NCBI RefSeq assembly: GCF_015709225.1
Contig: NZ_JADNRS010000029.1
Coordinates: forward strand, 124,001 to 188,000
Source of the DNA: Acholeplasma laidlawii
Lineage (GTDB): Bacteria > Bacillota_I > Bacilli_A > Acholeplasmatales > Acholeplasmataceae
DNA: 64,000 bases
Direction: 5' to 3'
In this document: one piece after another, positions 1 to 64,000 of the stretch
Numbering within the stretch: the stretch's first letter is position 1
Layout: each line of letters starts with the position of its first letter
Position numbers and translations under genes: made by a program
Notes under the pieces: model-generated
Seen by the model: the letters and a program-made list of their open reading frames with translations, nothing else
Database searches by the model: none
Told to the model about the DNA's origin: nothing

Positions 1-1
1 A

Positions 2-2074
2 AGAACAATGCCATCCGATCCTACTTTAATCAAATTAAACACCATTGGTGGTACAAACTGGGATAAAGCAGGAGATCAAATCACATGGAAATTTGAAGTA
101 CCTAAGACAGGTCTTTACGAAATTTCTATGCGTTTAAAACAAAGACTAGCTAATGGTATGGTTGTCTTTAGAGATATTTATATTGATGGTGAAATTCCGT
201 TCGCTGAAATGGAAGGTTTTGCATTCAAATTCTCTAATGACTGGAGAATCCAAACATTAGGAACAGATGAAGAATCATTCTTATTTTATTTAGAAGAAGG
301 AACTCATGAGTTGACAATGGAAGTTTCATTAGGTATTTATGGTCAACTAATTTCAGACTTACAAGACGTTATTGATAATTTAAATAAAATCTATCGTGAA
401 ATATTAATTTACACAGGACCAAGTCCTGACCCATTTAGAGATTATGAATTAGCAAACCGTATACCTAATTTAGTTTCTAGATTTACAAGTGAATTAGAAC
501 ACGCCAAATATATTAGAGAAACATTAATCAATGTATCCGGTAATCGTAGTGAAAAAACAGGTATCTTAGATACTGTTATTCTTCAATTACAAGATTTTAT
601 TAAACGCCCTCGTGGTATTCAAAATAGTTTATCAACTTACGTTTCAAACATTTCTTCATTAGGTACATTGGTTATTTTATTATCCAGTCAACCGCTAGAA
701 ATTGATTACTTTACACTACATGAACCAGGTGCTAAAATGCCACAATCTACACCAAGTTTCTTTGAAAATACTTGGTTTGGATTTAGATCATTCTTAGCTA
801 CATTTACAACAGACTTTGCGGCTGTAGGTCGTAGAGATACTGGTGAAGTAAACGAAACTATTGAAGTTTGGTTATCAATTGGTCAAGACCAAGCAAACAT
901 TTTAAGAAAATTAATAGATGAAACTTTTGCACCACAAAATCAAATTCAGGTGGATTTAAAATTAGTTTCAGGTGCATCATTATTACCTGCTACATTATCC
1001 GGTAGAGGGCCTGATGTGGCTATTGGTCAAGCAGACTCAACACCTGTTAACTACGCTATGCGTAATGCAGTTTATGATTTAACTCAATTTGAAGATTTCG
1101 ATGAAATCGCTCAAAGATTTATGCCAAGTGCATTAGTTCCATATGAATTTGATGGTAGCTATTATGCATTACCAGAACAACAAATATTCTTAATGATGTT
1201 CTATAGAACAGATATTTTTGAAGAACTAGGTTTAACACCTCCAAATACTTGGAGAGAAGTTGTAGAGATGATTCCTTCTTTACAAAAACATAACCTCGAA
1301 TTCTATTTACCAGTTCCATTAACTCAAGGTGCTGCAATCATCTTGCCACCAAACCCGATTTTCTCAACTATGTTCTACCAAAATGATGGTGAGTTCTACA
1401 TTGATGGTGATAGACAAGCGGGCTTTAATGAAGGAAATGGACCTAAGGTTTTTGAACAATGGTCATCATTCTATACAAACTATTCATTCCCTGTAGAGGC
1501 GAACTTCAATAACCGTTTTAGAAGTGGTCAAATGCCAATCGGTATTTCTTACTACAATACATATAACGTATTAAGTGTTTTTGCGCCTGAGATCCGTGGT
1601 AAATGGAACTTTGTTGCTGTACCTGGTACAGAGTATCTTGATGAACTTGGTCAAACTCAAATTAGACGTGAAACTGTAGCAACAGGTACGGGTGGTATCA
1701 TCTTAAATCAATCCAATAAAAAAGAAGAGTCATGGGAATTCCTAAAATGGTGGACATCTACTGAAACTCAAATGCGTTTTGGTCGTGAACTAGAAGGTAT
1801 TTTAGGGGCAGCAGCTAGATATCCAACTGCAAACGTTGAAGCTATGGAACAATTACCATGGACAATCGATGAATTAGCAAAACTAAAAGAACAATGGGCA
1901 TGGGTACGTGGTATTCCTGAGGTTCCAGGTGGATATATGACTGGTCGTCATTTAGACAATGCATTTAGACTTGTATTAAATGAAGCAGCGAACCCACGTG
2001 AAACAATTTATGATTACGTACAAATGATTAATGAAGAATTAGCGAAGAAACGCCGCGAATTCGGATTAGATTAA
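2..2074 (+). CDS. Carbohydrate-binding-like / ABC solute-binding fusion protein (5' partial)
   Basis: The frame is open to the left edge, so the true start, and any lipoprotein signal, lies outside the window; the first ATG at 8 is internal. The visible 690 residues fall into two parts. Residues 1 to about 270 contain a beta-sandwich-like module (W-x-K-A-G-D then FEVPKTGLYEI, as in carbohydrate-binding modules) and a helical segment. From about residue 285 (TIEVWLSIGQDQANILRKL) the protein reads as a family 1 extracellular sugar-binding protein to the end. It precedes two permease genes by 14 bp, so it should deliver a glycan to them. This is a solute-binding protein by family; its ligand is inferred only from the downstream amino-sugar enzymes. 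Confidence 0.85.
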   Translation, partial: RTMPSDPTLIKLNTIGGTNWDKAGDQITWKFEVPKTGLYEISMRLKQRLANGMVVFRDIYIDGEIPFAEMEGFAFKFSNDWRIQTLGTDEESFLFYLEEGTHELTMEVSLGIYGQLISDLQDVIDNLNKIYREILIYTGPSPDPFRDYELANRIPNLVSRFTSELEHAKYIRETLINVSGNRSEKTGILDTVILQLQDFIKRPRGIQNSLSTYVSNISSLGTLVILLSSQPLEIDYFTLHEPGAKMPQSTPSFFENTWFGFRSFLATFTTDFAAVGRRDTGEVNETIEVWLSIGQDQANILRKLIDETFAPQNQIQVDLKLVSGASLLPATLSGRGPDVAIGQADSTPVNYAMRNAVYDLTQFEDFDEIAQRFMPSALVPYEFDGSYYALPEQQIFLMMFYRTDIFEELGLTPPNTWREVVEMIPSLQKHNLEFYLPVPLTQGAAIILPPNPIFSTMFYQNDGEFYIDGDRQAGFNEGNGPKVFEQWSSFYTNYSFPVEANFNNRFRSGQMPIGISYYNTYNVLSVFAPEIRGKWNFVAVPGTEYLDELGQTQIRRETVATGTGGIILNQSNKKEESWEFLKWWTSTETQMRFGRELEGILGAAARYPTANVEAMEQLPWTIDELAKLKEQWAWVRGIPEVPGGYMTGRHLDNAFRLVLNEAANPRETIYDYVQMINEELAKKRREFGLD

Positions 2075-2088
2075 GAAAGAGGGTCTAT

Positions 2089-3018
2089 ATGCAAGCAACA
2101 ATTAAACGAGATTTTAAAACTAGATCCAAACAAATGTGGAAAGAGATGAAAGAAGCCAAACATTTATATGTTTTAATGGCACCTTTTATCATTCTATTCT
2201 TCACTTTCACAATCATTCCGGTTGTTATGTCACTTGGTATTAGTTTTACACAGTTCAACATGTTAGAAGCACCACGTTTTGTGGGCTTTGATAACTACAT
2301 TAAATTATTATTAGATGATGAAATATTCATCATCGCTATTAGAAATACATTAGTATTGGCGGTTGTTACCGGTCCAGTATCCTATTTATTAGCATTCGTA
2401 TTTGCTTGGTTAATTAACGAGCTTAAACCGAAATTACGTGCATTTATGACATTGGTCTTCTATGCACCATCAATTAGTGGTAATGCATTCTTAATTTGGT
2501 TACTTATCTTTTCTGGTGATGTTCATGGTTATGCCAATGCACTCTTGATGCAATTTGGTATTATCAATAATCCAATACTATGGTTAAGAGATCCAGATTA
2601 TATGCTATTTGTTATTATCCTAGTTCAATTATGGTTAAGTTTAGGTGTATCCTTCCTTGCCTTCATTGCTGGGTTACAAAGTGTTGACAAAACACTTTAT
2701 GAAGCAGGTAGTATTGATGGAATTAAAAACAGATGGCAAGAATTATGGTTCATTACGATTCCAAGTATGAAACCACAATTACTATTTGGTGCCGTAATGC
2801 AAATTACCACATCCCTTGCGATTGCTGAAGTATCCATGCAACTTGTTGGGTTCCCATCTGTACAGTATGAAGGACATACAATTGTTACGCACTTAATTGA
2901 CTACGGGTCCATTCGCTTTGACTTAGGTTATGCCTCAGCTATTGCGACTATCCTATTTATTATCATGATTAGTGCTAACTTAATTGTCCAAAAATTCTTA
3001 AGAAAGTTGGGTGAATAA
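2089..3018 (+). CDS. Sugar ABC transporter permease (MalF/UgpA-like)
   Basis: A 309-residue integral membrane protein of the binding-protein-dependent sugar permease family. About six hydrophobic helices are visible, the first at residues 29-50 after a basic cytoplasmic N-terminus. The cytoplasmic EAA loop that docks on the ATPase is present near residues 203-227 (YEAGSIDGIKN, then TIPSMKP). The start ATG follows an AAGAGGG ribosome site. It lies between the solute-binding protein and a MalG-like partner 2 bp downstream, the usual order of a carbohydrate importer. No ATPase gene is seen in the operon, so a shared MsmK-type ATPase encoded elsewhere is inferred. Confidence 0.93.
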   Translation: MQATIKRDFKTRSKQMWKEMKEAKHLYVLMAPFIILFFTFTIIPVVMSLGISFTQFNMLEAPRFVGFDNYIKLLLDDEIFIIAIRNTLVLAVVTGPVSYLLAFVFAWLINELKPKLRAFMTLVFYAPSISGNAFLIWLLIFSGDVHGYANALLMQFGIINNPILWLRDPDYMLFVIILVQLWLSLGVSFLAFIAGLQSVDKTLYEAGSIDGIKNRWQELWFITIPSMKPQLLFGAVMQITTSLAIAEVSMQLVGFPSVQYEGHTIVTHLIDYGSIRFDLGYASAIATILFIIMISANLIVQKFLRKLGE

Positions 3019-3020
3019 TT

Positions 3021-3905
3021 ATGCAAATCGTAAAAGATTTCATGATGAAGAGAAAAATCAAGAAGAAAAAAAGACTCAACCGTTCTTTAGGTGGAGACAT
3101 TGCATTATTTATCTTACTTGCATTGTTTGGTGTTTTCTCAGCTTATCCATTAATTATGACTGCATCCAATGCATTCAAACCATTAGATGAGTTATTCGTT
3201 TTCCCACCAACATTATTACCAAGAAACTTAACATTTAATAACTTTAGAGATTTATCAGAGTTAATTGGAAACTCTTGGATTCCATTCTCAAGATATTTCT
3301 TTAATACAATATTTGTAACATTAGTCGGTACAGCAGGACACGTACTTATCGCAAGTATGTGTGCTTACCCACTGGCTAAATACAAATTCCCGGGATCAAA
3401 ATTCATATTCATGTTGGTAGTATACTCACTGATGTTCGCACCTCAAGTGACTGCTACACCAAACTATATTATCGTATCTTGGGTTGGTTTAATTGATACA
3501 CCATGGGCTATTATTTTCCCTGCAATCGCTTCATCATTAGGTTTATACTTAATGAAGCAATTTATGGAACAAGTTCCAATGGAATTAATTGAATCAGCTA
3601 AAATCGATGGTGCAAGTGAATATCGTATCTTTTTCCAAATTGTTATGCCACTGGTAAAACCAGCTTGGTTAACATTAATTATTTTACTCTTCCAAAGACT
3701 ATGGACTACTGATGGTGGTGCATTTATCTTCAGTGAAGAATTGAAACCTCTATCATTTGCATTACGTCAAATTGCACAAGGATCTATTGAACGTGCAGGT
3801 ACAGTTGCAGCAGTAGGGTTTATTATGATGATTGTTCCAGTTGTGTTCTTTATATTCTCACAATCTAAGATTGTGGAAACATTTAGTACATCTGGGCTGA
3901 AATAG
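3021..3905 (+). CDS. Sugar ABC transporter permease (MalG/UgpE-like)
   Basis: A 294-residue partner permease. A strongly basic N-terminus (MKRKIKKKKR) is followed by about six membrane helices. The EAA loop is clear near residues 190-213 (IESAKIDGASEYRIFF, then MPLVKP). It starts 2 bp after the preceding permease stop and should form a heterodimer with it. The next gene starts 9 bp downstream, so the group is transcribed together. The family call is firm; the substrate is not visible in the sequence. Confidence 0.93.
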   Translation: MQIVKDFMMKRKIKKKKRLNRSLGGDIALFILLALFGVFSAYPLIMTASNAFKPLDELFVFPPTLLPRNLTFNNFRDLSELIGNSWIPFSRYFFNTIFVTLVGTAGHVLIASMCAYPLAKYKFPGSKFIFMLVVYSLMFAPQVTATPNYIIVSWVGLIDTPWAIIFPAIASSLGLYLMKQFMEQVPMELIESAKIDGASEYRIFFQIVMPLVKPAWLTLIILLFQRLWTTDGGAFIFSEELKPLSFALRQIAQGSIERAGTVAAVGFIMMIVPVVFFIFSQSKIVETFSTSGLK

Positions 3906-3914
3906 GAGGATTAT

Positions 3915-5732
3915 ATGAAATTATTTACACTCATATCTCTTTTATTTACATTGCCATTAAACTTTTCAATTATAAGATATAACTTCTCGTATTATGGTGA
4001 TGTAATCCATTCAGCACCAGGCTTAAGCTATGCACAAACATTTAGCGAAAAAACACTTGAAATTGATATGGTTACCCCAGAAGATCTTGTGGTATATGAA
4101 GATGAAATATTTATAATCTCTAGCGGTTCTAATGCCTTAATCCTTGTAAATGATAATTTTGAATTAAACCAATCATTAAAATCATTTGAAATAAGTGCAG
4201 AATATAGAGATGTCTTATTTGACACAACAGAAGGTTTATTAGAGGCACATACAACGCTTAGATCTGATGTAGTAGCTCAACTTAACATTGCAAAAGCAAA
4301 CACAAATGAAAGTATGGCATCTCTAATATTCTTAGAAGCTGAAGCTAAAAATTTATTTATAGCAGATATGGATGCTCTACATGCAACACTTACCACAAAA
4401 GTTACATCAAGTATTAATCCATCAATTATTGTTGGGACAATTACAGAAGCTAACACAGAATTCAAAAAAATTGTTGATCTAGCAATTGCTGCAGATGAAG
4501 CAGCTAGAATTGAAAAAGTACTAGAACGTGGTGAAGACGATGTTGTAGTCGAATATCAAAATGCAGCTTTAGTTGAAAAACAAGAAGTACTTAGCGTATT
4601 AGAAGCTCAAACATTAAATGCTCCAATGGGACTTGATGTTCAGCATACTGGTATCTATATTGCAGATACTGGAAACAATCGTATTGTTAAATTAAATCAC
4701 AACTTTGAAGTCGTAAATTTATTTACTGAAGTTGATGATGTGACATTTGAAACGGTTGACTTTATTCCGGTAAAGATTACTACAGACTCAACAGGTAGAA
4801 TGTATGTTGTAGCTAGAGAAATTTACGAAGGTATTTTAGAACTGGATACTGATGGATCATTTAACAGATACACAGGGGTCAACCCAATCACTTTATCACC
4901 AATTGATATCTTTAACCGCTTTTGGATGAGTGATGCTCAAATTGATAAATTACCTAAGTTCTTACCAACAAGTTATACAAACGTTACAATGAACTCAGAA
5001 AACTTCATTTATGCAACCTCTTTACCATCAACAAACAACTCAGACAACATGATTCAATTAATTAACCCTAAAGGTGTTGATGTACTTATCCGTAATGGAT
5101 ATCATGTACCAAAGGGCGATATTCAATTTGTTGAAGGTATGAATAACTACGTTATCGATGGTCCTTCAAGACTTGTAGATATTGCAGTATACCAAGATGG
5201 TATCTATACAGTATTAGATGCTAAACGTTCAAGATTATTTACTTATGACTCAGAAGGTAACCTATTATATGTTAATGGTGAAGCTGGTCAACAATTAGAC
5301 AAGTTCTCAAATGGTGTAGCACTTGCGTACTTTGGTGATAACCTATTAGTTTTAGATAAAGAACTTAGAACAGTTATTGTCTATGAACACACAGAATTTG
5401 GATCTAAAGTAAATCAGGCAATTCATCACCATGAAAATGGAGAATTTGAATTAGCTGCTAAGCTTTGGGAAGAAGTCTTAGTGTTAAATACAAACTATGA
5501 AGTAGCATATAACGGTATCGGTAAATATCACTTAAGAAATGGTGATTATGAAAAAGCTATGGAATACTTCCAATATGGCTATGACAAATATTACTATTCA
5601 AGAGCTTATAAATCATATCGTAATGAATTAATCAAATCAAACTTTGGTTATATCATGCTTGTAGTGTTACTAGTTCCAGCATCGCTGATCGCATTAAAAC
5701 AAATTAAAAAAAGAAAGGGTAGACTAAAATAA
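3915..5732 (+). CDS. NHL-repeat and TPR protein with C-terminal membrane anchor
   Basis: A 605-residue protein translated from an ATG after a strong AGGAGG site. It has an N-terminal signal-like hydrophobic segment (residues 1-20), then NHL/beta-propeller repeats (PEDLVVYEDEIFI; PMGLDVQHTGIYIADTGNN near residue 237). A TPR-like helical pair follows (about 500-560, NYEVAYNGIGKYHLRNGDY), then a C-terminal membrane helix (about 578-598) before a basic tail. The mass of the protein should therefore sit outside the membrane. A helical segment of about 120 residues (95-215) interrupts the propeller. The gene is wedged between two permease pairs, next to a YIP1 protein. The function is unknown; a scaffold or sensor for the transport system is an inference. 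Confidence 0.8.
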   Translation: MKLFTLISLLFTLPLNFSIIRYNFSYYGDVIHSAPGLSYAQTFSEKTLEIDMVTPEDLVVYEDEIFIISSGSNALILVNDNFELNQSLKSFEISAEYRDVLFDTTEGLLEAHTTLRSDVVAQLNIAKANTNESMASLIFLEAEAKNLFIADMDALHATLTTKVTSSINPSIIVGTITEANTEFKKIVDLAIAADEAARIEKVLERGEDDVVVEYQNAALVEKQEVLSVLEAQTLNAPMGLDVQHTGIYIADTGNNRIVKLNHNFEVVNLFTEVDDVTFETVDFIPVKITTDSTGRMYVVAREIYEGILELDTDGSFNRYTGVNPITLSPIDIFNRFWMSDAQIDKLPKFLPTSYTNVTMNSENFIYATSLPSTNNSDNMIQLINPKGVDVLIRNGYHVPKGDIQFVEGMNNYVIDGPSRLVDIAVYQDGIYTVLDAKRSRLFTYDSEGNLLYVNGEAGQQLDKFSNGVALAYFGDNLLVLDKELRTVIVYEHTEFGSKVNQAIHHHENGEFELAAKLWEEVLVLNTNYEVAYNGIGKYHLRNGDYEKAMEYFQYGYDKYYYSRAYKSYRNELIKSNFGYIMLVVLLVPASLIALKQIKKRKGRLK

Positions 5733-6370
5733 TGAATAAAATTAAAAATATTTTAACTGATTACCTATCCTTTCCTAAATATTTAATGATGCATCCCTTT
5801 GATGGGTTTGATGAATTTAAAACAGAAAAGAAGGGTAAATTAAGTGTTGCTATCGTATTTATTGCATTATTTGCATTATTACGTATCTTAACTTATCAGT
5901 ATGAAAGTTTCTTAATAAATGAACGTAATCCAATGTTAATTAACAATCTACAAGAAATCTTTGTAGTAGGATTATTAATCATTTTATTTGTAACTGCAAA
6001 CTGGTCAGTAACAACGCTTATGGAAGGTAAAGGTAAATTTAAAGAAATTCTTATGGTAACAGGTTATGCATTATTCCCTATTATCATTATTGGATATCCG
6101 GCCTTACTTATTTCAAACTTCTTAACATTAGATGAAATGGCATTTTATACACTTGCAGTAGGTATTGCATACTTTTTAACTGGTTGGATGTTATTTATGG
6201 GTATTTTAAATATCCATCAATATGGCCTATTAAAGACAATTATGGCATTTCTTGCAACTGTTGTATCTATGATGGTGATGATGTTCTTAGGATTATTATT
6301 CTTCGACGTTATTCAACAAATCATCTCATTCATTTCTGCAATCATTGAAGAATTGGGGTTACGAAGATGA
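5732..6370 (+). CDS. YIP1 family membrane protein
   Basis: A 212-residue protein made almost wholly of hydrophobic helices (about five to six) with a short charged N-terminus ([19 protein letters not shown]). This motif followed by membrane helices is typical of bacterial YIP1-domain proteins. The start codon overlaps the preceding gene's TAA by one base and the TGA stop overlaps the next start, so translation is probably coupled. YIP1 proteins are often found beside DUF5696 and ABC permease genes in Firmicutes. No biochemical role is known; it could organise the membrane complex. Confidence 0.8.
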
Positions 6371-8949
6371 TATTTATTAAAAAACATTATATTAAATTAA
6401 TTATTGGTTTCTTAGTACTGGCTTTAATAGCATTTGTTGCTATTGGTTTACCACTTTCTAAAACAACTTATGCACATCAAACAACTCAAAGTTTTGATAA
6501 AGAAGGATTTGTACAAGCAACTAAAGATTCAGATTCAAATAAACTTGTTTCTGAAAATGCAAACTACCAATTGTTTTTAGATGAAACAACTTCATACTTT
6601 AAAGTAATTGATAAAGCATCAGGCTATGTTTGGGAATCAAACCCAAGTGTAGAAGATGACAGACTAGGTACAACACCTGCAGCTAAAAACAGACAAAAGG
6701 CTACATTAGAATATAACTATTATAATGAAGCTGGATCTGTTACAACCTCTAACAACTATGCATTAAGTATTTCTCACCCACAAGGTGTGAAAAATGAGGC
6801 TGGTGAACGTACTTACCAAATTCGTTATGTAGAAAATGGTTTCCAAGTATTATATGTTATTGGTAATATTGATATCACTAACTTATATTTCCCTAGATAT
6901 ATTTCTAGAGAATTAATGGAATCATTAGATCCGGATATTCGTGCAGAATTAGAATTATTTGCCTACGGCCAATTTGATGCTGAACTAGATGCATTCTTTA
7001 TTCAATCATATTCTACTGAATTAGCACGTGGTGTTAAAACTAGACTTTATAGAATTTTTTATGAAACATTAGGTTACACACTTGAAGATATTCAAGAAAT
7101 GAATTTTGAATATGGCATCACAGAGGAAGCTGAACAAACTGAATTTGAGATTGCTGTTGAAGTTACCTTAGAGTCACACGGTATTAATGCTAAGATCATT
7201 AGAGATTCTATCGTTGAAAGAAATGGTAGACTATCTGAAATTTCATTATATCCATTATTTGGTACAGCACATATGACAGTCAATGATGAGGACTCACAAG
7301 GTTATTTATTCATCCCAGATGGTAGTGGCGCTATTATGGAATTTAATAATGGTAAAACAAACCAAGCAGCTTATAGAAAACGTCTTTATGGTATGGACTT
7401 ATCTCAAATGCCAATGAAGATGGCTGAACAACAACAAAAAATTAGTTTACCAGTCTTTGGTATGGTTAAAGAAGAAAACGGATTTGCAGCAATCATCACA
7501 GAAGGTGATGCAATGGCTTATGTGAATGCTGACGTCTCAGATCGTAGAGACTCCTACAACCGTATTTATGCTTCATTCCAAATTAGAGAAGCTGAACAAG
7601 TTATCTTAGGATCAGGATTCAACCAATATGGTATTACATTACTTACAAAAGAAATTGTAAAAACTGATTTTGAAGTTCAATTCCATTTTATTAAAGGTTT
7701 AGAAAATAACTATGCAGGGATTGCTAAAGTATATCGTGATTACTTAATTGAAAATTACGGTTTAACTAAAACTGATAATACAAATAACATTCAATTAACT
7801 GCAGAATTTTTAGGTGCATTTGATAAAAAAGATTTCTTCTTAGGTATTCCTTACACTTCATTAGATAGTCTAACTACATTCAAACAAGCACTTGAAATTA
7901 TTGATGAATTAGAAACACGTGGTATTAGTGAAATCAATGTGAACTATATTGGTGCTGCAAATGGTGGTTTAGTCAATCAGTTTTATGATAGAAATACGAT
8001 TCCTTCAGTATTAGGTGGTAAAGATGAGTTTATTAAATTCAATGATGAACTCACAGAACGTGGTATTGATCTATACCAAAATGTGAACTTTGTATCTACT
8101 AAAGCATACAGAGGTATCTTCGATGAATCCATGTACAATACAAAGAGAATTCGTGGTTCACAATCACTGTTATATGGATATCATTACCCATCACTCTTAC
8201 CAAGTTCAGAACTACCAACTGGTAAAAACTTAGACCAGTTCTTATTAAATCCCCTTTACTATGAAGCGTTATATAACAAATTTAGCAAAGAAGCAATCAC
8301 TAATGGTTTAAGCTTAGGTTTAATTGGTTCACAAATCGTATCAAATCATGACTTCCATAATACAATTTACAAACAAGACGCGTTAATTATTCAAAAGAAC
8401 TTATTAGAAACAATTAATGAAGATATGATGATCTCAAATCCATTAGGATTTGCTATTCCATATGCTACAAGATTTGATAGTCTACCTACAGAAACTACTT
8501 TATATGGTTTAATTGACTACCCAGTACCTTTTACTCAATTAGTATTAAGTGGGTATAAGGATTATACTGCAGACTCAATGAACTTATCAAGTAACCGTAG
8601 TCCTAGATTCCAATTCTTAAAAGCATTAGAAACAGGATCAAATATTAAGTATACATTATCTTATGACAGTTCTCAAAAACTACTCAACACAGACCATAAC
8701 CAATATATGTCAACACACTATATTAACTGGTTAGATACAATTGAAGCTCAAGTTGAGGAATTAAATTCAATTAATATTGCAAGCGGTTCTTTAATTGCAC
8801 ACGAAAAACTAGCAAACTTTAATAACGTATACAAAGTAGGTTATTCAAACAACTTAGAAATGATCATTAACTACAACCTATTTAGTATTACAGTAGAGGG
8901 TGTAACAATTCCAGCAATGGATTACCATATTACGAGAGGAGCAGCCTAA
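6367..8949 (+). CDS. DUF5696 domain-containing membrane-anchored protein
   Basis: An 860-residue protein with one N-terminal membrane helix (about residues 9-30) and a long, probably extracytoplasmic, body. The N-terminal third is beta-rich ([26 protein letters not shown]). The C-terminal half has alternating strands and helices like a TIM-barrel glycosidase fold ([40 protein letters not shown]). I assign it to the DUF5696 family by overall pattern and by its place between YIP1 and permease genes. The start overlaps the YIP1 stop (ATGA) and the stop overlaps the next ATG. A cell-surface glycan-processing or glycan-binding role is an inference; catalytic acids cannot be named from the sequence alone. 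Confidence 0.75.
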
Positions 8950-9893
8950 TGCAAGATACAGTACATTCTAACCAAGTTAATCCAAAAGGTAAAAAGAAGT
9001 TTGAAATGACTTACAACCGTCAAAAACTATTTTGGGCTGTAGTCTTCTTATTACCTTGGTTTATTGGTTTATTATTACTATTCATAGTGCCATTTTTCCA
9101 ATCACTAAACTATAGTTTTTATAAGCTAACGCCTCAAGTAGGCTCCATTCTCTTTGAGTATGTAGGTTTTGGTAACTATTTATTTGCTTTTAATGAGCAC
9201 GTAAGTACTGCAACATCAACAAGCTTTAGTGTTGAAATGGTCAACACAATGTCTGATGTGGCATTCAACATTCCTGTCTTATTAATTTTCAGTTTATTTA
9301 TGGCTGTATTATTAAACATGAAGTTTAAAGGTCGTGCGATTGTTCGTGCAATCTTCTTCGTACCAGTTATTCTAAACTCAGTTGCAGTAGCTTCCGCTTT
9401 AGGTGGTGGATCAATTATGACTGAAATCCTAGAACAACAAGGTATTGGTCAAATATTTGACTTACAATTTTTCCTAATTCAATCTGGCTTACCAGAATTC
9501 ATGGTAAATTCAGTGGTAGGTTTAATTGATCGTATTTACGATATTTTATCCTTAAGTGGTGTACCAATCTTACTGTTTTTAGCAAGTATTCAATCCATTC
9601 CTGGTCATTTATATGAAGCAGCGAAAATTGAAGGTGCTACAGGTTATGAGACTTTCTGGTTAATTACATTACCAAACGTGAGTCCTCACATCTTAACAGT
9701 TATTGTTTATGCGCTTGTGGATACATTCTTAACATCACCAGTGTCAGGTATTATTCAACATGAATTAAATACACAAAACTGGGGTGTAAGTTCAGCGATG
9801 GCATGGATTTATGTACTATTTATATTAGGTACGCTCCTAGTTGTCTTCATATTAGCTAAAATGTTTAAGATAGGAGGATCTCATTATGAATAG
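8949..9893 (+). CDS. Second sugar ABC permease (MalF-like)
   Basis: A 314-residue permease starting on the last base of the DUF5696 stop codon. After a basic N-terminus the first helix begins near residue 30 (LFWAVVFLLPWFIGLLLLF). The EAA loop is present near residues 222-246 (YEAAKIEGATGYETFW, TLPNVSP). It overlaps its partner by 8 bp. It differs clearly in sequence from the permease at 2089, so this is not a recent duplication. A second solute-binding protein is not visible between the two permease pairs, so this pair either shares the first binding protein or uses one encoded elsewhere. Confidence 0.92.
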   Translation: MQDTVHSNQVNPKGKKKFEMTYNRQKLFWAVVFLLPWFIGLLLLFIVPFFQSLNYSFYKLTPQVGSILFEYVGFGNYLFAFNEHVSTATSTSFSVEMVNTMSDVAFNIPVLLIFSLFMAVLLNMKFKGRAIVRAIFFVPVILNSVAVASALGGGSIMTEILEQQGIGQIFDLQFFLIQSGLPEFMVNSVVGLIDRIYDILSLSGVPILLFLASIQSIPGHLYEAAKIEGATGYETFWLITLPNVSPHILTVIVYALVDTFLTSPVSGIIQHELNTQNWGVSSAMAWIYVLFILGTLLVVFILAKMFKIGGSHYE

Positions 9894-10884
9894 TAAAATT
9901 ACTGCGAATCTAGGCATGGGTCAACTTTCACTAGTTGAAGCAGCAAAAGAACGAGGTAAAAGTATAAGACGCGTTCGTAGATTCCAAAGTATCCTTATAT
10001 CTGTTTTAAGAGCATTATTATTAGGTGGTTTATGTTTCATTATTCTATATCCTGTAATTCAACAAGTATTACTAGGTCTTAGAGCACCTATGGATGCAAA
10101 TGACCCTTCTGTTGTCTGGGTTCCAAAAAACTGGAGTGTTCAAAACTTCAGACTTGCAGCGATTGTATTAGATTATTGGGACGCCTTATTAAATACATTT
10201 AAATTAAGTGCAATCTCAATGGTGTTACAAGTTGCATCTACAGCACTTGCAGGTTATGCATTTTCAAGATTGAAATTTAAAGGTAGCGAAATATTATTTA
10301 TATTTGTTATCTTAACTATTGTTATCCCGCCACAAGCATTATCACTTTCTCAATATCTATATTTTAGAGAATTAGGGTTAGTTGGTAGTGAAAACTCCAT
10401 TTATTTAATGAGTGGTTTAGGTCAAGGGATCCGTAGTGGTATCTTCATTTATATCTTTAGAAGTTTCTTTAAAGGCTTACCAAAAGAATTAGAAGAAGCA
10501 GCACAAGTAGACGGTGCATCAGTATTTAGAATATTCTGGAACGTTATGTTACCAAACGCACGCGGTGCAATGATTACAGTTGGATTATTCGCGTTCGTAT
10601 GGCAATGGAATGATACTTATTATGCAAGTATCTTCAATATCTCAACAGAAGCTTTCCCTATTCTAACAATGCGTTTAGTAAACGCTGCTGAAAACGTTTA
10701 TGCAGCCTTATTCTATACAGGCGGATTAAGTTTAATTGGTCAAGACGTTTGGTCTAACCCAATGTTCTTAGCAACCATTTCAAACGTTGCAGCCTTACTC
10801 ATGATGTTACCATTATTAGTTATGTACTTATTTGTACAAAAACAATTCGTTGAATCGATAGAAAGAACAGGTATTGTCGGCTAA
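9886..10884 (+). CDS. Second carbohydrate ABC permease (MalG-like)
   Basis: A 332-residue permease with an extended basic N-terminus (RGKSIRRVRRF) before the first helix at about residue 41. The EAA loop is clear near residues 203-227 (LEEAAQVDGASVFRIFW). A good AGGAGG ribosome site lies within the end of the preceding permease gene, and the stop shares its last base with the start of the YesL gene. It should dimerise with the product of the gene at 8949. Extra residues between the last helices (about 260-285, around VYAALFYTGG) make it longer than the permease at 3021. Confidence 0.92.
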   Translation: MNSKITANLGMGQLSLVEAAKERGKSIRRVRRFQSILISVLRALLLGGLCFIILYPVIQQVLLGLRAPMDANDPSVVWVPKNWSVQNFRLAAIVLDYWDALLNTFKLSAISMVLQVASTALAGYAFSRLKFKGSEILFIFVILTIVIPPQALSLSQYLYFRELGLVGSENSIYLMSGLGQGIRSGIFIYIFRSFFKGLPKELEEAAQVDGASVFRIFWNVMLPNARGAMITVGLFAFVWQWNDTYYASIFNISTEAFPILTMRLVNAAENVYAALFYTGGLSLIGQDVWSNPMFLATISNVAALLMMLPLLVMYLFVQKQFVESIERTGIVG

Positions 10885-11540
10885 TGAAAAAAGATAAAAA
10901 ACAATATGATAAAACACTCTATCAAAAATTAAATATATTTGCAGATTGGGTTATTCGTTTGGTCGTGATCAATATCTTAATTATTGTTACTAGTTTACCT
11001 ATTATTACCTTATATCCAGCATTACTTGCTGGATATAAGATGTTTCATAAATTCTTAAATAAAGAAGAAGTGCCAATATTTAAATCATACTTCAAGTTCT
11101 TCACAGAAAATATTGCACAAAAATTAAAAATAGGTTTAATCTTAGCAGCAGCTATATTTGTTGGAGTGATTAATATCACAATCTACAATGACTTCTTAGA
11201 AGCTAATCCTTCACCATTCAACTTAGTTGGACAATATGTGATGGTTGTTATGGTGTTAAGTGTCATCTTTGTTACCATGTATACTTTCCCATTAATGATT
11301 ACATATCCAAACACTAATGTATGGTTAATGATTAAATTTTCATTCTTCCTAAGTGGTAAATTTATTGTAAGAACAGGTTTAGCAATTGTTACACTATTTA
11401 TCCCAATTGTATTACTCGTACATCCATTACTTACATTAATCTTAGTATTTGTTGGGATGTCTACCATGGTATTACTATATGCACTTATCTTTAGCAAAGT
11501 TGTAACATATGTCGAAGGATTGGATGGAGAAAATGTTTAA
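10884..11540 (+). CDS. YesL family (DUF624) membrane protein
   Basis: A 218-residue protein with about five membrane helices and the DUF624 pattern: a first helix with an acidic-aromatic lead (NIFADWVIRLVVINIL) and an internal LPIITLYPALLAGY motif. DUF624/YesL proteins accompany polysaccharide ABC importers in Firmicutes, as yesL does beside yesMNOPQ in Bacillus subtilis. It overlaps the permease stop by one base and the next gene by 17 bp. Its molecular role is not established; the context ties it to the transporter. Confidence 0.85.
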   Translation: MKKDKKQYDKTLYQKLNIFADWVIRLVVINILIIVTSLPIITLYPALLAGYKMFHKFLNKEEVPIFKSYFKFFTENIAQKLKIGLILAAAIFVGVINITIYNDFLEANPSPFNLVGQYVMVVMVLSVIFVTMYTFPLMITYPNTNVWLMIKFSFFLSGKFIVRTGLAIVTLFIPIVLLVHPLLTLILVFVGMSTMVLLYALIFSKVVTYVEGLDGENV

Positions 11541-12672
11541 ATTAGGTATAGATCGTATTGATGAATTTCTACATTTATTTGAAAATAAACGTGTGGGTTT
11601 AATTACAAATCCAACAGGGGTTAACTCTAAACTAGAGTTAACTGCGGATATATTAAATCGTAAGGTGAATTTAACGACACTCTTTGGTCCTGAACACGGT
11701 ATTCGTGGGGATGCAGAAGCTGGTGTTAAAGTTGAAAGTTATTTTGATAAAAAATTAAATATTGAAGTACACTCACTTTATGGACAAAATAGAAGACCGA
11801 ATCAAGAAATGTTAAAAGATGTTGATGTATTAGTCTTTGATATGCAAGATGTAGGTGCTAGATTTTATACATACATCTACACGATGAGTCATGCGATGCA
11901 AGCTGCAAAGGAAAACAATATTCCATTTGTAGTATTTGACAGACCTAACCCAGTAGGTCACAAGTTAGAAGGTAATATACTAGATCTAACTTACCGCTCT
12001 TTTGTCGGATATTATCCGATACTACAAAGATACGGTATGACTATTGGAGAATTAGCTTTATACTTTAATACCGAGCAAGGTATTGGCTGTGATTTAACAG
12101 TAGTACCTATGCAAGGCTATTCATATGATAAAGATTATACAGAATATGATATACCTTGGTTAGCACCAAGTCCAAATATTCCAACACTTGATAGTGCCCA
12201 TATTTATTTAGCAACATGCGTATTTGAAGGCACAAATGTGAGTGAAGGTCGTGGCACTACAAGGCCATTTAGTATGATTGGTGCACCATTTATCGATGCA
12301 GATGATTTGGCTTCTAAGGTAGCCAAATTAAATACACCAGGTATCTTAGTTAGACCTGTTCATTTTATTCCAAATATGAGTAAACATGAAGGTGTAAATT
12401 GTTCTGGTATTGAAATATTTTTAAGAGATAAAAACAAATTTGAACCTGTTAAATTTGGTTATAAACTACTAGATATCATTCGTAAAGATTATAAAGAGTT
12501 TGAATTTAGAGTGCCTTGGAGTGAAGGCGGTAAGCAAATGATTGATTTATTAACTGGTGATAATAAGTTAAAAACAAGTGTTGATTTAGACCTCATTTTT
12601 GATGGGTTTAATCAGGATGAAAAAACTTTTGAGCAATCAATTAGGAGGTTCAAATTATATGAAAAAATTTGA
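11524..12672 (+). CDS. namZ: Exo-beta-N-acetylmuramidase NamZ-like (DUF1343)
   Basis: A DUF1343 protein of 382 residues. The family member NamZ (YbbC) of Bacillus subtilis releases MurNAc from the non-reducing end of peptidoglycan fragments. The family hallmarks GPEHGIRGDAEAGV and FDMQDVGARFYTY are intact. Three in-frame ATGs exist (11509, 11524, 11533). I prefer 11524, four bases after AAGGA, with 11533 as alternative; all lie inside the end of the YesL gene. No signal peptide precedes the conserved KRVGLITNPTG, so the enzyme should act in the cytoplasm, unlike the secreted Bacillus protein. It is directly followed by a NagZ-like gene, the same pairing as ybbC-nagZ. Confidence 0.88.
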   Translation: MEKMFKLGIDRIDEFLHLFENKRVGLITNPTGVNSKLELTADILNRKVNLTTLFGPEHGIRGDAEAGVKVESYFDKKLNIEVHSLYGQNRRPNQEMLKDVDVLVFDMQDVGARFYTYIYTMSHAMQAAKENNIPFVVFDRPNPVGHKLEGNILDLTYRSFVGYYPILQRYGMTIGELALYFNTEQGIGCDLTVVPMQGYSYDKDYTEYDIPWLAPSPNIPTLDSAHIYLATCVFEGTNVSEGRGTTRPFSMIGAPFIDADDLASKVAKLNTPGILVRPVHFIPNMSKHEGVNCSGIEIFLRDKNKFEPVKFGYKLLDIIRKDYKEFEFRVPWSEGGKQMIDLLTGDNKLKTSVDLDLIFDGFNQDEKTFEQSIRRFKLYEKI

Positions 12673-14230
12673 CATTAATAAATTAACAACCCAAGAAAAA
12701 ATTGGACAATTAATCGTTGCAGGCTTCCATGGTACAACTGTTGGACCAGAAATTGAAAATTTAATTAGAGAATACAAAGTAGGGAATATCCTATTATTTT
12801 CTAGAAATATTGAGTCTGCAGCACAACTATTTAAATTAAACCAAGATCTACAAAAAATCGCGATGGAAACATTTGGTATTCCTTTATACATTACTATCGA
12901 CCAAGAAGGTGGTATGGTCACACGAATTTTTGAAGATGGTACATTCTTCCCTGGTGCGATGACAATTGCAGCAACAAACAATGTTGAGTACGCTTATAAA
13001 ATAGGTGACTTAATGGGTAAAGAATTAATCGATCTTGGTATCAATATGGATTTAGCACCTGTTCTTGATGTGAATAACAATCCAAAAAACCCAGTCATTG
13101 GTGTAAGAAGCTTTTCAGATGATCCAGATAAAGTAGCTTTATTTGGTAATGCAAATATAAGAGGTTTACAAAACCACGTAGTTGCAACTGCTAAACACTT
13201 CCCAGGACATGGCGATACACATGTGGATTCACACTTAGCATTACCAAAAGTTGAAAAAGCATTAAATGAATTAGAAAAATTTGAATTCAAACCATTTAAA
13301 GCGGCAATCAATGATGGACTACATGCAATTATGTCAGCACACATTAACTTTACTCACCTAACTGAAGATGGATTACCAGTTACATTATCTAAACGTGCAT
13401 TAACAGGGTTACTACGTGAAGAAATGGGCTTTGAAGGTTTAATTATCACAGATGGTATTGAAATGAAAGCTATCCATGATAATTATGGCACCATCGAAGC
13501 TACATTAAAAACAGTAAATGCTGGTGCAAACTTAGTATGTATTTGTCACGACCTACCATACCAAATTGGTGCATCTGATCGCTTTAATAAAGCATTAGAA
13601 ACAGGTGAGTTAGTTATGGATACATTAAATGAGCGTGTAGAACGTATCTTAAAATACAAAGAAAAATTGAATGTAGACTTAACACGTACTTATGAAGATG
13701 TTAAAGAAAATGTAGAATCTAAAGCATCTAAAGCTTTTGCTAGACAAGTTGTAGAAGAGGCAGTTACCTTAATTAAAGGTGAAACTTTCAAACAATATGG
13801 TAAAACTTTAGTCATTTCTACAAATCCTCAAGCAACATCAATTGCTGATGAAGATTCACATAACTCTAAATTAGGACGTCGTATTAGAGAAGTATTTTCA
13901 AACTTTGAAGTCATTGAAACTAAAGTTAGACCAACTGAAGTTGAAATTGCAGACATTGTTTTAAAAGCAAGCGGATTTGATCAAATCGTTTATACATCAT
14001 ATAACGGTAATGTGTATCAAACACAAATTCAGTTAATTGATGCTTTAAGCGCATTAAATAAGGATTTACATGTCTTAGCACTTAGAAATCCATATGATTT
14101 ATATTACACAAAAAATATTAAAAACTATGTTGCCTTTTATGAGTACACACCAAACTCAATTGAAGCAGTTGTTAAATACTTAAAAGGTCAATTAATACCA
14201 CAAGGAGTTTCACCGATACGTTATGAATAA
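12659..14230 (+). CDS. nagZ: Beta-N-acetylglucosaminidase NagZ-like, GH3
   Basis: A glycoside hydrolase family 3 protein of 523 residues. The start is set at 12659 because a strong AGGAGG site (12644-12649) precedes it; the frame also stays open upstream to 12599 inside the previous gene. The NagZ His/Asp dyad motif KHFPGHGDTHVDSH lies near residue 179, and the nucleophile Asp sits in LIITDGIEMKAI near residue 264. A C-terminal domain of about 180 residues follows the barrel. No signal peptide is present. It should split GlcNAc from imported muropeptide sugars inside the cell. It overlaps the kinase gene by 8 bp. Confidence 0.92.
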   Translation: MKKFDINKLTTQEKIGQLIVAGFHGTTVGPEIENLIREYKVGNILLFSRNIESAAQLFKLNQDLQKIAMETFGIPLYITIDQEGGMVTRIFEDGTFFPGAMTIAATNNVEYAYKIGDLMGKELIDLGINMDLAPVLDVNNNPKNPVIGVRSFSDDPDKVALFGNANIRGLQNHVVATAKHFPGHGDTHVDSHLALPKVEKALNELEKFEFKPFKAAINDGLHAIMSAHINFTHLTEDGLPVTLSKRALTGLLREEMGFEGLIITDGIEMKAIHDNYGTIEATLKTVNAGANLVCICHDLPYQIGASDRFNKALETGELVMDTLNERVERILKYKEKLNVDLTRTYEDVKENVESKASKAFARQVVEEAVTLIKGETFKQYGKTLVISTNPQATSIADEDSHNSKLGRRIREVFSNFEVIETKVRPTEVEIADIVLKASGFDQIVYTSYNGNVYQTQIQLIDALSALNKDLHVLALRNPYDLYYTKNIKNYVAFYEYTPNSIEAVVKYLKGQLIPQGVSPIRYE

Positions 14231-15110
14231 AATCATTAGCATTGACGGTGGAGGCACTAAAACCCTGGGTGTGTTGTATAACACATCTGGTGAAGAACTT
14301 AAACGTACAACTAAAGGCTCAAGTAACTTTGCTGTAAGTATTGATGATGCATATCAATCACTTAAAGGCGTCATTGATGAACTGATATCAAAGGACGTAA
14401 CAAGCATACAAATTGGTCTTTCAGGGTTTAGTATGATACCGAATCTAGATAACTTAATCAAGACATTAGAAGACTTATATCATACGCATGTGTATATCTA
14501 TCCCGATGCATACTTAGGACTTTATTCAGCGTATGATCCTTTATTGCCACTTATTTATGTAGTAGGTGGAACTGGTAGTATTTTATATAGTTTAGTAGAT
14601 AATGAATTTAATAGATACGGCGGATATGGTCACCTATTTGGTGACCCTGGCTCCGCTTACGGATTTGTAATGGATGTTTTTCTGGACTGTCTTAAAAAAT
14701 TAGATAATCATAGAAAATTAAACAAAGTACAAACTGGGTTATTAAAACATTTAAATCTAACAACGAATCAGGAACTGATTGGTTATGCACATAAAGTTAA
14801 AAAGCAAGAAATTGCTGGACTAGCAAGATTTATTACAAACTATACACATACTTATGTTGATCAAAAGATCAAAAAACAAGCAATGATTATTGCTAAAAGT
14901 ATTGAACAAGTTGCAAAGACACAAGGTATTCAAAATAATTTCCTACTTGCACTTAGAGGTGGATTCTTAGAGTCAGCACCGAAATTGAAAGATGAAGTAT
15001 TGAATTATTTAAATAAAAAAGAAATTAAGTATATATTAAATAGGGATATTAAAGAAGCAGTTTATGGCGGCTATATGCTCTCTAAGTTATCCAAAGGAAA
15101 GGAATTTTAA
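14223..15110 (+). CDS. murK: BadF/BcrA-type amino-sugar kinase (MurNAc/GlcNAc kinase, MurK-like)
   Basis: A 295-residue ASKHA-fold kinase. The phosphate-1 loop is SIDGGGTKT at residues 5-13; the phosphate-2 region is VVGGTGS with a glycine-rich GGYGHLFGDPGSAYG segment. This matches N-acetylglucosamine kinases of the BadF/BadG family, which include the MurNAc/GlcNAc kinase MurK of Clostridium. Its place directly before murQ, whose substrate is MurNAc-6-phosphate, supports a MurNAc kinase role. The specificity is an inference from context. It overlaps the NagZ-like gene by 8 bp and ends one base before the murQ start codon. Confidence 0.82.
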   Translation: MNKIISIDGGGTKTLGVLYNTSGEELKRTTKGSSNFAVSIDDAYQSLKGVIDELISKDVTSIQIGLSGFSMIPNLDNLIKTLEDLYHTHVYIYPDAYLGLYSAYDPLLPLIYVVGGTGSILYSLVDNEFNRYGGYGHLFGDPGSAYGFVMDVFLDCLKKLDNHRKLNKVQTGLLKHLNLTTNQELIGYAHKVKKQEIAGLARFITNYTHTYVDQKIKKQAMIIAKSIEQVAKTQGIQNNFLLALRGGFLESAPKLKDEVLNYLNKKEIKYILNRDIKEAVYGGYMLSKLSKGKEF

Positions 15111-15111
15111 A

Positions 15112-16026
15112 ATGGTTGATATTAAATCCATTACAACTGAACAACGTAATAAATTAACTAAAAATTTAGATGTTAGTTCAACAACAGAAATACTAAAAAT
15201 GTTTAATAATGAGGACAAAAATGTACCTTTAGCTGTAGAAAAAGTGCTTGACAAGATTGCTTTAACAGTAGATGAAGTTACTAAACGACTTGCAGAAGGC
15301 GGTAGACTATTTTACATTGGTGCAGGAACGTCCGGCAGATTAGGTGTTTTAGATGCCTCTGAATGTGTTCCAACCTTTGGTGTTTCTGAAAACTTGGTCA
15401 TCGGTATTATTGCAGGTGGCGATAGAGCCTTAAGAATCGCTGTAGAAGGCGCTGAAGATGATGAAGTGGCTGGTGTTAATGACCTTAAAGCATACAACTT
15501 TAATGAAAAGGACTTCGTTGTTGGTTTAACTGCAAGTGGTCGTACGCCATACGTTATGGCAGCTATGAAATATGCACGCAGTATTGGTGCTAAGGCAGCG
15601 GGCATTACAACATCTCATAACGCACCATTATCTCAAGTAGTAGATTTTCCAATTGAGGCAGTAACAGGTGCTGAACCGTTAACAGGTTCTACACGTATGA
15701 AATCAGGTACTGCTCAGAAACTAATTTTAAATATGATATCCACTGCAACCATGGTTAAACTAGGTAAAGTCTATGAAAATTTAATGATTGATATTCAAAT
15801 GAGTAATGATAAATTAGTTTCACGTGCAGTCGGTATTGTAGTTGAAGTTACAGGCGTTGATCATGATATTGCAAAAGTATACATTGATAAATTTAAATCT
15901 GTAAAACACGCAATATTCGCAATCATCTCAAAATTAGATGATATTGAAGAAATTAACGAAGTATTAAATAAATACAATGGTAATATTAGAGAAGCATTAA
16001 AACATTCTATATCATTTGGAGGATAA
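15112..16026 (+). CDS. murQ: N-acetylmuramic acid 6-phosphate etherase MurQ
   Basis: A SIS-domain protein of 304 residues, close to the usual 298. MurQ cleaves the lactyl ether of MurNAc-6-phosphate to give GlcNAc-6-phosphate. The sugar-phosphate motif GAGTSGRLG is near residue 70, followed by DASECVPTFG with the catalytic Glu near residue 84; EGAEDD gives the second conserved Glu. The frame opens earlier at 15064, but the ATG at 15112 follows an AAAGGAAAGGA site and begins with the family N-terminus, so it is chosen. This gene is the strongest evidence that the operon handles peptidoglycan sugars. Confidence 0.96.
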   Translation: MVDIKSITTEQRNKLTKNLDVSSTTEILKMFNNEDKNVPLAVEKVLDKIALTVDEVTKRLAEGGRLFYIGAGTSGRLGVLDASECVPTFGVSENLVIGIIAGGDRALRIAVEGAEDDEVAGVNDLKAYNFNEKDFVVGLTASGRTPYVMAAMKYARSIGAKAAGITTSHNAPLSQVVDFPIEAVTGAEPLTGSTRMKSGTAQKLILNMISTATMVKLGKVYENLMIDIQMSNDKLVSRAVGIVVEVTGVDHDIAKVYIDKFKSVKHAIFAIISKLDDIEEINEVLNKYNGNIREALKHSISFGG

Positions 16027-16030
16027 ATTT

Positions 16031-16495
16031 ATGAAAGATATGTTGGTTCATTTATATAATTTAGACTTTGCGGACAAAATGCCTGCAAAAGACGTTAGAA
16101 TCGTACGCGTACTATCACCAAACAGTGATAAAGTTATCGCATTTGTAGAGGCTCACTTTTCAAAGGGTTGGGCTGCTGAGGTTAAAGCAGCTGTATACAG
16201 AAGTCAACCAACATGTTTTGTTGCATTACATGAAAACAAAATCGTAGGTTTTGCTGCTTATGATGCAACAGCTAAAGGTTATTTTGGTCCAATTGGTGTA
16301 GACCAAACCTTAAGAGGAAAAAATATAGGAAAGGCATTAATCTTACACACATTAGAAGCAATGTATCATGATGGCTATGGCTATGCTATTATTGGTGGTG
16401 CTGGTGATAATGTATTAGAATTTTACAGAAAAACTGTTCAAGCTTATGATATTGAAAAACCAGGTAATGTGTACGATAGATTGATCAGAGGTTAA
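16031..16495 (+). CDS. GNAT family N-acetyltransferase
   Basis: A 154-residue GNAT protein. The acetyl-CoA binding motif A reads [17 protein letters not shown] near residues 92-108, and a later [10 protein letters not shown] followed by FYRK matches motif B. The start at 16031 is chosen over an in-frame codon at 16016 because GGAGGA lies seven bases ahead of it. It sits between murQ and nagB, so an amino sugar or its phosphate is a plausible acceptor, but a peptide or amine is equally possible. No usual step of MurNAc catabolism needs an acetyltransferase, which makes its presence notable. Confidence 0.8.
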
Positions 16496-16499
16496 CGAA

Positions 16500-17222
16500 T
16501 TGAAAATAAACGTATTTGAGACAAAAGAAGAATTATATAGAGCAGTAGCTGATTTTTATATAAAGGCAATTAACGAAAAACCAAATATGGTTTTAGGTTT
16601 AGCAACAGGTACAACACCGATTCCTTTATACCAAAATCTAATCAAAGCATATCAAGATAAATTAGTATCATTCAAAGATATTACAACATTTAACTTAGAT
16701 GAATACATTGGTTTACCTAAAACACATAAAGAATCATACTTTAGTTTTATGAGAAATCAATTATTTAATCATGTGGACATTAATTTAGATAATACACATA
16801 TTCCAAGTGGTGTATTAGAGCCTAATGAAGCAATAAAAGAGTTTCAAACTGCTTTAGATGATCATCAAGTAGACATCCAATTATTAGGCTTAGGATCTAA
16901 TGGTCATATCGGTTTTAATGAACCAGGTACATCATTTGATTCTACAACGCATAAAACACAACTTGCTTTATCTACAATCCAAGATAACTCAAGAATGTTT
17001 GACTCTATTGATGAAGTTCCAACAGAATCTATCACAATGGGTATTAAAGATATTATGCGTGCATCTAAAATCGTTATGATAGCAACAGGTGCTCAAAAAG
17101 CTGATGCTGTTTACAAAATGATTAAAGGGCAAGTAGATGAAAGTCTACCGGCATCAATTTTACAAAAACATGATGATGTAGTTATCTTCCTAGATAAAGA
17201 CGCAGCATCGTTATTAAAATAG
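16500..17222 (+). CDS. nagB: Glucosamine-6-phosphate deaminase NagB
   Basis: A 240-residue NagB, converting glucosamine-6-phosphate to fructose-6-phosphate and ammonia, the last step of the pathway into glycolysis. Motifs are intact: [12 protein letters not shown] near residue 33, FNLDEYIGL near residue 64, and [14 protein letters not shown] near residue 125. The start codon is TTG at 16500, with AGAGG eight bases upstream; the sequence [12 protein letters not shown] fits the family N-terminus. It lies 4 bp after the GNAT gene. The deacetylase NagA that normally feeds NagB is not in the window. Confidence 0.95.
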
Positions 17223-17239
17223 AAAGCAGGTAAGAAATT

Positions 17240-18598
17240 ATGGCATTAAATAATAAATTAAAGTTAGACCCAACATACGAACCAGCAATTATTTACTTTA
17301 ATGAATTTAAAGAAGAAGTAAAAAAATCAAATAACTTTGAACCATTAACTGTAGTGGTTGAACGTATGGATGGTTTTAATGAAAGTTATACAGCAAACAT
17401 CTTTAAAGATCCTAGTAAATTAGACAAAAATATCTTCTTTGCTGACCGTTTAGTTAAAACACTACTTTGGTTATATGGTGGTTACAAGGTAACTATCGTT
17501 GGTAATAAAGATGTATATGAGTCTATTAAAAAGACTTATCTAGAAGGCGATAGATTATTTGATTCTAAGTTTATGAGCCGTATCTATGGAAAACCATTTG
17601 AAGTCGTTCATGCAGTCGAAGTACCTAAACTTGTAAAAGGTGACAGTCCAATTGGAAAACACTTAAAAGGTAATAGAATTGGATTTGACGCTGGTGGATC
17701 TGATATGAAAGTTTCTGCGGTCGTTGATGGTGTTCCAGTATTTAGTACGGAAGTTGTATGGTTTCCAAAGTTAAATAGTGATCCAAACTATCATAAAGAA
17801 AACATTCGTAAAGTAATTCAATTAGCAGTTGAACAACTTCCAAGTGTTGATGCCTTAGGGGTATCAAGTGCTGGTGTTTATATCCACAACGAAGCTAGAG
17901 TAGCAAGTTTATTTATAGAAGTACCTGATGAATTATTTGAAGAACATATTACAAACATCTATAAAGATATCGCAAAAGAATTAAATGTACCTTTAGAAGT
18001 AGCAAACGATGGTGATGTGACAGCCTTAGCAGGATCTATGAGTTTAGGTAAAAACAAACTATTAGGTATTGCTATGGGTACAAGTGAAGCAGTTGGTTAC
18101 ATTAATGCAGAAGGTAACGTTACTGGTTGGTTAAATGAATTAGCCTTTGTACCAGTAGACTTCCAAAAAAATGGTCCGATTGATGAATGGAGTCTAGACA
18201 TGGGTACTGGTAATAAGTACTTTAGTCAAGACGCAGTCATTCGCTTGGCTGAAACTTCAGGTATTACATTCCCAGAAGATATGCCTTTAGCTGAACGTCT
18301 AAAAGTTGTTCAAAATTTAGATGAGAACAGTGAAACTTATCAAGAAATATATAAGACAATTGGTACATACTTAGGTTATACCTTAGCATATTATGAAGAA
18401 TTTTATGATATTGAAGAAGTCTTATTATTAGGTCGTGTAACATCTGGTCTAGGTGGTCAAATCATCGTCGATGTAGCGACAAAAACATTAAAAGAAAACT
18501 TCGAACATTTAAGTAAAAAGATTAATATCTCACTTCCAGATGAAAAAGCACGTCGTGTTGGACAATCTGTGGCAGCTGCAAGCTTAGTGAAACTATAA
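17240..18598 (+). CDS. ROK-like sugar kinase with long N-terminal extension
   Basis: A 452-residue protein. Residues from about 145 form an ASKHA/ROK-type kinase: phosphate loop GFDAGGSDMKVSA near 150, catalytic Asp in VANDGDVTALAG near 255, and the AMGTS nucleotide motif. About 145 residues precede this domain (containing NIFFADRLVKTLLWLYGGYKV), unlike ordinary ROK kinases of about 300 residues. The ROK zinc motif (GELGH then Cys-x-Cys) is absent; the matching place reads NELAFVPVDF. A kinase for glucosamine, GlcNAc or another imported sugar is inferred from position between nagB and a deacetylase gene. The exact substrate is unknown. Confidence 0.75.
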   Translation: MALNNKLKLDPTYEPAIIYFNEFKEEVKKSNNFEPLTVVVERMDGFNESYTANIFKDPSKLDKNIFFADRLVKTLLWLYGGYKVTIVGNKDVYESIKKTYLEGDRLFDSKFMSRIYGKPFEVVHAVEVPKLVKGDSPIGKHLKGNRIGFDAGGSDMKVSAVVDGVPVFSTEVVWFPKLNSDPNYHKENIRKVIQLAVEQLPSVDALGVSSAGVYIHNEARVASLFIEVPDELFEEHITNIYKDIAKELNVPLEVANDGDVTALAGSMSLGKNKLLGIAMGTSEAVGYINAEGNVTGWLNELAFVPVDFQKNGPIDEWSLDMGTGNKYFSQDAVIRLAETSGITFPEDMPLAERLKVVQNLDENSETYQEIYKTIGTYLGYTLAYYEEFYDIEEVLLLGRVTSGLGGQIIVDVATKTLKENFEHLSKKINISLPDEKARRVGQSVAAASLVKL

Positions 18599-18610
18599 GA
18601 AGGTAAAAAA

Positions 18611-19459
18611 ATGGAAAAATATAACAATACAACCGAATTTTATGTACCTGATAACAAACCTCTAGAAGAAGCTATCAAACGTACAACTCATATGGCAATT
18701 TTAGCGCACCATGACGATATTGAAATTGGTGCAATCGATGGTGTGTTACAAACATTTCAGAAACCAGACAAATGGTTCTTTGGTGTGGTTGTAACTGATG
18801 GTTCAGGATCTTCACGTGGGGGAAATTATTCACACTACACGAATGAAGAAATGATGGTCGTTCGTAACCTTGAACAAAAAAAGGCTGCGTACTTAGGTGA
18901 GTATGGTCTACAAGCATTCATTAATTCACCTTCAAAACAAACAAAAGATCCACAAGATACAATTGTTGTAGAAGAAATTAGAAAAATGATTTTAGACGCT
19001 CAACCAGAAGTGTTATATACACATAACCTAGCTGATAAACATGACACACACATTGGTGTTGTAACTAAGACAATTAAAGCATTACGTTTATTACCAAAAG
19101 ATAAACGTCCTAAAAAACTTTATGCAGTTGAGGTATGGCGTGATCTTGACTGGTTAAATGACGATGAAAAAGTTAAATTTAACGTTGGTGGAAGACCAAA
19201 CCTTACAAATAGCTTAGTTGAAGTGTTTGATTCACAAATTGATGGTGCAAAACGTTACGACTTAGCTGCAATTGGTCGCCGTTTAGCGAATGCAACATTT
19301 GCTACAGCACATGCACTTGACCAATCTGATCAAGTTGTTAATGGTATGGATTTAACACCATTAATCGAAGATGACTCCATTGATATGGTGACATTCATCC
19401 TAGATGCTATTGACCGTTTCAGATTAGATGTTGAACAAAAAATAAGAAAAATTTTATAA
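18611..19459 (+). CDS. PIG-L/LmbE family zinc deacetylase
   Basis: A 282-residue member of the PIG-L deacetylase family, which removes acetyl groups from GlcNAc-containing substrates. The zinc motif appears as AHHDDIE at about residues 31-37 (usual form AHPDDE) and the third-ligand region as THNLADKHDTHIGV near 137. It follows the ROK-like kinase by 12 bp and ends the operon before a strong terminator. No NagA-type GlcNAc-6-phosphate deacetylase is seen, so this enzyme is the obvious candidate to supply the substrate of NagB. That role is an inference. Confidence 0.88.
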   Translation: MEKYNNTTEFYVPDNKPLEEAIKRTTHMAILAHHDDIEIGAIDGVLQTFQKPDKWFFGVVVTDGSGSSRGGNYSHYTNEEMMVVRNLEQKKAAYLGEYGLQAFINSPSKQTKDPQDTIVVEEIRKMILDAQPEVLYTHNLADKHDTHIGVVTKTIKALRLLPKDKRPKKLYAVEVWRDLDWLNDDEKVKFNVGGRPNLTNSLVEVFDSQIDGAKRYDLAAIGRRLANATFATAHALDQSDQVVNGMDLTPLIEDDSIDMVTFILDAIDRFRLDVEQKIRKIL

Positions 19460-19461
19460 TA

Positions 19462-19500
19462 AAATATGCACTTTAGATAATCTAGAGTGCATATTTTTTT
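19462..19500 (+). terminator. Rho-independent terminator of the amino-sugar operon
   Basis: Inverted arms AAATATGCACT (19462-19472) and AGTGCATATTT (19486-19496) enclose a 13-base loop and run into a T-tract. The hairpin begins 2 bp after the deacetylase stop and closes the long operon. Confidence 0.9.
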
Positions 19501-19519
19501 ATTCCAGTCAAAAAAGTAC

Positions 19520-19589
19520 TTGATTCAGTATGATTTCGTGTTATAATAGTCTTCCTGTACTGACAACAAAAGCGCTTAGATGTTATAAT
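19520..19589 (+). promoter_or_regulatory. Two tandem promoters before the DUF402-pgpA unit
   Basis: The upstream promoter has TTGATT (19520-19525), a 16-bp spacer and TATAAT (19542-19547). The downstream one has CTGACA (19560-19565), an 18-bp spacer and TATAAT (19584-19589). The second would start transcription about 15 bases before the ATG at 19613, just upstream of its AGGTGAG ribosome site. Confidence 0.65.
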
Positions 19590-19612
19590 ACATTTAAGTA
19601 GGTGAGACTTAT

Positions 19613-20197
19613 ATGAAATTAAAAAAAGCAAAAAAAATCCAAATACATGGATATAAACATGATGGTAGTTTACACCGAGTGTGGACAAATTCATTTGTTG
19701 TTGATGATAATGAGTCATATTTAGTTACAGGAAATCAAAGAACAAAAGTGATTGAGTCTAGTGGTCGTAGTTGGTATACCAAAGAACCGGCACTTTGTTA
19801 TTTCTTTGAAAACGAATGGTTTAACATTATAGCAATGTTTAAAAAAGACGGTATACATTATTATTGTAATGTATCAAGTCCTTATGTATATGATTCAGAA
19901 GCGATTAAATACATAGATTATGATCTAGACATCAGAGTATATCCAAATGGTCGTATCGTGGTTTTAGATCGTAAAGAATTTGAAACAAACAGTAAAAAAT
20001 TAAACTATTCAGAAGATATTATTAAAATCGCTAATCACGCGATTAGTGAACTTAAATCTTGGATTAAAGAAAAGCATCCACCATTTGATGATGTGACTGT
20101 AAACTTGAATTTAGAAACGTTTAAGAAGATTTTAAACTATCACAAAGAGTTAAAAGAAATAAAAAATATTGAAAGGAAAAGGAAAAGGGATAAATGA
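19613..20197 (+). CDS. DUF402 nucleoside tri-/diphosphate phosphatase (Ntdp-like)
   Basis: A 194-residue DUF402 protein. Staphylococcal and bacillar members hydrolyse nucleoside tri- and diphosphates. Family features visible are the N-terminal KIQIHGYKHDGSLHRVW, then GRSWYTKEPALCYFF, and the later YIDYDLDIRVYPNG with conserved Asp residues near 103-111. It ends with TGA overlapping the ATG of the pgpA-like gene (ATGA), so the two are translationally coupled. The start ATG follows AGGTGAG by six bases. Confidence 0.87.
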   Translation: MKLKKAKKIQIHGYKHDGSLHRVWTNSFVVDDNESYLVTGNQRTKVIESSGRSWYTKEPALCYFFENEWFNIIAMFKKDGIHYYCNVSSPYVYDSEAIKYIDYDLDIRVYPNGRIVVLDRKEFETNSKKLNYSEDIIKIANHAISELKSWIKEKHPPFDDVTVNLNLETFKKILNYHKELKEIKNIERKRKRDK

Positions 20198-20730
20198 CTG
20201 AAAAAACTTATGAAGAAATAAAGTATGACCTTATTATTAAGCGTCTACAAGAACGTGGTGTGGAGGTAGTTGATATTGCTAAAATCACACTAGATTTACA
20301 AAAACCATACTTAAAAGATATGACACTTGAAATTTGTATGGACCATGTTAATCGTGTATTAATCAAAAGAGAAGTTCAAAATGCTGTATTAACAGGTATT
20401 GAGCTAGATGTTTTAGCAGAAAAAGGATTACTTTCAGAACCACTTTCAACAATACTCATGGAAGACTACGGTCTATATGGTGTTGATGAAATCTTAGCAT
20501 TATCTATCGTCAACGTTTATGGATCCATTGGATTAACAAACTTTGGTTATGTAGATAAACTTAAACTAGGTATCATCAAAGAACTAGATACTAAACAAGA
20601 AGGTGTGGTACGTTGTAACACATTCTTAGATGATCTAGTTGGTGGTGTTGCAGCTGCTGCAGCTGGTAGTATTGCACATAAATATGCAGATACTACAAAA
20701 GTATTAGAAGCATACAAAAAAGCGATTTAA
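20194..20730 (+). CDS. pgpA: Phosphatidylglycerophosphatase A family protein (YutG-like), copy 1
   Basis: A 178-residue protein of the YutG/PgpA family, which dephosphorylates phosphatidylglycerophosphate to phosphatidylglycerol. The N-terminal half (LQERGVEVVDIAK, then KREVQNAVLTGIELDVLAE) is typical of the Firmicute branch. The active-site region reads GLTNFGYVDKLKLGII and FLDDLVGGVAAAAAG near residues 148-162, with the conserved acidic pair. It is cytoplasmic or peripheral rather than multi-helical. A paralogue lies at 52688. It ends just before a strong terminator. Confidence 0.82.
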   Translation: MTEKTYEEIKYDLIIKRLQERGVEVVDIAKITLDLQKPYLKDMTLEICMDHVNRVLIKREVQNAVLTGIELDVLAEKGLLSEPLSTILMEDYGLYGVDEILALSIVNVYGSIGLTNFGYVDKLKLGIIKELDTKQEGVVRCNTFLDDLVGGVAAAAAGSIAHKYADTTKVLEAYKKAI

Positions 20731-20734
20731 TAGA

Positions 20735-20778
20735 TTCATAAAAAAACTACTTTTTAACGAGAGTAGTTTTTTTATGAA
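20735..20778 (+). terminator. Terminator after pgpA copy 1
   Basis: A perfect 17-bp inverted repeat, left arm 20735-20751 and right arm 20762-20778, encloses a 10-base loop; its right arm includes seven T. It starts 4 bp after the stop codon. Confidence 0.9.
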
Positions 20779-20806
20779 TCACTAGTTTATTTTATAATCT
20801 AGTGAT
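20778..20806 (+). promoter_or_regulatory. Promoter -10 inside an inverted repeat, before the sirtuin gene
   Basis: TATAAT (20793-20798) lies between the inverted octamers ATCACTAG (20778-20785) and CTAGTGAT (20799-20806). The -35 would fall on the T-rich end of the upstream terminator and is weak. The repeat could be an operator or a start-site hairpin. The ribosome site AAAGGAG follows at about 20818. Confidence 0.5.
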
Positions 20807-20832
20807 ATGATGAGGTTAAAGGAGAATTTTAC

Positions 20833-21543
20833 ATGACTATAAAAGAACTACAAACAATCATAGATACATCTAAATATATTGTCTTTTTTGGTGGTGCTGG
20901 AGTTTCCACGGAATCTGGTATTAAAGATTTTAGAAGTAAAGACGGCTTATATAGCCAAAAATTTAAAAACTACCGACCAGAAGATATCTTAAGTAGAAGT
21001 TTCTTCTTTAACCACACCAAAGATTTTTATGAGTATTTTAAACTTCATTTTTTAAATGATGACATCAAACCCAATAAAGCACATATATGGCTCAAAGATG
21101 CTGAAAGCATTGGTAAAGTTAAGTGCGTTATCACTCAAAACATTGATGGACTCCATCAAATGGCAGGTTCAAAAAATGTAGTAGAACTCCACGGATCAGT
21201 TCACAGATATTACACAGTAAAAAAGAAACAACCTATTGATGGGTTAACCTACATTTTAAATACTGAAGATATACCAGTAGATAGTGAAGGCGATCTTATA
21301 AAGCCGGATGTCGTTCTTTATGAAGAGCCGCTCAATTCTGATGTAGTAAGAAAAGTGATAGAAGAAATATCAAAGGCAGATACTTTAATTGTTGCAGGTA
21401 CATCACTAACAGTTTATCCAGCAGCAAGTTTTATCGAATACTTTAAGGGGAAACACTTAATTGTGATAAATAAAGAATATATGCAGTTTAAACACTTTAT
21501 TGAAGGTCGAGTTGGTGAAATCTTAAGTCAAATTAAGTTATAA
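20833..21543 (+). CDS. Sirtuin (SIR2 family NAD-dependent protein deacylase) without zinc cysteines
   Basis: A 236-residue sirtuin. The NAD-binding motifs are intact: GGAGVSTESGIKDFR at residues 18-32, TQNIDGLHQ near 98, the catalytic His in ELHGS near 118, and AGTSLTVYPAA near 193. The small domain, where bacterial sirtuins carry two Cys-x2-Cys pairs for zinc, reads VHRYYTVKKKQPIDG and has no cysteine; the whole protein has one Cys, outside this region. It should bind NAD, but the small domain must fold without zinc or may serve another reaction such as ADP-ribosylation. It stands alone between terminators. Confidence 0.88.
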   Translation: MTIKELQTIIDTSKYIVFFGGAGVSTESGIKDFRSKDGLYSQKFKNYRPEDILSRSFFFNHTKDFYEYFKLHFLNDDIKPNKAHIWLKDAESIGKVKCVITQNIDGLHQMAGSKNVVELHGSVHRYYTVKKKQPIDGLTYILNTEDIPVDSEGDLIKPDVVLYEEPLNSDVVRKVIEEISKADTLIVAGTSLTVYPAASFIEYFKGKHLIVINKEYMQFKHFIEGRVGEILSQIKL

Positions 21544-21556
21544 GAAAATAAAAAAA

Positions 21557-21586
21557 GTTCTCAAGCATTTACTTGAGAACTTGTTT
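21557..21586 (+). terminator. Bidirectional terminator between sirtuin and tRNA-Gly
   Basis: Arms GTTCTCAAG and CTTGAGAAC (21557-21580) enclose a six-base loop. T-rich sequence follows on the plus strand and a longer T run follows on the minus strand, so it can end both the sirtuin message and the oppositely transcribed tRNA. Confidence 0.85.
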
Positions 21587-21595
21587 ATTATTTAC

Positions 21596-21670
21596 TGGAG
21601 CCGGTGAGCAGGATCGAACTGCCGTCTAAGCCTTGGCAAGGCCTTGTAATAACCATTATACGACACCGAC
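21596..21670 (-). tRNA. trnG: tRNA-Gly (anticodon GCC)
   Basis: The minus strand folds as a tRNA of 75 bases with an encoded CCA end. The acceptor stem is GTCGGTG with CACCGGC (one G-U type pair). The anticodon stem AGGCC/GGCTT holds the loop TTGCCAA with anticodon GCC. The T-arm contains GTTCGATCC. Confidence 0.93.
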
Positions 21671-21683
21671 ATGTTGCTTTATT

Positions 21684-21712
21684 ATGATATCAAATGCATC
21701 CATACTTGTCAA
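21684..21712 (-). promoter_or_regulatory. Promoter of tRNA-Gly
   Basis: On the minus strand a consensus TTGACA (21707-21712) is separated by 17 bp from TATCAT (21684-21689), 14 bases before the tRNA 5' end. Confidence 0.8.
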
Positions 21713-21833
21713 GCATTATTTTAAAAAAGATTTACTTTTTTCCTAACTTATTCATTTGTAAGAATTATACCACAAATCTTTGGTAAAAAGAAACCCATAA
21801 GTTGATGTTATAATATGTATTAGGGTGAACACA

Positions 21834-22958
21834 ATGAAAAAAAGACGACGAAAAACATGGATTTATTTTTTACTTGGAATTGTAGTAAGTTTTTTTTATT
21901 TTTTATTAATTTATGAAAACTTTTTTACACATTTAAATAGGGGTTTAAATACAGTACCCTTTTATGTGCACATAATATATATGTTCATAGCTTTATTCTT
22001 TGCAATCTTTGCACATGAGATGGGGCACCTCATCTCATTTATAAAACAAGGCATAAAACCCAAGGCTTTATATGCTCTTGGTATAGCGTTTGTAAATGAT
22101 AATGGACTAAAGATTAGATTCGTTCCTAAGTTTCTTCTAATGATTGGTGGTATCGTTATACCTGATCACTTAAGTATTCAATCAAAGGATGAAGAAGAAG
22201 CCATGGTTCATAAATTTAAAAGAGTCTTACTTGCAGGACCTAAGGCATCCATTATATATGGTGTCCTCATAGTATTAATCTGGATACTTTGTTTATTTAC
22301 GAATATATATTGGTTAAATGGATTTTTATTCACCGTGATGGTTGTAACTTCAATCATGACAGTGCTTGCTGTATTATCCTCTAAAGTATCTAGAGCAGGT
22401 ATGTATGGAGACTTTGCAGCCAAAAAAGCATTTGATAAGGATAAACTGTTTAGATTAACCTATTTGATCCAGTTAACAACCCTAATTAAGCACGATAAGG
22501 AAAGTATGGCATACTTTTGGCCAAGCATCGTAGAGATGCTTGAAAGACAGCATCAGGCGCACTCACAACTATATACGAACCTTCTGGGTCAATATATCTA
22601 TGAGGTTGTATTTCATGGGCAAATTGCATGTTTAAGTATTGAAAAGAAGATGAACAGTTTAATTAGAAATATACCTAAAACCGAAGACGGACTTATTCTA
22701 TACTTAAATATTATCTATTACTACGAAGCATTAAATGATAGAACTAAAGTCATCAGGTTACTTAATAACTTAAATACAGCGAAGTTTAAGGTAAGTGATA
22801 AGGTGTTAACTTATTACTTAAGACTTACAAATCACTTATTAGGATTTAAAGATGAAACGATATTTTTAAGTCATCCTAAAAATGTACATACAAGTTCTTA
22901 CCAATGGGTATATAAACCACTAAACATTCAAGAAGAATTAAAAGGTATTGTAAAATGA
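21834..22958 (+). CDS. Membrane metalloprotease, M50/site-2-protease-like
   Basis: A 374-residue membrane protein. An HExxH zinc motif (AHEMGH, about residues 60-65) lies inside a hydrophobic helix, as in M50 intramembrane proteases. Further helices follow at about 135-185. A possible second-site Asp is in GMYGDFAAKKAF near residue 192; the classic NxxPxxPLDGG is not seen. The C-terminal 170 residues are soluble and helical. I set the start at ATG 21834, seven bases after AGGGTG; a GTG at 21825 is the alternative. TATAAT at 21809-21814 with an upstream TG gives an extended -10 promoter. It overlaps the next gene by 4 bp. The substrate is unknown. Confidence 0.7.
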   Translation: MKKRRRKTWIYFLLGIVVSFFYFLLIYENFFTHLNRGLNTVPFYVHIIYMFIALFFAIFAHEMGHLISFIKQGIKPKALYALGIAFVNDNGLKIRFVPKFLLMIGGIVIPDHLSIQSKDEEEAMVHKFKRVLLAGPKASIIYGVLIVLIWILCLFTNIYWLNGFLFTVMVVTSIMTVLAVLSSKVSRAGMYGDFAAKKAFDKDKLFRLTYLIQLTTLIKHDKESMAYFWPSIVEMLERQHQAHSQLYTNLLGQYIYEVVFHGQIACLSIEKKMNSLIRNIPKTEDGLILYLNIIYYYEALNDRTKVIRLLNNLNTAKFKVSDKVLTYYLRLTNHLLGFKDETIFLSHPKNVHTSSYQWVYKPLNIQEELKGIVK

Positions 22959-23704
22959 AAGATTATACGAAGATAAATCAAAAGATGTTTGACAAATGGG
23001 TAGAAGCAGGTTGGCAGTGGGGTATACCTATTACTAAAGAAGTATATGATAAAGCTAAACAAGGTATCTATGAAATATACCTTACACCCACAAAGAAAGT
23101 ACCAACTGACTGGTTAAAAGATATTCAGGGGAAACATGTATTAGGTCTTGCTAGTGGAGGTGGCCAACAAATGCCAATTCTACAAGCCTTAGGTGCTAAG
23201 GTTACCTGCCTAGATATTTCAGAAAAACAGTTAGAAACTGAAAAGAAATTATCTAAAAAATTTGGATATGACATTAATTTAGTTCAAGCTGATATGACAA
23301 ACCCACTTCCCTTTCAAGATGAAACGTTTGATCTAATATTTTATCCAGTATCTAATGTATATATAGAAAAAGTAGAACCAGTCTTTTTAGAATGCTACCG
23401 CATATTAAAAAAAGGTGGTGTCTTACTCTCTGGATTAGATAACGGGTTTAATTTTGCTTTTGATGATGAAGACGGGAAAATCTTATTTGATCTTCCATTT
23501 AATCCGCTTAAAGACATTGAACAATATGAGTATATGGTGAAGCATGATTACGGAATTCAGTTTAGTCATACCATGGAAGAACAAATTGGTGGTCAATTAA
23601 AAGCTGGATTTAGATTAGTAGATATATATGAAGATACGAATCTATCTGGTTATCTAAAAGAAAATAACATACCTAGTTTTTATGCAACAAAGAGCATAAA
23701 ATAA
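22955..23704 (+). CDS. Class I SAM-dependent methyltransferase
   Basis: A 249-residue methyltransferase with a Rossmann-like core. Motif I is VLGLASGGGQQMPIL near residues 61-75, an acidic residue ends strand 2 (VTCLDISEKQL), and the post-motif QADMTNPLPFQDETFDLIF matches the UbiE/MenG-type family. The N-terminus (INQKMFDKWVEAGWQWG) is shared with uncharacterised Firmicute enzymes. The start ATG overlaps the previous TGA, so translation is coupled to the protease gene. The acceptor molecule is unknown. Confidence 0.88.
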   Translation: MKDYTKINQKMFDKWVEAGWQWGIPITKEVYDKAKQGIYEIYLTPTKKVPTDWLKDIQGKHVLGLASGGGQQMPILQALGAKVTCLDISEKQLETEKKLSKKFGYDINLVQADMTNPLPFQDETFDLIFYPVSNVYIEKVEPVFLECYRILKKGGVLLSGLDNGFNFAFDDEDGKILFDLPFNPLKDIEQYEYMVKHDYGIQFSHTMEEQIGGQLKAGFRLVDIYEDTNLSGYLKENNIPSFYATKSIK

Positions 23705-23711
23705 AAAAAAA

Positions 23712-23730
23712 AAGCCTTGATGGCTTATTT
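23712..23730 (+). terminator. Short hairpin after the methyltransferase gene
   Basis: Arms AAGCC and GGCTT (23712-23726) with a five-base loop are followed by ATTTAT. On the minus strand a long T run follows the same hairpin, so it fits better as the terminator of tRNA-Thr. Confidence 0.55.
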
Positions 23731-23746
23731 ATATACTTATTTTAAA

Positions 23747-23820
23747 TGGTGCCCAATGCAAGAATCGGACTTGCGATTCATCCTTACCATGGATGCGTGA
23801 TACCACTTCACCAATTGGGC
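23747..23820 (-). tRNA. trnT: tRNA-Thr (anticodon GGT)
   Basis: The minus strand folds into a 74-base tRNA with encoded CCA. The acceptor stem pairs GCCCAAT with ATTGGGC. The anticodon stem CATCC/GGATG holds loop ATGGTAA with anticodon GGT. The T-stem is GCAAG/CTTGC. Confidence 0.93.
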
Positions 23821-23839
23821 AAATTTAACATGCAAAATG

Positions 23840-23845
23840 ATTATA
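23840..23845 (-). promoter_or_regulatory. -10 element of tRNA-Thr promoter
   Basis: TATAAT on the minus strand, 19 bases before the tRNA 5' end, with TG one base upstream (extended -10). The -35 at 17 bp is TTTATT, a weak match. Confidence 0.6.
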
Positions 23846-23986
23846 TCAAACAAAGATGTAAAAATAAAGTCTTTTGTGTAAACTTTACTTAATGTATGGG
23901 ATTTTAAACTAAAAGGCCTTGTAGTGCTAAAATAATGAAATTAATGATATTTATTCATTTCAAATAAATTTAATTATGTTTTTAGG
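23846..23986. other. Intergenic stretch between tRNA-Thr and cspA
   Basis: AT-rich sequence between the divergent tRNA and cold-shock promoters. Apart from those promoters I see no open frame with a ribosome site, no strong hairpin and no repeat here. Confidence 0.5.
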
Positions 23987-24015
23987 TTGTGTTATCAAAA
24001 ATTAAAGTGTATAAT
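23987..24015 (+). promoter_or_regulatory. Promoter of the cold-shock gene
   Basis: TTGTGT (23987-23992), exactly 17 bp, TATAAT (24010-24015). Transcription would start near 24022, giving a leader of about 45 bases and excluding translation from the upstream in-frame codon at 23989. Confidence 0.8.
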
Positions 24016-24066
24016 GTTTCTAGGTTTGAGAAAACCAAGAGATCTAAAGAAGGAGTATTGCATTTA

Positions 24067-24264
24067 ATGAAAGGTACTGTTAAATGGTTCGATGCAGGTA
24101 AAGGCTACGGCTTTATCACTGCAGACAACGGTAAAGATGTATTTGTTCACTATTCAGCTATTCAAACTGATGGTTACAAATCCCTAGCTGAAGGCGACCA
24201 AGTAGAATTCGAAATTAAGTCAGGCGATCGTGGAGATCAAGCGGCTAACGTTTCTAAAATATAA
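24067..24264 (+). CDS. cspA: Cold-shock protein, single CSD
   Basis: A 65-residue cold-shock-domain protein that binds single-stranded RNA and DNA. RNP1 is KGYGFIT near residues 13-19 and RNP2 is VFVHYSAI near 26-33. The ATG at 24067 begins the canonical [19 protein letters not shown] lies 11 bases upstream, a long spacing. The frame is open back to 23989 but that start precedes the transcription start. It forms a single-gene unit with its own promoter and terminator. Confidence 0.96.
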
Positions 24265-24281
24265 TTCGCTTAGGTAAATGT

Positions 24282-24311
24282 AAGAGGTTTAGAAATAAAC
24301 CTCTTTTTTTT
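24282..24311 (+). terminator. Terminator of cspA
   Basis: Arms AAGAGGTTTA and TAAACCTCTT (24282-24305) around a GAAA tetraloop, followed by a T run. Confidence 0.92.
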
Positions 24312-24325
24312 ATGTTTATTTTTGG

Positions 24326-24331
24326 TATAAT
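24326..24331 (+). promoter_or_regulatory. Extended -10 promoter of the Fic gene
   Basis: TGGTATAAT: a TATAAT with TG one base upstream. The -35 would fall in the T-tract of the preceding terminator. AAGGGG follows near 24339. Confidence 0.6.
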
Positions 24332-24354
24332 CAATTGTAAGGGGCGATGCGAGA

Positions 24355-25086
24355 ATGAAGTTAGATCTATTAGAAGTGGACAAAGTCCACTTTAACGAAT
24401 TAAGGGAACACGCAGATGAACAATCCTATAAAGATTTAATTCAAAATTTTATCTATCAGTTTACCTATGATTCCATCACGATTGAAGGTAAAAATGCTCT
24501 AACCAAGCTGGATGTAGAAAATTTATTAAACAAAAAGATTATCGTTACCCAATTACCAGAGCGTGAACAAAAAGAAGCTTTAAACTATCAAAATGCTTTT
24601 GAGCATGTCATGAAATTGGTATCCTCTAGAAAAGTGTTGACAGAAGATATATTAAAAGACTTACATGAAATGTTAGTCAGTGGTATATTCTTAGGTGGCC
24701 AATACCGTAAGGTAAACATTCAAATCAAACATAGTATGCATCAACCACCTGATTATGTAAAGGTCTATGACCGTATGGCTAAATTCTTTTATGATTTGAA
24801 ACATTTTAAAGGAACTACACTTCAAAGAGCATGTTTTGCACATGCACAAATCTTTAAAGTATATCCGTTCTTAGAAGGTAATGGACGTTTAGCTAGATTA
24901 GTGTTAAATTATATTCTATTATATGATGGTTATATGCCTGTATCGATTCCAGTTTCTGAAAAAGAAAACTACCTAAATCATATAGATATATTTAAAGAAG
25001 AGAAGGATTTATCACCGTTTGTGGGATTTATTGAGAAACTCTTATTAGAAGCATATGAAACCTATATAGAACAACTAGAAAACTAA
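24355..25086 (+). CDS. Fic domain protein with Tyr in place of the catalytic His
   Basis: A 243-residue Fic-fold protein. Fic enzymes transfer AMP or other phosphate-containing groups to protein hydroxyls using the motif HxFx(D/E)GNGRxxR. Here the motif is YPFLEGNGRLAR near residue 169: everything fits except the catalytic His, which is Tyr (codon tat at 24863). An N-terminal inhibitory helix motif S-x3-E-G is present as SITIEGKN near residue 40 (class II Fic). The fold is firm, but canonical AMP transfer should be lost or altered. It is a single-gene unit with its own terminator. Confidence 0.85.
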   Translation: MKLDLLEVDKVHFNELREHADEQSYKDLIQNFIYQFTYDSITIEGKNALTKLDVENLLNKKIIVTQLPEREQKEALNYQNAFEHVMKLVSSRKVLTEDILKDLHEMLVSGIFLGGQYRKVNIQIKHSMHQPPDYVKVYDRMAKFFYDLKHFKGTTLQRACFAHAQIFKVYPFLEGNGRLARLVLNYILLYDGYMPVSIPVSEKENYLNHIDIFKEEKDLSPFVGFIEKLLLEAYETYIEQLEN

Positions 25087-25110
25087 AATCCTCTAGAAGG
25101 ATTTTTGTTT
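25085..25110 (+). terminator. Terminator of the Fic gene
   Basis: Arms AAAATCCT and AGGATTTT (25085-25105) with a five-base loop, followed by TGTTTT. The left arm overlaps the stop codon. Confidence 0.8.
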
Positions 25111-25117
25111 TATGTGA

Positions 25118-25123
25118 TATAAT
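25118..25123 (+). promoter_or_regulatory. Extended -10 promoter of cvfB-proS
   Basis: TATAAT preceded by TG and one base (TGATATAAT). The start codon is 20 bases downstream, with the ribosome site AGGTGAAAAG. Confidence 0.6.
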
Positions 25124-25142
25124 TTTTAGTAGGTGAAAAGTT

Positions 25143-25994
25143 ATGAAATTAAAAATTGGACAATTAAATGAACTACAAGTTGTAAGAAAAACAGATATCG
25201 CGTATTTATTAAAATCAAGTGATGGTGAAGAGGTTTTCTTACATCAAAATGAATCAGATCACAGAAAATTAGAGCCCGGACAATTTGTCGATGCCTTTTT
25301 ATATTTTGACGCTAAAGGGCGTTTAGCTGCAACGCTTCATGAACCCTATGTAACAGCGGGCAACCCCGGTGTTTTAAAAGTGGTAGATGTTAAGCCTGGT
25401 TTGGGTGTATTCTTAGATTTAGGTATTTCAAAAGACGTCCTATTATCAAAAGATGACTTACCAGTTGATGAAAGTTTATGGCCACAAGTAGATGATCAAG
25501 TATATGTGGATTTACGTGTTAAGGCAAGATTAACTGCACGACCGATTCCTTATAATGAAATTCGTTTAATCACTGGAAACTTAAATGTAGGTGATGAAGT
25601 TTCAGGTTTTGTTCAAGTCATTGGTAATATTGGGTATTTTATATTAACTGATGAATTTAATTTAGTATTAGTTAAAAAGTCAAACGTTAGAAAAGCATAC
25701 CGTTTAGGTGAAATCTTAAAGGTAAAAATTACTTATGAAACACCAAGTGGTTATGAAGGTAGTTTAATTGATTTTAAAGAAGTTGTTCGTGTAGATGATT
25801 CTAAACTCATTATGGGTGTTTTAGAAAAAGAAGGCGGTAGAATGCCGTATGATGCAACAACAGATAGTGAAACCATTCAAAAGGTTTTTGGACTAAGTAG
25901 AAAATCATTTAAACGTGCGTTAGGTTTATTATATAAAGAAAGAAAAGTAAAATTCGAAGGAAATGAAACAATTTTGGTGAAATCAAATGAGTAA
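25143..25994 (+). CDS. cvfB: CvfB-like S1-domain RNA-binding protein
   Basis: A 283-residue protein with the CvfB/YitL layout: three S1-like beta barrels (GEEVFLHQNESDHRKLEPGQ; VVDVKPGLGVFLDLGISKD near 79; VSGFVQVIGNIGYFILTD near 158) and a C-terminal winged helix (PYDATTDSETIQKVFGLSRK). The Staphylococcus homologue affects virulence gene expression and binds RNA; the role here is probably RNA binding. It overlaps proS by 8 bp and shares its transcript. Confidence 0.9.
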   Translation: MKLKIGQLNELQVVRKTDIAYLLKSSDGEEVFLHQNESDHRKLEPGQFVDAFLYFDAKGRLAATLHEPYVTAGNPGVLKVVDVKPGLGVFLDLGISKDVLLSKDDLPVDESLWPQVDDQVYVDLRVKARLTARPIPYNEIRLITGNLNVGDEVSGFVQVIGNIGYFILTDEFNLVLVKKSNVRKAYRLGEILKVKITYETPSGYEGSLIDFKEVVRVDDSKLIMGVLEKEGGRMPYDATTDSETIQKVFGLSRKSFKRALGLLYKERKVKFEGNETILVKSNE

Positions 25995-27411
25995 AAATAA
26001 AAAATTAGTTGAAAGTATTACATCAAGAGATGTAGACTTTAGTCAATGGTATACAGACCTTTGTCTAAAAGCAGAGTTAATGGATTATTCTAATACACAA
26101 GGGTTTATTATCTATAGACCTTTAGGATATGGTATTTGGGAAAATATCCAAAACTACCTAAATAATGAATTTAGAAAAACAGGGCATCAAAACGTATATA
26201 TGCCCATGTTAATTCCAGAAAGTTTATTCCAAAAAGAAAAGGATCACGTTTCAGGTTTTGCACCTGAAACAGCGATGGTTACAACAACAGGGGTTGAAAA
26301 TTTAAGCGAGCGCTTAATTATTCGCCCTACATCTGAAGTATTATTTGGTACACATTATAGTAAAATTGTTAAATCTTATAGAGATTTACCGAAACTGTAT
26401 AACCAATGGTGTTCTGTTGTTCGCTGGGAGAAGACTACACGCCCATTTTTACGCGGTAAAGAGTTTTTATGGCAAGAAGGCCACACAGTTCATGCAACTG
26501 CCCAAGAGGCTAAAAAAGAGACACATCAAATGCTAGAAGTGTATGACAAATTAGGTAAAGAGTTACTAGCTATACCATTTGTTACTGGACGTAAAACAGA
26601 TAAAGAAAAATTTGCTGGTGCACTTGAAACTTATGCGATTGAAGCATTAATGCATGATGGCCAAGCACTACAGTCTGGTACATCACACTATTTTGGTAAT
26701 GAGTTTGCTCATGCCTTTGATATTAAATTCTTAAATGATAAGAATGAATTAGAATATGCATATCAAACTTCTTGGGGTGTATCTACAAGACTTATTGGCG
26801 CTATCATTATGGTGCATGGTGATGACAATGGATTAGTATTACCTCCATATGTTGCACCAACTCAAGTAGTTATTGTACCAATTAGACCAAATGAAGAAGT
26901 TTTAAGTGCGGTTAAACAAATTGAAAATGAGCTGTCAGATAAATTTAGAGTATTTGTCGATGATTCTGATAAATCACCTGGATGGAAATTTAGTGAACAC
27001 GAAATGAAAGGTGTACCACTACGTATTGAAATCGGTCCAAGAGATTTAGAAAACGGTCAAGTTGTTGTAACATTTAGACATAACTATGAAAAACATACAG
27101 TAGCACTTAATGATTTACATAAGTTTGTTGAAGATGGTTTAAAAACAATGCATGAAGCAATGTATCAAAAAGCATTAGAAGCTACAACAAGTAGAACTTA
27201 TGAAGCGAAAAGCTATGACGAATTTAAAGCATTCTTAAAACAAGGCGGATATATTAAAATGTCAACTTGTGGCGAAGAAGCTGAAATCCAAATTAAGGAA
27301 GAAACAGGTGCTACAGCACGTGTGATCCTAGATGAACCACTACTTACAGAAAATTGTCCAGTAACTGGTAAAAAAGCTACTCAAACAATTCTTTTTGCAA
27401 GAGCATACTAA
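25987..27411 (+). CDS. proS: Prolyl-tRNA synthetase, archaeal/eukaryal-type short form
   Basis: A 474-residue class II aminoacyl-tRNA synthetase. Motif 2 (RWEKTTRPFLRGKEFLWQEGHT near residues 138-159) and motif 3 (GVSTRLIGAIIMVHGDD) are present, then an anticodon-binding domain (QVVIVPIRPNEE) and the C-terminal zinc-like domain with KMSTCGEEAE and TENCPVTGKKA. The length and the lack of an editing insertion place it in the ProS type 3 group. It is followed by a strong terminator. Confidence 0.95.
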   Translation: MSKNKKLVESITSRDVDFSQWYTDLCLKAELMDYSNTQGFIIYRPLGYGIWENIQNYLNNEFRKTGHQNVYMPMLIPESLFQKEKDHVSGFAPETAMVTTTGVENLSERLIIRPTSEVLFGTHYSKIVKSYRDLPKLYNQWCSVVRWEKTTRPFLRGKEFLWQEGHTVHATAQEAKKETHQMLEVYDKLGKELLAIPFVTGRKTDKEKFAGALETYAIEALMHDGQALQSGTSHYFGNEFAHAFDIKFLNDKNELEYAYQTSWGVSTRLIGAIIMVHGDDNGLVLPPYVAPTQVVIVPIRPNEEVLSAVKQIENELSDKFRVFVDDSDKSPGWKFSEHEMKGVPLRIEIGPRDLENGQVVVTFRHNYEKHTVALNDLHKFVEDGLKTMHEAMYQKALEATTSRTYEAKSYDEFKAFLKQGGYIKMSTCGEEAEIQIKEETGATARVILDEPLLTENCPVTGKKATQTILFARAY

Positions 27412-27424
27412 TAACTATAAAAAG

Positions 27425-27459
27425 AAGCAGAAATATCAAATTAGATATTTCTGCTTTTA
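27425..27459. terminator. Bidirectional terminator between proS and the esterase gene
   Basis: A perfect 13-bp inverted repeat (27425-27437 and 27444-27456) with a six-base loop lies between convergent genes. T-rich sequence flanks it on both strands. Confidence 0.9.
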
Positions 27460-27465
27460 TTTTGT

Positions 27466-28236
27466 TTAACGCATGAATTGTACAAACTCAGACAACTGAG
27501 AAGCCCAAAGTGTTTCATTATGGATGCCGCCTTCATAAACCTTATAAAATATAGTTTTTACCAGTGGTTTGATATGTTTATAAATCTTTTTAGATACGTT
27601 TGTGTAATCTCTGTTTGCTTTATGATCGTTTTTACCAGATTCATTTGATCCGACTGTAATGAAATACTTTTGATGAATATCTGGTTTTAAAGTATCCAGT
27701 AAATTGTCTAGGGCAGCTGGATTCCAGGAAGCTGAGGTTGATAGACAACCGATACCTCCAAATATATTAGGATATTTTAATCCACAATATAAACTAATTA
27801 ATCCCCCTAAAGAAGAACCCATGATGTATGTATCCTCTTTATCTTTTTTGGTTTTGAATTTAACATCAATCCAAGGCTTTAATTCTTCAACGATGAATCT
27901 TGCATACTCTTGGCCAAATACAGGTACTCTAAATTCATCAGAATAGGTTTTATAAATGGTTGAATTATCAAAGGGTGCATATTCATCCATGCGATACTTT
28001 GTGTTATCGATACCTACGATAATATGTGGTTCAATTAAACCAGCTTTAGTAAATCTTTCATACTGTGTATGTGCATCCCAAATTTCCCCGTAAGAAGATG
28101 CTTCTTTAAAAAATAAATTTTGTCCATCATGCATGTAGAGCACTTTAAAGGGACCCTTATGATTATCAGGTATATAAACAGATATATTTCTTTTTTGGTT
28201 TAAGATCTTGGATGTAACTTTAAACGTTTTTATCAT
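27466..28236 (-). CDS. Alpha/beta-hydrolase esterase (Fes/esterase D-like)
   Basis: A 256-residue hydrolase. The nucleophile elbow GSSLGG is present near residue 140 (IMGSSLGGLISLY), an oxyanion-side motif VLYMHDGQNLF near residue 31, and a C-terminal His in YEGGIHNETLW. This is the putative esterase family that includes enterochelin and S-formylglutathione esterases; the substrate is unknown. The frame opens 38 codons further up inside yidD, but the start at 28236, behind AAGGGGAAAG, gives the family N-terminus. It overlaps the end of yidD by 17 bp. Confidence 0.87.
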   Translation of the reverse strand: MIKTFKVTSKILNQKRNISVYIPDNHKGPFKVLYMHDGQNLFFKEASSYGEIWDAHTQYERFTKAGLIEPHIIVGIDNTKYRMDEYAPFDNSTIYKTYSDEFRVPVFGQEYARFIVEELKPWIDVKFKTKKDKEDTYIMGSSLGGLISLYCGLKYPNIFGGIGCLSTSASWNPAALDNLLDTLKPDIHQKYFITVGSNESGKNDHKANRDYTNVSKKIYKHIKPLVKTIFYKVYEGGIHNETLWASQLSEFVQFMR

Positions 28237-28462
28237 TTTTCTTTCCCCTTTTCTTTGGTACTGGATCGTATTTAGGCTTAAAAAGCGGATTACATGTAAT
28301 AATCCTTTTGCTGGTAAGTAAACTTGCATAAATGAAATTATGTGTCTCATAAGCCTCTATTGCATAGTGGCTACAAGTTGGTGTGTGTCTACATTTATGA
28401 GATTTTACTGGTGATAAAGTTTTTTGGTACCAACGAATGGCTTTTATAGCATATTTTTTCAT
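28220..28462 (-). CDS. yidD: Membrane protein insertion efficiency factor YidD
   Basis: An 80-residue YidD, a small peripheral membrane protein that assists YidC-dependent insertion. The signature CRHTPTCSHYAIEAYETHN lies near residues 24-42, after an amphipathic N-terminus (AIKAIRWYQKTLSP), and RIITCNPLFKP follows. The basic tail overlaps the esterase gene. It is not near rnpA/yidC here, unlike in many bacteria. Confidence 0.95.
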   Translation of the reverse strand: MKKYAIKAIRWYQKTLSPVKSHKCRHTPTCSHYAIEAYETHNFIYASLLTSKRIITCNPLFKPKYDPVPKKRGKKNDKNV

Positions 28463-28529
28463 ATCGTATTTATTATACTATAAAAAGGGTCTTTTAAAAA
28501 ATTCACATATATTTTATTTACATTAAATA

Positions 28530-28557
28530 TTGATAAAAAAATAAGGTGTGATATAAT
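28530..28557 (+). promoter_or_regulatory. Promoter of the EF-G-like gene
   Basis: TTGATA (28530-28535), a 16-bp spacer, TATAAT (28552-28557). A cre-like palindrome follows directly at 28568-28581, overlapping the expected transcription start. Confidence 0.75.
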
Positions 28558-28567
28558 AAAAGTACAA

Positions 28568-28581
28568 TGTAAACGCATACA
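28568..28581 (+). promoter_or_regulatory. Candidate cre (CcpA) operator
   Basis: TGTAAACGCATACA matches the Gram-positive cre consensus TGWAANCGNTNWCA at 13 of 14 positions. It sits at the transcription start of the EF-G-like gene, where CcpA would repress. Whether the organism has CcpA is not visible here. Confidence 0.4.
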
Positions 28582-28598
28582 TATATAAGGAGGTATTT

Positions 28599-30656
28599 AT
28601 GAAAGAATACAAAACAAAGAACCTCAGAAACATTGCGCTATTAGGGCATTTGGGTAGTGGTAAGACTTCACTAACTGAAAGCCTCTTAAATGTAACTGGC
28701 GTAACTAACGTAAAAGGTGAGGTGGAACGTAAAAACACCAAATCCGATTTTCTTGTGGAGGAACAAACACGTATTGCCTCCATGCAAACATCTTTAATAC
28801 CGATCGAAGCACATGACTGCAAACTTAACTTTCTAGACGTACCAGGTAATGATGAGCTCATTAGCGAATTATACCATGCCCTAGAAGTAGTTAAGGGTGC
28901 AGTCATTTTAATTGATGCGACCAAAGGGGTTGAAGTTGGCACGGAACGTGTTTGGAATGAAATTAGACGTAGACGTATACCAGCAGTATTATTTATCAAT
29001 AAAATGGATAAAGATAATATTGACTATGAAGCATTATTAGAAGATATACGTACGAAACTTGGTAAACGTGCCGTACCTTTTACATATCCTATAGGACGTA
29101 AAGAAGATTTTGAAGGCTTTGTAAACGTTGTTGAGATGAAGGCTCGTATCTATAACGGTAATACTTGCGAAGATGCAGAAATTTGGGATGAAAAGAAACC
29201 TAAAGTGGAACAACTTCGTGAGATGATTATGGAATCAGTAGCTGAAACATCCGAAGAATTATTAGAAAAATACTTTGGTGGTGAAGAAATCACTAATGAA
29301 GAAATCACACATGCTTTAAATCACGCGATTATTAATGGTGAGTTAACACCAGTCTTAGTAGGTTCTGTACTTAAAAATATTGGTGTAAATACCTTACTTA
29401 AAATGTTAACTGACTTCTTACCTTCTCCTGATATGTTAAGAGAATTAGAAGCTACTAAAGTTGGAAGTGATGAAAAACTTCAAATTAAAACATTGGATGA
29501 AGAACCATTTTCAGGATTTGTCTTTAAAACAATGATTGACCCATTTGTTGGAACGATTTCATTTATTAAAGTAAATTCAGGTATCTTAAAAGTTGGGGAT
29601 GAAGTATATCACGCACAAAGTGATTCAACCATTAAGATTAATACCTTAATGACACTGATTGGTAAAGATCAAATACCAATGGATTTAGCACATGCGGGTG
29701 ATATCGTAGTTACAACTAAATTAGAAGCATTAAAGACTGGTCATACAATCACAGATCCTAAACGCAAAATTGTATTTGATACAGTGAAACTTCCTACACC
29801 GGTTATTTATCAGGCAATTGAACCAGATAATGAAAAAGATGAAGACAAGATTTCAATGGCTTTAACAAAACTAAATATTGAAGATCCTTCATTTGATATC
29901 CAAAGAAATAAAGAAACTGGTCAATTACTCATTGGTGGTTATGGTATTAGTCATATTAAATACATTACAGACCGTATGAAGAATCTATATAAGGTGAGTG
30001 TTTCATTCGAAGACCAAAAGATAGTATATAGAGAAACGATTAAGAAAAAAGGTGTTGGCGAAGGTAAACATAAGAAACAATCCGGTGGTGCAGGTCAATT
30101 TGGTCATGTTTGGATACGTTTTGAACCAACAGATAAGCTTTTCGAGTTTTCTGAAGAAGTATTTGGTGGTGCAGTGCCTAGATCATACTTCCCGGCCGTT
30201 GAAAAAGGATTAATTCGTGCTTTTGAAAAAGGTCCTTTGGCAGGATTTCCTGTAATACATGTGAAAGCAACCCTTTATGATGGAAGTTATCACTCAGTAG
30301 ATAGTAATGAAATATCGTTTGTTATGGCAGCTGATCTTGCATTTAAGGCTGCATTACCTGAAATTCAACCAACGATATTAGAACCAATTTTACACCTAAC
30401 AATCACAGTTAAAGAATCTTATGTGGGTGATGTTATGGGGGATATGAATAAACGTCGTGGTCGTATCCTAGGTATGGACCAAGCAGATGGTTATACTGTA
30501 ATTAATGCATATGTTCCAGAAGCGGAAGTCACTACTTACGCCATAGATTTAAAAGCAATGACTCAAGGTTCAGGACAGTTTGAAAGACGTTTTGATCGTT
30601 ACGAAGAAGTACCACAACAATTCCAATCCAAGATTATTGAACAATATAAAAAGTAA
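28599..30656 (+). CDS. Elongation factor G-like GTPase (FusA2-type paralogue)
   Basis: A 685-residue translational GTPase with EF-G domain order. G1 is GHLGSGKTS (residues 16-24) and G4 is NKMD near 130. The G3 region reads LDVPGNDELI instead of the EF-G form DTPGHVDF, which marks it as an EF-G-like paralogue rather than the main factor. Domain IV is present (GAGQFGHVWIRFEP near 497). A strong AAGGAGG precedes the ATG. It is not in the str operon context of true fusA. The role in translation is uncertain; recycling or stress functions are known for related paralogues. Confidence 0.85.
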   Translation: MKEYKTKNLRNIALLGHLGSGKTSLTESLLNVTGVTNVKGEVERKNTKSDFLVEEQTRIASMQTSLIPIEAHDCKLNFLDVPGNDELISELYHALEVVKGAVILIDATKGVEVGTERVWNEIRRRRIPAVLFINKMDKDNIDYEALLEDIRTKLGKRAVPFTYPIGRKEDFEGFVNVVEMKARIYNGNTCEDAEIWDEKKPKVEQLREMIMESVAETSEELLEKYFGGEEITNEEITHALNHAIINGELTPVLVGSVLKNIGVNTLLKMLTDFLPSPDMLRELEATKVGSDEKLQIKTLDEEPFSGFVFKTMIDPFVGTISFIKVNSGILKVGDEVYHAQSDSTIKINTLMTLIGKDQIPMDLAHAGDIVVTTKLEALKTGHTITDPKRKIVFDTVKLPTPVIYQAIEPDNEKDEDKISMALTKLNIEDPSFDIQRNKETGQLLIGGYGISHIKYITDRMKNLYKVSVSFEDQKIVYRETIKKKGVGEGKHKKQSGGAGQFGHVWIRFEPTDKLFEFSEEVFGGAVPRSYFPAVEKGLIRAFEKGPLAGFPVIHVKATLYDGSYHSVDSNEISFVMAADLAFKAALPEIQPTILEPILHLTITVKESYVGDVMGDMNKRRGRILGMDQADGYTVINAYVPEAEVTTYAIDLKAMTQGSGQFERRFDRYEEVPQQFQSKIIEQYKK

Positions 30657-30698
30657 AAACATATCATTTTAACTACTATAGTATGGAGGAGTTAGTCC

Positions 30699-31073
30699 AT
30701 GCAGTGTAAAATATGTAGAAATGATATAAAGGTTCAAAGAACTTTTAGAAATTTACTTAAATTTGAATTACCTGGTGTATGTATTCATTGTTTTAAACAA
30801 CAGATGAATTACTTTCCGTACTTTGTCATACCAATTCAAAATGGCTTATTGCATATATTTGAATTACTTATAACTGATACAAAGCACCCAAATGATTATA
30901 TTAATTACTTTAGACCATACTACCGTGCATATTTCAATTTAAATATGACGGTAGATGCGGTCTACATAGAAACACTTACATTAAATATCATAGAATTATT
31001 CGATCACATGGAAATAGGACATCTCATTATTTTTACAAACAACTTTAAGGAGGATAAAGGTTATGAGATATGA
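30699..31073 (+). CDS. ComF-like zinc-ribbon protein lacking the phosphoribosyltransferase domain
   Basis: A 124-residue protein. Cys3, Cys6, Cys28 and Cys31 form a CxxC...CxxC zinc ribbon like the N-terminus of ComFC. ComFC continues into a phosphoribosyltransferase domain with a PRPP loop; here the rest reads as helices (DYINYFRPYYRAYFN) with no such loop. It overlaps hpf by 11 bp, the place comFC often takes in Firmicutes. A shortened or diverged ComFC is the likely origin. The start ATG follows GGAGG. Confidence 0.65.
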   Translation: MQCKICRNDIKVQRTFRNLLKFELPGVCIHCFKQQMNYFPYFVIPIQNGLLHIFELLITDTKHPNDYINYFRPYYRAYFNLNMTVDAVYIETLTLNIIELFDHMEIGHLIIFTNNFKEDKGYEI

Positions 31074-31620
31074 GATCATAGGTAAAAATGGATTCGTTGC
31101 TACTGAGGCTATTAAAGCGTATGTAGTTAAGAAGTTGGACAAAATTGTCAATATGTTTGATGTTAGAGTGATAGACACAGTGCGTGTAGTATTACGCGTC
31201 TATAAAGAGTACTCTAAAGTTGAAGTTACAATCCCTGCACCATATATTATTTTAAGAAGTGAAGTTAGAGATGCTGATATGTATGCAGCTATTGACAAGA
31301 GTGTAGATAAATTAACTGCACAAATTAGAAGACATAAATCTAAAATTAGACATCATTTTGAAAGACGTGGACAAGAGGTGTTTTCTACAGAATTTAATCT
31401 AGAAGCAATGGATAAAGAAGTTAAAGCACGTCAATTAGTCAAATCAAAGAAGGTTTCTATTAAACCGATGACTGTTGAAGATGCAATTGCACAAATGGAA
31501 TTAAGTGGACATGATTTCTTTATTTTCTTAGATGAAAAAACCAATAATCCTCAAATCGTTTATGCTAGAGAAGATGGCGACTATGCAGTTATAGAAGCTA
31601 CACCTGAAATATATAAGTAA
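31063..31620 (+). CDS. hpf: Ribosome hibernation promoting factor, long form
   Basis: A 185-residue HPF. Residues 1-100 form the ribosome-binding domain (VKKLDKIVNMFD; DMYAAIDKSVDKLTAQIRRH). The C-terminal domain (KPMTVEDAIAQMELSGHDFF, near 138-157) dimerises ribosomes into 100S particles. The long form alone suffices for this in Firmicutes. AAGGAGG lies nine bases ahead of the ATG within the upstream gene. A terminator follows the stop. Confidence 0.96.
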   Translation: MRYEIIGKNGFVATEAIKAYVVKKLDKIVNMFDVRVIDTVRVVLRVYKEYSKVEVTIPAPYIILRSEVRDADMYAAIDKSVDKLTAQIRRHKSKIRHHFERRGQEVFSTEFNLEAMDKEVKARQLVKSKKVSIKPMTVEDAIAQMELSGHDFFIFLDEKTNNPQIVYAREDGDYAVIEATPEIYK

Positions 31621-31632
31621 ATTACGTGAATC

Positions 31633-31667
31633 AAAAGGGGTTAGCATTTACTAACCCCTTTTTGTTA
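31633..31667 (+). terminator. Terminator of hpf
   Basis: Perfect 12-bp arms (31633-31644 and 31651-31662) with a six-base loop, ending in T5. Confidence 0.92.
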
Positions 31668-31723
31668 TAAAGTAAAATTATTTTATAAGTTATGATACAA
31701 TGTAAACATGTGAAAGGATTTAC

Positions 31724-31999
31724 ATGGAAAGATTAAAATATGGTATAAAAAACTCTCGTATATGGCATTTATGTAGTCAAGACATTGAAGTAAATAAATC
31801 AATGACACTAGATAACTGGACCAGATATAGAGCAGAATATAGAGAAATATATTATTTAAACGATAACATCAAGTTCTTAGAAGTTGATCATTTTAACCAT
31901 GTTTTTAAATTTTTCGATGCAAATATCAGAAAGCATAATATAGAAGACTTTAGACGTTATTTTAAGGACTTTCAAAAATATAAGGAAATATTGAAATAA
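31724..31999 (+). CDS. Uncharacterised 91-residue protein
   Basis: I do not recognise this protein. It is short, basic and rich in aromatic residues (RYRAEYREIYYLNDN; DHFNHVFKFFDANI), with no membrane helix and no cysteine pair. The ATG follows GAAAGGA and a plausible extended -10 (TGATACAAT, 31693-31701) lies 20 bases upstream, so it is probably a real gene. It stands alone after the hpf terminator, and its stop codon meets the end of the minus-strand RNA candidate. Confidence 0.6.
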   Translation: MERLKYGIKNSRIWHLCSQDIEVNKSMTLDNWTRYRAEYREIYYLNDNIKFLEVDHFNHVFKFFDANIRKHNIEDFRRYFKDFQKYKEILK

Positions 32000-32203
32000 A
32001 AAAAACCAAGAAAATAAATTTCTTGGGTAAGTAGATTAAATATGGAAGGCGTAGCCTAAAACTTGAAATACTAAACATAAATCAAATCCATAAAAATTAT
32101 AAATCTTTGAAATGAATAAAACTTATAAATCGAATAAACATTTGATACTTAAAGGTATAACGTTTTTAAGAACTTGTGATTCAAAAATACTAACTACGCC
32201 TTC
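31998..32203 (-). ncRNA. Candidate structured small RNA (about 206 nt)
   Basis: The minus strand has a complete transcription unit with no convincing open frame. A consensus promoter (TTTACA, 17 bp, TATAAT) places the start at 32203. The first ten bases, GAAGGCGTAG (32203-32194), are perfectly complementary to CTACGCCTTC (32054-32045), so the 5' end closes a stem with the region just before the terminator. Inside, ATCAAAT can pair with ATTTGAT. A hairpin (32026-32006) followed by eight U (32005-31998) ends the RNA. A closing stem, an open middle and an inner stem resemble the layout of 6S RNA, but no family is assigned; a decayed gene is the alternative. Confidence 0.5.
32006..32026 (-). terminator. 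Terminator of the small RNA
   Basis: Arms CCAAGAAA and TTTCTTGG with a five-base loop; the T run follows only on the minus strand, so it serves minus-strand transcription. Confidence 0.75.
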
Positions 32204-32209
32204 AACTGT

Positions 32210-32238
32210 ATTATATTACAAGATAAATCATTTGTAAA
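32210..32238 (-). promoter_or_regulatory. Promoter of the small RNA
   Basis: On the minus strand, TTTACA (32233-32238), exactly 17 bp, TATAAT (32210-32215). Confidence 0.75.
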
Positions 32239-32252
32239 GGAAAGCGCTAACA
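32239..32252 (-). promoter_or_regulatory. Candidate cre (CcpA) site next to the small RNA promoter
   Basis: TGTTAGCGCTTTCC on the minus strand matches the cre consensus at 13 of 14 positions and directly abuts the -35 element. Sites upstream of -35 can mediate carbon-dependent activation in Firmicutes. Confidence 0.4.
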
Positions 32253-32287
32253 TTTTTATGTTAAAATGAATTTTATGTGGATAATGA

Positions 32288-32318
32288 AAAAAGATATCAC
32301 AAATTGTGATATCTTTTT
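32288..32318. terminator. Terminator of sodA
   Basis: Perfect 15-bp inverted arms (32288-32302 and 32304-32318) with T5 on either strand; it begins 6 bp beyond the sodA stop codon on the minus strand. Confidence 0.88.
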
Positions 32319-32323
32319 ATGTA

Positions 32324-32935
32324 TTAAGCCTTATTGAATAATGCTTCAACAGCTTCCCAGTTAACAACATTGAAGAATGCTGCAACATAGTCAGGACGTC
32401 TGTTTTGATAATTTAGGTAATATGCATGTTCCCATACATCTAATCCTAATAATGGAGTACCTTCAGCAAGTGGTGTATCTTGGTTTGGTGTAGAAGTAAC
32501 TACTAACTTATCACCGTTTTTGATCAACCAAGCCCAACCAGAACCAAATCTAGTTTTAGCAGCATTTGAGAATGTTTCTTGGAATGCTTCAAATGAACCA
32601 AATGATTGAGTGATTGCATCCATAAGTTTACCTGCAGGTTTTTTACCATCATTTTTCTTTAATAATGGCCAGAAGAATGCGTGGTTGAAGTGTCCACCAC
32701 CATTGTTTCTAACTGCACCTTGAATATCGACAGGTACTTTGTTTAAATCTGTAAGTAATACCATTAAATCATCCATTGTGTGAACATGTAATTCTGGATG
32801 TTTTTCTAATGCAGCATTCAAGTTTGTAATATAAGCTTGATGATGCTTTCCGTGGTGAATCTCCATAGTTTTTGCATCGATAAATGGTTCTAGTGCATCG
32901 TATGCGTATGGTAATTTGTCTAATGTAAATGCCAT
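32324..32935 (-). CDS. sodA: Superoxide dismutase, Mn type
   Basis: A 203-residue Fe/Mn superoxide dismutase that converts superoxide to oxygen and hydrogen peroxide in the cytoplasm. Metal ligands are in HHGKHHQAY (His27 region), [10 protein letters not shown] (near His81) and [11 protein letters not shown] (Asp and His near 165-169). The second-sphere GGGHFNH and NQDTPL residues favour manganese over iron. A strong AGGAGG precedes the ATG, and its own promoter overlaps the end of the upstream gene. It is monocistronic. Confidence 0.96.
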
Positions 32936-32970
32936 AAAATGTAACGCCTCCTAATTTATTTTACAAATAT

Positions 32971-32999
32971 ATCTTACTCTATATAGTGCAATTTATCAA
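32971..32999 (-). promoter_or_regulatory. Promoter of sodA
   Basis: Minus strand TTGATA (32994-32999), 17 bp, TAAGAT (32971-32976), 36 bases before the start codon. Confidence 0.65.
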
Positions 33000-33002
33000 C
33001 TT

Positions 33003-34547
33003 TTAAGCATTCTGTAAAAGATTGTCGACAATTGTTTGATCAATATCGATATAGATTGTCTTTTCATTTTTAATCTTTACAAAAGATGCAGGTTTACCAC
33101 CAATTTTACTTACATATCTAAATAGTGTGTAGTTTACTGGTATCGAACTAGAAGCCTTTTGAGATGAGAAGTATGCTGCTAACATTGCAGATGTTCTTAG
33201 TACTTTTTCAGTAAGTTCAGGCGTTCTAACAAGTATATGAGAACCTGGAGCATCTTTTACGTGAAACCAATAGTCATTTGATAAACCTATTTGATTCACT
33301 AGGTGTGCATTTTGATGTGCGTTTTTACCGATAAAATAAGTAGTATCATCAACTTTTAGGGTTAATACTTTTACTTTATGTTTTGTAGGTTTATTCTTTT
33401 TATTTTTTTGTTTCATAAACCCGTATGGGTCTAGTATCTCTTTAAAATCAGATAATGTCTCATTATCTGTAAGTTCTAGTTCTACAAGGTAGTTTTCAAA
33501 TATTTCTTTTTCACTTAATACTTTATGCAATTCTGGTTCTAAAAAATCAATCGCACGTTTACCTTTTTGGTAGTTGTTATAAAACTTTTGTGCATTTGAA
33601 GTTAGACTTATTTGATCATCTAAGACAATATCCTCAATAAATGGTAGTTTGTCTCTTAGATTATGACCACTAGCATAAATTAAGTCACCTTTTGTTTTAT
33701 CTTCAAGCATTTGATGTGCTTGATCAAGTTGTTTGGTTAATTGAATATGTTTCTTTTCTAATTTTTTTAACTGATTTGAGATAAAACTTCTATAAATAGA
33801 TTTTTCGTCCTTTTGAAGCATGATTCTAGAATCTAAAGCTTCACTTAATCTATTAAATGATTTTGTATTAGAATCAAAAATATTAAAAAAGTAGGATTTA
33901 TTATTTTCCATAGATAAAGTAGGTTCAACTTCAATTTCAAAAGGATGTTTACCAGTTAATTGTAAATAATTAGCTAAACGTTGTGATATACCTAAATATT
34001 TGTTTGTAATATCTTTAGGTGTAGATAAAGGATCAAAGACATAATCTTTAGCATCAAGTTTATCACTTAAGAAGTATCCAAAAGTCGCATTTGGAATTAA
34101 ATGTCTACCCTCTAAAACAAACATTTTCTTATATAAATCAATAATTTTTCCTTGTTCAATTAAATATAAATTTGCGTGTCTACCCATCGCTTCAAAAATC
34201 AGTTTACGTTCAACTGGACCATATATAAAATCATACACGGTAAAGTTAAATTCAATCACTCTATCTGACTGGTATTGAGTGATGTTTTTTAATATGCCAC
34301 CTTCTAAGTATTTCTTGAGTTGATTCAAAAAATTAGAAGTATCTTTTTTTGAAGGTGGTTGTGTAGTTAAATAAGTACTTGTAAAACTTGCATTCAAGTT
34401 AATCACTAAATGATGTCTTTGTTTTTGAGCATAAAGACTAAAAACAAACATTAGACCGTTTAACCAAACGGATTCTACACGTGTATTTTCTACAGATTGA
34501 TTCAGTTCTTTGATTAAATAATGTGTGTAAACACCATCTAAAGCCAT
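33003..34547 (-). CDS. rqcH: NFACT family protein (RqcH/Rqc2-like)
   Basis: A 514-residue NFACT protein. The bacterial family (RqcH, formerly FbpA/YloA) binds stalled 50S subunits and adds C-terminal alanine tails. Visible parts are the NFACT-N start (ALDGVYTHYLIKEL), a helical coiled-coil middle (about residues 250-370) and the NFACT-R domain (YWFHVKDAPGSHILVRT near 423). It is somewhat shorter than the 560-570 residues of Bacillus. Its stop lies beside the sodA promoter, and it is divergent from gmk. Confidence 0.9.
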   Translation of the reverse strand: MALDGVYTHYLIKELNQSVENTRVESVWLNGLMFVFSLYAQKQRHHLVINLNASFTSTYLTTQPPSKKDTSNFLNQLKKYLEGGILKNITQYQSDRVIEFNFTVYDFIYGPVERKLIFEAMGRHANLYLIEQGKIIDLYKKMFVLEGRHLIPNATFGYFLSDKLDAKDYVFDPLSTPKDITNKYLGISQRLANYLQLTGKHPFEIEVEPTLSMENNKSYFFNIFDSNTKSFNRLSEALDSRIMLQKDEKSIYRSFISNQLKKLEKKHIQLTKQLDQAHQMLEDKTKGDLIYASGHNLRDKLPFIEDIVLDDQISLTSNAQKFYNNYQKGKRAIDFLEPELHKVLSEKEIFENYLVELELTDNETLSDFKEILDPYGFMKQKNKKNKPTKHKVKVLTLKVDDTTYFIGKNAHQNAHLVNQIGLSNDYWFHVKDAPGSHILVRTPELTEKVLRTSAMLAAYFSSQKASSSIPVNYTLFRYVSKIGGKPASFVKIKNEKTIYIDIDQTIVDNLLQNA

Positions 34548-34593
34548 AATTTCTTACCTCAATAATACTATATCATGAAAATGTCTGAAACTA

Positions 34594-34622
34594 TTTACAT
34601 AAACCAAACTTTCGTATATAAT
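34594..34622 (+). promoter_or_regulatory. Promoter of gmk-rpoZ
   Basis: TTTACA (34594-34599), exactly 17 bp, TATAAT (34617-34622). Confidence 0.8.
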
Positions 34623-34650
34623 AAATTAAACGAAGAGTTAGGAGAGTCGC

Positions 34651-35268
34651 ATGAAACTAAATGATCGTGGATTACTCATCGTCATATCCGGACCATCTGG
34701 AGTTGGAAAAGGTACAGTGCGTAAAGCGCTTTTTGACATGAAGAACCATAACCTAGAATATTCTGTATCAGTTACAACAAGAGCACCAAGAGTCGGCGAG
34801 GTCGATGGCAAAGACTATTATTTTGTAAGTCGTGCATCCTTCGAAGAGATGATTCGTCAAGACAGATTTTTAGAGTATGCAGAGTTTGTAGGTAGCTATT
34901 ATGGCACACCAAAAGACAAAGTTGAAGAAATGCTTGATAAGGGTAAAGAAGTTGTATTAGAAATTGAAGTAGATGGTGCACTTCAAGTACGTGAACGCAT
35001 GAAAGAAGCTGTCTTTATATTCTTAGTACCACCAAGCAAAAAAGCTTTATATGAGCGATTAAGTCAACGTGGAACGGATACACCTGAAATTGTAAATAAG
35101 AGATTTCAAAAAGCTGAAAGTGAATTTAAATTAGCATATAAATATGATTATATCGTAGTAAATGATGATGTAAATAATGCTGCAGATCGTATTATGGCAA
35201 TCATTCGTGCAGAACATGCACGTACTCAAAGAACGATTCAAAAATATCAACAGTTAATGGAGGAATAA
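34651..35268 (+). CDS. gmk: Guanylate kinase
   Basis: A 205-residue guanylate kinase (GMP + ATP to GDP + ADP). The P-loop is SGPSGVGKGTV at residues 12-22 (Lys at 20). The GMP-binding motif is SVTTRAPRVGEVDGKDYYF (about 39-57), and the lid arginines are in RLSQRGTDTPE. The ATG follows TTAGGAGAG. It is 1 bp from rpoZ, the usual Firmicute pair. Confidence 0.97.
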   Translation: MKLNDRGLLIVISGPSGVGKGTVRKALFDMKNHNLEYSVSVTTRAPRVGEVDGKDYYFVSRASFEEMIRQDRFLEYAEFVGSYYGTPKDKVEEMLDKGKEVVLEIEVDGALQVRERMKEAVFIFLVPPSKKALYERLSQRGTDTPEIVNKRFQKAESEFKLAYKYDYIVVNDDVNNAADRIMAIIRAEHARTQRTIQKYQQLMEE

Positions 35269-35269
35269 C

Positions 35270-35485
35270 ATGAAAAAAAGAAAACATGGTTTAAACTACC
35301 CAACAATTGACGTACTATTAGAAAAGATTGATTCTAAGTATAAATTAGTATATGCAGCAAGTAAAGTTGCTCATATCATTGAAAGAGAAAATTTGGATGT
35401 TAAAGATTCCAAATCAGTCACAAGTGTAGGCAAAGCGTTAGAAGAAATTGCAAATGGTAAAGTAACTGTTACGTTCATTGACTAA
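35270..35485 (+). CDS. rpoZ: RNA polymerase omega subunit
   Basis: A 71-residue omega subunit. The N-terminal region LNYPTIDVLLEKIDSKYKLVYAASK and the later VGKALEEIANGKV match RpoZ, which helps assemble the beta-prime subunit. It lies directly after gmk with ATG one base after the gmk stop and GGAGG upstream. Confidence 0.93.
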   Translation: MKKRKHGLNYPTIDVLLEKIDSKYKLVYAASKVAHIIERENLDVKDSKSVTSVGKALEEIANGKVTVTFID

Positions 35486-35591
35486 TGAGCATAACAGTTT
35501 TTTTATTAAAATATGTTAAAAGATTATAGAATGTTCGTGATTTATCAATAAGTGAACACAATTTTAGTATAATATAAACAAGGTGATTTTT

Positions 35592-37325
35592 TTGAAAGAA
35601 AAACTATCAATATTACCAACTGAACCAGGTTGTTACATGATGCTTGATCAATCAGGTGAAGTCATTTATGTTGGTAAAGCTAAAAATTTAAAAAATAGAG
35701 TAAGTTCATATTTTAGAGGCGCTCACAATGCTAAAACAGAGAAACTAATTTCAGAGATTAGTGATTTTAATTATATCGTCACAAACTCCGAACAAGAATC
35801 GCTTATTTTAGAATACAATTTAATCAAAAAATATGCACCACTTTATAATATTCGCTTAATTGATGATAAAAGTTACCCGTATCTTGAAATTACAAACGAA
35901 AAAGATCCCATGCTTGTCGTATCAAGATATATTGAAGTTGATAAGACTAAAACTTTATTTGGACCTTATCCAAACTCAAAATCAGCAAGAGAAACACTAA
36001 AACTACTACAACGCCTATATCCATTAAGACGTTGTAATCCAGTAGATAGTAAACCGTGTTTATATTATCATATGGGTTTATGTTTAGGCCCTTGTGCACA
36101 CGAAAAGGTGGACTATAAACCAAATATTGAACGTATTACTAGGTTTTTAAAAGGTGACACTAAAGAAGTCTTAAATGAACTTGAAGATCGTATGAAACAA
36201 GCATCAGAAGATTTAGAGTTTGAGCGTGCAGTAGAATACCGTGATATGATTTTAGCTGTAAAAGATACAACTGAAAAACAAATTATGACTCTGAATGATT
36301 ATAAAGATAGAGACTTCATAAGTTTTGCATATAACGAAGATGATATGGCGATTCAAATTTTAATGATGCGTCAAGGACGTATATTAGATACACATAAAAA
36401 TGTGATATCTTATATGACAGATCCTTATGAAACATTTTTAACATATATTAAAAATTATTATGATAAGTTTTTATTACCCGATGAATTAGTGTTTGATCAA
36501 CAAATCTCTTTAAAAGAACTACAAATGTACTTTAAAAATAAAGTGGTTGTACCTAAAATTGGAGATAAGAAAAAACTAGTTGATTTAGCACATAAGAATG
36601 CATTAGAAGATTTAACACATTACTATAAACTATACCGAGCAAAAGAAGAAAAGTTAGGTGAACAAATAGAAGCATTAGAACAAATATTTGATAAAAAAAT
36701 ATCATATATTGAAGTGTTTGATAATGCGCACCTTTTTGGAACAGCACCTATTTCTGGTATGATAGTTTGGAAAGATTATCATTTTGAACGCAAGATGTAT
36801 CGTAAGTTTCACTTAAAAACTACGACCAATGATGACTACCAAGCCATGAAGGAAGTACTTTACCGCAGATATCAAAGACTGTTAGTTGAAAAACAAAAAC
36901 TACCTGATTTAATTTGTGTGGATGGTGGTAAGGGGCAAGTTTCTGCAGCTTACGAAGTGATACAATTATTTAATTTAGATATACCTATTTTAGGTTTGAA
37001 AAAAGATAAGTATCACATGCTAGAGGGCTATGTTATCCAAAATGAGGTTACTATTTTGGATAAAAAATCACCACTCTATCAGTTTTTAGGACAACTCTCA
37101 GAAGAAGTCCATAGATTTACAATCACTTTCCATCAAAAGACTAAAAACAGGAAAGACTATACATCCGTTTTAGATAACATACCTGGACTTGGTCCAACAC
37201 GTAAGAAAAAATTACTTGCAAGTTTTAAATCTATTGATGACATTAAAAATGCATCAACGGAAGATTTAAGAAGTATTGGATTACCTGATAAGGTAATCAA
37301 AAGCATTAAGGAAGGTATTTCATGA
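35592..37325 (+). CDS. uvrC: UvrABC system subunit C
   Basis: A 577-residue UvrC, the double-incision nuclease of nucleotide excision repair. The GIY-YIG domain begins near residue 10 (GCYMMLDQSGEVIYVGKAKN). A Cys cluster (RRCNP, then KPCLYYHMGLCLGPC near 150-170) may bind a metal or Fe-S cluster. A UVR motif (ERAVEYRDMIL near 215), the RNase H-like domain (VEVFDNAHLFG; LICVDGGKGQ) and tandem HhH motifs at the C-terminus (IPGLGPTRKKKLL) follow. I choose TTG 35592, five bases after AAGGTGA; the GTG at 35583 lies within that ribosome site. It overlaps the next gene by 4 bp. Confidence 0.95.
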   Translation: MKEKLSILPTEPGCYMMLDQSGEVIYVGKAKNLKNRVSSYFRGAHNAKTEKLISEISDFNYIVTNSEQESLILEYNLIKKYAPLYNIRLIDDKSYPYLEITNEKDPMLVVSRYIEVDKTKTLFGPYPNSKSARETLKLLQRLYPLRRCNPVDSKPCLYYHMGLCLGPCAHEKVDYKPNIERITRFLKGDTKEVLNELEDRMKQASEDLEFERAVEYRDMILAVKDTTEKQIMTLNDYKDRDFISFAYNEDDMAIQILMMRQGRILDTHKNVISYMTDPYETFLTYIKNYYDKFLLPDELVFDQQISLKELQMYFKNKVVVPKIGDKKKLVDLAHKNALEDLTHYYKLYRAKEEKLGEQIEALEQIFDKKISYIEVFDNAHLFGTAPISGMIVWKDYHFERKMYRKFHLKTTTNDDYQAMKEVLYRRYQRLLVEKQKLPDLICVDGGKGQVSAAYEVIQLFNLDIPILGLKKDKYHMLEGYVIQNEVTILDKKSPLYQFLGQLSEEVHRFTITFHQKTKNRKDYTSVLDNIPGLGPTRKKKLLASFKSIDDIKNASTEDLRSIGLPDKVIKSIKEGIS

Positions 37326-38176
37326 GAACTTTTATACACAGTACAGATACAAAACAAAAATTATTTTACGCGGTTGTAAATAATAAAAAGGAAACCTTTT
37401 ATTTACCCAATCGATTAGCTAAAGTATTTTTAACCATTTTAAAAAAAGGTATATTAGTAGATTTTGAAGTGACTAGTCCCGTCATCAAGTTAGTGAATAA
37501 TCATAAGGTAAGTGTTTATCCGGTATCTCATTTTAACTTGATTATGCAATTAAAACCAAACCGTGTATTGTATGATTTAAAACAATTAAGACTAGACATG
37601 AAGCGTGTATTAAAAAAATACCAATACTTTTTATTTTTAGATTTAGAAATGTCTATGCCAGGATATAAAAAAGGACCACATATCCCTGAAATTATTCAAG
37701 TTGGTTATGTATTAGCGGATAAGGCAGGTAACGTTATTAAAGATAATGGTTATTTTGTAAGAGCTGTTCAAGAAGACGCAATTAATAAAAGAACCATTAA
37801 GTTTCTTGATTTAGATGAAAATAAATATTACGGTAAAGCACTGGATTATGATTTATTCTATATGGATTTAGAGGCTTTAATTAAAACATATAAGCCACAA
37901 ATTGTAACATGGGGTAAAAATGATGTGCAAGCCCTAAATATTAGTTATGATCTTCATAAAGTAAAACCACTAACAAGTGATAAACAGTTTATTGACCTTT
38001 TAAAACTACATAAAGATTACTTTAACTTACCTAATGATATTGGACTATTCCAAGCCTATAAAAAATACTATAAGCCAGAAGAAGAACTGGTTCAAGATCA
38101 TGATGCTAGATTAGATGCAATTATTACAAAAGATGTATTTGATGCATTCATGAATTTAATAAATACAAGTAAATAA
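37322..38176 (+). CDS. DEDDh-family exonuclease with an unassigned N-terminal domain
   Basis: A 284-residue protein. From about residue 100 it reads as a DEDDh 3'-5' exonuclease: FLDLEMSMPG (Exo I Asp-x-Glu near 106), KNDVQALNISYDL (Exo II Asp) and QDHDARLDAIIT (Exo III His and Asp near 262). This resembles KapD/ERI-type exonucleases. The first 95 residues contain a beta-rich segment that I do not recognise. Its start overlaps the uvrC stop, and a repair or RNA-turnover role is possible. Confidence 0.82.
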   Translation: MRTFIHSTDTKQKLFYAVVNNKKETFYLPNRLAKVFLTILKKGILVDFEVTSPVIKLVNNHKVSVYPVSHFNLIMQLKPNRVLYDLKQLRLDMKRVLKKYQYFLFLDLEMSMPGYKKGPHIPEIIQVGYVLADKAGNVIKDNGYFVRAVQEDAINKRTIKFLDLDENKYYGKALDYDLFYMDLEALIKTYKPQIVTWGKNDVQALNISYDLHKVKPLTSDKQFIDLLKLHKDYFNLPNDIGLFQAYKKYYKPEEELVQDHDARLDAIITKDVFDAFMNLINTSK

Positions 38177-38244
38177 GAATAATGATTTCAAAATTGAAAG
38201 ATTTTTTATAGTATTAAACGCAATAAGTAATATAATTAACTAAA

Positions 38245-38278
38245 AAAAAGTAGACTATTGAATTTTAGTCTACTTTTT
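38245..38278. terminator. Bidirectional terminator between the exonuclease gene and rnjA
   Basis: Perfect 13-bp arms (38245-38257 and 38266-38278) ending in T5 on both strands, between convergent genes. Confidence 0.9.
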
Positions 38279-38290
38279 ATATTTTAGGTT

Positions 38291-39973
38291 CTATATATTC
38301 ATAATAATTGGTAAAATCATTGGTTTTCTTAAAGTGATATCATATATTTTATCACTTAATTGATCAATAATCATTTGTTTTAAGTTGAGTTCATTATAAC
38401 TCTTCTTTGGTAATTCTCTTAAAGTAATATGTTTAACCATGCTAGCTAAACTTGAAGTTAATTCTTCATTACCCTTCATATAAATGAAACCACGTGAGAT
38501 TACAGTTGGCTCATTGATTAATGTTTTAGTTTCTAAGTCGATAGATAAGATTACTGAGAATAAACCTTCTTCAGATAATATCTTTCGTTCTCTTAAGACA
38601 TTAGAACCGATATTACCAATACCTGTACCATCAATATAAATATCTCCGGCTTGGACTTTACCTGCATAACGAATGCTTTCTTTATTAAGTGCTGCAACAT
38701 CACCGTTATCCATAATTAATATATTATTTGGATCAACACCACACTCAACTGCTAATTGTTTATGACGTTTGAGCATTCGATGCTCACCGTGCATTGGAAT
38801 AAAGTGTTTTGGTTTTACGAGTGTTAGCATAAGTTTTAAGTCTGGTCCACTACCATGACCTGAGGTATGTGTATCTGTAATAGGTCCGTGGGTAATGACG
38901 TTTACATCATTTCTAAATAAGAGGTTAATTGTTTTATTAATTGGATCTTGGTTACCAGGAATTGGAGAAGAAGAGAAAATTACAGTGTCACCCTTAACAG
39001 TTTTAATCTGTCTGTGAGATCCGTTAGCAATTCTTGATAAAGCTGCTAAAGGTTCACCTTGAGAACCTGTAACCAATATACATGTTTCTTCTAAGGTATA
39101 TTTCTTTAATTCCTCAGGTCCGACAATCGTACCTTTTTTAGGTTTAATATAACCAGATTGTTGTCCAGCTTCAATGGTTCTTTCCATGGAACGCCCAAAT
39201 ACCGCGATTTTACGACCAGTTAATTCAGCAGCTTCTATGATTTGTTGGATTCTATAAAGGTTTGATGCGAAGGTTGCGATAATAATTCTACCAGGGATTC
39301 TAGTAAAGAGTTCATTAATAGAACGTCCTACTTTAGATTCAGATTGAATTAAACCGTCTTGTTCAGCATTTGTAGAGTCTGATACTAAAAGAAGCGTACC
39401 TTCTTGGCCTAAATTCGCTAACTTTTCATATTCTGCATGTGGTCCTACTGGTGTGTAGTCTATTTTAAAATCCCCTGTATGGAATAATGGTCCTTCAGGC
39501 GTTCTAAAGACAATTCCAAACATATCTGGAATAGAGTGGTTTAATCTAATAAAGGATACAACCACATCTTTAAAGTTATAGGTATAGTATGATTTATATT
39601 CTTCAATTTTAGGTGCACGTAAATCTTTATGTTCACCTAATTTATATTCAATTAAATCAACAGCAATACCAGAAGCATAGATTCTTGGAATCTTTACTTG
39701 ACGTAATAAATAAGGTATACCACCAATATGATCCTCATGACCATGCGTTATGAATAAACCTACAATACGGTCCTCATTTTCTTTTAAATAAGTATAATCT
39801 GGAATCACATAATCAATACCTAGTAGATCATCATCGGGAAAAAGGATCCCTGCGTCCACTACAAAAATTTGATTATTTATTTCATATACATAGGTATTTT
39901 TACCTACTTCACCTAATCCACCTAGCGCAAAAACTCCGATTTCGCCGGTTTTCAACAACGTGTTTTTTGACAT
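38291..39973 (-). CDS. rnjA: Ribonuclease J
   Basis: A 560-residue metallo-beta-lactamase/beta-CASP ribonuclease with 5' exonuclease and endonuclease activity on RNA. The metal motif THGHEDHIGG (HxHxDH) is near residue 75, then FHTGDFKID near 165. The beta-CASP motifs include IPMHGEHRML near 393. The C-terminal domain is complete (KPMILPIIMNI). The ATG follows an AGGTT site 8 bases upstream. It is divergent from the HAD gene at 40085. Confidence 0.95.
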   Translation of the reverse strand: MSKNTLLKTGEIGVFALGGLGEVGKNTYVYEINNQIFVVDAGILFPDDDLLGIDYVIPDYTYLKENEDRIVGLFITHGHEDHIGGIPYLLRQVKIPRIYASGIAVDLIEYKLGEHKDLRAPKIEEYKSYYTYNFKDVVVSFIRLNHSIPDMFGIVFRTPEGPLFHTGDFKIDYTPVGPHAEYEKLANLGQEGTLLLVSDSTNAEQDGLIQSESKVGRSINELFTRIPGRIIIATFASNLYRIQQIIEAAELTGRKIAVFGRSMERTIEAGQQSGYIKPKKGTIVGPEELKKYTLEETCILVTGSQGEPLAALSRIANGSHRQIKTVKGDTVIFSSSPIPGNQDPINKTINLLFRNDVNVITHGPITDTHTSGHGSGPDLKLMLTLVKPKHFIPMHGEHRMLKRHKQLAVECGVDPNNILIMDNGDVAALNKESIRYAGKVQAGDIYIDGTGIGNIGSNVLRERKILSEEGLFSVILSIDLETKTLINEPTVISRGFIYMKGNEELTSSLASMVKHITLRELPKKSYNELNLKQMIIDQLSDKIYDITLRKPMILPIIMNI

Positions 39974-40009
39974 CTATTTAACCTCGTAACGTAAAATTAT
40001 CTTAATTAC

Positions 40010-40038
40010 ATTATACACTATAATTTCAAAATTATAAA
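40010..40038 (-). promoter_or_regulatory. Promoter of rnjA
   Basis: Minus strand TTTATA (40033-40038), 17 bp, TATAAT (40010-40015). It lies back to back with the extended -10 TGATAAAAT (40051-40059) of the divergent gene. Confidence 0.6.
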
Positions 40039-40084
40039 ACTTTTGTTTCATGATAAAATAGTTAGTGTAAAGTTTGAGGTACTT

Positions 40085-40864
40085 ATGAAGAAATTATTTG
40101 TATTTGATTTAGATAATACACTACGATCAACCAATTTAAGAAAAATCTTACCAAATACTAAAAAGCTGATTCAAGAAATAGCTGTAAATCCGGATTATAT
40201 ACTTGCACTAGCAACCGGTAGAGGATTAGCAAAATTAGATGTCCTAGAAGATATGGACGCATTTTTTAAATATAAGATCTTAGTCAATGGTGCCATTACT
40301 TTAGAAGATAACCACATCTTAAATGAAAACCACATTAAAAAAGAAGTCGTTAAAGACATTATGGATGCAGCTAATCAAAGAAAGATTGCACTAGGCTTGG
40401 TTGGTATGCATGATGAGGTCGTCACCTTTATAGATAAAGAAGTGAAAAAAGCATTTGATAATTTTAATGATAAAAAACCAAAAGCACAACCCACATTTTA
40501 TCTAGAGCAACATGTATATCAAATGTGGGTCTTTCATAAAGATGAAAAGATGCTTGAAAAAGAAATTAGGCAACACCAAGATTTAGAAATATATCATTGG
40601 CATGATGGTGGCTTTGATATCGTACCTAAAGGTATTTCTAAAGCATCAGCACTTAAAGAACTTATGAAGAAATATCCGGATTACCAAGTGATTGCAGTAG
40701 GCGATGGACATAACGATCTAGATATGATACGATTAGCTGATGTCGGTATCATCATGGAAAATTCACGTTGGATTAAAGATGCACAAGGCAGTTTTCAATA
40801 TATAGCACCTCATGTAGATCATGATGCGCTCTATGATTTTTTAAAAACAAAACACATCATATAA
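40085..40864 (+). CDS. HAD-superfamily phosphatase (Cof-type), copy 1
   Basis: A 259-residue HAD hydrolase of the Cof/IIB type, likely acting on a sugar phosphate or nucleotide. The nucleophile motif is FVFDLDNTLRS (residues 4-14), motif II is ALATGRG near 44, and motif IV is VGDGHNDLDMI near 215. The ATG at 40085 follows TTTGAGG; the open frame begins at 40043, upstream of a ribosome site and inside the promoter region. The next gene, an aldose epimerase, lies 12 bp downstream. Confidence 0.9.
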   Translation: MKKLFVFDLDNTLRSTNLRKILPNTKKLIQEIAVNPDYILALATGRGLAKLDVLEDMDAFFKYKILVNGAITLEDNHILNENHIKKEVVKDIMDAANQRKIALGLVGMHDEVVTFIDKEVKKAFDNFNDKKPKAQPTFYLEQHVYQMWVFHKDEKMLEKEIRQHQDLEIYHWHDGGFDIVPKGISKASALKELMKKYPDYQVIAVGDGHNDLDMIRLADVGIIMENSRWIKDAQGSFQYIAPHVDHDALYDFLKTKHII

Positions 40865-40876
40865 GGAGTTAACAAC

Positions 40877-41782
40877 ATGTATAAAACATATGTATTAGAA
40901 AATGATTATTTAAAAGTAGAAGCAATTGATTATGCTGCAAGCATCTATCAAATATATCTAAAAGACAATGGTCGTCTTAAACCATTACTTGCAACACCTA
41001 AAACAAAAGATTTATTTATTGAAAATACACTCAATTATGGACGTACTGTAGGTCGTACAGCAGGTAGATTATACCCTACTGAAGATACACTTAAATATGT
41101 AGACTTTAAAGGTGAACCAAGCTACATGCATGGTGGTCCAAATAGATTTGGTACAAAGACTTTTAATGTTAGAAAACATACAAGTGATTCTATAGAATTT
41201 GAATTAAATGTCAAAGACATGTCAGATGGTTACCCAGGTAACTTAAATGTTTTAATAACTTATAGAATATTCCAAGGTAGTTTGGTTGTTTGGCATCAAG
41301 CTAAATCTGATAAAGACACTTTACTTAACTTAACTTTCCACCCATATTTTAATTTAGAGCAGTCAAATCATATAAGAAATCATGAATTAAAAATTGAATC
41401 TTCAACATACCTTTCCCAAAATGAACATAAGATCTTTGCTTATGAAAATGATGTGGAAGGCACACACAGAGATTTTAGAACCTTTAAACCTTTAATCATC
41501 AATGAACAAAATGCACTAGATGATATTTATTTACTACCTAAAGATAGATATACTGCAACCTTAAGAACCAAAGATATCCAAATGCAAGTATATACAAACT
41601 ATCCGGCACTTGTTGTTTATACTCAAAATAAAGTCAATAACACTGATTTAGTCAATGCTAAAAAAGATGAACTTTATACAGGTGTAGCGATTGAATGTCA
41701 AAAGAGTCAAAAAGATTTAAATGTGCTTAAACATGATCGTGTATATGATCACTATATCATGTATAGTTTTAATAAAATTTAA
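40877..41782 (+). CDS. Aldose 1-epimerase family protein
   Basis: A 301-residue galactose mutarotase-like enzyme that interconverts sugar anomers. Conserved regions are GRTVGRTAGRLYP near residues 55-67, YMHGGPNRFGTK with the first His near 78, TFHPYFNLE with the catalytic His near 156, and a late Glu in GVAIECQKSQ near 275 as the base. AAGGAG lies seven bases ahead of the ATG. Grouping with a HAD phosphatase suggests sugar metabolism. Confidence 0.9.
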   Translation: MYKTYVLENDYLKVEAIDYAASIYQIYLKDNGRLKPLLATPKTKDLFIENTLNYGRTVGRTAGRLYPTEDTLKYVDFKGEPSYMHGGPNRFGTKTFNVRKHTSDSIEFELNVKDMSDGYPGNLNVLITYRIFQGSLVVWHQAKSDKDTLLNLTFHPYFNLEQSNHIRNHELKIESSTYLSQNEHKIFAYENDVEGTHRDFRTFKPLIINEQNALDDIYLLPKDRYTATLRTKDIQMQVYTNYPALVVYTQNKVNNTDLVNAKKDELYTGVAIECQKSQKDLNVLKHDRVYDHYIMYSFNKI

Positions 41783-41786
41783 ACTT

Positions 41787-41815
41787 ATAAAGACCAGTTG
41801 ATGACTGGTCTTTAT
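41787..41815 (+). terminator. Hairpin after the epimerase gene
   Basis: Perfect 12-bp arms (41787-41798 and 41804-41815) with a five-base loop. The following T-tract is short, so termination may be partial. Confidence 0.7.
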
Positions 41816-41853
41816 GTTTAAGAGTCACATATAATACCTTATGATAACCATGT

Positions 41854-41859
41854 TATAAT
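41854..41859 (+). promoter_or_regulatory. Extended -10 promoter of the dipeptidase gene
   Basis: TATAAT preceded by TG and one base (TGTTATAAT), 35 bases before the ATG; no good -35 is seen. Confidence 0.55.
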
Positions 41860-41893
41860 AATAAGTAATATCAATAAAAAGTAGGTAATCACT

Positions 41894-42835
41894 ATGTTAT
41901 TTGATGCACATGCAGATATTTTGACAGATATCTATGAACAACTAAAAATAGGTAATAAAGACCCATTTACAACAAGACATTTAAATCACTACAAGCGTAG
42001 TGGTATCACACACAGTATTTTTGTGAATTGGACCGATCCAGATAAAAGTACTAGAACAGATTTTTATGACTGTTTTGATGTAGCTACAAACTATATAAAG
42101 GAAAAATCGAACCTTTTTAAAATATGCTATAACACGAAAGATGTAAAAGAAGCAGTAAGTTTAAATAAATTTGGTGTATTTTTAGGTGTAGAGGGTATCA
42201 AGTATTTAGATAAACCTGAAGATATAGAACTACTTTACAAAAAGGGTGTTCGTCATGCATCATTAACTTGGAATGAAGTAAATGATTATGCAACAGGTTT
42301 ATCAAGTGTAGAAACAGGACTTACACCTAAAGGAAAAGAAGTTATTGAAAAAATGATGGAACTAGGTATGTTAATTGACCTAAGCCATGCCAATGAAAAA
42401 ACATTTAAAGATGTTTTTGATTTAGCAACTAAACCTATTGTTGTAACACACGGTAATGCAAAAGCGCTTTGTAATCATAAAAGAAACTACACAGATGAAC
42501 AACTTCAAATGATTAAAGATAAAAATGGAGTGATCGGTGTATGTGCTGTAGCTAATTTCATATCATCAGAAAAGACAAATCAAAATGTTTCCTATTTAGC
42601 TAAACATATTGACTACATTGTAAAACTTATAGGTATTGATCATGTAGGTATTGGGCTTGATGTATGTTACTACTTATATGAAGATGTTACAAGTACACAT
42701 GTAGAAGGGCTTCAAACAATAGGAGACACTAAAAATTTACTTAATGAACTCATCAAATTAGGCTATTCTAAAGAGGATATTGACAAGATATCCTATAAAA
42801 ACTTTCATAGAGTTTTAGATGAAGTATTAAAATAG
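41894..42835 (+). CDS. Membrane-dipeptidase family (M19) zinc dipeptidase
   Basis: A 313-residue M19 dipeptidase. Zinc ligands are in FDAHADIL (residues 3-10), VEGIKYL (bridging Glu near 103), IDLSHANEKT and VVTHGNAKAL (two His near 165-190), and IGLDVCYY with the catalytic Asp near 256. It has no signal peptide, so it should cleave imported dipeptides, including D-amino-acid ones, in the cytoplasm. It is followed by an amidotransferase-like hydrolase; the pair could serve peptide scavenging. Confidence 0.92.
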   Translation: MLFDAHADILTDIYEQLKIGNKDPFTTRHLNHYKRSGITHSIFVNWTDPDKSTRTDFYDCFDVATNYIKEKSNLFKICYNTKDVKEAVSLNKFGVFLGVEGIKYLDKPEDIELLYKKGVRHASLTWNEVNDYATGLSSVETGLTPKGKEVIEKMMELGMLIDLSHANEKTFKDVFDLATKPIVVTHGNAKALCNHKRNYTDEQLQMIKDKNGVIGVCAVANFISSEKTNQNVSYLAKHIDYIVKLIGIDHVGIGLDVCYYLYEDVTSTHVEGLQTIGDTKNLLNELIKLGYSKEDIDKISYKNFHRVLDEVLK

Positions 42836-42904
42836 GACACCTGATTAGAAAGAAAGGAAGTTATACTCTAACTATGATTATTGTTTTGAGTATATAAATA
42901 CAAC

Positions 42905-43576
42905 ATGCCAAAACTTATAGGTATTACACCAAGACTTCTAACAGAGTCTGGTGTAGAAAAACAATTTATAAACACTAGATACATTAAACATCTTACTCAA
43001 AGGGGCTTTAATACGATTCAAATTAATTTGGATAACCCAAATAATGATGCGATCTTTGAGATGTGTGATGGATTTTTAATTACCGGTGGTACTGATGTAG
43101 ACCCTATACATTTTAATGAAGTAAATGAAGGATTATCTAAAAATGTAGATATGAGACTAGATTTAATGGATAAACAGATTACAGAATATGCTATTAAATC
43201 AAAAAAACCACTATTAGGTATTTGTCGTGGTCTCCAAACAATTAATGTATTTTCAGGTGGATCATTATATCAAGACTTACAGGACTTAAATAATACTCAC
43301 AATAGTATCAAGGAAAACCATGAAGTAATGATTAAAAATCATCCTTTATTTGGTTTTGAAGGATTAATCAAGGTAAACAGCTATCATCATCAAGCTATTA
43401 AAGATGTAGCAGATTCATTTGATGTTATAGGTAGAGATATAGATGGAACCATTGAAATGATTGTACACAAAACATTACCGATATTTGCAGTACAGTGGCA
43501 TCCTGAAATTGATATTGAATTACCTTTTTCTAAATTATTATTTGATACTTTTGAAAAATTGGTAAAAAAATCATAA
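42905..43576 (+). CDS. Gamma-glutamyl hydrolase-like class I amidotransferase (PuuD family)
   Basis: A 223-residue peptidase C26/PuuD-type enzyme that hydrolyses gamma-glutamyl bonds. The nucleophile Cys is in GICRGLQTIN near residue 108, and the His/Glu pair is in WHPEID near 199-203; ITGGTDVDP near 61 is typical of the family. The frame has a stop at 42887-42889 and only one start (42905), which lacks a ribosome site; a TATAAA at 42893-42898 suggests a leaderless message. It could remove gamma-glutamyl groups from peptides. Confidence 0.87.
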   Translation: MPKLIGITPRLLTESGVEKQFINTRYIKHLTQRGFNTIQINLDNPNNDAIFEMCDGFLITGGTDVDPIHFNEVNEGLSKNVDMRLDLMDKQITEYAIKSKKPLLGICRGLQTINVFSGGSLYQDLQDLNNTHNSIKENHEVMIKNHPLFGFEGLIKVNSYHHQAIKDVADSFDVIGRDIDGTIEMIVHKTLPIFAVQWHPEIDIELPFSKLLFDTFEKLVKKS

Positions 43577-43816
43577 AGCATGTGTAAATCATCAAATGGA
43601 TATTGTTTTACATAATAGATTAACTAAGGTATAAGACATAACTTGATTTTATAACTACACTACAGCCTTTCAGATTTCATATGTTTTAATCTATAAAACC
43701 TATGTCCAAACCTAAAGTTTTAGTTATATTGAATAATATGATAACTTTGGGACTCATTTAATGAAAGATTTACGTGATATTAGAACCGAAATTCAAGTTC
43801 TCTTGATTGATTTACA
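43577..43816. other. Intergenic stretch upstream of the repeat-protein remnant
   Basis: AT-rich sequence with stops in all frames. A short stretch at 43761-43828 (MKDLRDIRTEIQVLLIDLQ) is open in a different frame from the downstream remnant and may be an older, frameshifted part of the same gene. No promoter of good quality or RNA structure was seen. Confidence 0.4.
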
Positions 43817-44041
43817 GTGGATGTTAAAGTTATTATTGGAAGTCTTGCGTTTAGTAGAATGCCAACATTAGAATCCATACATATGTCTGATCAAATAGAA
43901 TATGTAGGTGAATATATATTTGATCAATCAAATGCGGTAACTATCTATATAAAGGGTCAAAATCTTATTGGTTACGATCCTAAATGGAATGATAACCGTA
44001 ATCAACTAGAGCACGAAAGAAATATAATATATCAATCATAA
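43817..44041 (+). pseudogene. Remnant of a BspA-type leucine-rich-repeat protein
   Basis: A 74-codon open frame beginning at GTG directly after an in-frame stop (43808-43810). It reads IIGSLAFSRMPTLESIHM and IEYVGEYIFDQSN, the repeat rhythm of BspA-like LRR_5 surface proteins, and ends with GYDPKWNDN, like their C-terminal tail. No ribosome site or signal sequence is present. It looks like the 3' end of a lost surface-protein gene. Confidence 0.6.
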
Positions 44042-44043
44042 AT

Positions 44044-44099
44044 AAAAGACCACTTGATTTTGTTAAATTTGATTTAACAAGTCACTCAAGTGGTCTTTT
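44044..44099. terminator. Nested bidirectional terminator before coaD
   Basis: Outer 14-bp arms (44044-44057 and 44086-44099) enclose an inner 9-bp hairpin (44060-44068 and 44072-44080). T4-T5 runs exist on both strands. It ends coaD on the minus strand. Confidence 0.85.
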
Positions 44100-44101
44100 T
44101 A

Positions 44102-44605
44102 TTATTTAAGTTTTGATAATTTCTTTATAACCATATCTATAATTTGTTCAGGGATATATAAAGATATATCCGCATCATGATATACAAGTTCTTTAATACT
44201 GGAACTAGAGACAAAATGATTTCTAGAAGAAGGGAATAATACGACTGTTTCTACATTTGGATTTAAATTCTTATTAAACTGGTATAACATATACTCGTTT
44301 TCATAATCGGCAATATTTCTAAGTCCTCTAAAGAGTACCTTAATACTATGTTTATCAGCATATCTTACGACCAAATCAGATGTATAGCTAATTAATATGT
44401 TGGGAATGTGAGCAGTAGATTTTTTTATCATCTCTACACGTTCTTCAGCTGTAAAAGAAAACTTCTTTTTAGGGTTATCTGCAATAACGATGTGTAACAC
44501 ATCTACCAGTTCAGATGCACGCTCAATAACATCTAAATGCCCTAGTGTAAGTGGGTCAAATGAACCTGGATATAGTCCTTTTTTCATAATGGTGTTTTTA
44601 GACAT
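44102..44605 (-). CDS. coaD: Phosphopantetheine adenylyltransferase
   Basis: A 167-residue CoaD that makes dephospho-CoA from 4'-phosphopantetheine and ATP. The nucleotidyltransferase motif GSFDPLTLGHLDVIER (near residues 14-29) has the T/HxGH signature as TLGH; the ISSTKIR-like signature is partly kept as SSSSIKELV near 140. Two in-frame ATGs exist (44605, 44587); neither has a good ribosome site. It is monocistronic and convergent with the repeat-protein remnant. Confidence 0.94.
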   Translation of the reverse strand: MSKNTIMKKGLYPGSFDPLTLGHLDVIERASELVDVLHIVIADNPKKKFSFTAEERVEMIKKSTAHIPNILISYTSDLVVRYADKHSIKVLFRGLRNIADYENEYMLYQFNKNLNPNVETVVLFPSSRNHFVSSSSIKELVYHDADISLYIPEQIIDMVIKKLSKLK

Positions 44606-44713
44606 TTAACTCGAATTTATTTGAGTAAATATCTTGTCCTTTCAATTTCTTTTCCTATATAGATATTTTTTGCAGTATATCTATTAATATTTTAACACAT
44701 TTGTGTTTTTATC

Positions 44714-44742
44714 TTGTTATTTAGTTGTATAAATGCTATAAT
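44714..44742 (+). promoter_or_regulatory. Promoter of the rimP-nusA-infB operon
   Basis: TTGTTA (44714-44719), 17 bp, TATAAT (44737-44742), with TG one base before the -10 (extended). Transcription should start near 44749. Confidence 0.8.
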
Positions 44743-44749
44743 TTTTTAT

Positions 44750-44790
44750 AGAAGATGAGTGGGGCTGTATTAGTTCTCACTTCTTTTTTG
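44750..44790 (+). promoter_or_regulatory. rimP leader hairpin / attenuator
   Basis: Arms 44750-44759 and 44776-44784 pair with one bulged A around a G-rich loop (GGGGCTGT) and run into T6, just ahead of the rimP ribosome site. The hairpin begins at the predicted transcription start. It has the form of an intrinsic terminator in a leader, as in the rimP leader family of Firmicutes. Confidence 0.65.
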
Positions 44791-44804
44791 AAGAGGTAAT
44801 GTAT

Positions 44805-45239
44805 ATGAATATTAATGTAATTAAAGAAAAAGTAAAATCCATACTAGATCCAAAAGATATCATAATTTATGATATATTTGAAGAAAAAATGGGTAAGGAA
44901 AAAATTCTTACGATTTTACTTGATGCAACACTTGATCATGAGCATTTAGAAAAAGTGCATATGGAAGTTCTAGATTATATAAATGATGATTTAGATGATG
45001 ACTATTATTTACAAATGTCAACTGTTGGTATTGAAAAAGAACTAAGGAATTTAGAAGAAGTTCAAAGACATGTTGGCGGGTATGTATATTTAGAAAGTGA
45101 TGCATACACAGGTAATGCTACTTTAAATGATGTGATTGATAATGAATTACACATTAGTTTTTTCATTAAAGGTCGTCCAAAAAAACTACAAATTAAATAT
45201 GAAAACATAAGATTTATCCGCCAAGCGGTTAAATTTTAA
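44805..45239 (+). CDS. rimP: Ribosome maturation factor RimP
   Basis: A 144-residue RimP, needed for 30S subunit maturation. Conserved parts are LTILLDATLDHEHLEKVH in the N-terminal domain and MSTVGIEKELRN (the SxPGxxR/PL equivalent) near residue 66; the C-terminal SH3-like part is short. The ATG at 44805 is chosen because GAGGT lies eight bases upstream; the ATG at 44799 is too close to it. nusA follows by 16 bp. Confidence 0.9.
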   Translation: MNINVIKEKVKSILDPKDIIIYDIFEEKMGKEKILTILLDATLDHEHLEKVHMEVLDYINDDLDDDYYLQMSTVGIEKELRNLEEVQRHVGGYVYLESDAYTGNATLNDVIDNELHISFFIKGRPKKLQIKYENIRFIRQAVKF

Positions 45240-45255
45240 AAGGAGAGAATAAAAA

Positions 45256-46332
45256 ATGATCAGTAAAGCATTTTTCCAAAATATAGAAGAAGTCGCTGAA
45301 GATAACGACTTAAATAAAGAACAAGTATTCCATGCTTTTGAGCAAGGATTAATTGCTGCATGTAAAAAGCAATTAGGTGTACAAACATGCCGTGTAGAAT
45401 TTAAAGAAGAAAAACATGAATTATTAATCTATGGTCAATATTATGTTTTACCTGAAGGTGAACTTAATTTAGAACTAGATAAAAAGTATACTTTCTTAAA
45501 ATTAGAAGATGCTAAAGCATTAAAGAAATCAGCTAAAGCAGGTGAGGTTTTAGAAGTTAAAATTGAACCAAGTGAATTTAGCTATAATGCAAGCCGTGAC
45601 TTAAAACATAGATTCAATGAAGTTTTAAATCAAATTAAGAAAGAAAATATCTATCAAGGATTAAAAGATCTTCAATATGAAATGGTAACAGCTAGAGTCT
45701 TAGAAGAAGAAAAAGACTTCTACCGTATTGAAATCAACAAGGATGTTATTACAATGCTACCTAAAAAGGAAGCATTACCTACAGATAAATTCCATGTAGG
45801 TGATCGTGTTAAAGTTTATGTTACAGATGTAGAAATGAAGACTAAAGGTCCTAAAATTTATGTTTCTCGTACACATGTGGCTTTAGTTACTCGTTTACTT
45901 GAAGAATATGTACCAGAAATCAAAGATGGTACGATTGAAGTTTTAGGTATTGCACGTGATCCAGGTGATCGTTCTAAAGTAGGTTTAAAATCTAATAACG
46001 AGAACGTTGACGTTATCGGAGCTACAGTTGGTGAAGGTGGCGTACGTATTAAAGAAATCTCTAAATTCCTATCTGGAGAAAAAATTGATTTATTCAGATG
46101 GAGTGATAATGAACAAGAACTGATTGGTAACTCTTTACAACCGGCACCGGTTGTAGCGGTTACGAGAGTAAATCCTAAAGAAAAGAGTGCGTTAGCAATC
46201 GTTCCTGATGCTCAATTATCTTTAGCAATTGGTAAACTTGGTCAAAACGTTAAGTTAGCAGTTCAAGCAAGTGGTTGGTCTATTGATATTAAATCTGAGA
46301 CTACAGCAGCTGAAGAAGGCATTATTTACTAA
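45256..46332 (+). CDS. nusA: Transcription termination/antitermination factor NusA
   Basis: A 358-residue NusA that binds RNA polymerase and nascent RNA. The N-terminal domain (about 1-130), S1 domain (YQGLKDLQYEMVTARVLEEE near 135-200) and KH domains (EGGVRIKEIS near 258; AIGKLGQNVKLA near 325) are in the standard order. It lacks the C-terminal acidic repeats, as in other Firmicutes. AAAGGAGAG precedes the start. Confidence 0.96.
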   Translation: MISKAFFQNIEEVAEDNDLNKEQVFHAFEQGLIAACKKQLGVQTCRVEFKEEKHELLIYGQYYVLPEGELNLELDKKYTFLKLEDAKALKKSAKAGEVLEVKIEPSEFSYNASRDLKHRFNEVLNQIKKENIYQGLKDLQYEMVTARVLEEEKDFYRIEINKDVITMLPKKEALPTDKFHVGDRVKVYVTDVEMKTKGPKIYVSRTHVALVTRLLEEYVPEIKDGTIEVLGIARDPGDRSKVGLKSNNENVDVIGATVGEGGVRIKEISKFLSGEKIDLFRWSDNEQELIGNSLQPAPVVAVTRVNPKEKSALAIVPDAQLSLAIGKLGQNVKLAVQASGWSIDIKSETTAAEEGIIY

Positions 46333-46343
46333 GAGGGTTTAAA

Positions 46344-46604
46344 ATGAAAACAGTTAAAAAGATTCCAATGCGTACATGTGTCGTTACAAAGACTGTTCAT
46401 CCTAAAAAAGATTTGGTACGCATTGTAGCAAATAAAGAAGGACTTGTCTTTGTTGATACTAAGGGCAAAGCTAATGGTCGTGGTGCTTATATTCATTTAA
46501 GTGCAGAAAATATTGAACTCGCTAAAAAGAGTAAAGCGCTCGACAGAAAATTAGAAGTTACAATTCCTGATAGCGTATATGAAGAATTGGCTAAACTATT
46601 ATGA
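46344..46604 (+). CDS. ylxR: YlxR family RNA-binding protein (RnpM-like)
   Basis: An 86-residue YlxR/DUF448 protein. The signature GRGAYIH is at about residues 47-53, with the N-terminal PMRTCVVTKTVHPKKDLVRIV. The first conserved Cys is kept. The Bacillus homologue RnpM modulates RNase P. It sits between nusA and an L7Ae-like gene, overlapping the latter by 4 bp. Confidence 0.93.
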   Translation: MKTVKKIPMRTCVVTKTVHPKKDLVRIVANKEGLVFVDTKGKANGRGAYIHLSAENIELAKKSKALDRKLEVTIPDSVYEELAKLL

Positions 46605-46879
46605 ATAAAGGTGCTTTAGGACTTGCATACGCTGCAAGAAAAGTGGTTATCGGTCAAGAAGAAGTTGTTAAGGCACTTCAAAAAAAACAACTACATTTAG
46701 TATTACTTGCAACCGATGCAAGTGATAATACAACTAAAAAGATAAAAGACAAAACAAATACTTATCAAATTCAATTAATACATACACATACCTCACTAGA
46801 TATTTCTAGTGCAATAGGTAAGAAAAATATTAAAGTCATAGGAATAAAGGATAAAGGGTTTAGTATGATGCTTAAATAG
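46601..46879 (+). CDS. ylxQ: YlxQ-like L7Ae-family RNA-binding protein
   Basis: A 92-residue member of the L7Ae/L30e family that binds kink-turn RNAs. Family features are LGLAYAARKVVIGQEEVVKAL at the start, LVLLATDASDNTTKKI, and a later SSAIGKKNIKVIGIKD. It starts with ATGA overlapping the ylxR stop. The exact RNA partner is not known. Confidence 0.88.
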   Translation: MNKGALGLAYAARKVVIGQEEVVKALQKKQLHLVLLATDASDNTTKKIKDKTNTYQIQLIHTHTSLDISSAIGKKNIKVIGIKDKGFSMMLK

Positions 46880-46894
46880 AAAGGTTGATGCAAT

Positions 46895-48757
46895 ATGGCA
46901 AAACAAAGAAGTAATAATAGAAATAACAATAACACTAGGAGACCAAGTAAAAATAATTTTGGAAAGTCTACTTATTCAAACACTCAAAAACCAGCACCTA
47001 AAAAAGCGATAACAGAGTTAATTTTCAAATCTGAAATGACGGTTTCAGATGTGGCAGAAGCACTTGACATCTCAAACGCAGTTTTAATTAAAAAACTAAT
47101 GGGTTTAGGGATGATGACTTCTGTAAACCAAGTTTTAGAACGTGATGTTGTAGAACTTATAGCTATGGATATGGGCATTGAAGTTAAAGATGAAGTAATC
47201 ACAGATTTAACAAGATATGATGAAATGGAAATTATTGACGATCCAAAAAACCTTGTTAAAAGAAGTCCAATTATTACGATTATGGGTCACGTAGACCATG
47301 GTAAAACAACACTTTTAGATTCTATTAGAAAATCTAGAGTGGTCACAGGAGAAGCTGGTGGAATCACACAACACATCGGTGCTTATCAAGTTGAACATGG
47401 TGGTGAAAAAATTACATTTATCGATACCCCAGGTCACGCGGCATTTACTGAAATGCGTGCACGTGGAGCTAAAGTAACTGATATTGTTGTTTTAGTTGTG
47501 GCTGCTGATGATGGTGTTAAACCACAAACAATTGAAGCGTTACAACATGCCAAGGCATCAGGCGTTCCTATTATCGTAGCAATCAATAAAATTGATAAAC
47601 CAACAGCAAATCCAGATAACGTTATGAGTGCTTTATCAGCACATGATTTAACGCCTGAAGCATGGGGTGGTACAACACCATATGTTGAAGTATCTGCATT
47701 AAAACGCTTAGGAATTGACAATTTATTAGATATTATCTTAGTATTAGCAGAAGTTGAAGACTTAAAAGCAAATCCAAAACGTGATGCAATGGGTACAGTT
47801 ATTGAAGCTTACCTAGATAAAGGTAGAGGTCCGGTTGCTACAGTTATCGTAGAAAATGGTACATTACATATTGGTGATATCATCGTTATTGGGAATACGT
47901 TCGGTCGTATACGTACAATGAATGATGATCTTAAAAAACGTTATGATGAAGCACTTCCAGGTACACCGGTTGAAATTACAGGTTTAGACCAAGTACCTCA
48001 AGCTGGTGATATCTTCATGGTATTTAAAGATGAAAGAGTGGCACGCCAAACAGCGGAAGCACGTTCTTCAAAACTAAAAGAAACATATATTAAACAACAA
48101 AAAGCGAGTTCACTTGAATCCATGTTTGGTGCACAAGATGATGGCGAAAAAGTATTAAACTTAGTACTTAAATGTGACGTTCAAGGTAGTATTGAAGCAT
48201 TAAGAGGTATGCTTGATAAAATTGATGTTGATGGCTTTAAAGCCAACATCGTGCGTAGTGGTGTAGGTGGAATATCTGAAACAGATGTTCAACTAGCATC
48301 TGCATCTGGTGCAGTCGTCATTGGTTTTAACGTTCGTCCTACAGCTGCAGTAAAATCTCTAGCAGAATCTATGAATGTTGAAATCAGATTATATAATGTC
48401 GTATACCGTATTACTGAAGACATCGAAAAGGCTCTAAAAGGTATGTTAGAACCAGTCTTTGAAGATGTTGTAACTGGTACCGCAGAAGTACGTCAATTAT
48501 TTAAAATTTCTAAAATTGGAACAATCGCTGGTAGTTATGTTACAAACGGCGTCATTCATAGAGATTCTAAAGTTACAGTCATTAGAGAAGGTGTTGTCAT
48601 CTATAACGGTGTACTATCTAGTTTAAAACGTGGTAAAGATGATGTTAAAGAAGTACGTCAAGGATTTGAATTCGGCTTTAGCGTTGAAAACTACAACGAT
48701 TTAAAAGAAGGTGACGTGATTGAAGCGTCTATTGAAAGAGAAGTGGAGGTAGATTAA
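46895..48757 (+). CDS. infB: Translation initiation factor IF-2
   Basis: A 620-residue IF-2, the GTPase that places initiator tRNA. The N-terminal extension is short and Asn/Arg-rich, followed by an IF2-N domain (ISNAVLIKKLMGLGMM). The G domain starts with IMGHVDHGKTT near residue 130, has IDTPGHAAF and NKID, and domains II to IV follow (C2 binding fMet-tRNA). It is 15 bp after ylxQ and 2 bp before rbfA. Confidence 0.97.
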   Translation: MAKQRSNNRNNNNTRRPSKNNFGKSTYSNTQKPAPKKAITELIFKSEMTVSDVAEALDISNAVLIKKLMGLGMMTSVNQVLERDVVELIAMDMGIEVKDEVITDLTRYDEMEIIDDPKNLVKRSPIITIMGHVDHGKTTLLDSIRKSRVVTGEAGGITQHIGAYQVEHGGEKITFIDTPGHAAFTEMRARGAKVTDIVVLVVAADDGVKPQTIEALQHAKASGVPIIVAINKIDKPTANPDNVMSALSAHDLTPEAWGGTTPYVEVSALKRLGIDNLLDIILVLAEVEDLKANPKRDAMGTVIEAYLDKGRGPVATVIVENGTLHIGDIIVIGNTFGRIRTMNDDLKKRYDEALPGTPVEITGLDQVPQAGDIFMVFKDERVARQTAEARSSKLKETYIKQQKASSLESMFGAQDDGEKVLNLVLKCDVQGSIEALRGMLDKIDVDGFKANIVRSGVGGISETDVQLASASGAVVIGFNVRPTAAVKSLAESMNVEIRLYNVVYRITEDIEKALKGMLEPVFEDVVTGTAEVRQLFKISKIGTIAGSYVTNGVIHRDSKVTVIREGVVIYNGVLSSLKRGKDDVKEVRQGFEFGFSVENYNDLKEGDVIEASIEREVEVD

Positions 48758-48759
48758 TT

Positions 48760-49107
48760 ATGAGTATTAACGTCGATCGATTAGCTTCAAGAATTTTAAG
48801 AGAATTAGTTCATATAGTGAATGATGTGATTAAAAACACTCAAATTGGTTATATTACACTTACAGAAACTAAAGTCACTAAAGATAAAAGTTACTGTTAT
48901 GTTTACTACACCATCATTGATGATAGTGTAGAAGCCAAAAAGAAAGTTCAAGATCTTTTAGATGCAGGTAAAAAAGAAATTCGTATGAAGTTAGCATCTA
49001 AAGTTAACGACATTCGAAAAATTCCTGATTTAGTCTTTAAATATGATGAAGCATTAGCGTATGGTAATCATATTGATAAATTACTTTCGGATATCAATAA
49101 AAATTAA
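48760..49107 (+). CDS. rbfA: Ribosome-binding factor A
   Basis: A 115-residue RbfA, a KH-like 30S maturation factor. Recognised from RLASRILRELVHIVND at the start, ITLTETKVTKDKSYCYVYY in the middle and a C-terminal KIPDLVFKYDEALAYGNHIDKLL. Starts behind GGAGG at the end of infB. It is the last gene of the operon before a strong terminator. Confidence 0.95.
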   Translation: MSINVDRLASRILRELVHIVNDVIKNTQIGYITLTETKVTKDKSYCYVYYTIIDDSVEAKKKVQDLLDAGKKEIRMKLASKVNDIRKIPDLVFKYDEALAYGNHIDKLLSDINKN

Positions 49108-49112
49108 TAATG

Positions 49113-49150
49113 AAAAATGCGAGTACTTTAAATTAAGTACTCGCATTTTT
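49113..49150. terminator. Terminator of the rimP-rbfA operon
   Basis: Perfect 16-bp arms (49113-49128 and 49135-49150) with a six-base loop; T5 on both strands makes it bidirectional. Confidence 0.95.
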
Positions 49151-49151
49151 A

Positions 49152-49292
49152 TTATAGGACAGGATGATTTAATTTATAAGTTTCTGTAACCACTTTAGTC
49201 TCACCATCAAATAAGATGTCTAAACCAGATGATTCTAGATCATCTGTTATAAGGCTCAAATCAGATTTATCAATTAAGACTTTAATCATCAT
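49152..49292 (-). CDS. Possible 46-residue small protein
   Basis: A minus-strand frame of 46 codons, MMIKVLIDKSDLSL to KLNHPVL. AAGGT lies six bases before its ATG and the bidirectional terminator begins 1 bp past its stop, so it may be expressed. It matches no family I know. It could equally be the end of a decayed gene, since an in-frame stop lies just eight codons upstream. Confidence 0.35.
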   Translation of the reverse strand: MMIKVLIDKSDLSLITDDLESSGLDILFDGETKVVTETYKLNHPVL

Positions 49293-49478
49293 TTTCTTAC
49301 CTTCATCTAGATTTTACAAAAACCTAGTTTAAAGTAGCAAGGTTTATCTTATAAGTTACATGAATTTATAAATAACTTACAGTAGAACACTTTAGATTTA
49401 TTTTACCACTCAGCTGTATAAACGTAGATAAACAGTGTTAAAAACACTTAAAAACTGTAAAAATGCGCATATAAATGA
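49293..49478. other. Intergenic stretch before priA
   Basis: AT-rich. A six-bp hairpin (AGTGTT with AACACT, 49434-49448) and a loose inverted repeat TAAGTTA/TAACTTA (49352-49358, 49373-49379) are the only structures seen. No gene is supported. Confidence 0.4.
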
Positions 49479-49484
49479 TATAAT
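49479..49484 (+). promoter_or_regulatory. Extended -10 promoter of priA-fmt
   Basis: TATAAT preceded by TG and one base (TGATATAAT), 20 bases before the ATG; ribosome site GGTAGGTGA. Confidence 0.6.
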
Positions 49485-49504
49485 TTATTATGGTAGGTGA
49501 CTAG

Positions 49505-51769
49505 ATGATTGCTCGTGTTATTGTGGATATAAAACATCAAAGTGTGAATCAAACATTTGATTATTTAGTTCATGAAAAAGATCAACTTCATATTCAAAAA
49601 GGTATGCGTGTAATTGTACCTTTTACAGATAATAATATATTACGTTTAGGTTTTGTCTATGATATTATAAGTGCATCTGATTTAGCACATAAGTATGTTC
49701 ATGAAATATTAGACATTGAACCTATTTTTAATGATGAATTATTTTTAATGATGGATAAACTGATAGAAGACCCAAATGCGCTCATTGCAGAAGCCTTTGA
49801 AACCGTGATACCTAAACAGTTATTAATTCATTATGAGAAAAAGGCTATTTTGTTAGAACCTAAACAACTACCGGATGATTTAGTACCGTTTTTCAAACAA
49901 GGTGTTTGGACTTTGCTTAAAAAAGATGAAGTTTATTATAACCGTTTAAAAACATTAGAACAAAAAGGTATAGTTGAATTAAAAACTGTATTAAAGACAA
50001 GAAATAAGAAACCTTTAATAACCTATGTAAGAATCGATAACAGAAACTATCATGGTACACCAAAACAACACGAAGTACTAGATATTTTAAGTGCGCACTC
50101 ACAAATGAAAAAAGCAGATCTCGTAGCAAACTCTAGTGCATCGATTGTAAATACGTTAATCAAAAAAGCTGTTATTGAAGTATTTTATGAATCAGATAAG
50201 TTAGAAGTAGCTAATTTTAACAAAACAACTGAACTACCTGTGATTAATGAAGATTTGAAAGACCAAATCAAAGATATGATGGATGCAAAACATCAAGTTT
50301 ATGTGAGTCAGTATCAAGATACCAAATTAGACCCTTTCTTTTTCCATTTGATTCATGAAGTGATTTCACAGGGTAAGCAAGTGCTTATCATGGTGCCTGA
50401 AAACTTTATGATTGATTCTGTTAAGTCATCACTTGAAAAAGTCTTTAGGGAAGAACTTATTATTGGTTTAAATCGTGGTCAAACAGATAAACAAATGATG
50501 TTAAAGTACAGTGCAATTTTAGATAATGAAACTAAAATTGTCGTCGGTGCACGTTCATCTGTATTTACAAGTTTTAGTGATCTAGGTTTAATCATCATAA
50601 CGGATAGTAATAATCACAGTTACCGTGCACATGAAGGCATTTATTATCATGCATTAGAGATTGCTGAAATAAGAGCTAGATATCATGGTATACCACTTTA
50701 TTTAAGTGCGAGTTCAATATCCTTAGACAATTATATAAAGATACAACAAAAAACACATGAGTTACTAAACCTACAAGAAGAAGTCTATAAATCCATTGAA
50801 CTTATAGACATGAAAGAAGAACTAAAAAAAGGAAATACCAAGTTAGTTAGTCTAAGTTTAAATGATGCCATATTAAATACATTAGATCAAAATAAAAAAG
50901 TATTATTAATATTAAACCAAAAAGGGTATGCACCCTTTGTAATGTGTAGGACATGTTCGCATGTACCGGTAGATCCAGAAACTGGAATCCCTTTAAGATT
51001 TGATGAAAAACAAAATATTTTAAAATCTAATTTGACAAAATATCAACTTGAGTTTACTAAAACATGCCCTGTATGTGGTAAACATACAGTGAAGTCTGTA
51101 GGTAGTGGTATTGATCAACTTATAACCTACTTACATAAAGCATATCCTTCAAAAGAGATATTAAAAGTTGATAGTGAGGCGATTAGTAATAAGACCTATC
51201 ATGATAAAATTGAAGATCTTAGTCAAATCGATATCATTGTAGGTACACAGATGGCACTGAAATCTAATTTAGAAGATAAAATAGATTTAGTGGGTATTTT
51301 GATGATTGATCAGTGGTTAAAATTACCCAAATTTGATGCCTATGAAGCAACTTATGAACTACTTAGTCAAGCAAAATTTATCACTAAAGATAAACTGATT
51401 ATTCAAAGTTATGATCCAACTCATTTTGTTTTAAAAAGCATTATAGGTGATGGAAGTACATATTATAAAGAAGAACTAAGTCGTAGAAGAATTTCTAAAT
51501 TACCACCATATTATCAAGTGCTACAACTACGCATTGAAGGTATGAGTTATTTAAAGACTTTTCAATATGCACTCTCATTAAAGACTTCATTAGAAAAAAT
51601 GGGACTCACTGTTTTAGGTCCAACCTCATCTGTATTACTTAAACATTTAGAAAATTATAGAGTATTATTAACGATTAAATACCAAGGTAGTTTAAAAGCG
51701 TTTAATCACCTATTAAAATCAAACAAAGACATAAAAATATATATGAACCATGACGTATCATGGTATTAA
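49505..51769 (+). CDS. priA: PriA-like primosomal protein N' with degenerate helicase motifs
   Basis: A 754-residue protein with PriA order: N-terminal 3'-DNA-binding domain (VNQTFDYLVHEKDQL; GMRVIVPF), winged helix, then a helicase-like region. The Walker A that should read GVTGSGKTE is replaced by VSQYQDTKLDP near residue 267; the DEEH box is TDSNNH near 364; SATPS is SASSIS. Flanking PriA motifs such as GKQVLIMVPE and VVGARSSVF remain. The zinc region keeps CRTC and CPVC, two of the usual four Cys pairs. It should fold like PriA but not hydrolyse ATP. It is followed by fmt, the normal Firmicute neighbour. Confidence 0.85.
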   Translation: MIARVIVDIKHQSVNQTFDYLVHEKDQLHIQKGMRVIVPFTDNNILRLGFVYDIISASDLAHKYVHEILDIEPIFNDELFLMMDKLIEDPNALIAEAFETVIPKQLLIHYEKKAILLEPKQLPDDLVPFFKQGVWTLLKKDEVYYNRLKTLEQKGIVELKTVLKTRNKKPLITYVRIDNRNYHGTPKQHEVLDILSAHSQMKKADLVANSSASIVNTLIKKAVIEVFYESDKLEVANFNKTTELPVINEDLKDQIKDMMDAKHQVYVSQYQDTKLDPFFFHLIHEVISQGKQVLIMVPENFMIDSVKSSLEKVFREELIIGLNRGQTDKQMMLKYSAILDNETKIVVGARSSVFTSFSDLGLIIITDSNNHSYRAHEGIYYHALEIAEIRARYHGIPLYLSASSISLDNYIKIQQKTHELLNLQEEVYKSIELIDMKEELKKGNTKLVSLSLNDAILNTLDQNKKVLLILNQKGYAPFVMCRTCSHVPVDPETGIPLRFDEKQNILKSNLTKYQLEFTKTCPVCGKHTVKSVGSGIDQLITYLHKAYPSKEILKVDSEAISNKTYHDKIEDLSQIDIIVGTQMALKSNLEDKIDLVGILMIDQWLKLPKFDAYEATYELLSQAKFITKDKLIIQSYDPTHFVLKSIIGDGSTYYKEELSRRRISKLPPYYQVLQLRIEGMSYLKTFQYALSLKTSLEKMGLTVLGPTSSVLLKHLENYRVLLTIKYQGSLKAFNHLLKSNKDIKIYMNHDVSWY

Positions 51770-51780
51770 AGGAGTAAATT

Positions 51781-52695
51781 ATGATTGTATTTATGGGTAC
51801 CCCAGAGTTTTCAGTACCAATTCTAGAAATGTTGATTGAAGAACAATATCCGGTTGGGCTAGTTGTTACACAACCAGATAGATTTGTTGGTAGAAAAAAG
51901 ATATTAACACCATCACCAGTTAAGTCACTTGCTTTAGCACATAATATCGAGGTTTTTCAACCCGAAAAATTACGTCAGGATTATCAACATATCATTGATT
52001 TAAAGCCAAGCTTAATCATTACAGCAAGCTATGGTCAAATACTTCCTAAAGCCCTTTTAGAAGCAATTCCTGCAATTAACATTCATGGTTCATTATTACC
52101 TAAATACCGTGGTGGTGCACCAATTCAATATGCATTATTTAATGGTGATGATAAAACAGGTATTACCTTAATGGAAATGGTATATAAAATGGATGCCGGT
52201 GCCATGATTAAAAAGGTAGAAGTAGAAATTGATCCTCTGGATGATTACGGCACTTTATCTAATAAGTTATCACTAGCAGGTAGAGATCTATTAAAAGAAA
52301 ATCTGATGAGTGTTTTAAATAAAACATATCAAAGTACACCACAAAATGAGGATGAAGTTACGTTTGCATTTACACTTAAATACAGTGATGAAGCACTTGA
52401 TTTTAACAAGTCGGCATTATGGAATCATAACCGTATTAGAGGCTTAAGTCCTAACGTTGGAGCGCATTTTAACATCAAAAACACTACGGTTAAGGTGTTT
52501 AAATCAGCAATAAGTGATATAATAGACATTCAAAGAGGTGAAATTCGTATAGAAAATAAAAGAATATTTATTGGTACGAGTGATAGAGCCATAGAATTAA
52601 TAGAATTACAACAATCAGGTAAAAAACAAATGAAGGTTAAAGATTATTTGAATGGGCAAAGCCTATTTATTAACGGAGGAAAAATAGATGAGTAA
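51781..52695 (+). CDS. fmt: Methionyl-tRNA formyltransferase
   Basis: A 304-residue Fmt that formylates initiator Met-tRNA with 10-formyl-THF. Motifs: FMGTPEFSVPILE at the start, the catalytic SLLPKYRGGAPIQ region near residues 106-118 with the preceding Asn-x-His (INIHG), and a C-terminal OB-type domain (WNHNRIRGLSP). AAAGGAG precedes the start. It overlaps the second pgpA-like gene by 8 bp. Confidence 0.96.
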   Translation: MIVFMGTPEFSVPILEMLIEEQYPVGLVVTQPDRFVGRKKILTPSPVKSLALAHNIEVFQPEKLRQDYQHIIDLKPSLIITASYGQILPKALLEAIPAINIHGSLLPKYRGGAPIQYALFNGDDKTGITLMEMVYKMDAGAMIKKVEVEIDPLDDYGTLSNKLSLAGRDLLKENLMSVLNKTYQSTPQNEDEVTFAFTLKYSDEALDFNKSALWNHNRIRGLSPNVGAHFNIKNTTVKVFKSAISDIIDIQRGEIRIENKRIFIGTSDRAIELIELQQSGKKQMKVKDYLNGQSLFINGGKIDE

Positions 52696-53266
52696 ACCGA
52701 AACTCTTATATAACCGAGATGAGATGTTAAAAATTAACATCGACACCTTGAAAAATAGATGCGATGTATCTGTTTTGGATATTGCAAAGATTGCACAGCA
52801 ACAACAATCTAAATATTATCCTGGTATTGATATTAACTTATGTGTGGAATCTGTAGAAAAAATATTAACTTTTAGAGATGTTTTCCACCACATTCAATTT
52901 GCTGCAGAAGTCGATAGACTTGCTGAAGAAAAAATGTTTAAAGGACCAATTCAAGATATTTTATTCTATGATCTTGGACTATTTGGTATTGATGAAACCA
53001 TTGGTTTAGATGTTGCTAGAAACTATGGTGCAATTGGACAAACAAACTTTGGTGATATTGATGTCAACAAACATGGTATCGTAAAAAGATTAAATGATGC
53101 TGGTAAAACCGAAGGTGTTGTGCATACAATGATGGATGATATTGTAGGCGCTATTGCTGCGGCTGCATCTACTCGTGTTGCTCAAGTGATGAATGAAGAT
53201 ATCGCACTTGAAAATCCAAGTTACCAAAAAATTAGCTTATTTGATTTGAAAAAAAGGAAAAGATAA
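52688..53266 (+). CDS. Phosphatidylglycerophosphatase A family protein (YutG-like), copy 2
   Basis: A 192-residue paralogue of the protein at 20194. It shares CDVSVLDIAKIAQ, IQDILFYDLGLFGIDETIGL and the active-site segments GQTNFGDIDVNKHGIV and MDDIVGAIAAAASTRV. The region equivalent to REVQNAVLTGIELD is diverged (RDVFHHIQFAAEVD). It may be a second phosphatidylglycerophosphatase or have a changed substrate. It lies between fmt and a membrane protein gene that starts 3 bp downstream. Confidence 0.78.
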   Translation: MSKPKLLYNRDEMLKINIDTLKNRCDVSVLDIAKIAQQQQSKYYPGIDINLCVESVEKILTFRDVFHHIQFAAEVDRLAEEKMFKGPIQDILFYDLGLFGIDETIGLDVARNYGAIGQTNFGDIDVNKHGIVKRLNDAGKTEGVVHTMMDDIVGAIAAAASTRVAQVMNEDIALENPSYQKISLFDLKKRKR

Positions 53267-53269
53267 TTT

Positions 53270-54589
53270 ATGGGCTTAAAGAACCAAAAGCATAGGTTAA
53301 AGGGCTTTGGAAAAAAGCTGTTTTCTAAATATTTTGGTTTTGAAACTGGAATTGATATTGCTAATGACGTAGCTGTTTTATATAGAAGAAATGTAGTGAT
53401 TAAAAACATCGTATTTATATCAAACTTGCTATATTCTTTAGTGTTTTTCATTCTAGGCTTTAGTGTTGCCAATCCGACAACCGATTGGATTTTTGCTATT
53501 GCTGCTCTACCAATTACCTATACAGTAGGTAGACTACAATCTAAGCTTATCGACTTAGACCACAACGATTTAACAAAACAACAGATTGCTATGTATGTAT
53601 CTAGTTTTTGGATTTTTATATCTGCAGTGATGGTTTATATACGTGTTTATGCAGTCGGACAAAATGCGCCGTTTGAAACTGCAAGTTACGTATTAATATT
53701 TTATGCGTTAGTTCAAATATCGCTTTACCAAGACAAAAGGTTACTATCAAACTCATTTGTTTCATTAGTTGGGTTTGTTACATTAATACATATATCCATT
53801 ACTTATAATTTCTTTAATTTAGGCCTTACTTGGCAAGAGTTCTTATCAACGATATTTACTGATCCAGTACTAGCTATTCAAGTAGCTGACTTAGCCTTAA
53901 GAACAGTTATATTTATATTATTTTATTTAATCAATTATATTATTGTTTCTATTGGACAATCCATCCAGGAAGAAAGAAAAAAGGAATTGAACAAACGCCG
54001 TGAAGTACAAATGGACTTCACGCATATCGTTAGATCATTATTTAACGTTGTATTTCAATCTGCAAGTACCATATTAAATGAAAGACATGCCTATAATGTG
54101 GCATCTGTTGCATCAAAAATAGCTACATTTTATCACTTGGATGAACAAGACAAAATTGAGTTAGAAAAATACGCACTGATTCATTTAAGATTTGATGAAA
54201 TCAAGGATTTAATGATAGAAACAGATAGCTATAATGAACATACCTATGAAGTATTAAAAGAAAAGACAGATTTAGGTGCAAAAATTGGTAAAAGAATTCA
54301 ACTTGCTCAAAAATCTAATGATATTATTAGAGCACATTATGAAGGAAGTGCTGATGAAGCATTTGCTCAACAAATGAATAAAATCCAATTTGAGATACCA
54401 AATCAAATTATCTTACTGGCGGATTGTTATGTTTCTTTAAGAAGTTTATCGACATACTATCATCCAAACAGCCACCCACAAACGATGGACTTATTTAAGA
54501 AACAATTAACACCATATTTTGATTATTCATTAAGGGAAACATTCTTTAAATACAACACAGAAATTGATCAACTTTATCATGATTTATAA
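53270..54589 (+). CDS. Membrane protein with a degenerate HD-GYP-like domain
   Basis: A 439-residue protein. About six membrane helices occupy residues 45-235. The C-terminal 190 residues have the helix pattern of HD-GYP phosphodiesterases: ERHAYNVASVASKIA where HSxRVA is expected, ALIHLRFDEIKD in place of ALLHDIGKI, IRAHYEGSADEAF in place of HHExxDGxGYP, and IPNQIILLADCYVSLRS matching IPLxARIxxVADxYDALTS. The HD doublet and GYP motif are lost. It is thus a likely inactive relative of a c-di-nucleotide phosphodiesterase; the relation rests on pattern only. Confidence 0.6.
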   Translation: MGLKNQKHRLKGFGKKLFSKYFGFETGIDIANDVAVLYRRNVVIKNIVFISNLLYSLVFFILGFSVANPTTDWIFAIAALPITYTVGRLQSKLIDLDHNDLTKQQIAMYVSSFWIFISAVMVYIRVYAVGQNAPFETASYVLIFYALVQISLYQDKRLLSNSFVSLVGFVTLIHISITYNFFNLGLTWQEFLSTIFTDPVLAIQVADLALRTVIFILFYLINYIIVSIGQSIQEERKKELNKRREVQMDFTHIVRSLFNVVFQSASTILNERHAYNVASVASKIATFYHLDEQDKIELEKYALIHLRFDEIKDLMIETDSYNEHTYEVLKEKTDLGAKIGKRIQLAQKSNDIIRAHYEGSADEAFAQQMNKIQFEIPNQIILLADCYVSLRSLSTYYHPNSHPQTMDLFKKQLTPYFDYSLRETFFKYNTEIDQLYHDL

Positions 54590-54618
54590 AACATATTTTA
54601 CATAATTATGTATCTTAG

Positions 54619-54647
54619 TTTACAAAATATCTAATAAAGGTTATCAT
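54619..54647 (+). promoter_or_regulatory. Promoter of metK
   Basis: TTTACA (54619-54624), exactly 17 bp, TATCAT (54642-54647), about 20 bases before the riboswitch. Confidence 0.75.
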
Positions 54648-54666
54648 ATTAACAATTCAATAAAAA

Positions 54667-54761
54667 CTTATTCAGAGCAGGTGAGGTGATCAGTCCTTTG
54701 ACCCTGCAGCAACCTATTTAATTTAGGTGCTCAACTGACAGGGGGCTAACCCACCAATAAG
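54667..54761 (+). promoter_or_regulatory. SAM riboswitch (S-box, SAM-I type)
   Basis: The closing helix P1 pairs CTTATT (54667-54672) with AATAAG (54756-54761). Inside are S-box landmarks: CAGAGCAGGTGA at the 5' side, GCAACC (54709-54714) pairing across to GGTGCT (54726-54731), and AACTGACAG. It lies directly before metK. SAM binding should stabilise P1 and let the downstream terminator form, lowering metK expression when SAM is plentiful. Confidence 0.92.
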
Positions 54762-54771
54762 GAGATTACAT

Positions 54772-54796
54772 CACTTCCTTCTTGGGAAGTGTTTTT
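54772..54796 (+). terminator. Riboswitch-controlled terminator before metK
   Basis: Arms CACTTCC (54772-54778) and GGAAGTG (54785-54791) followed by T5, ten bases after the aptamer. Confidence 0.88.
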
Positions 54797-54826
54797 ATTA
54801 AGTAAAGGAAGAAAGAGGTAAATATT

Positions 54827-55987
54827 ATGAGTTACATATTTTCAAGCGAAAGTGTCTCTAAAGGACATCCGGATAAAGTAGCGGATTTTATAGCAGATTC
54901 AGTATTAGATTTAGTATTAACAAATGACCCTAAAGCACGTTGTGCGATTGAGGTTGCTTTAGCACATACAACGGTTTATATTTTTGGTGAGGTATCAACA
55001 AGTTATATATTAACAGATGAGATTATTATTGAAACTGCAAAAAAAGCAATCGATTTTTGTGGTTATAATGATGAAAAATTCATCTTTGATGCAAAATCAG
55101 CAACCTATCATGTTAACATTCATAAACAAAGTGCAGATATCGCACTAGGGGTTGATGAAACAGATAATAAAGAACAAGGTGCAGGGGATCAAGGTATTAT
55201 GTTTGGTTATGCTAAAGATGATACGAAAGAACTTTTACCTTTACCAATTTTTCTCGCACATGAATTAACTAAACGTTTAGCTTTTGTTAGAGAAGAAGGT
55301 ATTGTATCAGGACTTGGACCAGATGGTAAATCTCAAGTATCTGTTTTATATAATGAAAACCACGAACCACTGGAAGTTACAGCGATTGTATTATCTACTC
55401 AACATGAAGCTTCAAAGACACTTGAAAGTGTTAAAGACGACATGATGGAACATGTTATCTTAGAAGTCATTCCAAAACATTTAATTACAGATAACACTAA
55501 ATACTATATTAATCCAACCGGTAGATTTGTCATTGGTGGACCAGTAGGAGATAGTGGTTTAACAGGTCGTAAACTTATTGTAGACACTTACGGTGGATAC
55601 TCACGCCACGGTGGTGGTGCATTTAGTGGTAAAGATGCATCTAAAGTAGACAGATCAGCATCTTATATGGCAAGATACTTAGCAAAACAAGTCGTAGGAA
55701 GTGGTATTGCAAAAACTTGCGAAATCCAATTGGCTTATGCAATTGGTGTTGCAGAGCCAGTAAGTTTATATGTAAACACTTTTGGCACATCCAAAGTAAG
55801 TAATGAAGTGATTGCTGAAACAATTTCTAAAAACTTTGATTTAAGACCTAAAGCAATTATTAATTATCTTGGACTTACGAACCCAATCTTCAAACAAACC
55901 ACTCATAATGGCCATTTTGGTAAGTTAGATTCTAATTTAAGTTGGGAAAAATTAGATAAAATTGATATTTTCGAACAATTAGTATAA
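54827..55987 (+). CDS. metK: S-adenosylmethionine synthetase
   Basis: A 386-residue MetK that makes SAM from methionine and ATP. Motifs: SVSKGHPDKVADF near residues 9-21, GAGDQGIMFGYA near 117-128 and the P-loop-like GGGAFSGKDASKVDRSA near 262-278. The start follows AAAGAGG. Expression is under the SAM riboswitch just upstream, a feedback loop on its own product. Confidence 0.97.
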   Translation: MSYIFSSESVSKGHPDKVADFIADSVLDLVLTNDPKARCAIEVALAHTTVYIFGEVSTSYILTDEIIIETAKKAIDFCGYNDEKFIFDAKSATYHVNIHKQSADIALGVDETDNKEQGAGDQGIMFGYAKDDTKELLPLPIFLAHELTKRLAFVREEGIVSGLGPDGKSQVSVLYNENHEPLEVTAIVLSTQHEASKTLESVKDDMMEHVILEVIPKHLITDNTKYYINPTGRFVIGGPVGDSGLTGRKLIVDTYGGYSRHGGGAFSGKDASKVDRSASYMARYLAKQVVGSGIAKTCEIQLAYAIGVAEPVSLYVNTFGTSKVSNEVIAETISKNFDLRPKAIINYLGLTNPIFKQTTHNGHFGKLDSNLSWEKLDKIDIFEQLV

Positions 55988-56035
55988 AATACACATATTC
56001 ACTAACCGTAAAAAGCTTGAGAGGGTGACAGTAAG

Positions 56036-56605
56036 ATGGACAATTTAATATGGCTTTACATTGTAGCAGGTACGATAGTACTGATTCTAGTAATTATATG
56101 GGTTTGGTATCTAATCGATTCTAATAATTTTAAAAAGAATAAAGATAATATTGAAGATTTAATGGTTGACATAGATGAAATAATCATGAATAAACATCAC
56201 CTGTTAAATTTTATGATAGAACAAACTAAAAGAAGTTTAACAATTGAAGCTAAAATACTAAATGAAATGCTTGAAATATCAGTCATTTCAAATACAGATA
56301 GTGTTGAACAAAAACAAGATATATCATTTCAATTAACTCAATCTATGCACATGTTATATGAAATGATTACAGATCATGAAGATTTAAAAACATCAAAAGA
56401 GATTAAAGAAAAACTGGACGAATGGATTATCCTAGAAGAAAGTTTACAAAGCACTAGAAAATTATATAATAAAAATGTTTCTAATTTTAATCACAAAATA
56501 GTAGCATTTCCTTCAAACATTATAGCAAAGATGAAAAAGTATAAAAGAAAAGATTTCTTTGAAGCAGACATCTTGCTGACTAAAGAAGAAGTAGACAGTT
56601 TATAA
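56036..56605 (+). CDS. LemA-like membrane protein
   Basis: A 189-residue protein with one N-terminal membrane helix (about 6-27) and a long helical body. The C-terminal part RKLYNKNVSNFNHKIVAFPSNIIAK followed by DFFEAD matches the LemA family signature (ARxxYNxxVxxYNxxIxxFPxNIIA then FFE). The N-terminal half is more diverged than usual. LemA proteins have an exposed helical bundle and no established function. It lies 48 bp after metK with no terminator between, so it may share the riboswitch-controlled message. Confidence 0.75.
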   Translation: MDNLIWLYIVAGTIVLILVIIWVWYLIDSNNFKKNKDNIEDLMVDIDEIIMNKHHLLNFMIEQTKRSLTIEAKILNEMLEISVISNTDSVEQKQDISFQLTQSMHMLYEMITDHEDLKTSKEIKEKLDEWIILEESLQSTRKLYNKNVSNFNHKIVAFPSNIIAKMKKYKRKDFFEADILLTKEEVDSL

Positions 56606-56617
56606 AGCATACCAAAG

Positions 56618-56640
56618 AGGGTACTAAAAAGTACCCTTTT
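56618..56640 (+). terminator. Terminator after the LemA-like gene
   Basis: Arms AGGGTACT and AGTACCCT (56618-56637) around an AAAA loop, followed by a T-rich run. Confidence 0.9.
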
Positions 56641-56928
56641 ATTTTTTATATATACATATTTGAATAAAAATAATACAAATAAAATGAATTAATAGTAAAT
56701 ATTGAATTTAGTATAAAAAAACACGATATTTATGTAAAAGTCATTTGAAATAGTTGGGATTATTTGGAGAAATCATATTAAATATGGTATCATTTAGTGA
56801 TGTCATCTATAGATGATTGATAAGTAAACAATGATAATGTTTGATTTGGGTATTATGCCAAATCATTTTAGATTAAATAAAGATTAATTAATTACACATA
56901 AACTTAAACAAGTAAAGGAAGTGATGTT
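56641..56928 (+). promoter_or_regulatory. secA upstream region with probable promoter and leader hairpin
   Basis: A possible promoter is TTGGAG (56765-56770), 18 bp, TATCAT (56789-56794). Downstream, GATTTGG can pair with CCAAATC (about 56844-56866) and run into ATTTT, a leader hairpin ahead of the AAAGGAAG ribosome site of secA. The rest is AT-rich with nothing recognised. Confidence 0.45.
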
Positions 56929-59397
56929 ATGTTTGGACTATTTGATTCAACCAAAAAAGCAGTAAAAAAATATAACAAAGTAGCTCATAAAATAATGGCT
57001 CTAGAAGATACAATGAAAGCGATGAGTGACGAAGCATTAAAAAATCAAACTAAAATTTTTAAAGATCGCATTAAAAACGGAGAAACTTTAGACGATATTT
57101 TAGTTGAGGCATTTGCAACAGTTAGAGAAGCTTCAAAACGTGTAACTGGGCTTACACCATATTTTGTACAATTAGTAGGTGGTATGGCCATTCACGATGG
57201 TAATATTGCAGAAATGAGAACTGGTGAAGGTAAAACCTTAACCGCTGTTTTACCTGCATATTTAAATGCCTTAAATGGTAATGGTGTGCATATTGTTACA
57301 GTCAACGAATACTTAGCTAAGCGTGAAGCAGAAGGTGAGATTGGTGATCTATTTAGATTCTTAGGATTAACTGTAGGCTTAAATATTAGAGACTTAGATA
57401 GAGATGGCAAAAAGGCAGCATATGCTTGTGATATTATGTACTCTACGAACTCAGAGTTAGGCTTTGACTACTTAAGAGATCACATGGTCTTATATCATAA
57501 AGATATGGTTGCACAAAGAGGCTACCCATACGCAATTATTGATGAGGTTGACTCGATTTTAATTGATGAGGCTAGAACACCTTTGATTATTTCAGGTCCA
57601 GCTAAACAAACTCAAAACTTATACCAACAATCTGATCGTTTTGTAAAATCTTTAAGTGATCATGAATATGAACTCGATGTAGAGGCAAATACTGTCGAGT
57701 TAACACCTGAAGGTATTGCTAAGGCAGAAAGCTTATTTAATATTGAAAACTTATACGACTTAAGTCATGTATCTTTATTACATCACATCAACAATGCTTT
57801 AAAAGCGAATTTCACCATGTTTATAGACAAAGAATATATGGTTGTAGAAGGTGAAGTTTTAATTATTGACCAATTTACAGGTCGTGTACTAAAGGGTAGA
57901 CAATTTAGTGAAGGTCTACACCAAGCACTTGAAGCCAAAGAAAACGTTGAAATTAAAAAAGAAACTGTTACAGTAGCTACAATTACGTACCAAAACTTCT
58001 TTAGAATGTATAAAAAATTATCTGGTATGACGGGTACTGCAAAAACAGAAGAAGATGAATTTGTAGAAATTTATAACATGAGTGTTATTGAAATTCCTAC
58101 AAATAAACCAGTCATTAGAGAAGATGCTAAAGATTACTTCTTTGTAACAGCAGAAGAAAAATATCAAGCATTAATTGAAGAGATCAAACGTAGACACGAA
58201 ATTGGGCAACCCATATTAATTGGTACAATTGCAGTTGAAACATCAGAATTTTTAAGTATGGAATTACGCAAACATCGTATTAACCATGAAGTATTAAACG
58301 CTAAAAACCATGAAAGAGAAGCTGAAATTGTTGCTAAAGCTGGTCAAAAAGGTGGGGTTACAATCGCGACCAACATGGCTGGACGTGGTACCGACATTAA
58401 ACTTGGTGAAGGTGTAGTGGAACTTGGTGGTTTAGCAGTATTAGGTTCTGAAAAACACGATGCTAGACGTATTGATAATCAGTTAAGAGGTCGTTCTGGA
58501 CGTCAAGGGGATCCTGGTTTTTCAAGATTCTACTTATCTGCAGAAGATGAACTCATGGTACGTCGTGGAGGAGACCGTTTTAGAACAATTATTGAAACAC
58601 TTCAACGTGCCCAAGCAACCGGTGAACCAGTAACTTCTAAGATGATTACATCTTTAATTACTGGTGCACAAAAACGTAGTGAAGGTGTCAACTCAGAAAT
58701 TAGAAAAAATGTCTTAAGATATGACGATGTTTTAAGAGTGCAAAGAGAAATTATTTATGCTGAACGTACTTCTATTTTAACTAAAGAAACTGTTGAAGCA
58801 GAAGTCATTAAGTTTATTGAAACAATTGTTGAAGCTGAAATCGATGAGTTTATTATTCCTCACGGAAGAAATAAATTTGAAATTAAAGATGAAGCAATTG
58901 TTCACCATTTTGAAAGTTTCTTAATACCTAAAGGTATGGTTAAAATTGAAGATGTAAATGAAATGGATGAAGTAGAAATTGTCAACCATTATAAAGATCT
59001 TGCGATTAAATTATTAGTAAGCAAAAAAGAAGTTGTACCTCAAGAAGTGTACAATGAGTTTTTAAAAGTAATCATGTTACGTGTAATTGATACTTATTGG
59101 ATGCGTCATATTGATGCAATGAGTGAGTTACGACAAGGTGTTAGACTACAATCATACGGTCAACAAAATCCGTTAATTATTTACCAAAAAGAAGGAAAAC
59201 GTATGTTTGATGAAATGCGCTACAATATTTCAAAAGATATTGCTAGATATGCTGCACTGGGTCGTATTGAATTAAATGTTAGCCGTGAAGCGGTTGTTAA
59301 AAATACAAGCACAAACCAAGGTGAAGATGCTTCTAAACAAAAACGTAAACAACCTAAGCGTGCTCACAGAAGTCAATTACCGTGGAATAGAAGGTAG
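56929..59397 (+). CDS. secA: Preprotein translocase ATPase SecA
   Basis: An 822-residue SecA, the motor of Sec export. Walker A is MRTGEGKTLTA near residues 95-105 and the DEAD-type box is IIDEVDSILIDEARTPLIIS near 203. The C-terminal helicase half has NMAGRGTDIKL and LRGRSGRQGDPG. The protein ends in a basic tail (KQKRKQPKRAHRS) and lacks the C-terminal zinc motif, as in several Mollicutes. prfB starts 2 bp after its stop. Confidence 0.97.
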   Translation: MFGLFDSTKKAVKKYNKVAHKIMALEDTMKAMSDEALKNQTKIFKDRIKNGETLDDILVEAFATVREASKRVTGLTPYFVQLVGGMAIHDGNIAEMRTGEGKTLTAVLPAYLNALNGNGVHIVTVNEYLAKREAEGEIGDLFRFLGLTVGLNIRDLDRDGKKAAYACDIMYSTNSELGFDYLRDHMVLYHKDMVAQRGYPYAIIDEVDSILIDEARTPLIISGPAKQTQNLYQQSDRFVKSLSDHEYELDVEANTVELTPEGIAKAESLFNIENLYDLSHVSLLHHINNALKANFTMFIDKEYMVVEGEVLIIDQFTGRVLKGRQFSEGLHQALEAKENVEIKKETVTVATITYQNFFRMYKKLSGMTGTAKTEEDEFVEIYNMSVIEIPTNKPVIREDAKDYFFVTAEEKYQALIEEIKRRHEIGQPILIGTIAVETSEFLSMELRKHRINHEVLNAKNHEREAEIVAKAGQKGGVTIATNMAGRGTDIKLGEGVVELGGLAVLGSEKHDARRIDNQLRGRSGRQGDPGFSRFYLSAEDELMVRRGGDRFRTIIETLQRAQATGEPVTSKMITSLITGAQKRSEGVNSEIRKNVLRYDDVLRVQREIIYAERTSILTKETVEAEVIKFIETIVEAEIDEFIIPHGRNKFEIKDEAIVHHFESFLIPKGMVKIEDVNEMDEVEIVNHYKDLAIKLLVSKKEVVPQEVYNEFLKVIMLRVIDTYWMRHIDAMSELRQGVRLQSYGQQNPLIIYQKEGKRMFDEMRYNISKDIARYAALGRIELNVSREAVVKNTSTNQGEDASKQKRKQPKRAHRSQLPWNRR

Positions 59398-59399
59398 TT

Positions 59400-60497
59400 A
59401 TGGAAAAGTACGAAGTAAATAAGACACTAGAACTTTTTGAAACAAAAATTAAAGATTTAGAAAATGCTTTAGATTTAGATGCTATTAATAACAGATTAAA
59501 AGAAATCGAACCCATCATGGCAAATCCTAATTTTTGGAATGATTCAAATCAAGCAAAAAAGATTAGCCAAGAATTAAATCAACTTACAGAGAAAAAACAA
59601 ACTATTACATCGATTCAAAATCAATATGAAGATGCACTGATGTGGCTTGAAGAAGCCAAAGAAGGTACTGAGAGTTGGGATGTTTTAGAAGATGAAATTG
59701 ATTCACTTCAAAAGAAGATTTCCGAGTTTGAAATTGAAGTATTACTCAATGGAGAATATGATCATAACAATGCAATCTTAGAACTTCATCCAGGTGCTGG
59801 TGGAACAGAATCCATGGACTGGTGTGGTATTTTAATGCGAATGTATGAACGCTTTGCTGGCTATAAAGGGTATAAGGTAGAAATACTAAACTACTTAGCG
59901 GGTGAAGAAGCGGGTGTCAAATCTGTTACATTACGAATTTCTGGTCCGTATGCTTATGGTAATTTAAAGTCTGAACGTGGTGTTCACAGATTAGTTCGTA
60001 TCTCACCATTTGACTCCAATAAAAGAAGACATACATCCTTTGTTTCATGTGATGTAGCACCTGAAATTGATGAAACAAGTGAAGTTGAATTAAAAGATGA
60101 TGACATTCGTATGGATACATTCCAATCCTCTGGTGCAGGGGGTCAATCCGTTAATACGACTTACTCCGCTGTAAGATTAACGCATATACCATCAGGTATT
60201 GTCGTTAATATTCAAAATGAACGTAGTCAGATCAAGAATAAAGAAGCAGCGATGCAAATTTTAAAATCTAAACTGATACAAAAAGAACTAGAAGAAAAAC
60301 AAGCGAAGTTAAATGCCCTTAAGGGTGAAAAATCAGATATTGGTTGGGGTAGTCAAATTAGATCTTATGTATTCCAACCATATCAAATGGTCAAAGATCA
60401 CAGAACAAATTATGAAGTCGGTAATATTCAGTCTGTCATGGATGGAGATATTGACGGTTTCATTAATGCTTATTTGAAGAGTAAAGCCTATGAATAA
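59400..60497 (+). CDS. prfB: Peptide chain release factor 2, no programmed frameshift
   Basis: A 365-residue RF2, which reads UGA and UAA stops. The tripeptide SPF (RISPFDSNK near residue 202) and GGQ (SSGAGGQSVN near 246) are intact. The frame is continuous from ATG 59400: at the place of the usual CTTTGA frameshift site (ENALDLDAINN) the DNA reads gctttagattta with no stop and no nearby Shine-Dalgarno-like booster. The presence of RF2 supports use of UGA as a stop codon. It overlaps the YitT gene by 8 bp. Confidence 0.97.
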   Translation: MEKYEVNKTLELFETKIKDLENALDLDAINNRLKEIEPIMANPNFWNDSNQAKKISQELNQLTEKKQTITSIQNQYEDALMWLEEAKEGTESWDVLEDEIDSLQKKISEFEIEVLLNGEYDHNNAILELHPGAGGTESMDWCGILMRMYERFAGYKGYKVEILNYLAGEEAGVKSVTLRISGPYAYGNLKSERGVHRLVRISPFDSNKRRHTSFVSCDVAPEIDETSEVELKDDDIRMDTFQSSGAGGQSVNTTYSAVRLTHIPSGIVVNIQNERSQIKNKEAAMQILKSKLIQKELEEKQAKLNALKGEKSDIGWGSQIRSYVFQPYQMVKDHRTNYEVGNIQSVMDGDIDGFINAYLKSKAYE

Positions 60498-61359
60498 AGA
60501 AATGATTAAATCATATACACTCATTACTCTAGGTGTGTTTTTACTACACTTGGCATTTTACTTTTTTATGCAACCAATGGGTTTGATCACAGGTGGTATG
60601 ATGGGAATTAGTTTAATGCTTGAACCATTAATTCCATTTTCTACAGGTATTACCTATCTCATGTTAAATATTGTAGCACTTACAATTGGCGGTATTTTAT
60701 TTGGTAAAGATTTCTTTTTAAAGACTGTATTTGCAAGTATTTTGTCACCTGTTTTAGTGACATTATTTGAAGTTTTAAAGATAGAAGATACACTTATACT
60801 AAATCAAATTGATCTACACTATCAACTCTTAGTAGCAAGTATTGCTAGTGGGGTATTAGCTGGTGTGGGTCTTGGTCTAGTCTTAAGATATAATGCAACC
60901 ACAGGTGGTATGGATATCTTTCAAAAGATTATCAATAAATATTTAAAAGTACCATTTTCTGTGGCAGTTTATCTAACAGATGGTTTAATTATTTTACTTG
61001 GTGCATTTATAAGTCTACAAAATGGGTTATTTGCTATTTTAGCTATGTTATTAACAGCATATATGTTAGAAAAAACAGCGATATTTGGAAGAAACGCCTT
61101 TGCACTGATGATTATTACCAAAAAACATGATGAGATTAAAGATGCAATTTATGAACGTATAGACCGAGGTGTAACAAGATTAAAAGCTGTCGGTGGCTAC
61201 TCTGGTATTGAAAAAGAATTAGTACTTACTACGATGAATCGCCAACAACTCTATATTGCTAAAGAGTTTATTACACAAATAGATCCAAACGCATTTACAC
61301 TCATTATCTCAACAAAAGAAGTATTAGGTGAAGGTTTTCACCGTGACGATCTCACATGA
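60490..61359 (+). CDS. YitT family membrane protein
   Basis: A 289-residue YitT/DUF161 protein. Five to six helices occupy residues 10-195, including GLITGGMMGISLML near 32 and LRYNATTGGMDIFQKII near 134. A soluble C-terminal DUF2179 domain follows (LVLTTMNRQQLYIAKEFITQIDPNAF). The function of the family is not established; transport has been suggested. It overlaps prfB and recX. Confidence 0.92.
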   Translation: MNKEMIKSYTLITLGVFLLHLAFYFFMQPMGLITGGMMGISLMLEPLIPFSTGITYLMLNIVALTIGGILFGKDFFLKTVFASILSPVLVTLFEVLKIEDTLILNQIDLHYQLLVASIASGVLAGVGLGLVLRYNATTGGMDIFQKIINKYLKVPFSVAVYLTDGLIILLGAFISLQNGLFAILAMLLTAYMLEKTAIFGRNAFALMIITKKHDEIKDAIYERIDRGVTRLKAVGGYSGIEKELVLTTMNRQQLYIAKEFITQIDPNAFTLIISTKEVLGEGFHRDDLT

Positions 61360-61925
61360 TAGTCAAAGAGGTTAGAAAACTTAAAACCAATTACCAAGTT
61401 GAATTTCAAAATGGTTATAAGTTAACAATTGATGAAGATACGTTAGTCCAATATAGATTAAGACCAGGTATTGAAGTAGAATCTGTTGAAGTCTTACAAA
61501 AAGCAATGGAAAAACATAAACTACTCAATAAGGCGATCAAATTTGCTTCCTATGGTAAGTCTGAAAATCAAGTGATTAAGTACCTAAATGAACAAGGTAT
61601 GCATAATACGTATGATGCCATTATGATCCTTAAAAAAATGCGTATCATTGATGACTATAAAATGATTCGAGGACTTCAAAATAAGGGGTACTCTTATCTA
61701 CAGTTAGAAGAAAAGTTAAAGTTTTATCAATTTGAACAAAAAGACATCGACTACGCTTTAGAAAATTATAATGAAAAAATTCCTTTATATAAGCAGTTTA
61801 AGTTAGCACTTAAAAAGTATGAAAAGGAAACTGATTATAAAAAGAAACAACAAAAAATCTATCGTTATTTAATGTCTAAAGGCTTTAATGAAGATAGTGT
61901 GATGTCAGTGATGAATATCAGCTAA
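61356..61925 (+). CDS. recX: RecX family regulator of RecA
   Basis: A 189-residue RecX made of three-helix repeats: ESVEVLQKAMEKHKLLNKAIKFASYG, KNEL-like MRIIDDYKMIRGLQNKGYSYLQLEEKL, and a last repeat ending YRYLMSKGFNEDSVMSVM. RecX binds RecA filaments and limits recombination. Its ATG overlaps the YitT TGA. The operon ends with a strong hairpin. Confidence 0.9.
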   Translation: MIVKEVRKLKTNYQVEFQNGYKLTIDEDTLVQYRLRPGIEVESVEVLQKAMEKHKLLNKAIKFASYGKSENQVIKYLNEQGMHNTYDAIMILKKMRIIDDYKMIRGLQNKGYSYLQLEEKLKFYQFEQKDIDYALENYNEKIPLYKQFKLALKKYEKETDYKKKQQKIYRYLMSKGFNEDSVMSVMNIS

Positions 61926-61927
61926 AA

Positions 61928-61956
61928 AAATGAGCACATTTAATATGTGCTCATTT
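61928..61956. terminator. Bidirectional terminator between recX and a HAD gene
   Basis: Perfect 12-bp arms (61928-61939 and 61945-61956) with a five-base loop, flanked by A- and T-rich runs between convergent genes. Confidence 0.9.
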
Positions 61957-61961
61957 ATATT

Positions 61962-62774
61962 TTATAGATTAAAGTATTGTTCTAAGAAGTGGCCAACACC
62001 GGCATTATCATTGTCTGTATCTAGGATTTTATCTGCAACAGCTTTTAACTCTGTTGTACCATTTGGCATTGCAAGACCAAGTGCTACACCTTGAATCATT
62101 TCAATATCATTTAGACCATCACCAAATGCTATAGTGTTTTTCTTATCAATTCCAAAATGATCTGCTACCCACAAAATAGCTGATAATTTAGAGGAACCAG
62201 TCTTATAGATTTCATACACTGCATGTTTAGAATCACTACCCCATAATCTAAAACCGACTTCATCCTTTAAATCATTATTTATATAAGATTCAAAGTTTTG
62301 CATAAATGCATTTTCAACTAAGTAAATCATACCGGTTGGTGTATGTTGTAGTTGGTCAAATTCTGCGTGGATAATTTTAGCATTTTGACTACCCATAAAA
62401 ATGTTATGTAATCTATCTAAATACTTATAAGCGTAGACATGATCACCATAAGAGTAAAATGCAGATACAAGATGTTGTTTAGTATATAAAAATAATTTAT
62501 GTGCAACCTCAACTGTGATACCATCGGTTACAATTTGAAATTTAGGATTTTTAGGTTCTCTAATGTTACCACCATTATCAGTAATTACAGGTGTTGATAA
62601 ATCAAGTTCATTGTAGATATCAATAGTTGCGTGAAATGGTCTACCTGTTGCGAGTACCACCATATGACCTTTGTCTAAGAGTTTATGTATCACTTCTTTA
62701 TTCTTTAAAGGTATTTTTGAAGCATTATTTAATAATGTGCCGTCTAAATCTATAGCAATTAAGTGTCTTTCCAT
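61962..62774 (-). CDS. HAD-superfamily phosphatase (Cof-type), copy 2
   Basis: A 270-residue Cof-type HAD phosphatase. Motif I is AIDLDGTLLNN (residues 7-17), motif II VLATGRPFH near 41, Lys motif in GSSKLSAI near 198, and motif IV AFGDGLNDIEMIQ near 215. GGAGG precedes the ATG. A sugar phosphate or flavin phosphate substrate is likely for this family, not determined here. It is monocistronic. Confidence 0.93.
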   Translation of the reverse strand: MERHLIAIDLDGTLLNNASKIPLKNKEVIHKLLDKGHMVVLATGRPFHATIDIYNELDLSTPVITDNGGNIREPKNPKFQIVTDGITVEVAHKLFLYTKQHLVSAFYSYGDHVYAYKYLDRLHNIFMGSQNAKIIHAEFDQLQHTPTGMIYLVENAFMQNFESYINNDLKDEVGFRLWGSDSKHAVYEIYKTGSSKLSAILWVADHFGIDKKNTIAFGDGLNDIEMIQGVALGLAMPNGTTELKAVADKILDTDNDNAGVGHFLEQYFNL

Positions 62775-62896
62775 TATGAAACCTCCATCATTTGTTAAAG
62801 TCCATTATCGCATATAATAATGCTTCTTACAAGTTTATAAGCCCAATTATGGCATAAATATAGTATAATTTATGTAAAGGATGGTATAAATAACTT

Positions 62897-63673
62897 ATGA
62901 TTTGGGACTTAGGTTTTATTGAAGTAAATATTGGCTGGCTTATAACCTTTTTTTCAGGGGTGTTATTTGGTGTTATTTTACTATCTTTATGGTATCTTGT
63001 TGCGGTTCTTGCTTCATTAAATAAAGGTTTAAGAGGGGCTAAAGTGCAAGAAGAAGACATTGATGAAAAAGAGATTCAATGGCTTATTGAAGATGCACAT
63101 AAAACGTTTAAAGATAAAAAGTTAAGAACAGCATCAGGTTATGGACCACATTTAATGAATGTAGCTCTAGAATTAAGTGCAGATATTGCTACTAAGTTTT
63201 ATCCTAAAAGTAAGTATCCTTATTTAGAACTATCACTGGATGAATCATTAGTACTACTTAAGTATGTATCAGATCGTTTTAATGAGTTATTAGAAAAACC
63301 AATCTTAAAGATGTTTAAAGGTATTACCTTAAGAAGATTATTTACCTTAAGTGAAGCTAAAACAAAAATAGATAATAATCTCCTTGTTAAAGCAACCAAC
63401 AAGTTAAAAGTCAACGAGATTATTAAACAGTCTATGATGGTATTAAATGTTGTAAACCCAGTGTATTGGTTTAGAAGATTAGTATTAAATAATGTAACAC
63501 ATGTCATTATGATTAAATTAGGTTTAGTAGTGATCTCACTAACTGGTGAGGAAACTTACAAAATATACTCTAAGAAAGTATTTAATCAAGATAAAACATT
63601 GGATTCAGGCATTGAAGAGTTATATAAGGACATTGAAGCAGATTTAAAGGGGGAAGAGAATCTTGAAGCGTAA
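62897..63673 (+). CDS. Uncharacterised membrane-anchored protein
   Basis: I do not recognise a named family. The 258-residue protein has one N-terminal membrane helix (about 12-38, WLITFFSGVLFGVILL) and a helical soluble body. Ordered motifs such as LELSLDESLVLLKYVSDR, NPVYWFRRLVLN and the C-terminal GEETYKIYSKKVF look conserved rather than random. TATAAT at 62864-62869 and AAAGGATGG precede the start. It overlaps the next gene by 11 bp, so the two likely work together. Confidence 0.7.
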   Translation: MIWDLGFIEVNIGWLITFFSGVLFGVILLSLWYLVAVLASLNKGLRGAKVQEEDIDEKEIQWLIEDAHKTFKDKKLRTASGYGPHLMNVALELSADIATKFYPKSKYPYLELSLDESLVLLKYVSDRFNELLEKPILKMFKGITLRRLFTLSEAKTKIDNNLLVKATNKLKVNEIIKQSMMVLNVVNPVYWFRRLVLNNVTHVIMIKLGLVVISLTGEETYKIYSKKVFNQDKTLDSGIEELYKDIEADLKGEENLEA

Positions 63674-64000
63674 AAATAAACAAAAAGATGTGTATCAAGA
63701 AGTTTTTACAATACCTCAGATACCTAAAATAGATGGTATTCGTAAACAACATAAATATGTTAAGGAAAGATTTATCTCACCGCTTTTTGGTAGTGACGTT
63801 AAAGATGAAATTCATGTACCGTTCGTTGTTAGAGTCATTGGTGATAAAGTAAAGAAATATGACGCCTTTAGAACTGTACCTAAAATGGATGATCAAGTCA
63901 ATATTCAAAAAACCGGTAATAAGTACTATGAATTCAAAGATGGTATTATTTCTAAAGAAACAAGAAAACAAATTTTTGGTATAGATTCTTATAAAAATAA
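63663..64000 (+). CDS. Uncharacterised protein, 3' partial
   Basis: A frame open to the window edge, starting at TTG 63663 with AAGGGGGAAG upstream. The visible 112 residues are basic at the start (LKRKNKQKDVYQEVF) and contain FISPLFGSDVKDEIHVPFVV and KYYEFKDGIISKETRKQIFG. No membrane helix is seen in this part and no family is recognised. The 11-bp overlap with the preceding gene argues for coupled translation. Confidence 0.6.
   Translation, partial: MKRKNKQKDVYQEVFTIPQIPKIDGIRKQHKYVKERFISPLFGSDVKDEIHVPFVVRVIGDKVKKYDAFRTVPKMDDQVNIQKTGNKYYEFKDGIISKETRKQIFGIDSYKN

Follow-up and report, generated by a model that had tools for sequence, protein, structure and literature searches.

An IS110-associated structured RNA and a probable transposase-less copy of it beside sodA in Acholeplasma laidlawii

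Analysis of a 64,000-nucleotide stretch of the Acholeplasma laidlawii genome (here the window; assembly GCF_015709225.1, contig NZ_JADNRS010000029.1, positions 124,001 to 188,000) points to a small RNA unit on the minus strand between orf91 and sodA. It is probably, at about seven chances in ten, a transposase-less ('solo') copy of an IS110-derived small RNA that has been kept by the host. Comparison of its relatives shows the family, termed RNA1, to be an undescribed structured RNA that usually lies between the left terminus of an IS110 element and its bridge RNA, and the open-licence literature yielded neither an account of small RNAs from this group nor one of a second RNA at the left end of IS110 elements. 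A sequence-only reading of the window had proposed a new structured RNA resembling 6S RNA; the structured RNA has stood, the likeness to 6S has not, and the kinship of the relatives with IS110 elements had escaped that reading.

The promoter, the predicted start at G32203, the 10-bp closing stem joining the two ends of the RNA and the terminator that were claimed in the sequence-only reading were all recovered at the same minus-strand positions (Table 1), and the terminator T-run is indeed found on that strand only. The -35 and -10 boxes are separated by a 17 bp spacer, and the -10 box stands 6 nt ahead of the RNA's first base. The region holds 13 promoter-like sites, of which this promoter was the best, against a chance expectation of 13.0, and both promoter-like and terminator-like patterns were equally frequent in shuffled sequence. 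The patterns alone are thus no proof of a unit and it is conservation that supplies the proof. The transcript would run from 32203 to about 31998 (~205 nt), and the RNA folds at -44.8 kcal/mol (z -4.7 against shuffles), while the AT-rich extension folds only weakly when taken alone (z -1.7). A small protein was ruled out since no useful or fitting open reading frame was found inside the unit, in agreement with the earlier reading.

Table 1. Features of the RNA unit and the adjoining sodA terminator, in window coordinates.
Feature	Positions	Strand	Basis
sodA intrinsic terminator GATATCACAATTTGTGATATC and T-run	32287..32316	minus	sequence; RNA unit starts downstream of the T-run
cre-like palindrome TGTTAGCGCTTTCC, abutting the -35 box	32239..32252	minus	one mismatch to TGWNANCGNTNWCA; 0/14 changes in G002
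-35 box TTTACA	32233..32238	minus	sequence; identical in G002
-10 box TATAAT	32210..32215	minus	sequence; family-wide spacing to closing stem
RNA body, IS110-associated structured RNA (RNA1) with 77-nt extension	32045..32203	minus	covariance model R3 match; comparison with G002
Closing stem, 5' strand GAAGGCGTAG	32194..32203	minus	exact pairing with 32054-32045; compensatory changes in family
P2 hairpin GAAU-CACAA-GUUC	32170..32182	minus	covarying P2; motif common to both bridge-RNA loops
P3 hairpin AAACGUUAUAC-CUUUAA-GUAUCAAAUGUUU	32136..32165	minus	fold; family-conserved AUAC/GUAU core, covarying outer stem
AT-rich extension, this lineage only, partly a 17-nt tandem repeat	32060..32135	minus	0 changes in G002
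Closing stem, 3' strand CTACGCCTTC	32045..32054	minus	exact pairing with 32203-32194; compensatory changes in family
Intrinsic terminator CCAAGAAATTTATTTTCTTGG and T8 (hairpin 32026-32006)	31998..32026	minus	sequence; terminator in relatives too

The cre-like palindrome claimed next to the promoter is present, but sites with one mismatch occur in the window at chance frequency (10 found, 7.2 expected). This one is unchanged in the sister species (G002), where its surroundings differ, and the best CcpA-like protein scored 294 bits against a cut-off of 442; a role for cre and CcpA in the control of the unit is possible. Beside the RNA lies orf91 (31724-31999), a 91-aa frame with no Pfam match which is also found between hpf and sodA in G002, G003 and G004. 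Elsewhere in the window a SAM riboswitch (RF00162) scores above its gathering score at 54665-54763.

If the RNA were real, the sequence-only reading argued, homologues should be found in related genomes and the closing stem should show compensatory changes, and both were observed. The sister species keeps the unit, and relatives found by a 13-base pattern and then by covariance models are spread over several families within the order and the class. When 40 relatives were searched with the DNA, the matches elsewhere began mainly at query base 58, which is the predicted first RNA base, in several copies at contig ends. With matches in relatives starting exactly at the stem, a miniature element with short terminal repeats was first suspected; this was rejected because IS110 left ends and compensatory stem changes were seen. 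RNA1 is carried in the left ends of IS110-family elements of Acholeplasmatales and related Mycoplasmatota/Bacilli, the records including uncultured Acholeplasmatales, Izemoplasmatales and Mycoplasmatota MAGs, and most copies lie about 330 nt upstream of an IS110 transposase (domains PF01548 and PF02371) on the same strand. These relatives are ~80 nt long, and RNA1 is missing from most related genomes; IS110 loci whose transposases are more distant (L113-L128, L138-L141, streptococcal and others) gave no RNA1 match.

A full element begins where host sequence, usually an intrinsic terminator, ends in its T-run, and continues with CGTATACTAAG..., a terminator-like hairpin, a -10 box and RNA1, followed by a terminator, a target-loop-like and a donor-loop-like structure (the bridge RNA) and the transposase. 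In almost every element examined, the host sequence to the left of the insertion is matched by the left guide of the target loop (guide GTAGCTTCTTTT for target CTGGCTTCTTTT, for instance, and guide CATCCTTGTTT for target AATCCTTGTTT), as reported for IS110 (PMC11208160), and the structure downstream of RNA1 is on that account very probably a bridge RNA, with no match to any Rfam family. RNA1 itself is followed by a terminator in every family member read far enough. Of the 25 tabulated copies, 20 have a -10 box with 5-6 of 6 matches exactly 6 nt ahead of the closing stem, and in the others it is displaced by roughly one base; given this fixed distance RNA1 very probably starts on the first base of the stem. 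The promoter boxes of the window copy are the best in the family.

The structure of RNA1 is established by covariation in an alignment of 16 sequences, with the window species and G002 excluded, that was fitted to a model and to that extent favours the structure. Within it 98.8% of pairs are kept over the closing stem, P2 and the outer and inner parts of P3, and 15 of the 21 pairs have changed on both sides. The covariation score was 0.523, against 0.186 for shuffled alignments and about 0.1 or less when the pairing partners were slid. In this alignment, made up of IS copies only, changes on both sides were seen at 8 of the 10 pairs of the closing stem, whose variants include GAAGGCGUAG/CUACGCCUUC, GAAGGAACAG/CUGUUCCUUC, GAAGACAUAG/CUAUGUCUUC, GGAAGUGUAG/CUACACUUCC and GAAGGGAUGG/CCAUCCCUUC. 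An earlier plain MAFFT alignment had the closing stem 100% paired, with double changes in four pairs. Together with the conservation in the sister species, the covariation of the family bears out the proposal that the unit encodes a new structured RNA and has a promoter and a terminator of its own.

Since RNA1 lies between a promoter-like site and the bridge RNA, and since the T-run of its terminator can pair with an A-rich stretch downstream and so make another hairpin, it might form the 5' portion of one extended bridge RNA, as a third loop or a 5' cap, or be an attenuator acting on bridge RNA and transposase. Against this, the solo copies (the window, L082, L187 and L190) have the terminator and no bridge RNA behind it, so that the unit stands alone, and we hold such a role to be rather unlikely.

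The window copy was placed in the family with a covariance model (R3) built from IS copies only, this species being left out. The best match in the window (32203-32129, 33 bits, E 2.5e-5) starts on the predicted first base and is the sole match at E<=0.1 in the whole genome. The 77-nt extension lowers this score by placing the genuine 3' closing strand out of the model's range. In common with the family, the window copy has a -10 box ~6 nt before the closing stem and a terminator after it; directly after P2 it reads GUUC-UU, where the family has GUUC-GU. It is the RNA1 part only, with neither target and donor loops nor guides, and no PF02371 match that would mark a linked IS110 transposase was found in this genome or in G002.

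Conservation could be judged from one species pair, the window genome and G002, which are the only two species that carry the unit. One of the 159 bases of the RNA body has changed, none of the 77 in the extension and none of the 26 in the cre-like site and the two promoter boxes. Over the same interval coding sequences have diverged by 4.3% (orf91), 3.4% (hpf) and 2.3% (sodA), and the non-coding DNA upstream by 27% with gaps counted (mismatches at 11 of the 67 aligned bases). The RNA against its pooled non-coding neighbours gave a Fisher p of about 1e-4. This level of conservation exceeds chance and suggests that the RNA is retained for something useful.

A decaying remnant, that is an IS110 left end stranded after a deletion, possibly transcribed and functionless, would fit the occurrence of solo units at several loci. 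It would fit the window copy in having no conserved G after P2 and having gained a repeat-rich extension, and also the solo locus of the pair G187/G257, where the RNA differs at 6.9% of aligned bases and the adjacent galK leader at 0%. In the window pair, however, it is the non-coding flanks that have changed, by up to 27%, and the RNA hardly at all. The intact promoter and the strong conservation argue against simple decay, albeit in a unit carried by two species, and we consider decay unlikely.

At least four independent solo copies were found, including that of the window. The others, L082 (G003), L187 and L189 (G187 and G257) and L190 (G104), all end just after the RNA1 terminator. L187 and L189 are flanked by a small heat-shock-like ORF and a galactokinase-like ORF, names that are read from the translations, and L190 has also lost the left-end hairpin, which brings the unit into direct contact with the T-run of the host. 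The congeners G003 and G004 keep the order sodA, orf91, hpf, with the sodA terminator almost directly at the end of orf91 and no RNA unit between them. These empty sites place the window unit in the T-run of the sodA terminator, which is the kind of site used by these IS110s. On the preferred reading, an IS110 that inserts in terminator T-runs would have landed in the sodA terminator and would then have lost everything from the T-run of the RNA1 terminator to the right-hand target T-run, and the solo copy would have been kept because its RNA does something useful.

The T-runs that flank the solo units also raise the prospect that the RNA1 unit is a mobile cassette moved by IS110 recombinases, its terminal T-runs resembling target sites. 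In L190 the T-run of the host terminator is fused directly to that of the element's left hairpin, and the left guides of bridge RNAs match the terminators in which the elements sit. Simple deletion from an inserted IS nevertheless accounts for most cases and an excised or moving form was not observed, and a cassette is unlikely.

Other elements of the clade were also seen at defined sites. The left flanks of L041, L132, L134, L129, L137 and L192 show insertion in the T-run of host intrinsic terminators, and the left target guides of these elements match the 3' arm and T-run. An IS110 of the same clade lies in a CRISPR direct repeat (Rfam CRISPR-DR7; L142:2011-2169 and 3886-3986, also L112). 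The guides of its bridge RNA, ATCCTTGTTT and GCCATTAAAA, correspond to the repeat sequence (GTTTCAATCCTTGTTT/TAATGGATC), from which the element appears to be programmed to insert into CRISPR arrays.

That the RNA is a 6S-like RNA binding RNA polymerase is largely refuted and highly improbable, for although the window RNA shares with 6S RNA (RF00013) a closing stem joining both ends and a length near 200 nt, and no 6S above the Rfam cut-off was found in this genus, RNA1 matches no Rfam family including 6S, its covarying structure is a multi-branched loop in which the closing stem surrounds at least two separate hairpins (P2 and P3) and not a rod with a single central bubble, and its short relatives are patchy in distribution and linked to transposons. 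Among other candidates, L111 (inside a coding sequence), L037 and L038 were rejected as chance matches and L085 (28.9 bits, inside a coding sequence) was set aside. Viral contigs gave 11 pattern matches, none of which fitted the model, the rest of the unit being absent, and plasmids and phages gave no match to the unit.

Some indication of function comes from the hairpins. The form UGAnn-loop-nnUCG(U/C) is common to P2 of RNA1 and to the target-loop and donor-loop hairpins; a left end has 1-3 of them, near positions 20, 175 and 245, against about 0.1 or fewer in shuffles. In the structure of IS621 each loop of the bridge RNA is a stem-loop followed by a G-U linker, the G residues of which are recognised by the Tnp domain (PMC11208158), and the GU after the RNA1 hairpin of IS copies matches the linkers G72-U73 and G155-U156. 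From the shared hairpin motif and the recognised linker G we infer that RNA1 may be able to bind the recombinase and act as a decoy or throttle. The leading idea, put forward only tentatively, is that IS-borne RNA1 imitates the bridge-RNA loops to which the recombinase binds and restrains that enzyme. A solo copy might first have served as a brake on IS110 elements. In the window copy the conserved G after P2 is lost and, with UU for GU, recombinase binding may have gone with it, so that the RNA may now be a host small RNA with other partners. Equally tentative is the wider proposal that in this IS110 clade the recombinase is controlled by a second bridge-like RNA with transcription of its own, and that hosts keep solo copies as an IS110 brake or as a novel regulatory RNA. 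Programmable DNA recombination is founded on IS110 bridge RNAs, and an extra conserved RNA in the IS110 locus, bearing a motif by which the recombinase recognises RNA, could regulate that machinery in nature. Solo copies would offer a natural example of part of a guide-RNA system outliving its transposon.

Among the closest known systems is the bridge RNA, or seekRNA, of IS110 elements (PMC11208160, PMC11187229, PMC11208158), which like RNA1 is encoded in the left non-coding end. The stem enclosing a stem-loop followed by GU, present in its target and donor loops, recurs in RNA1. RNA1 differs in being a separate upstream unit with its own start and terminator, and the stretch beside its hairpin has no match to targets, whereas the left guide of the bridge RNA does match. 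Small RNAs of an IS110-type element have also been described in ISPpu9, where Asr9 and Ssr9 are proposed to tune transposase expression (PMC8450116). No homology with these is claimed: Asr9 runs antisense to the tnp leader and Ssr9 maps downstream of that gene, whereas RNA1 is a multi-branched RNA on the sense strand, upstream of the transposase.
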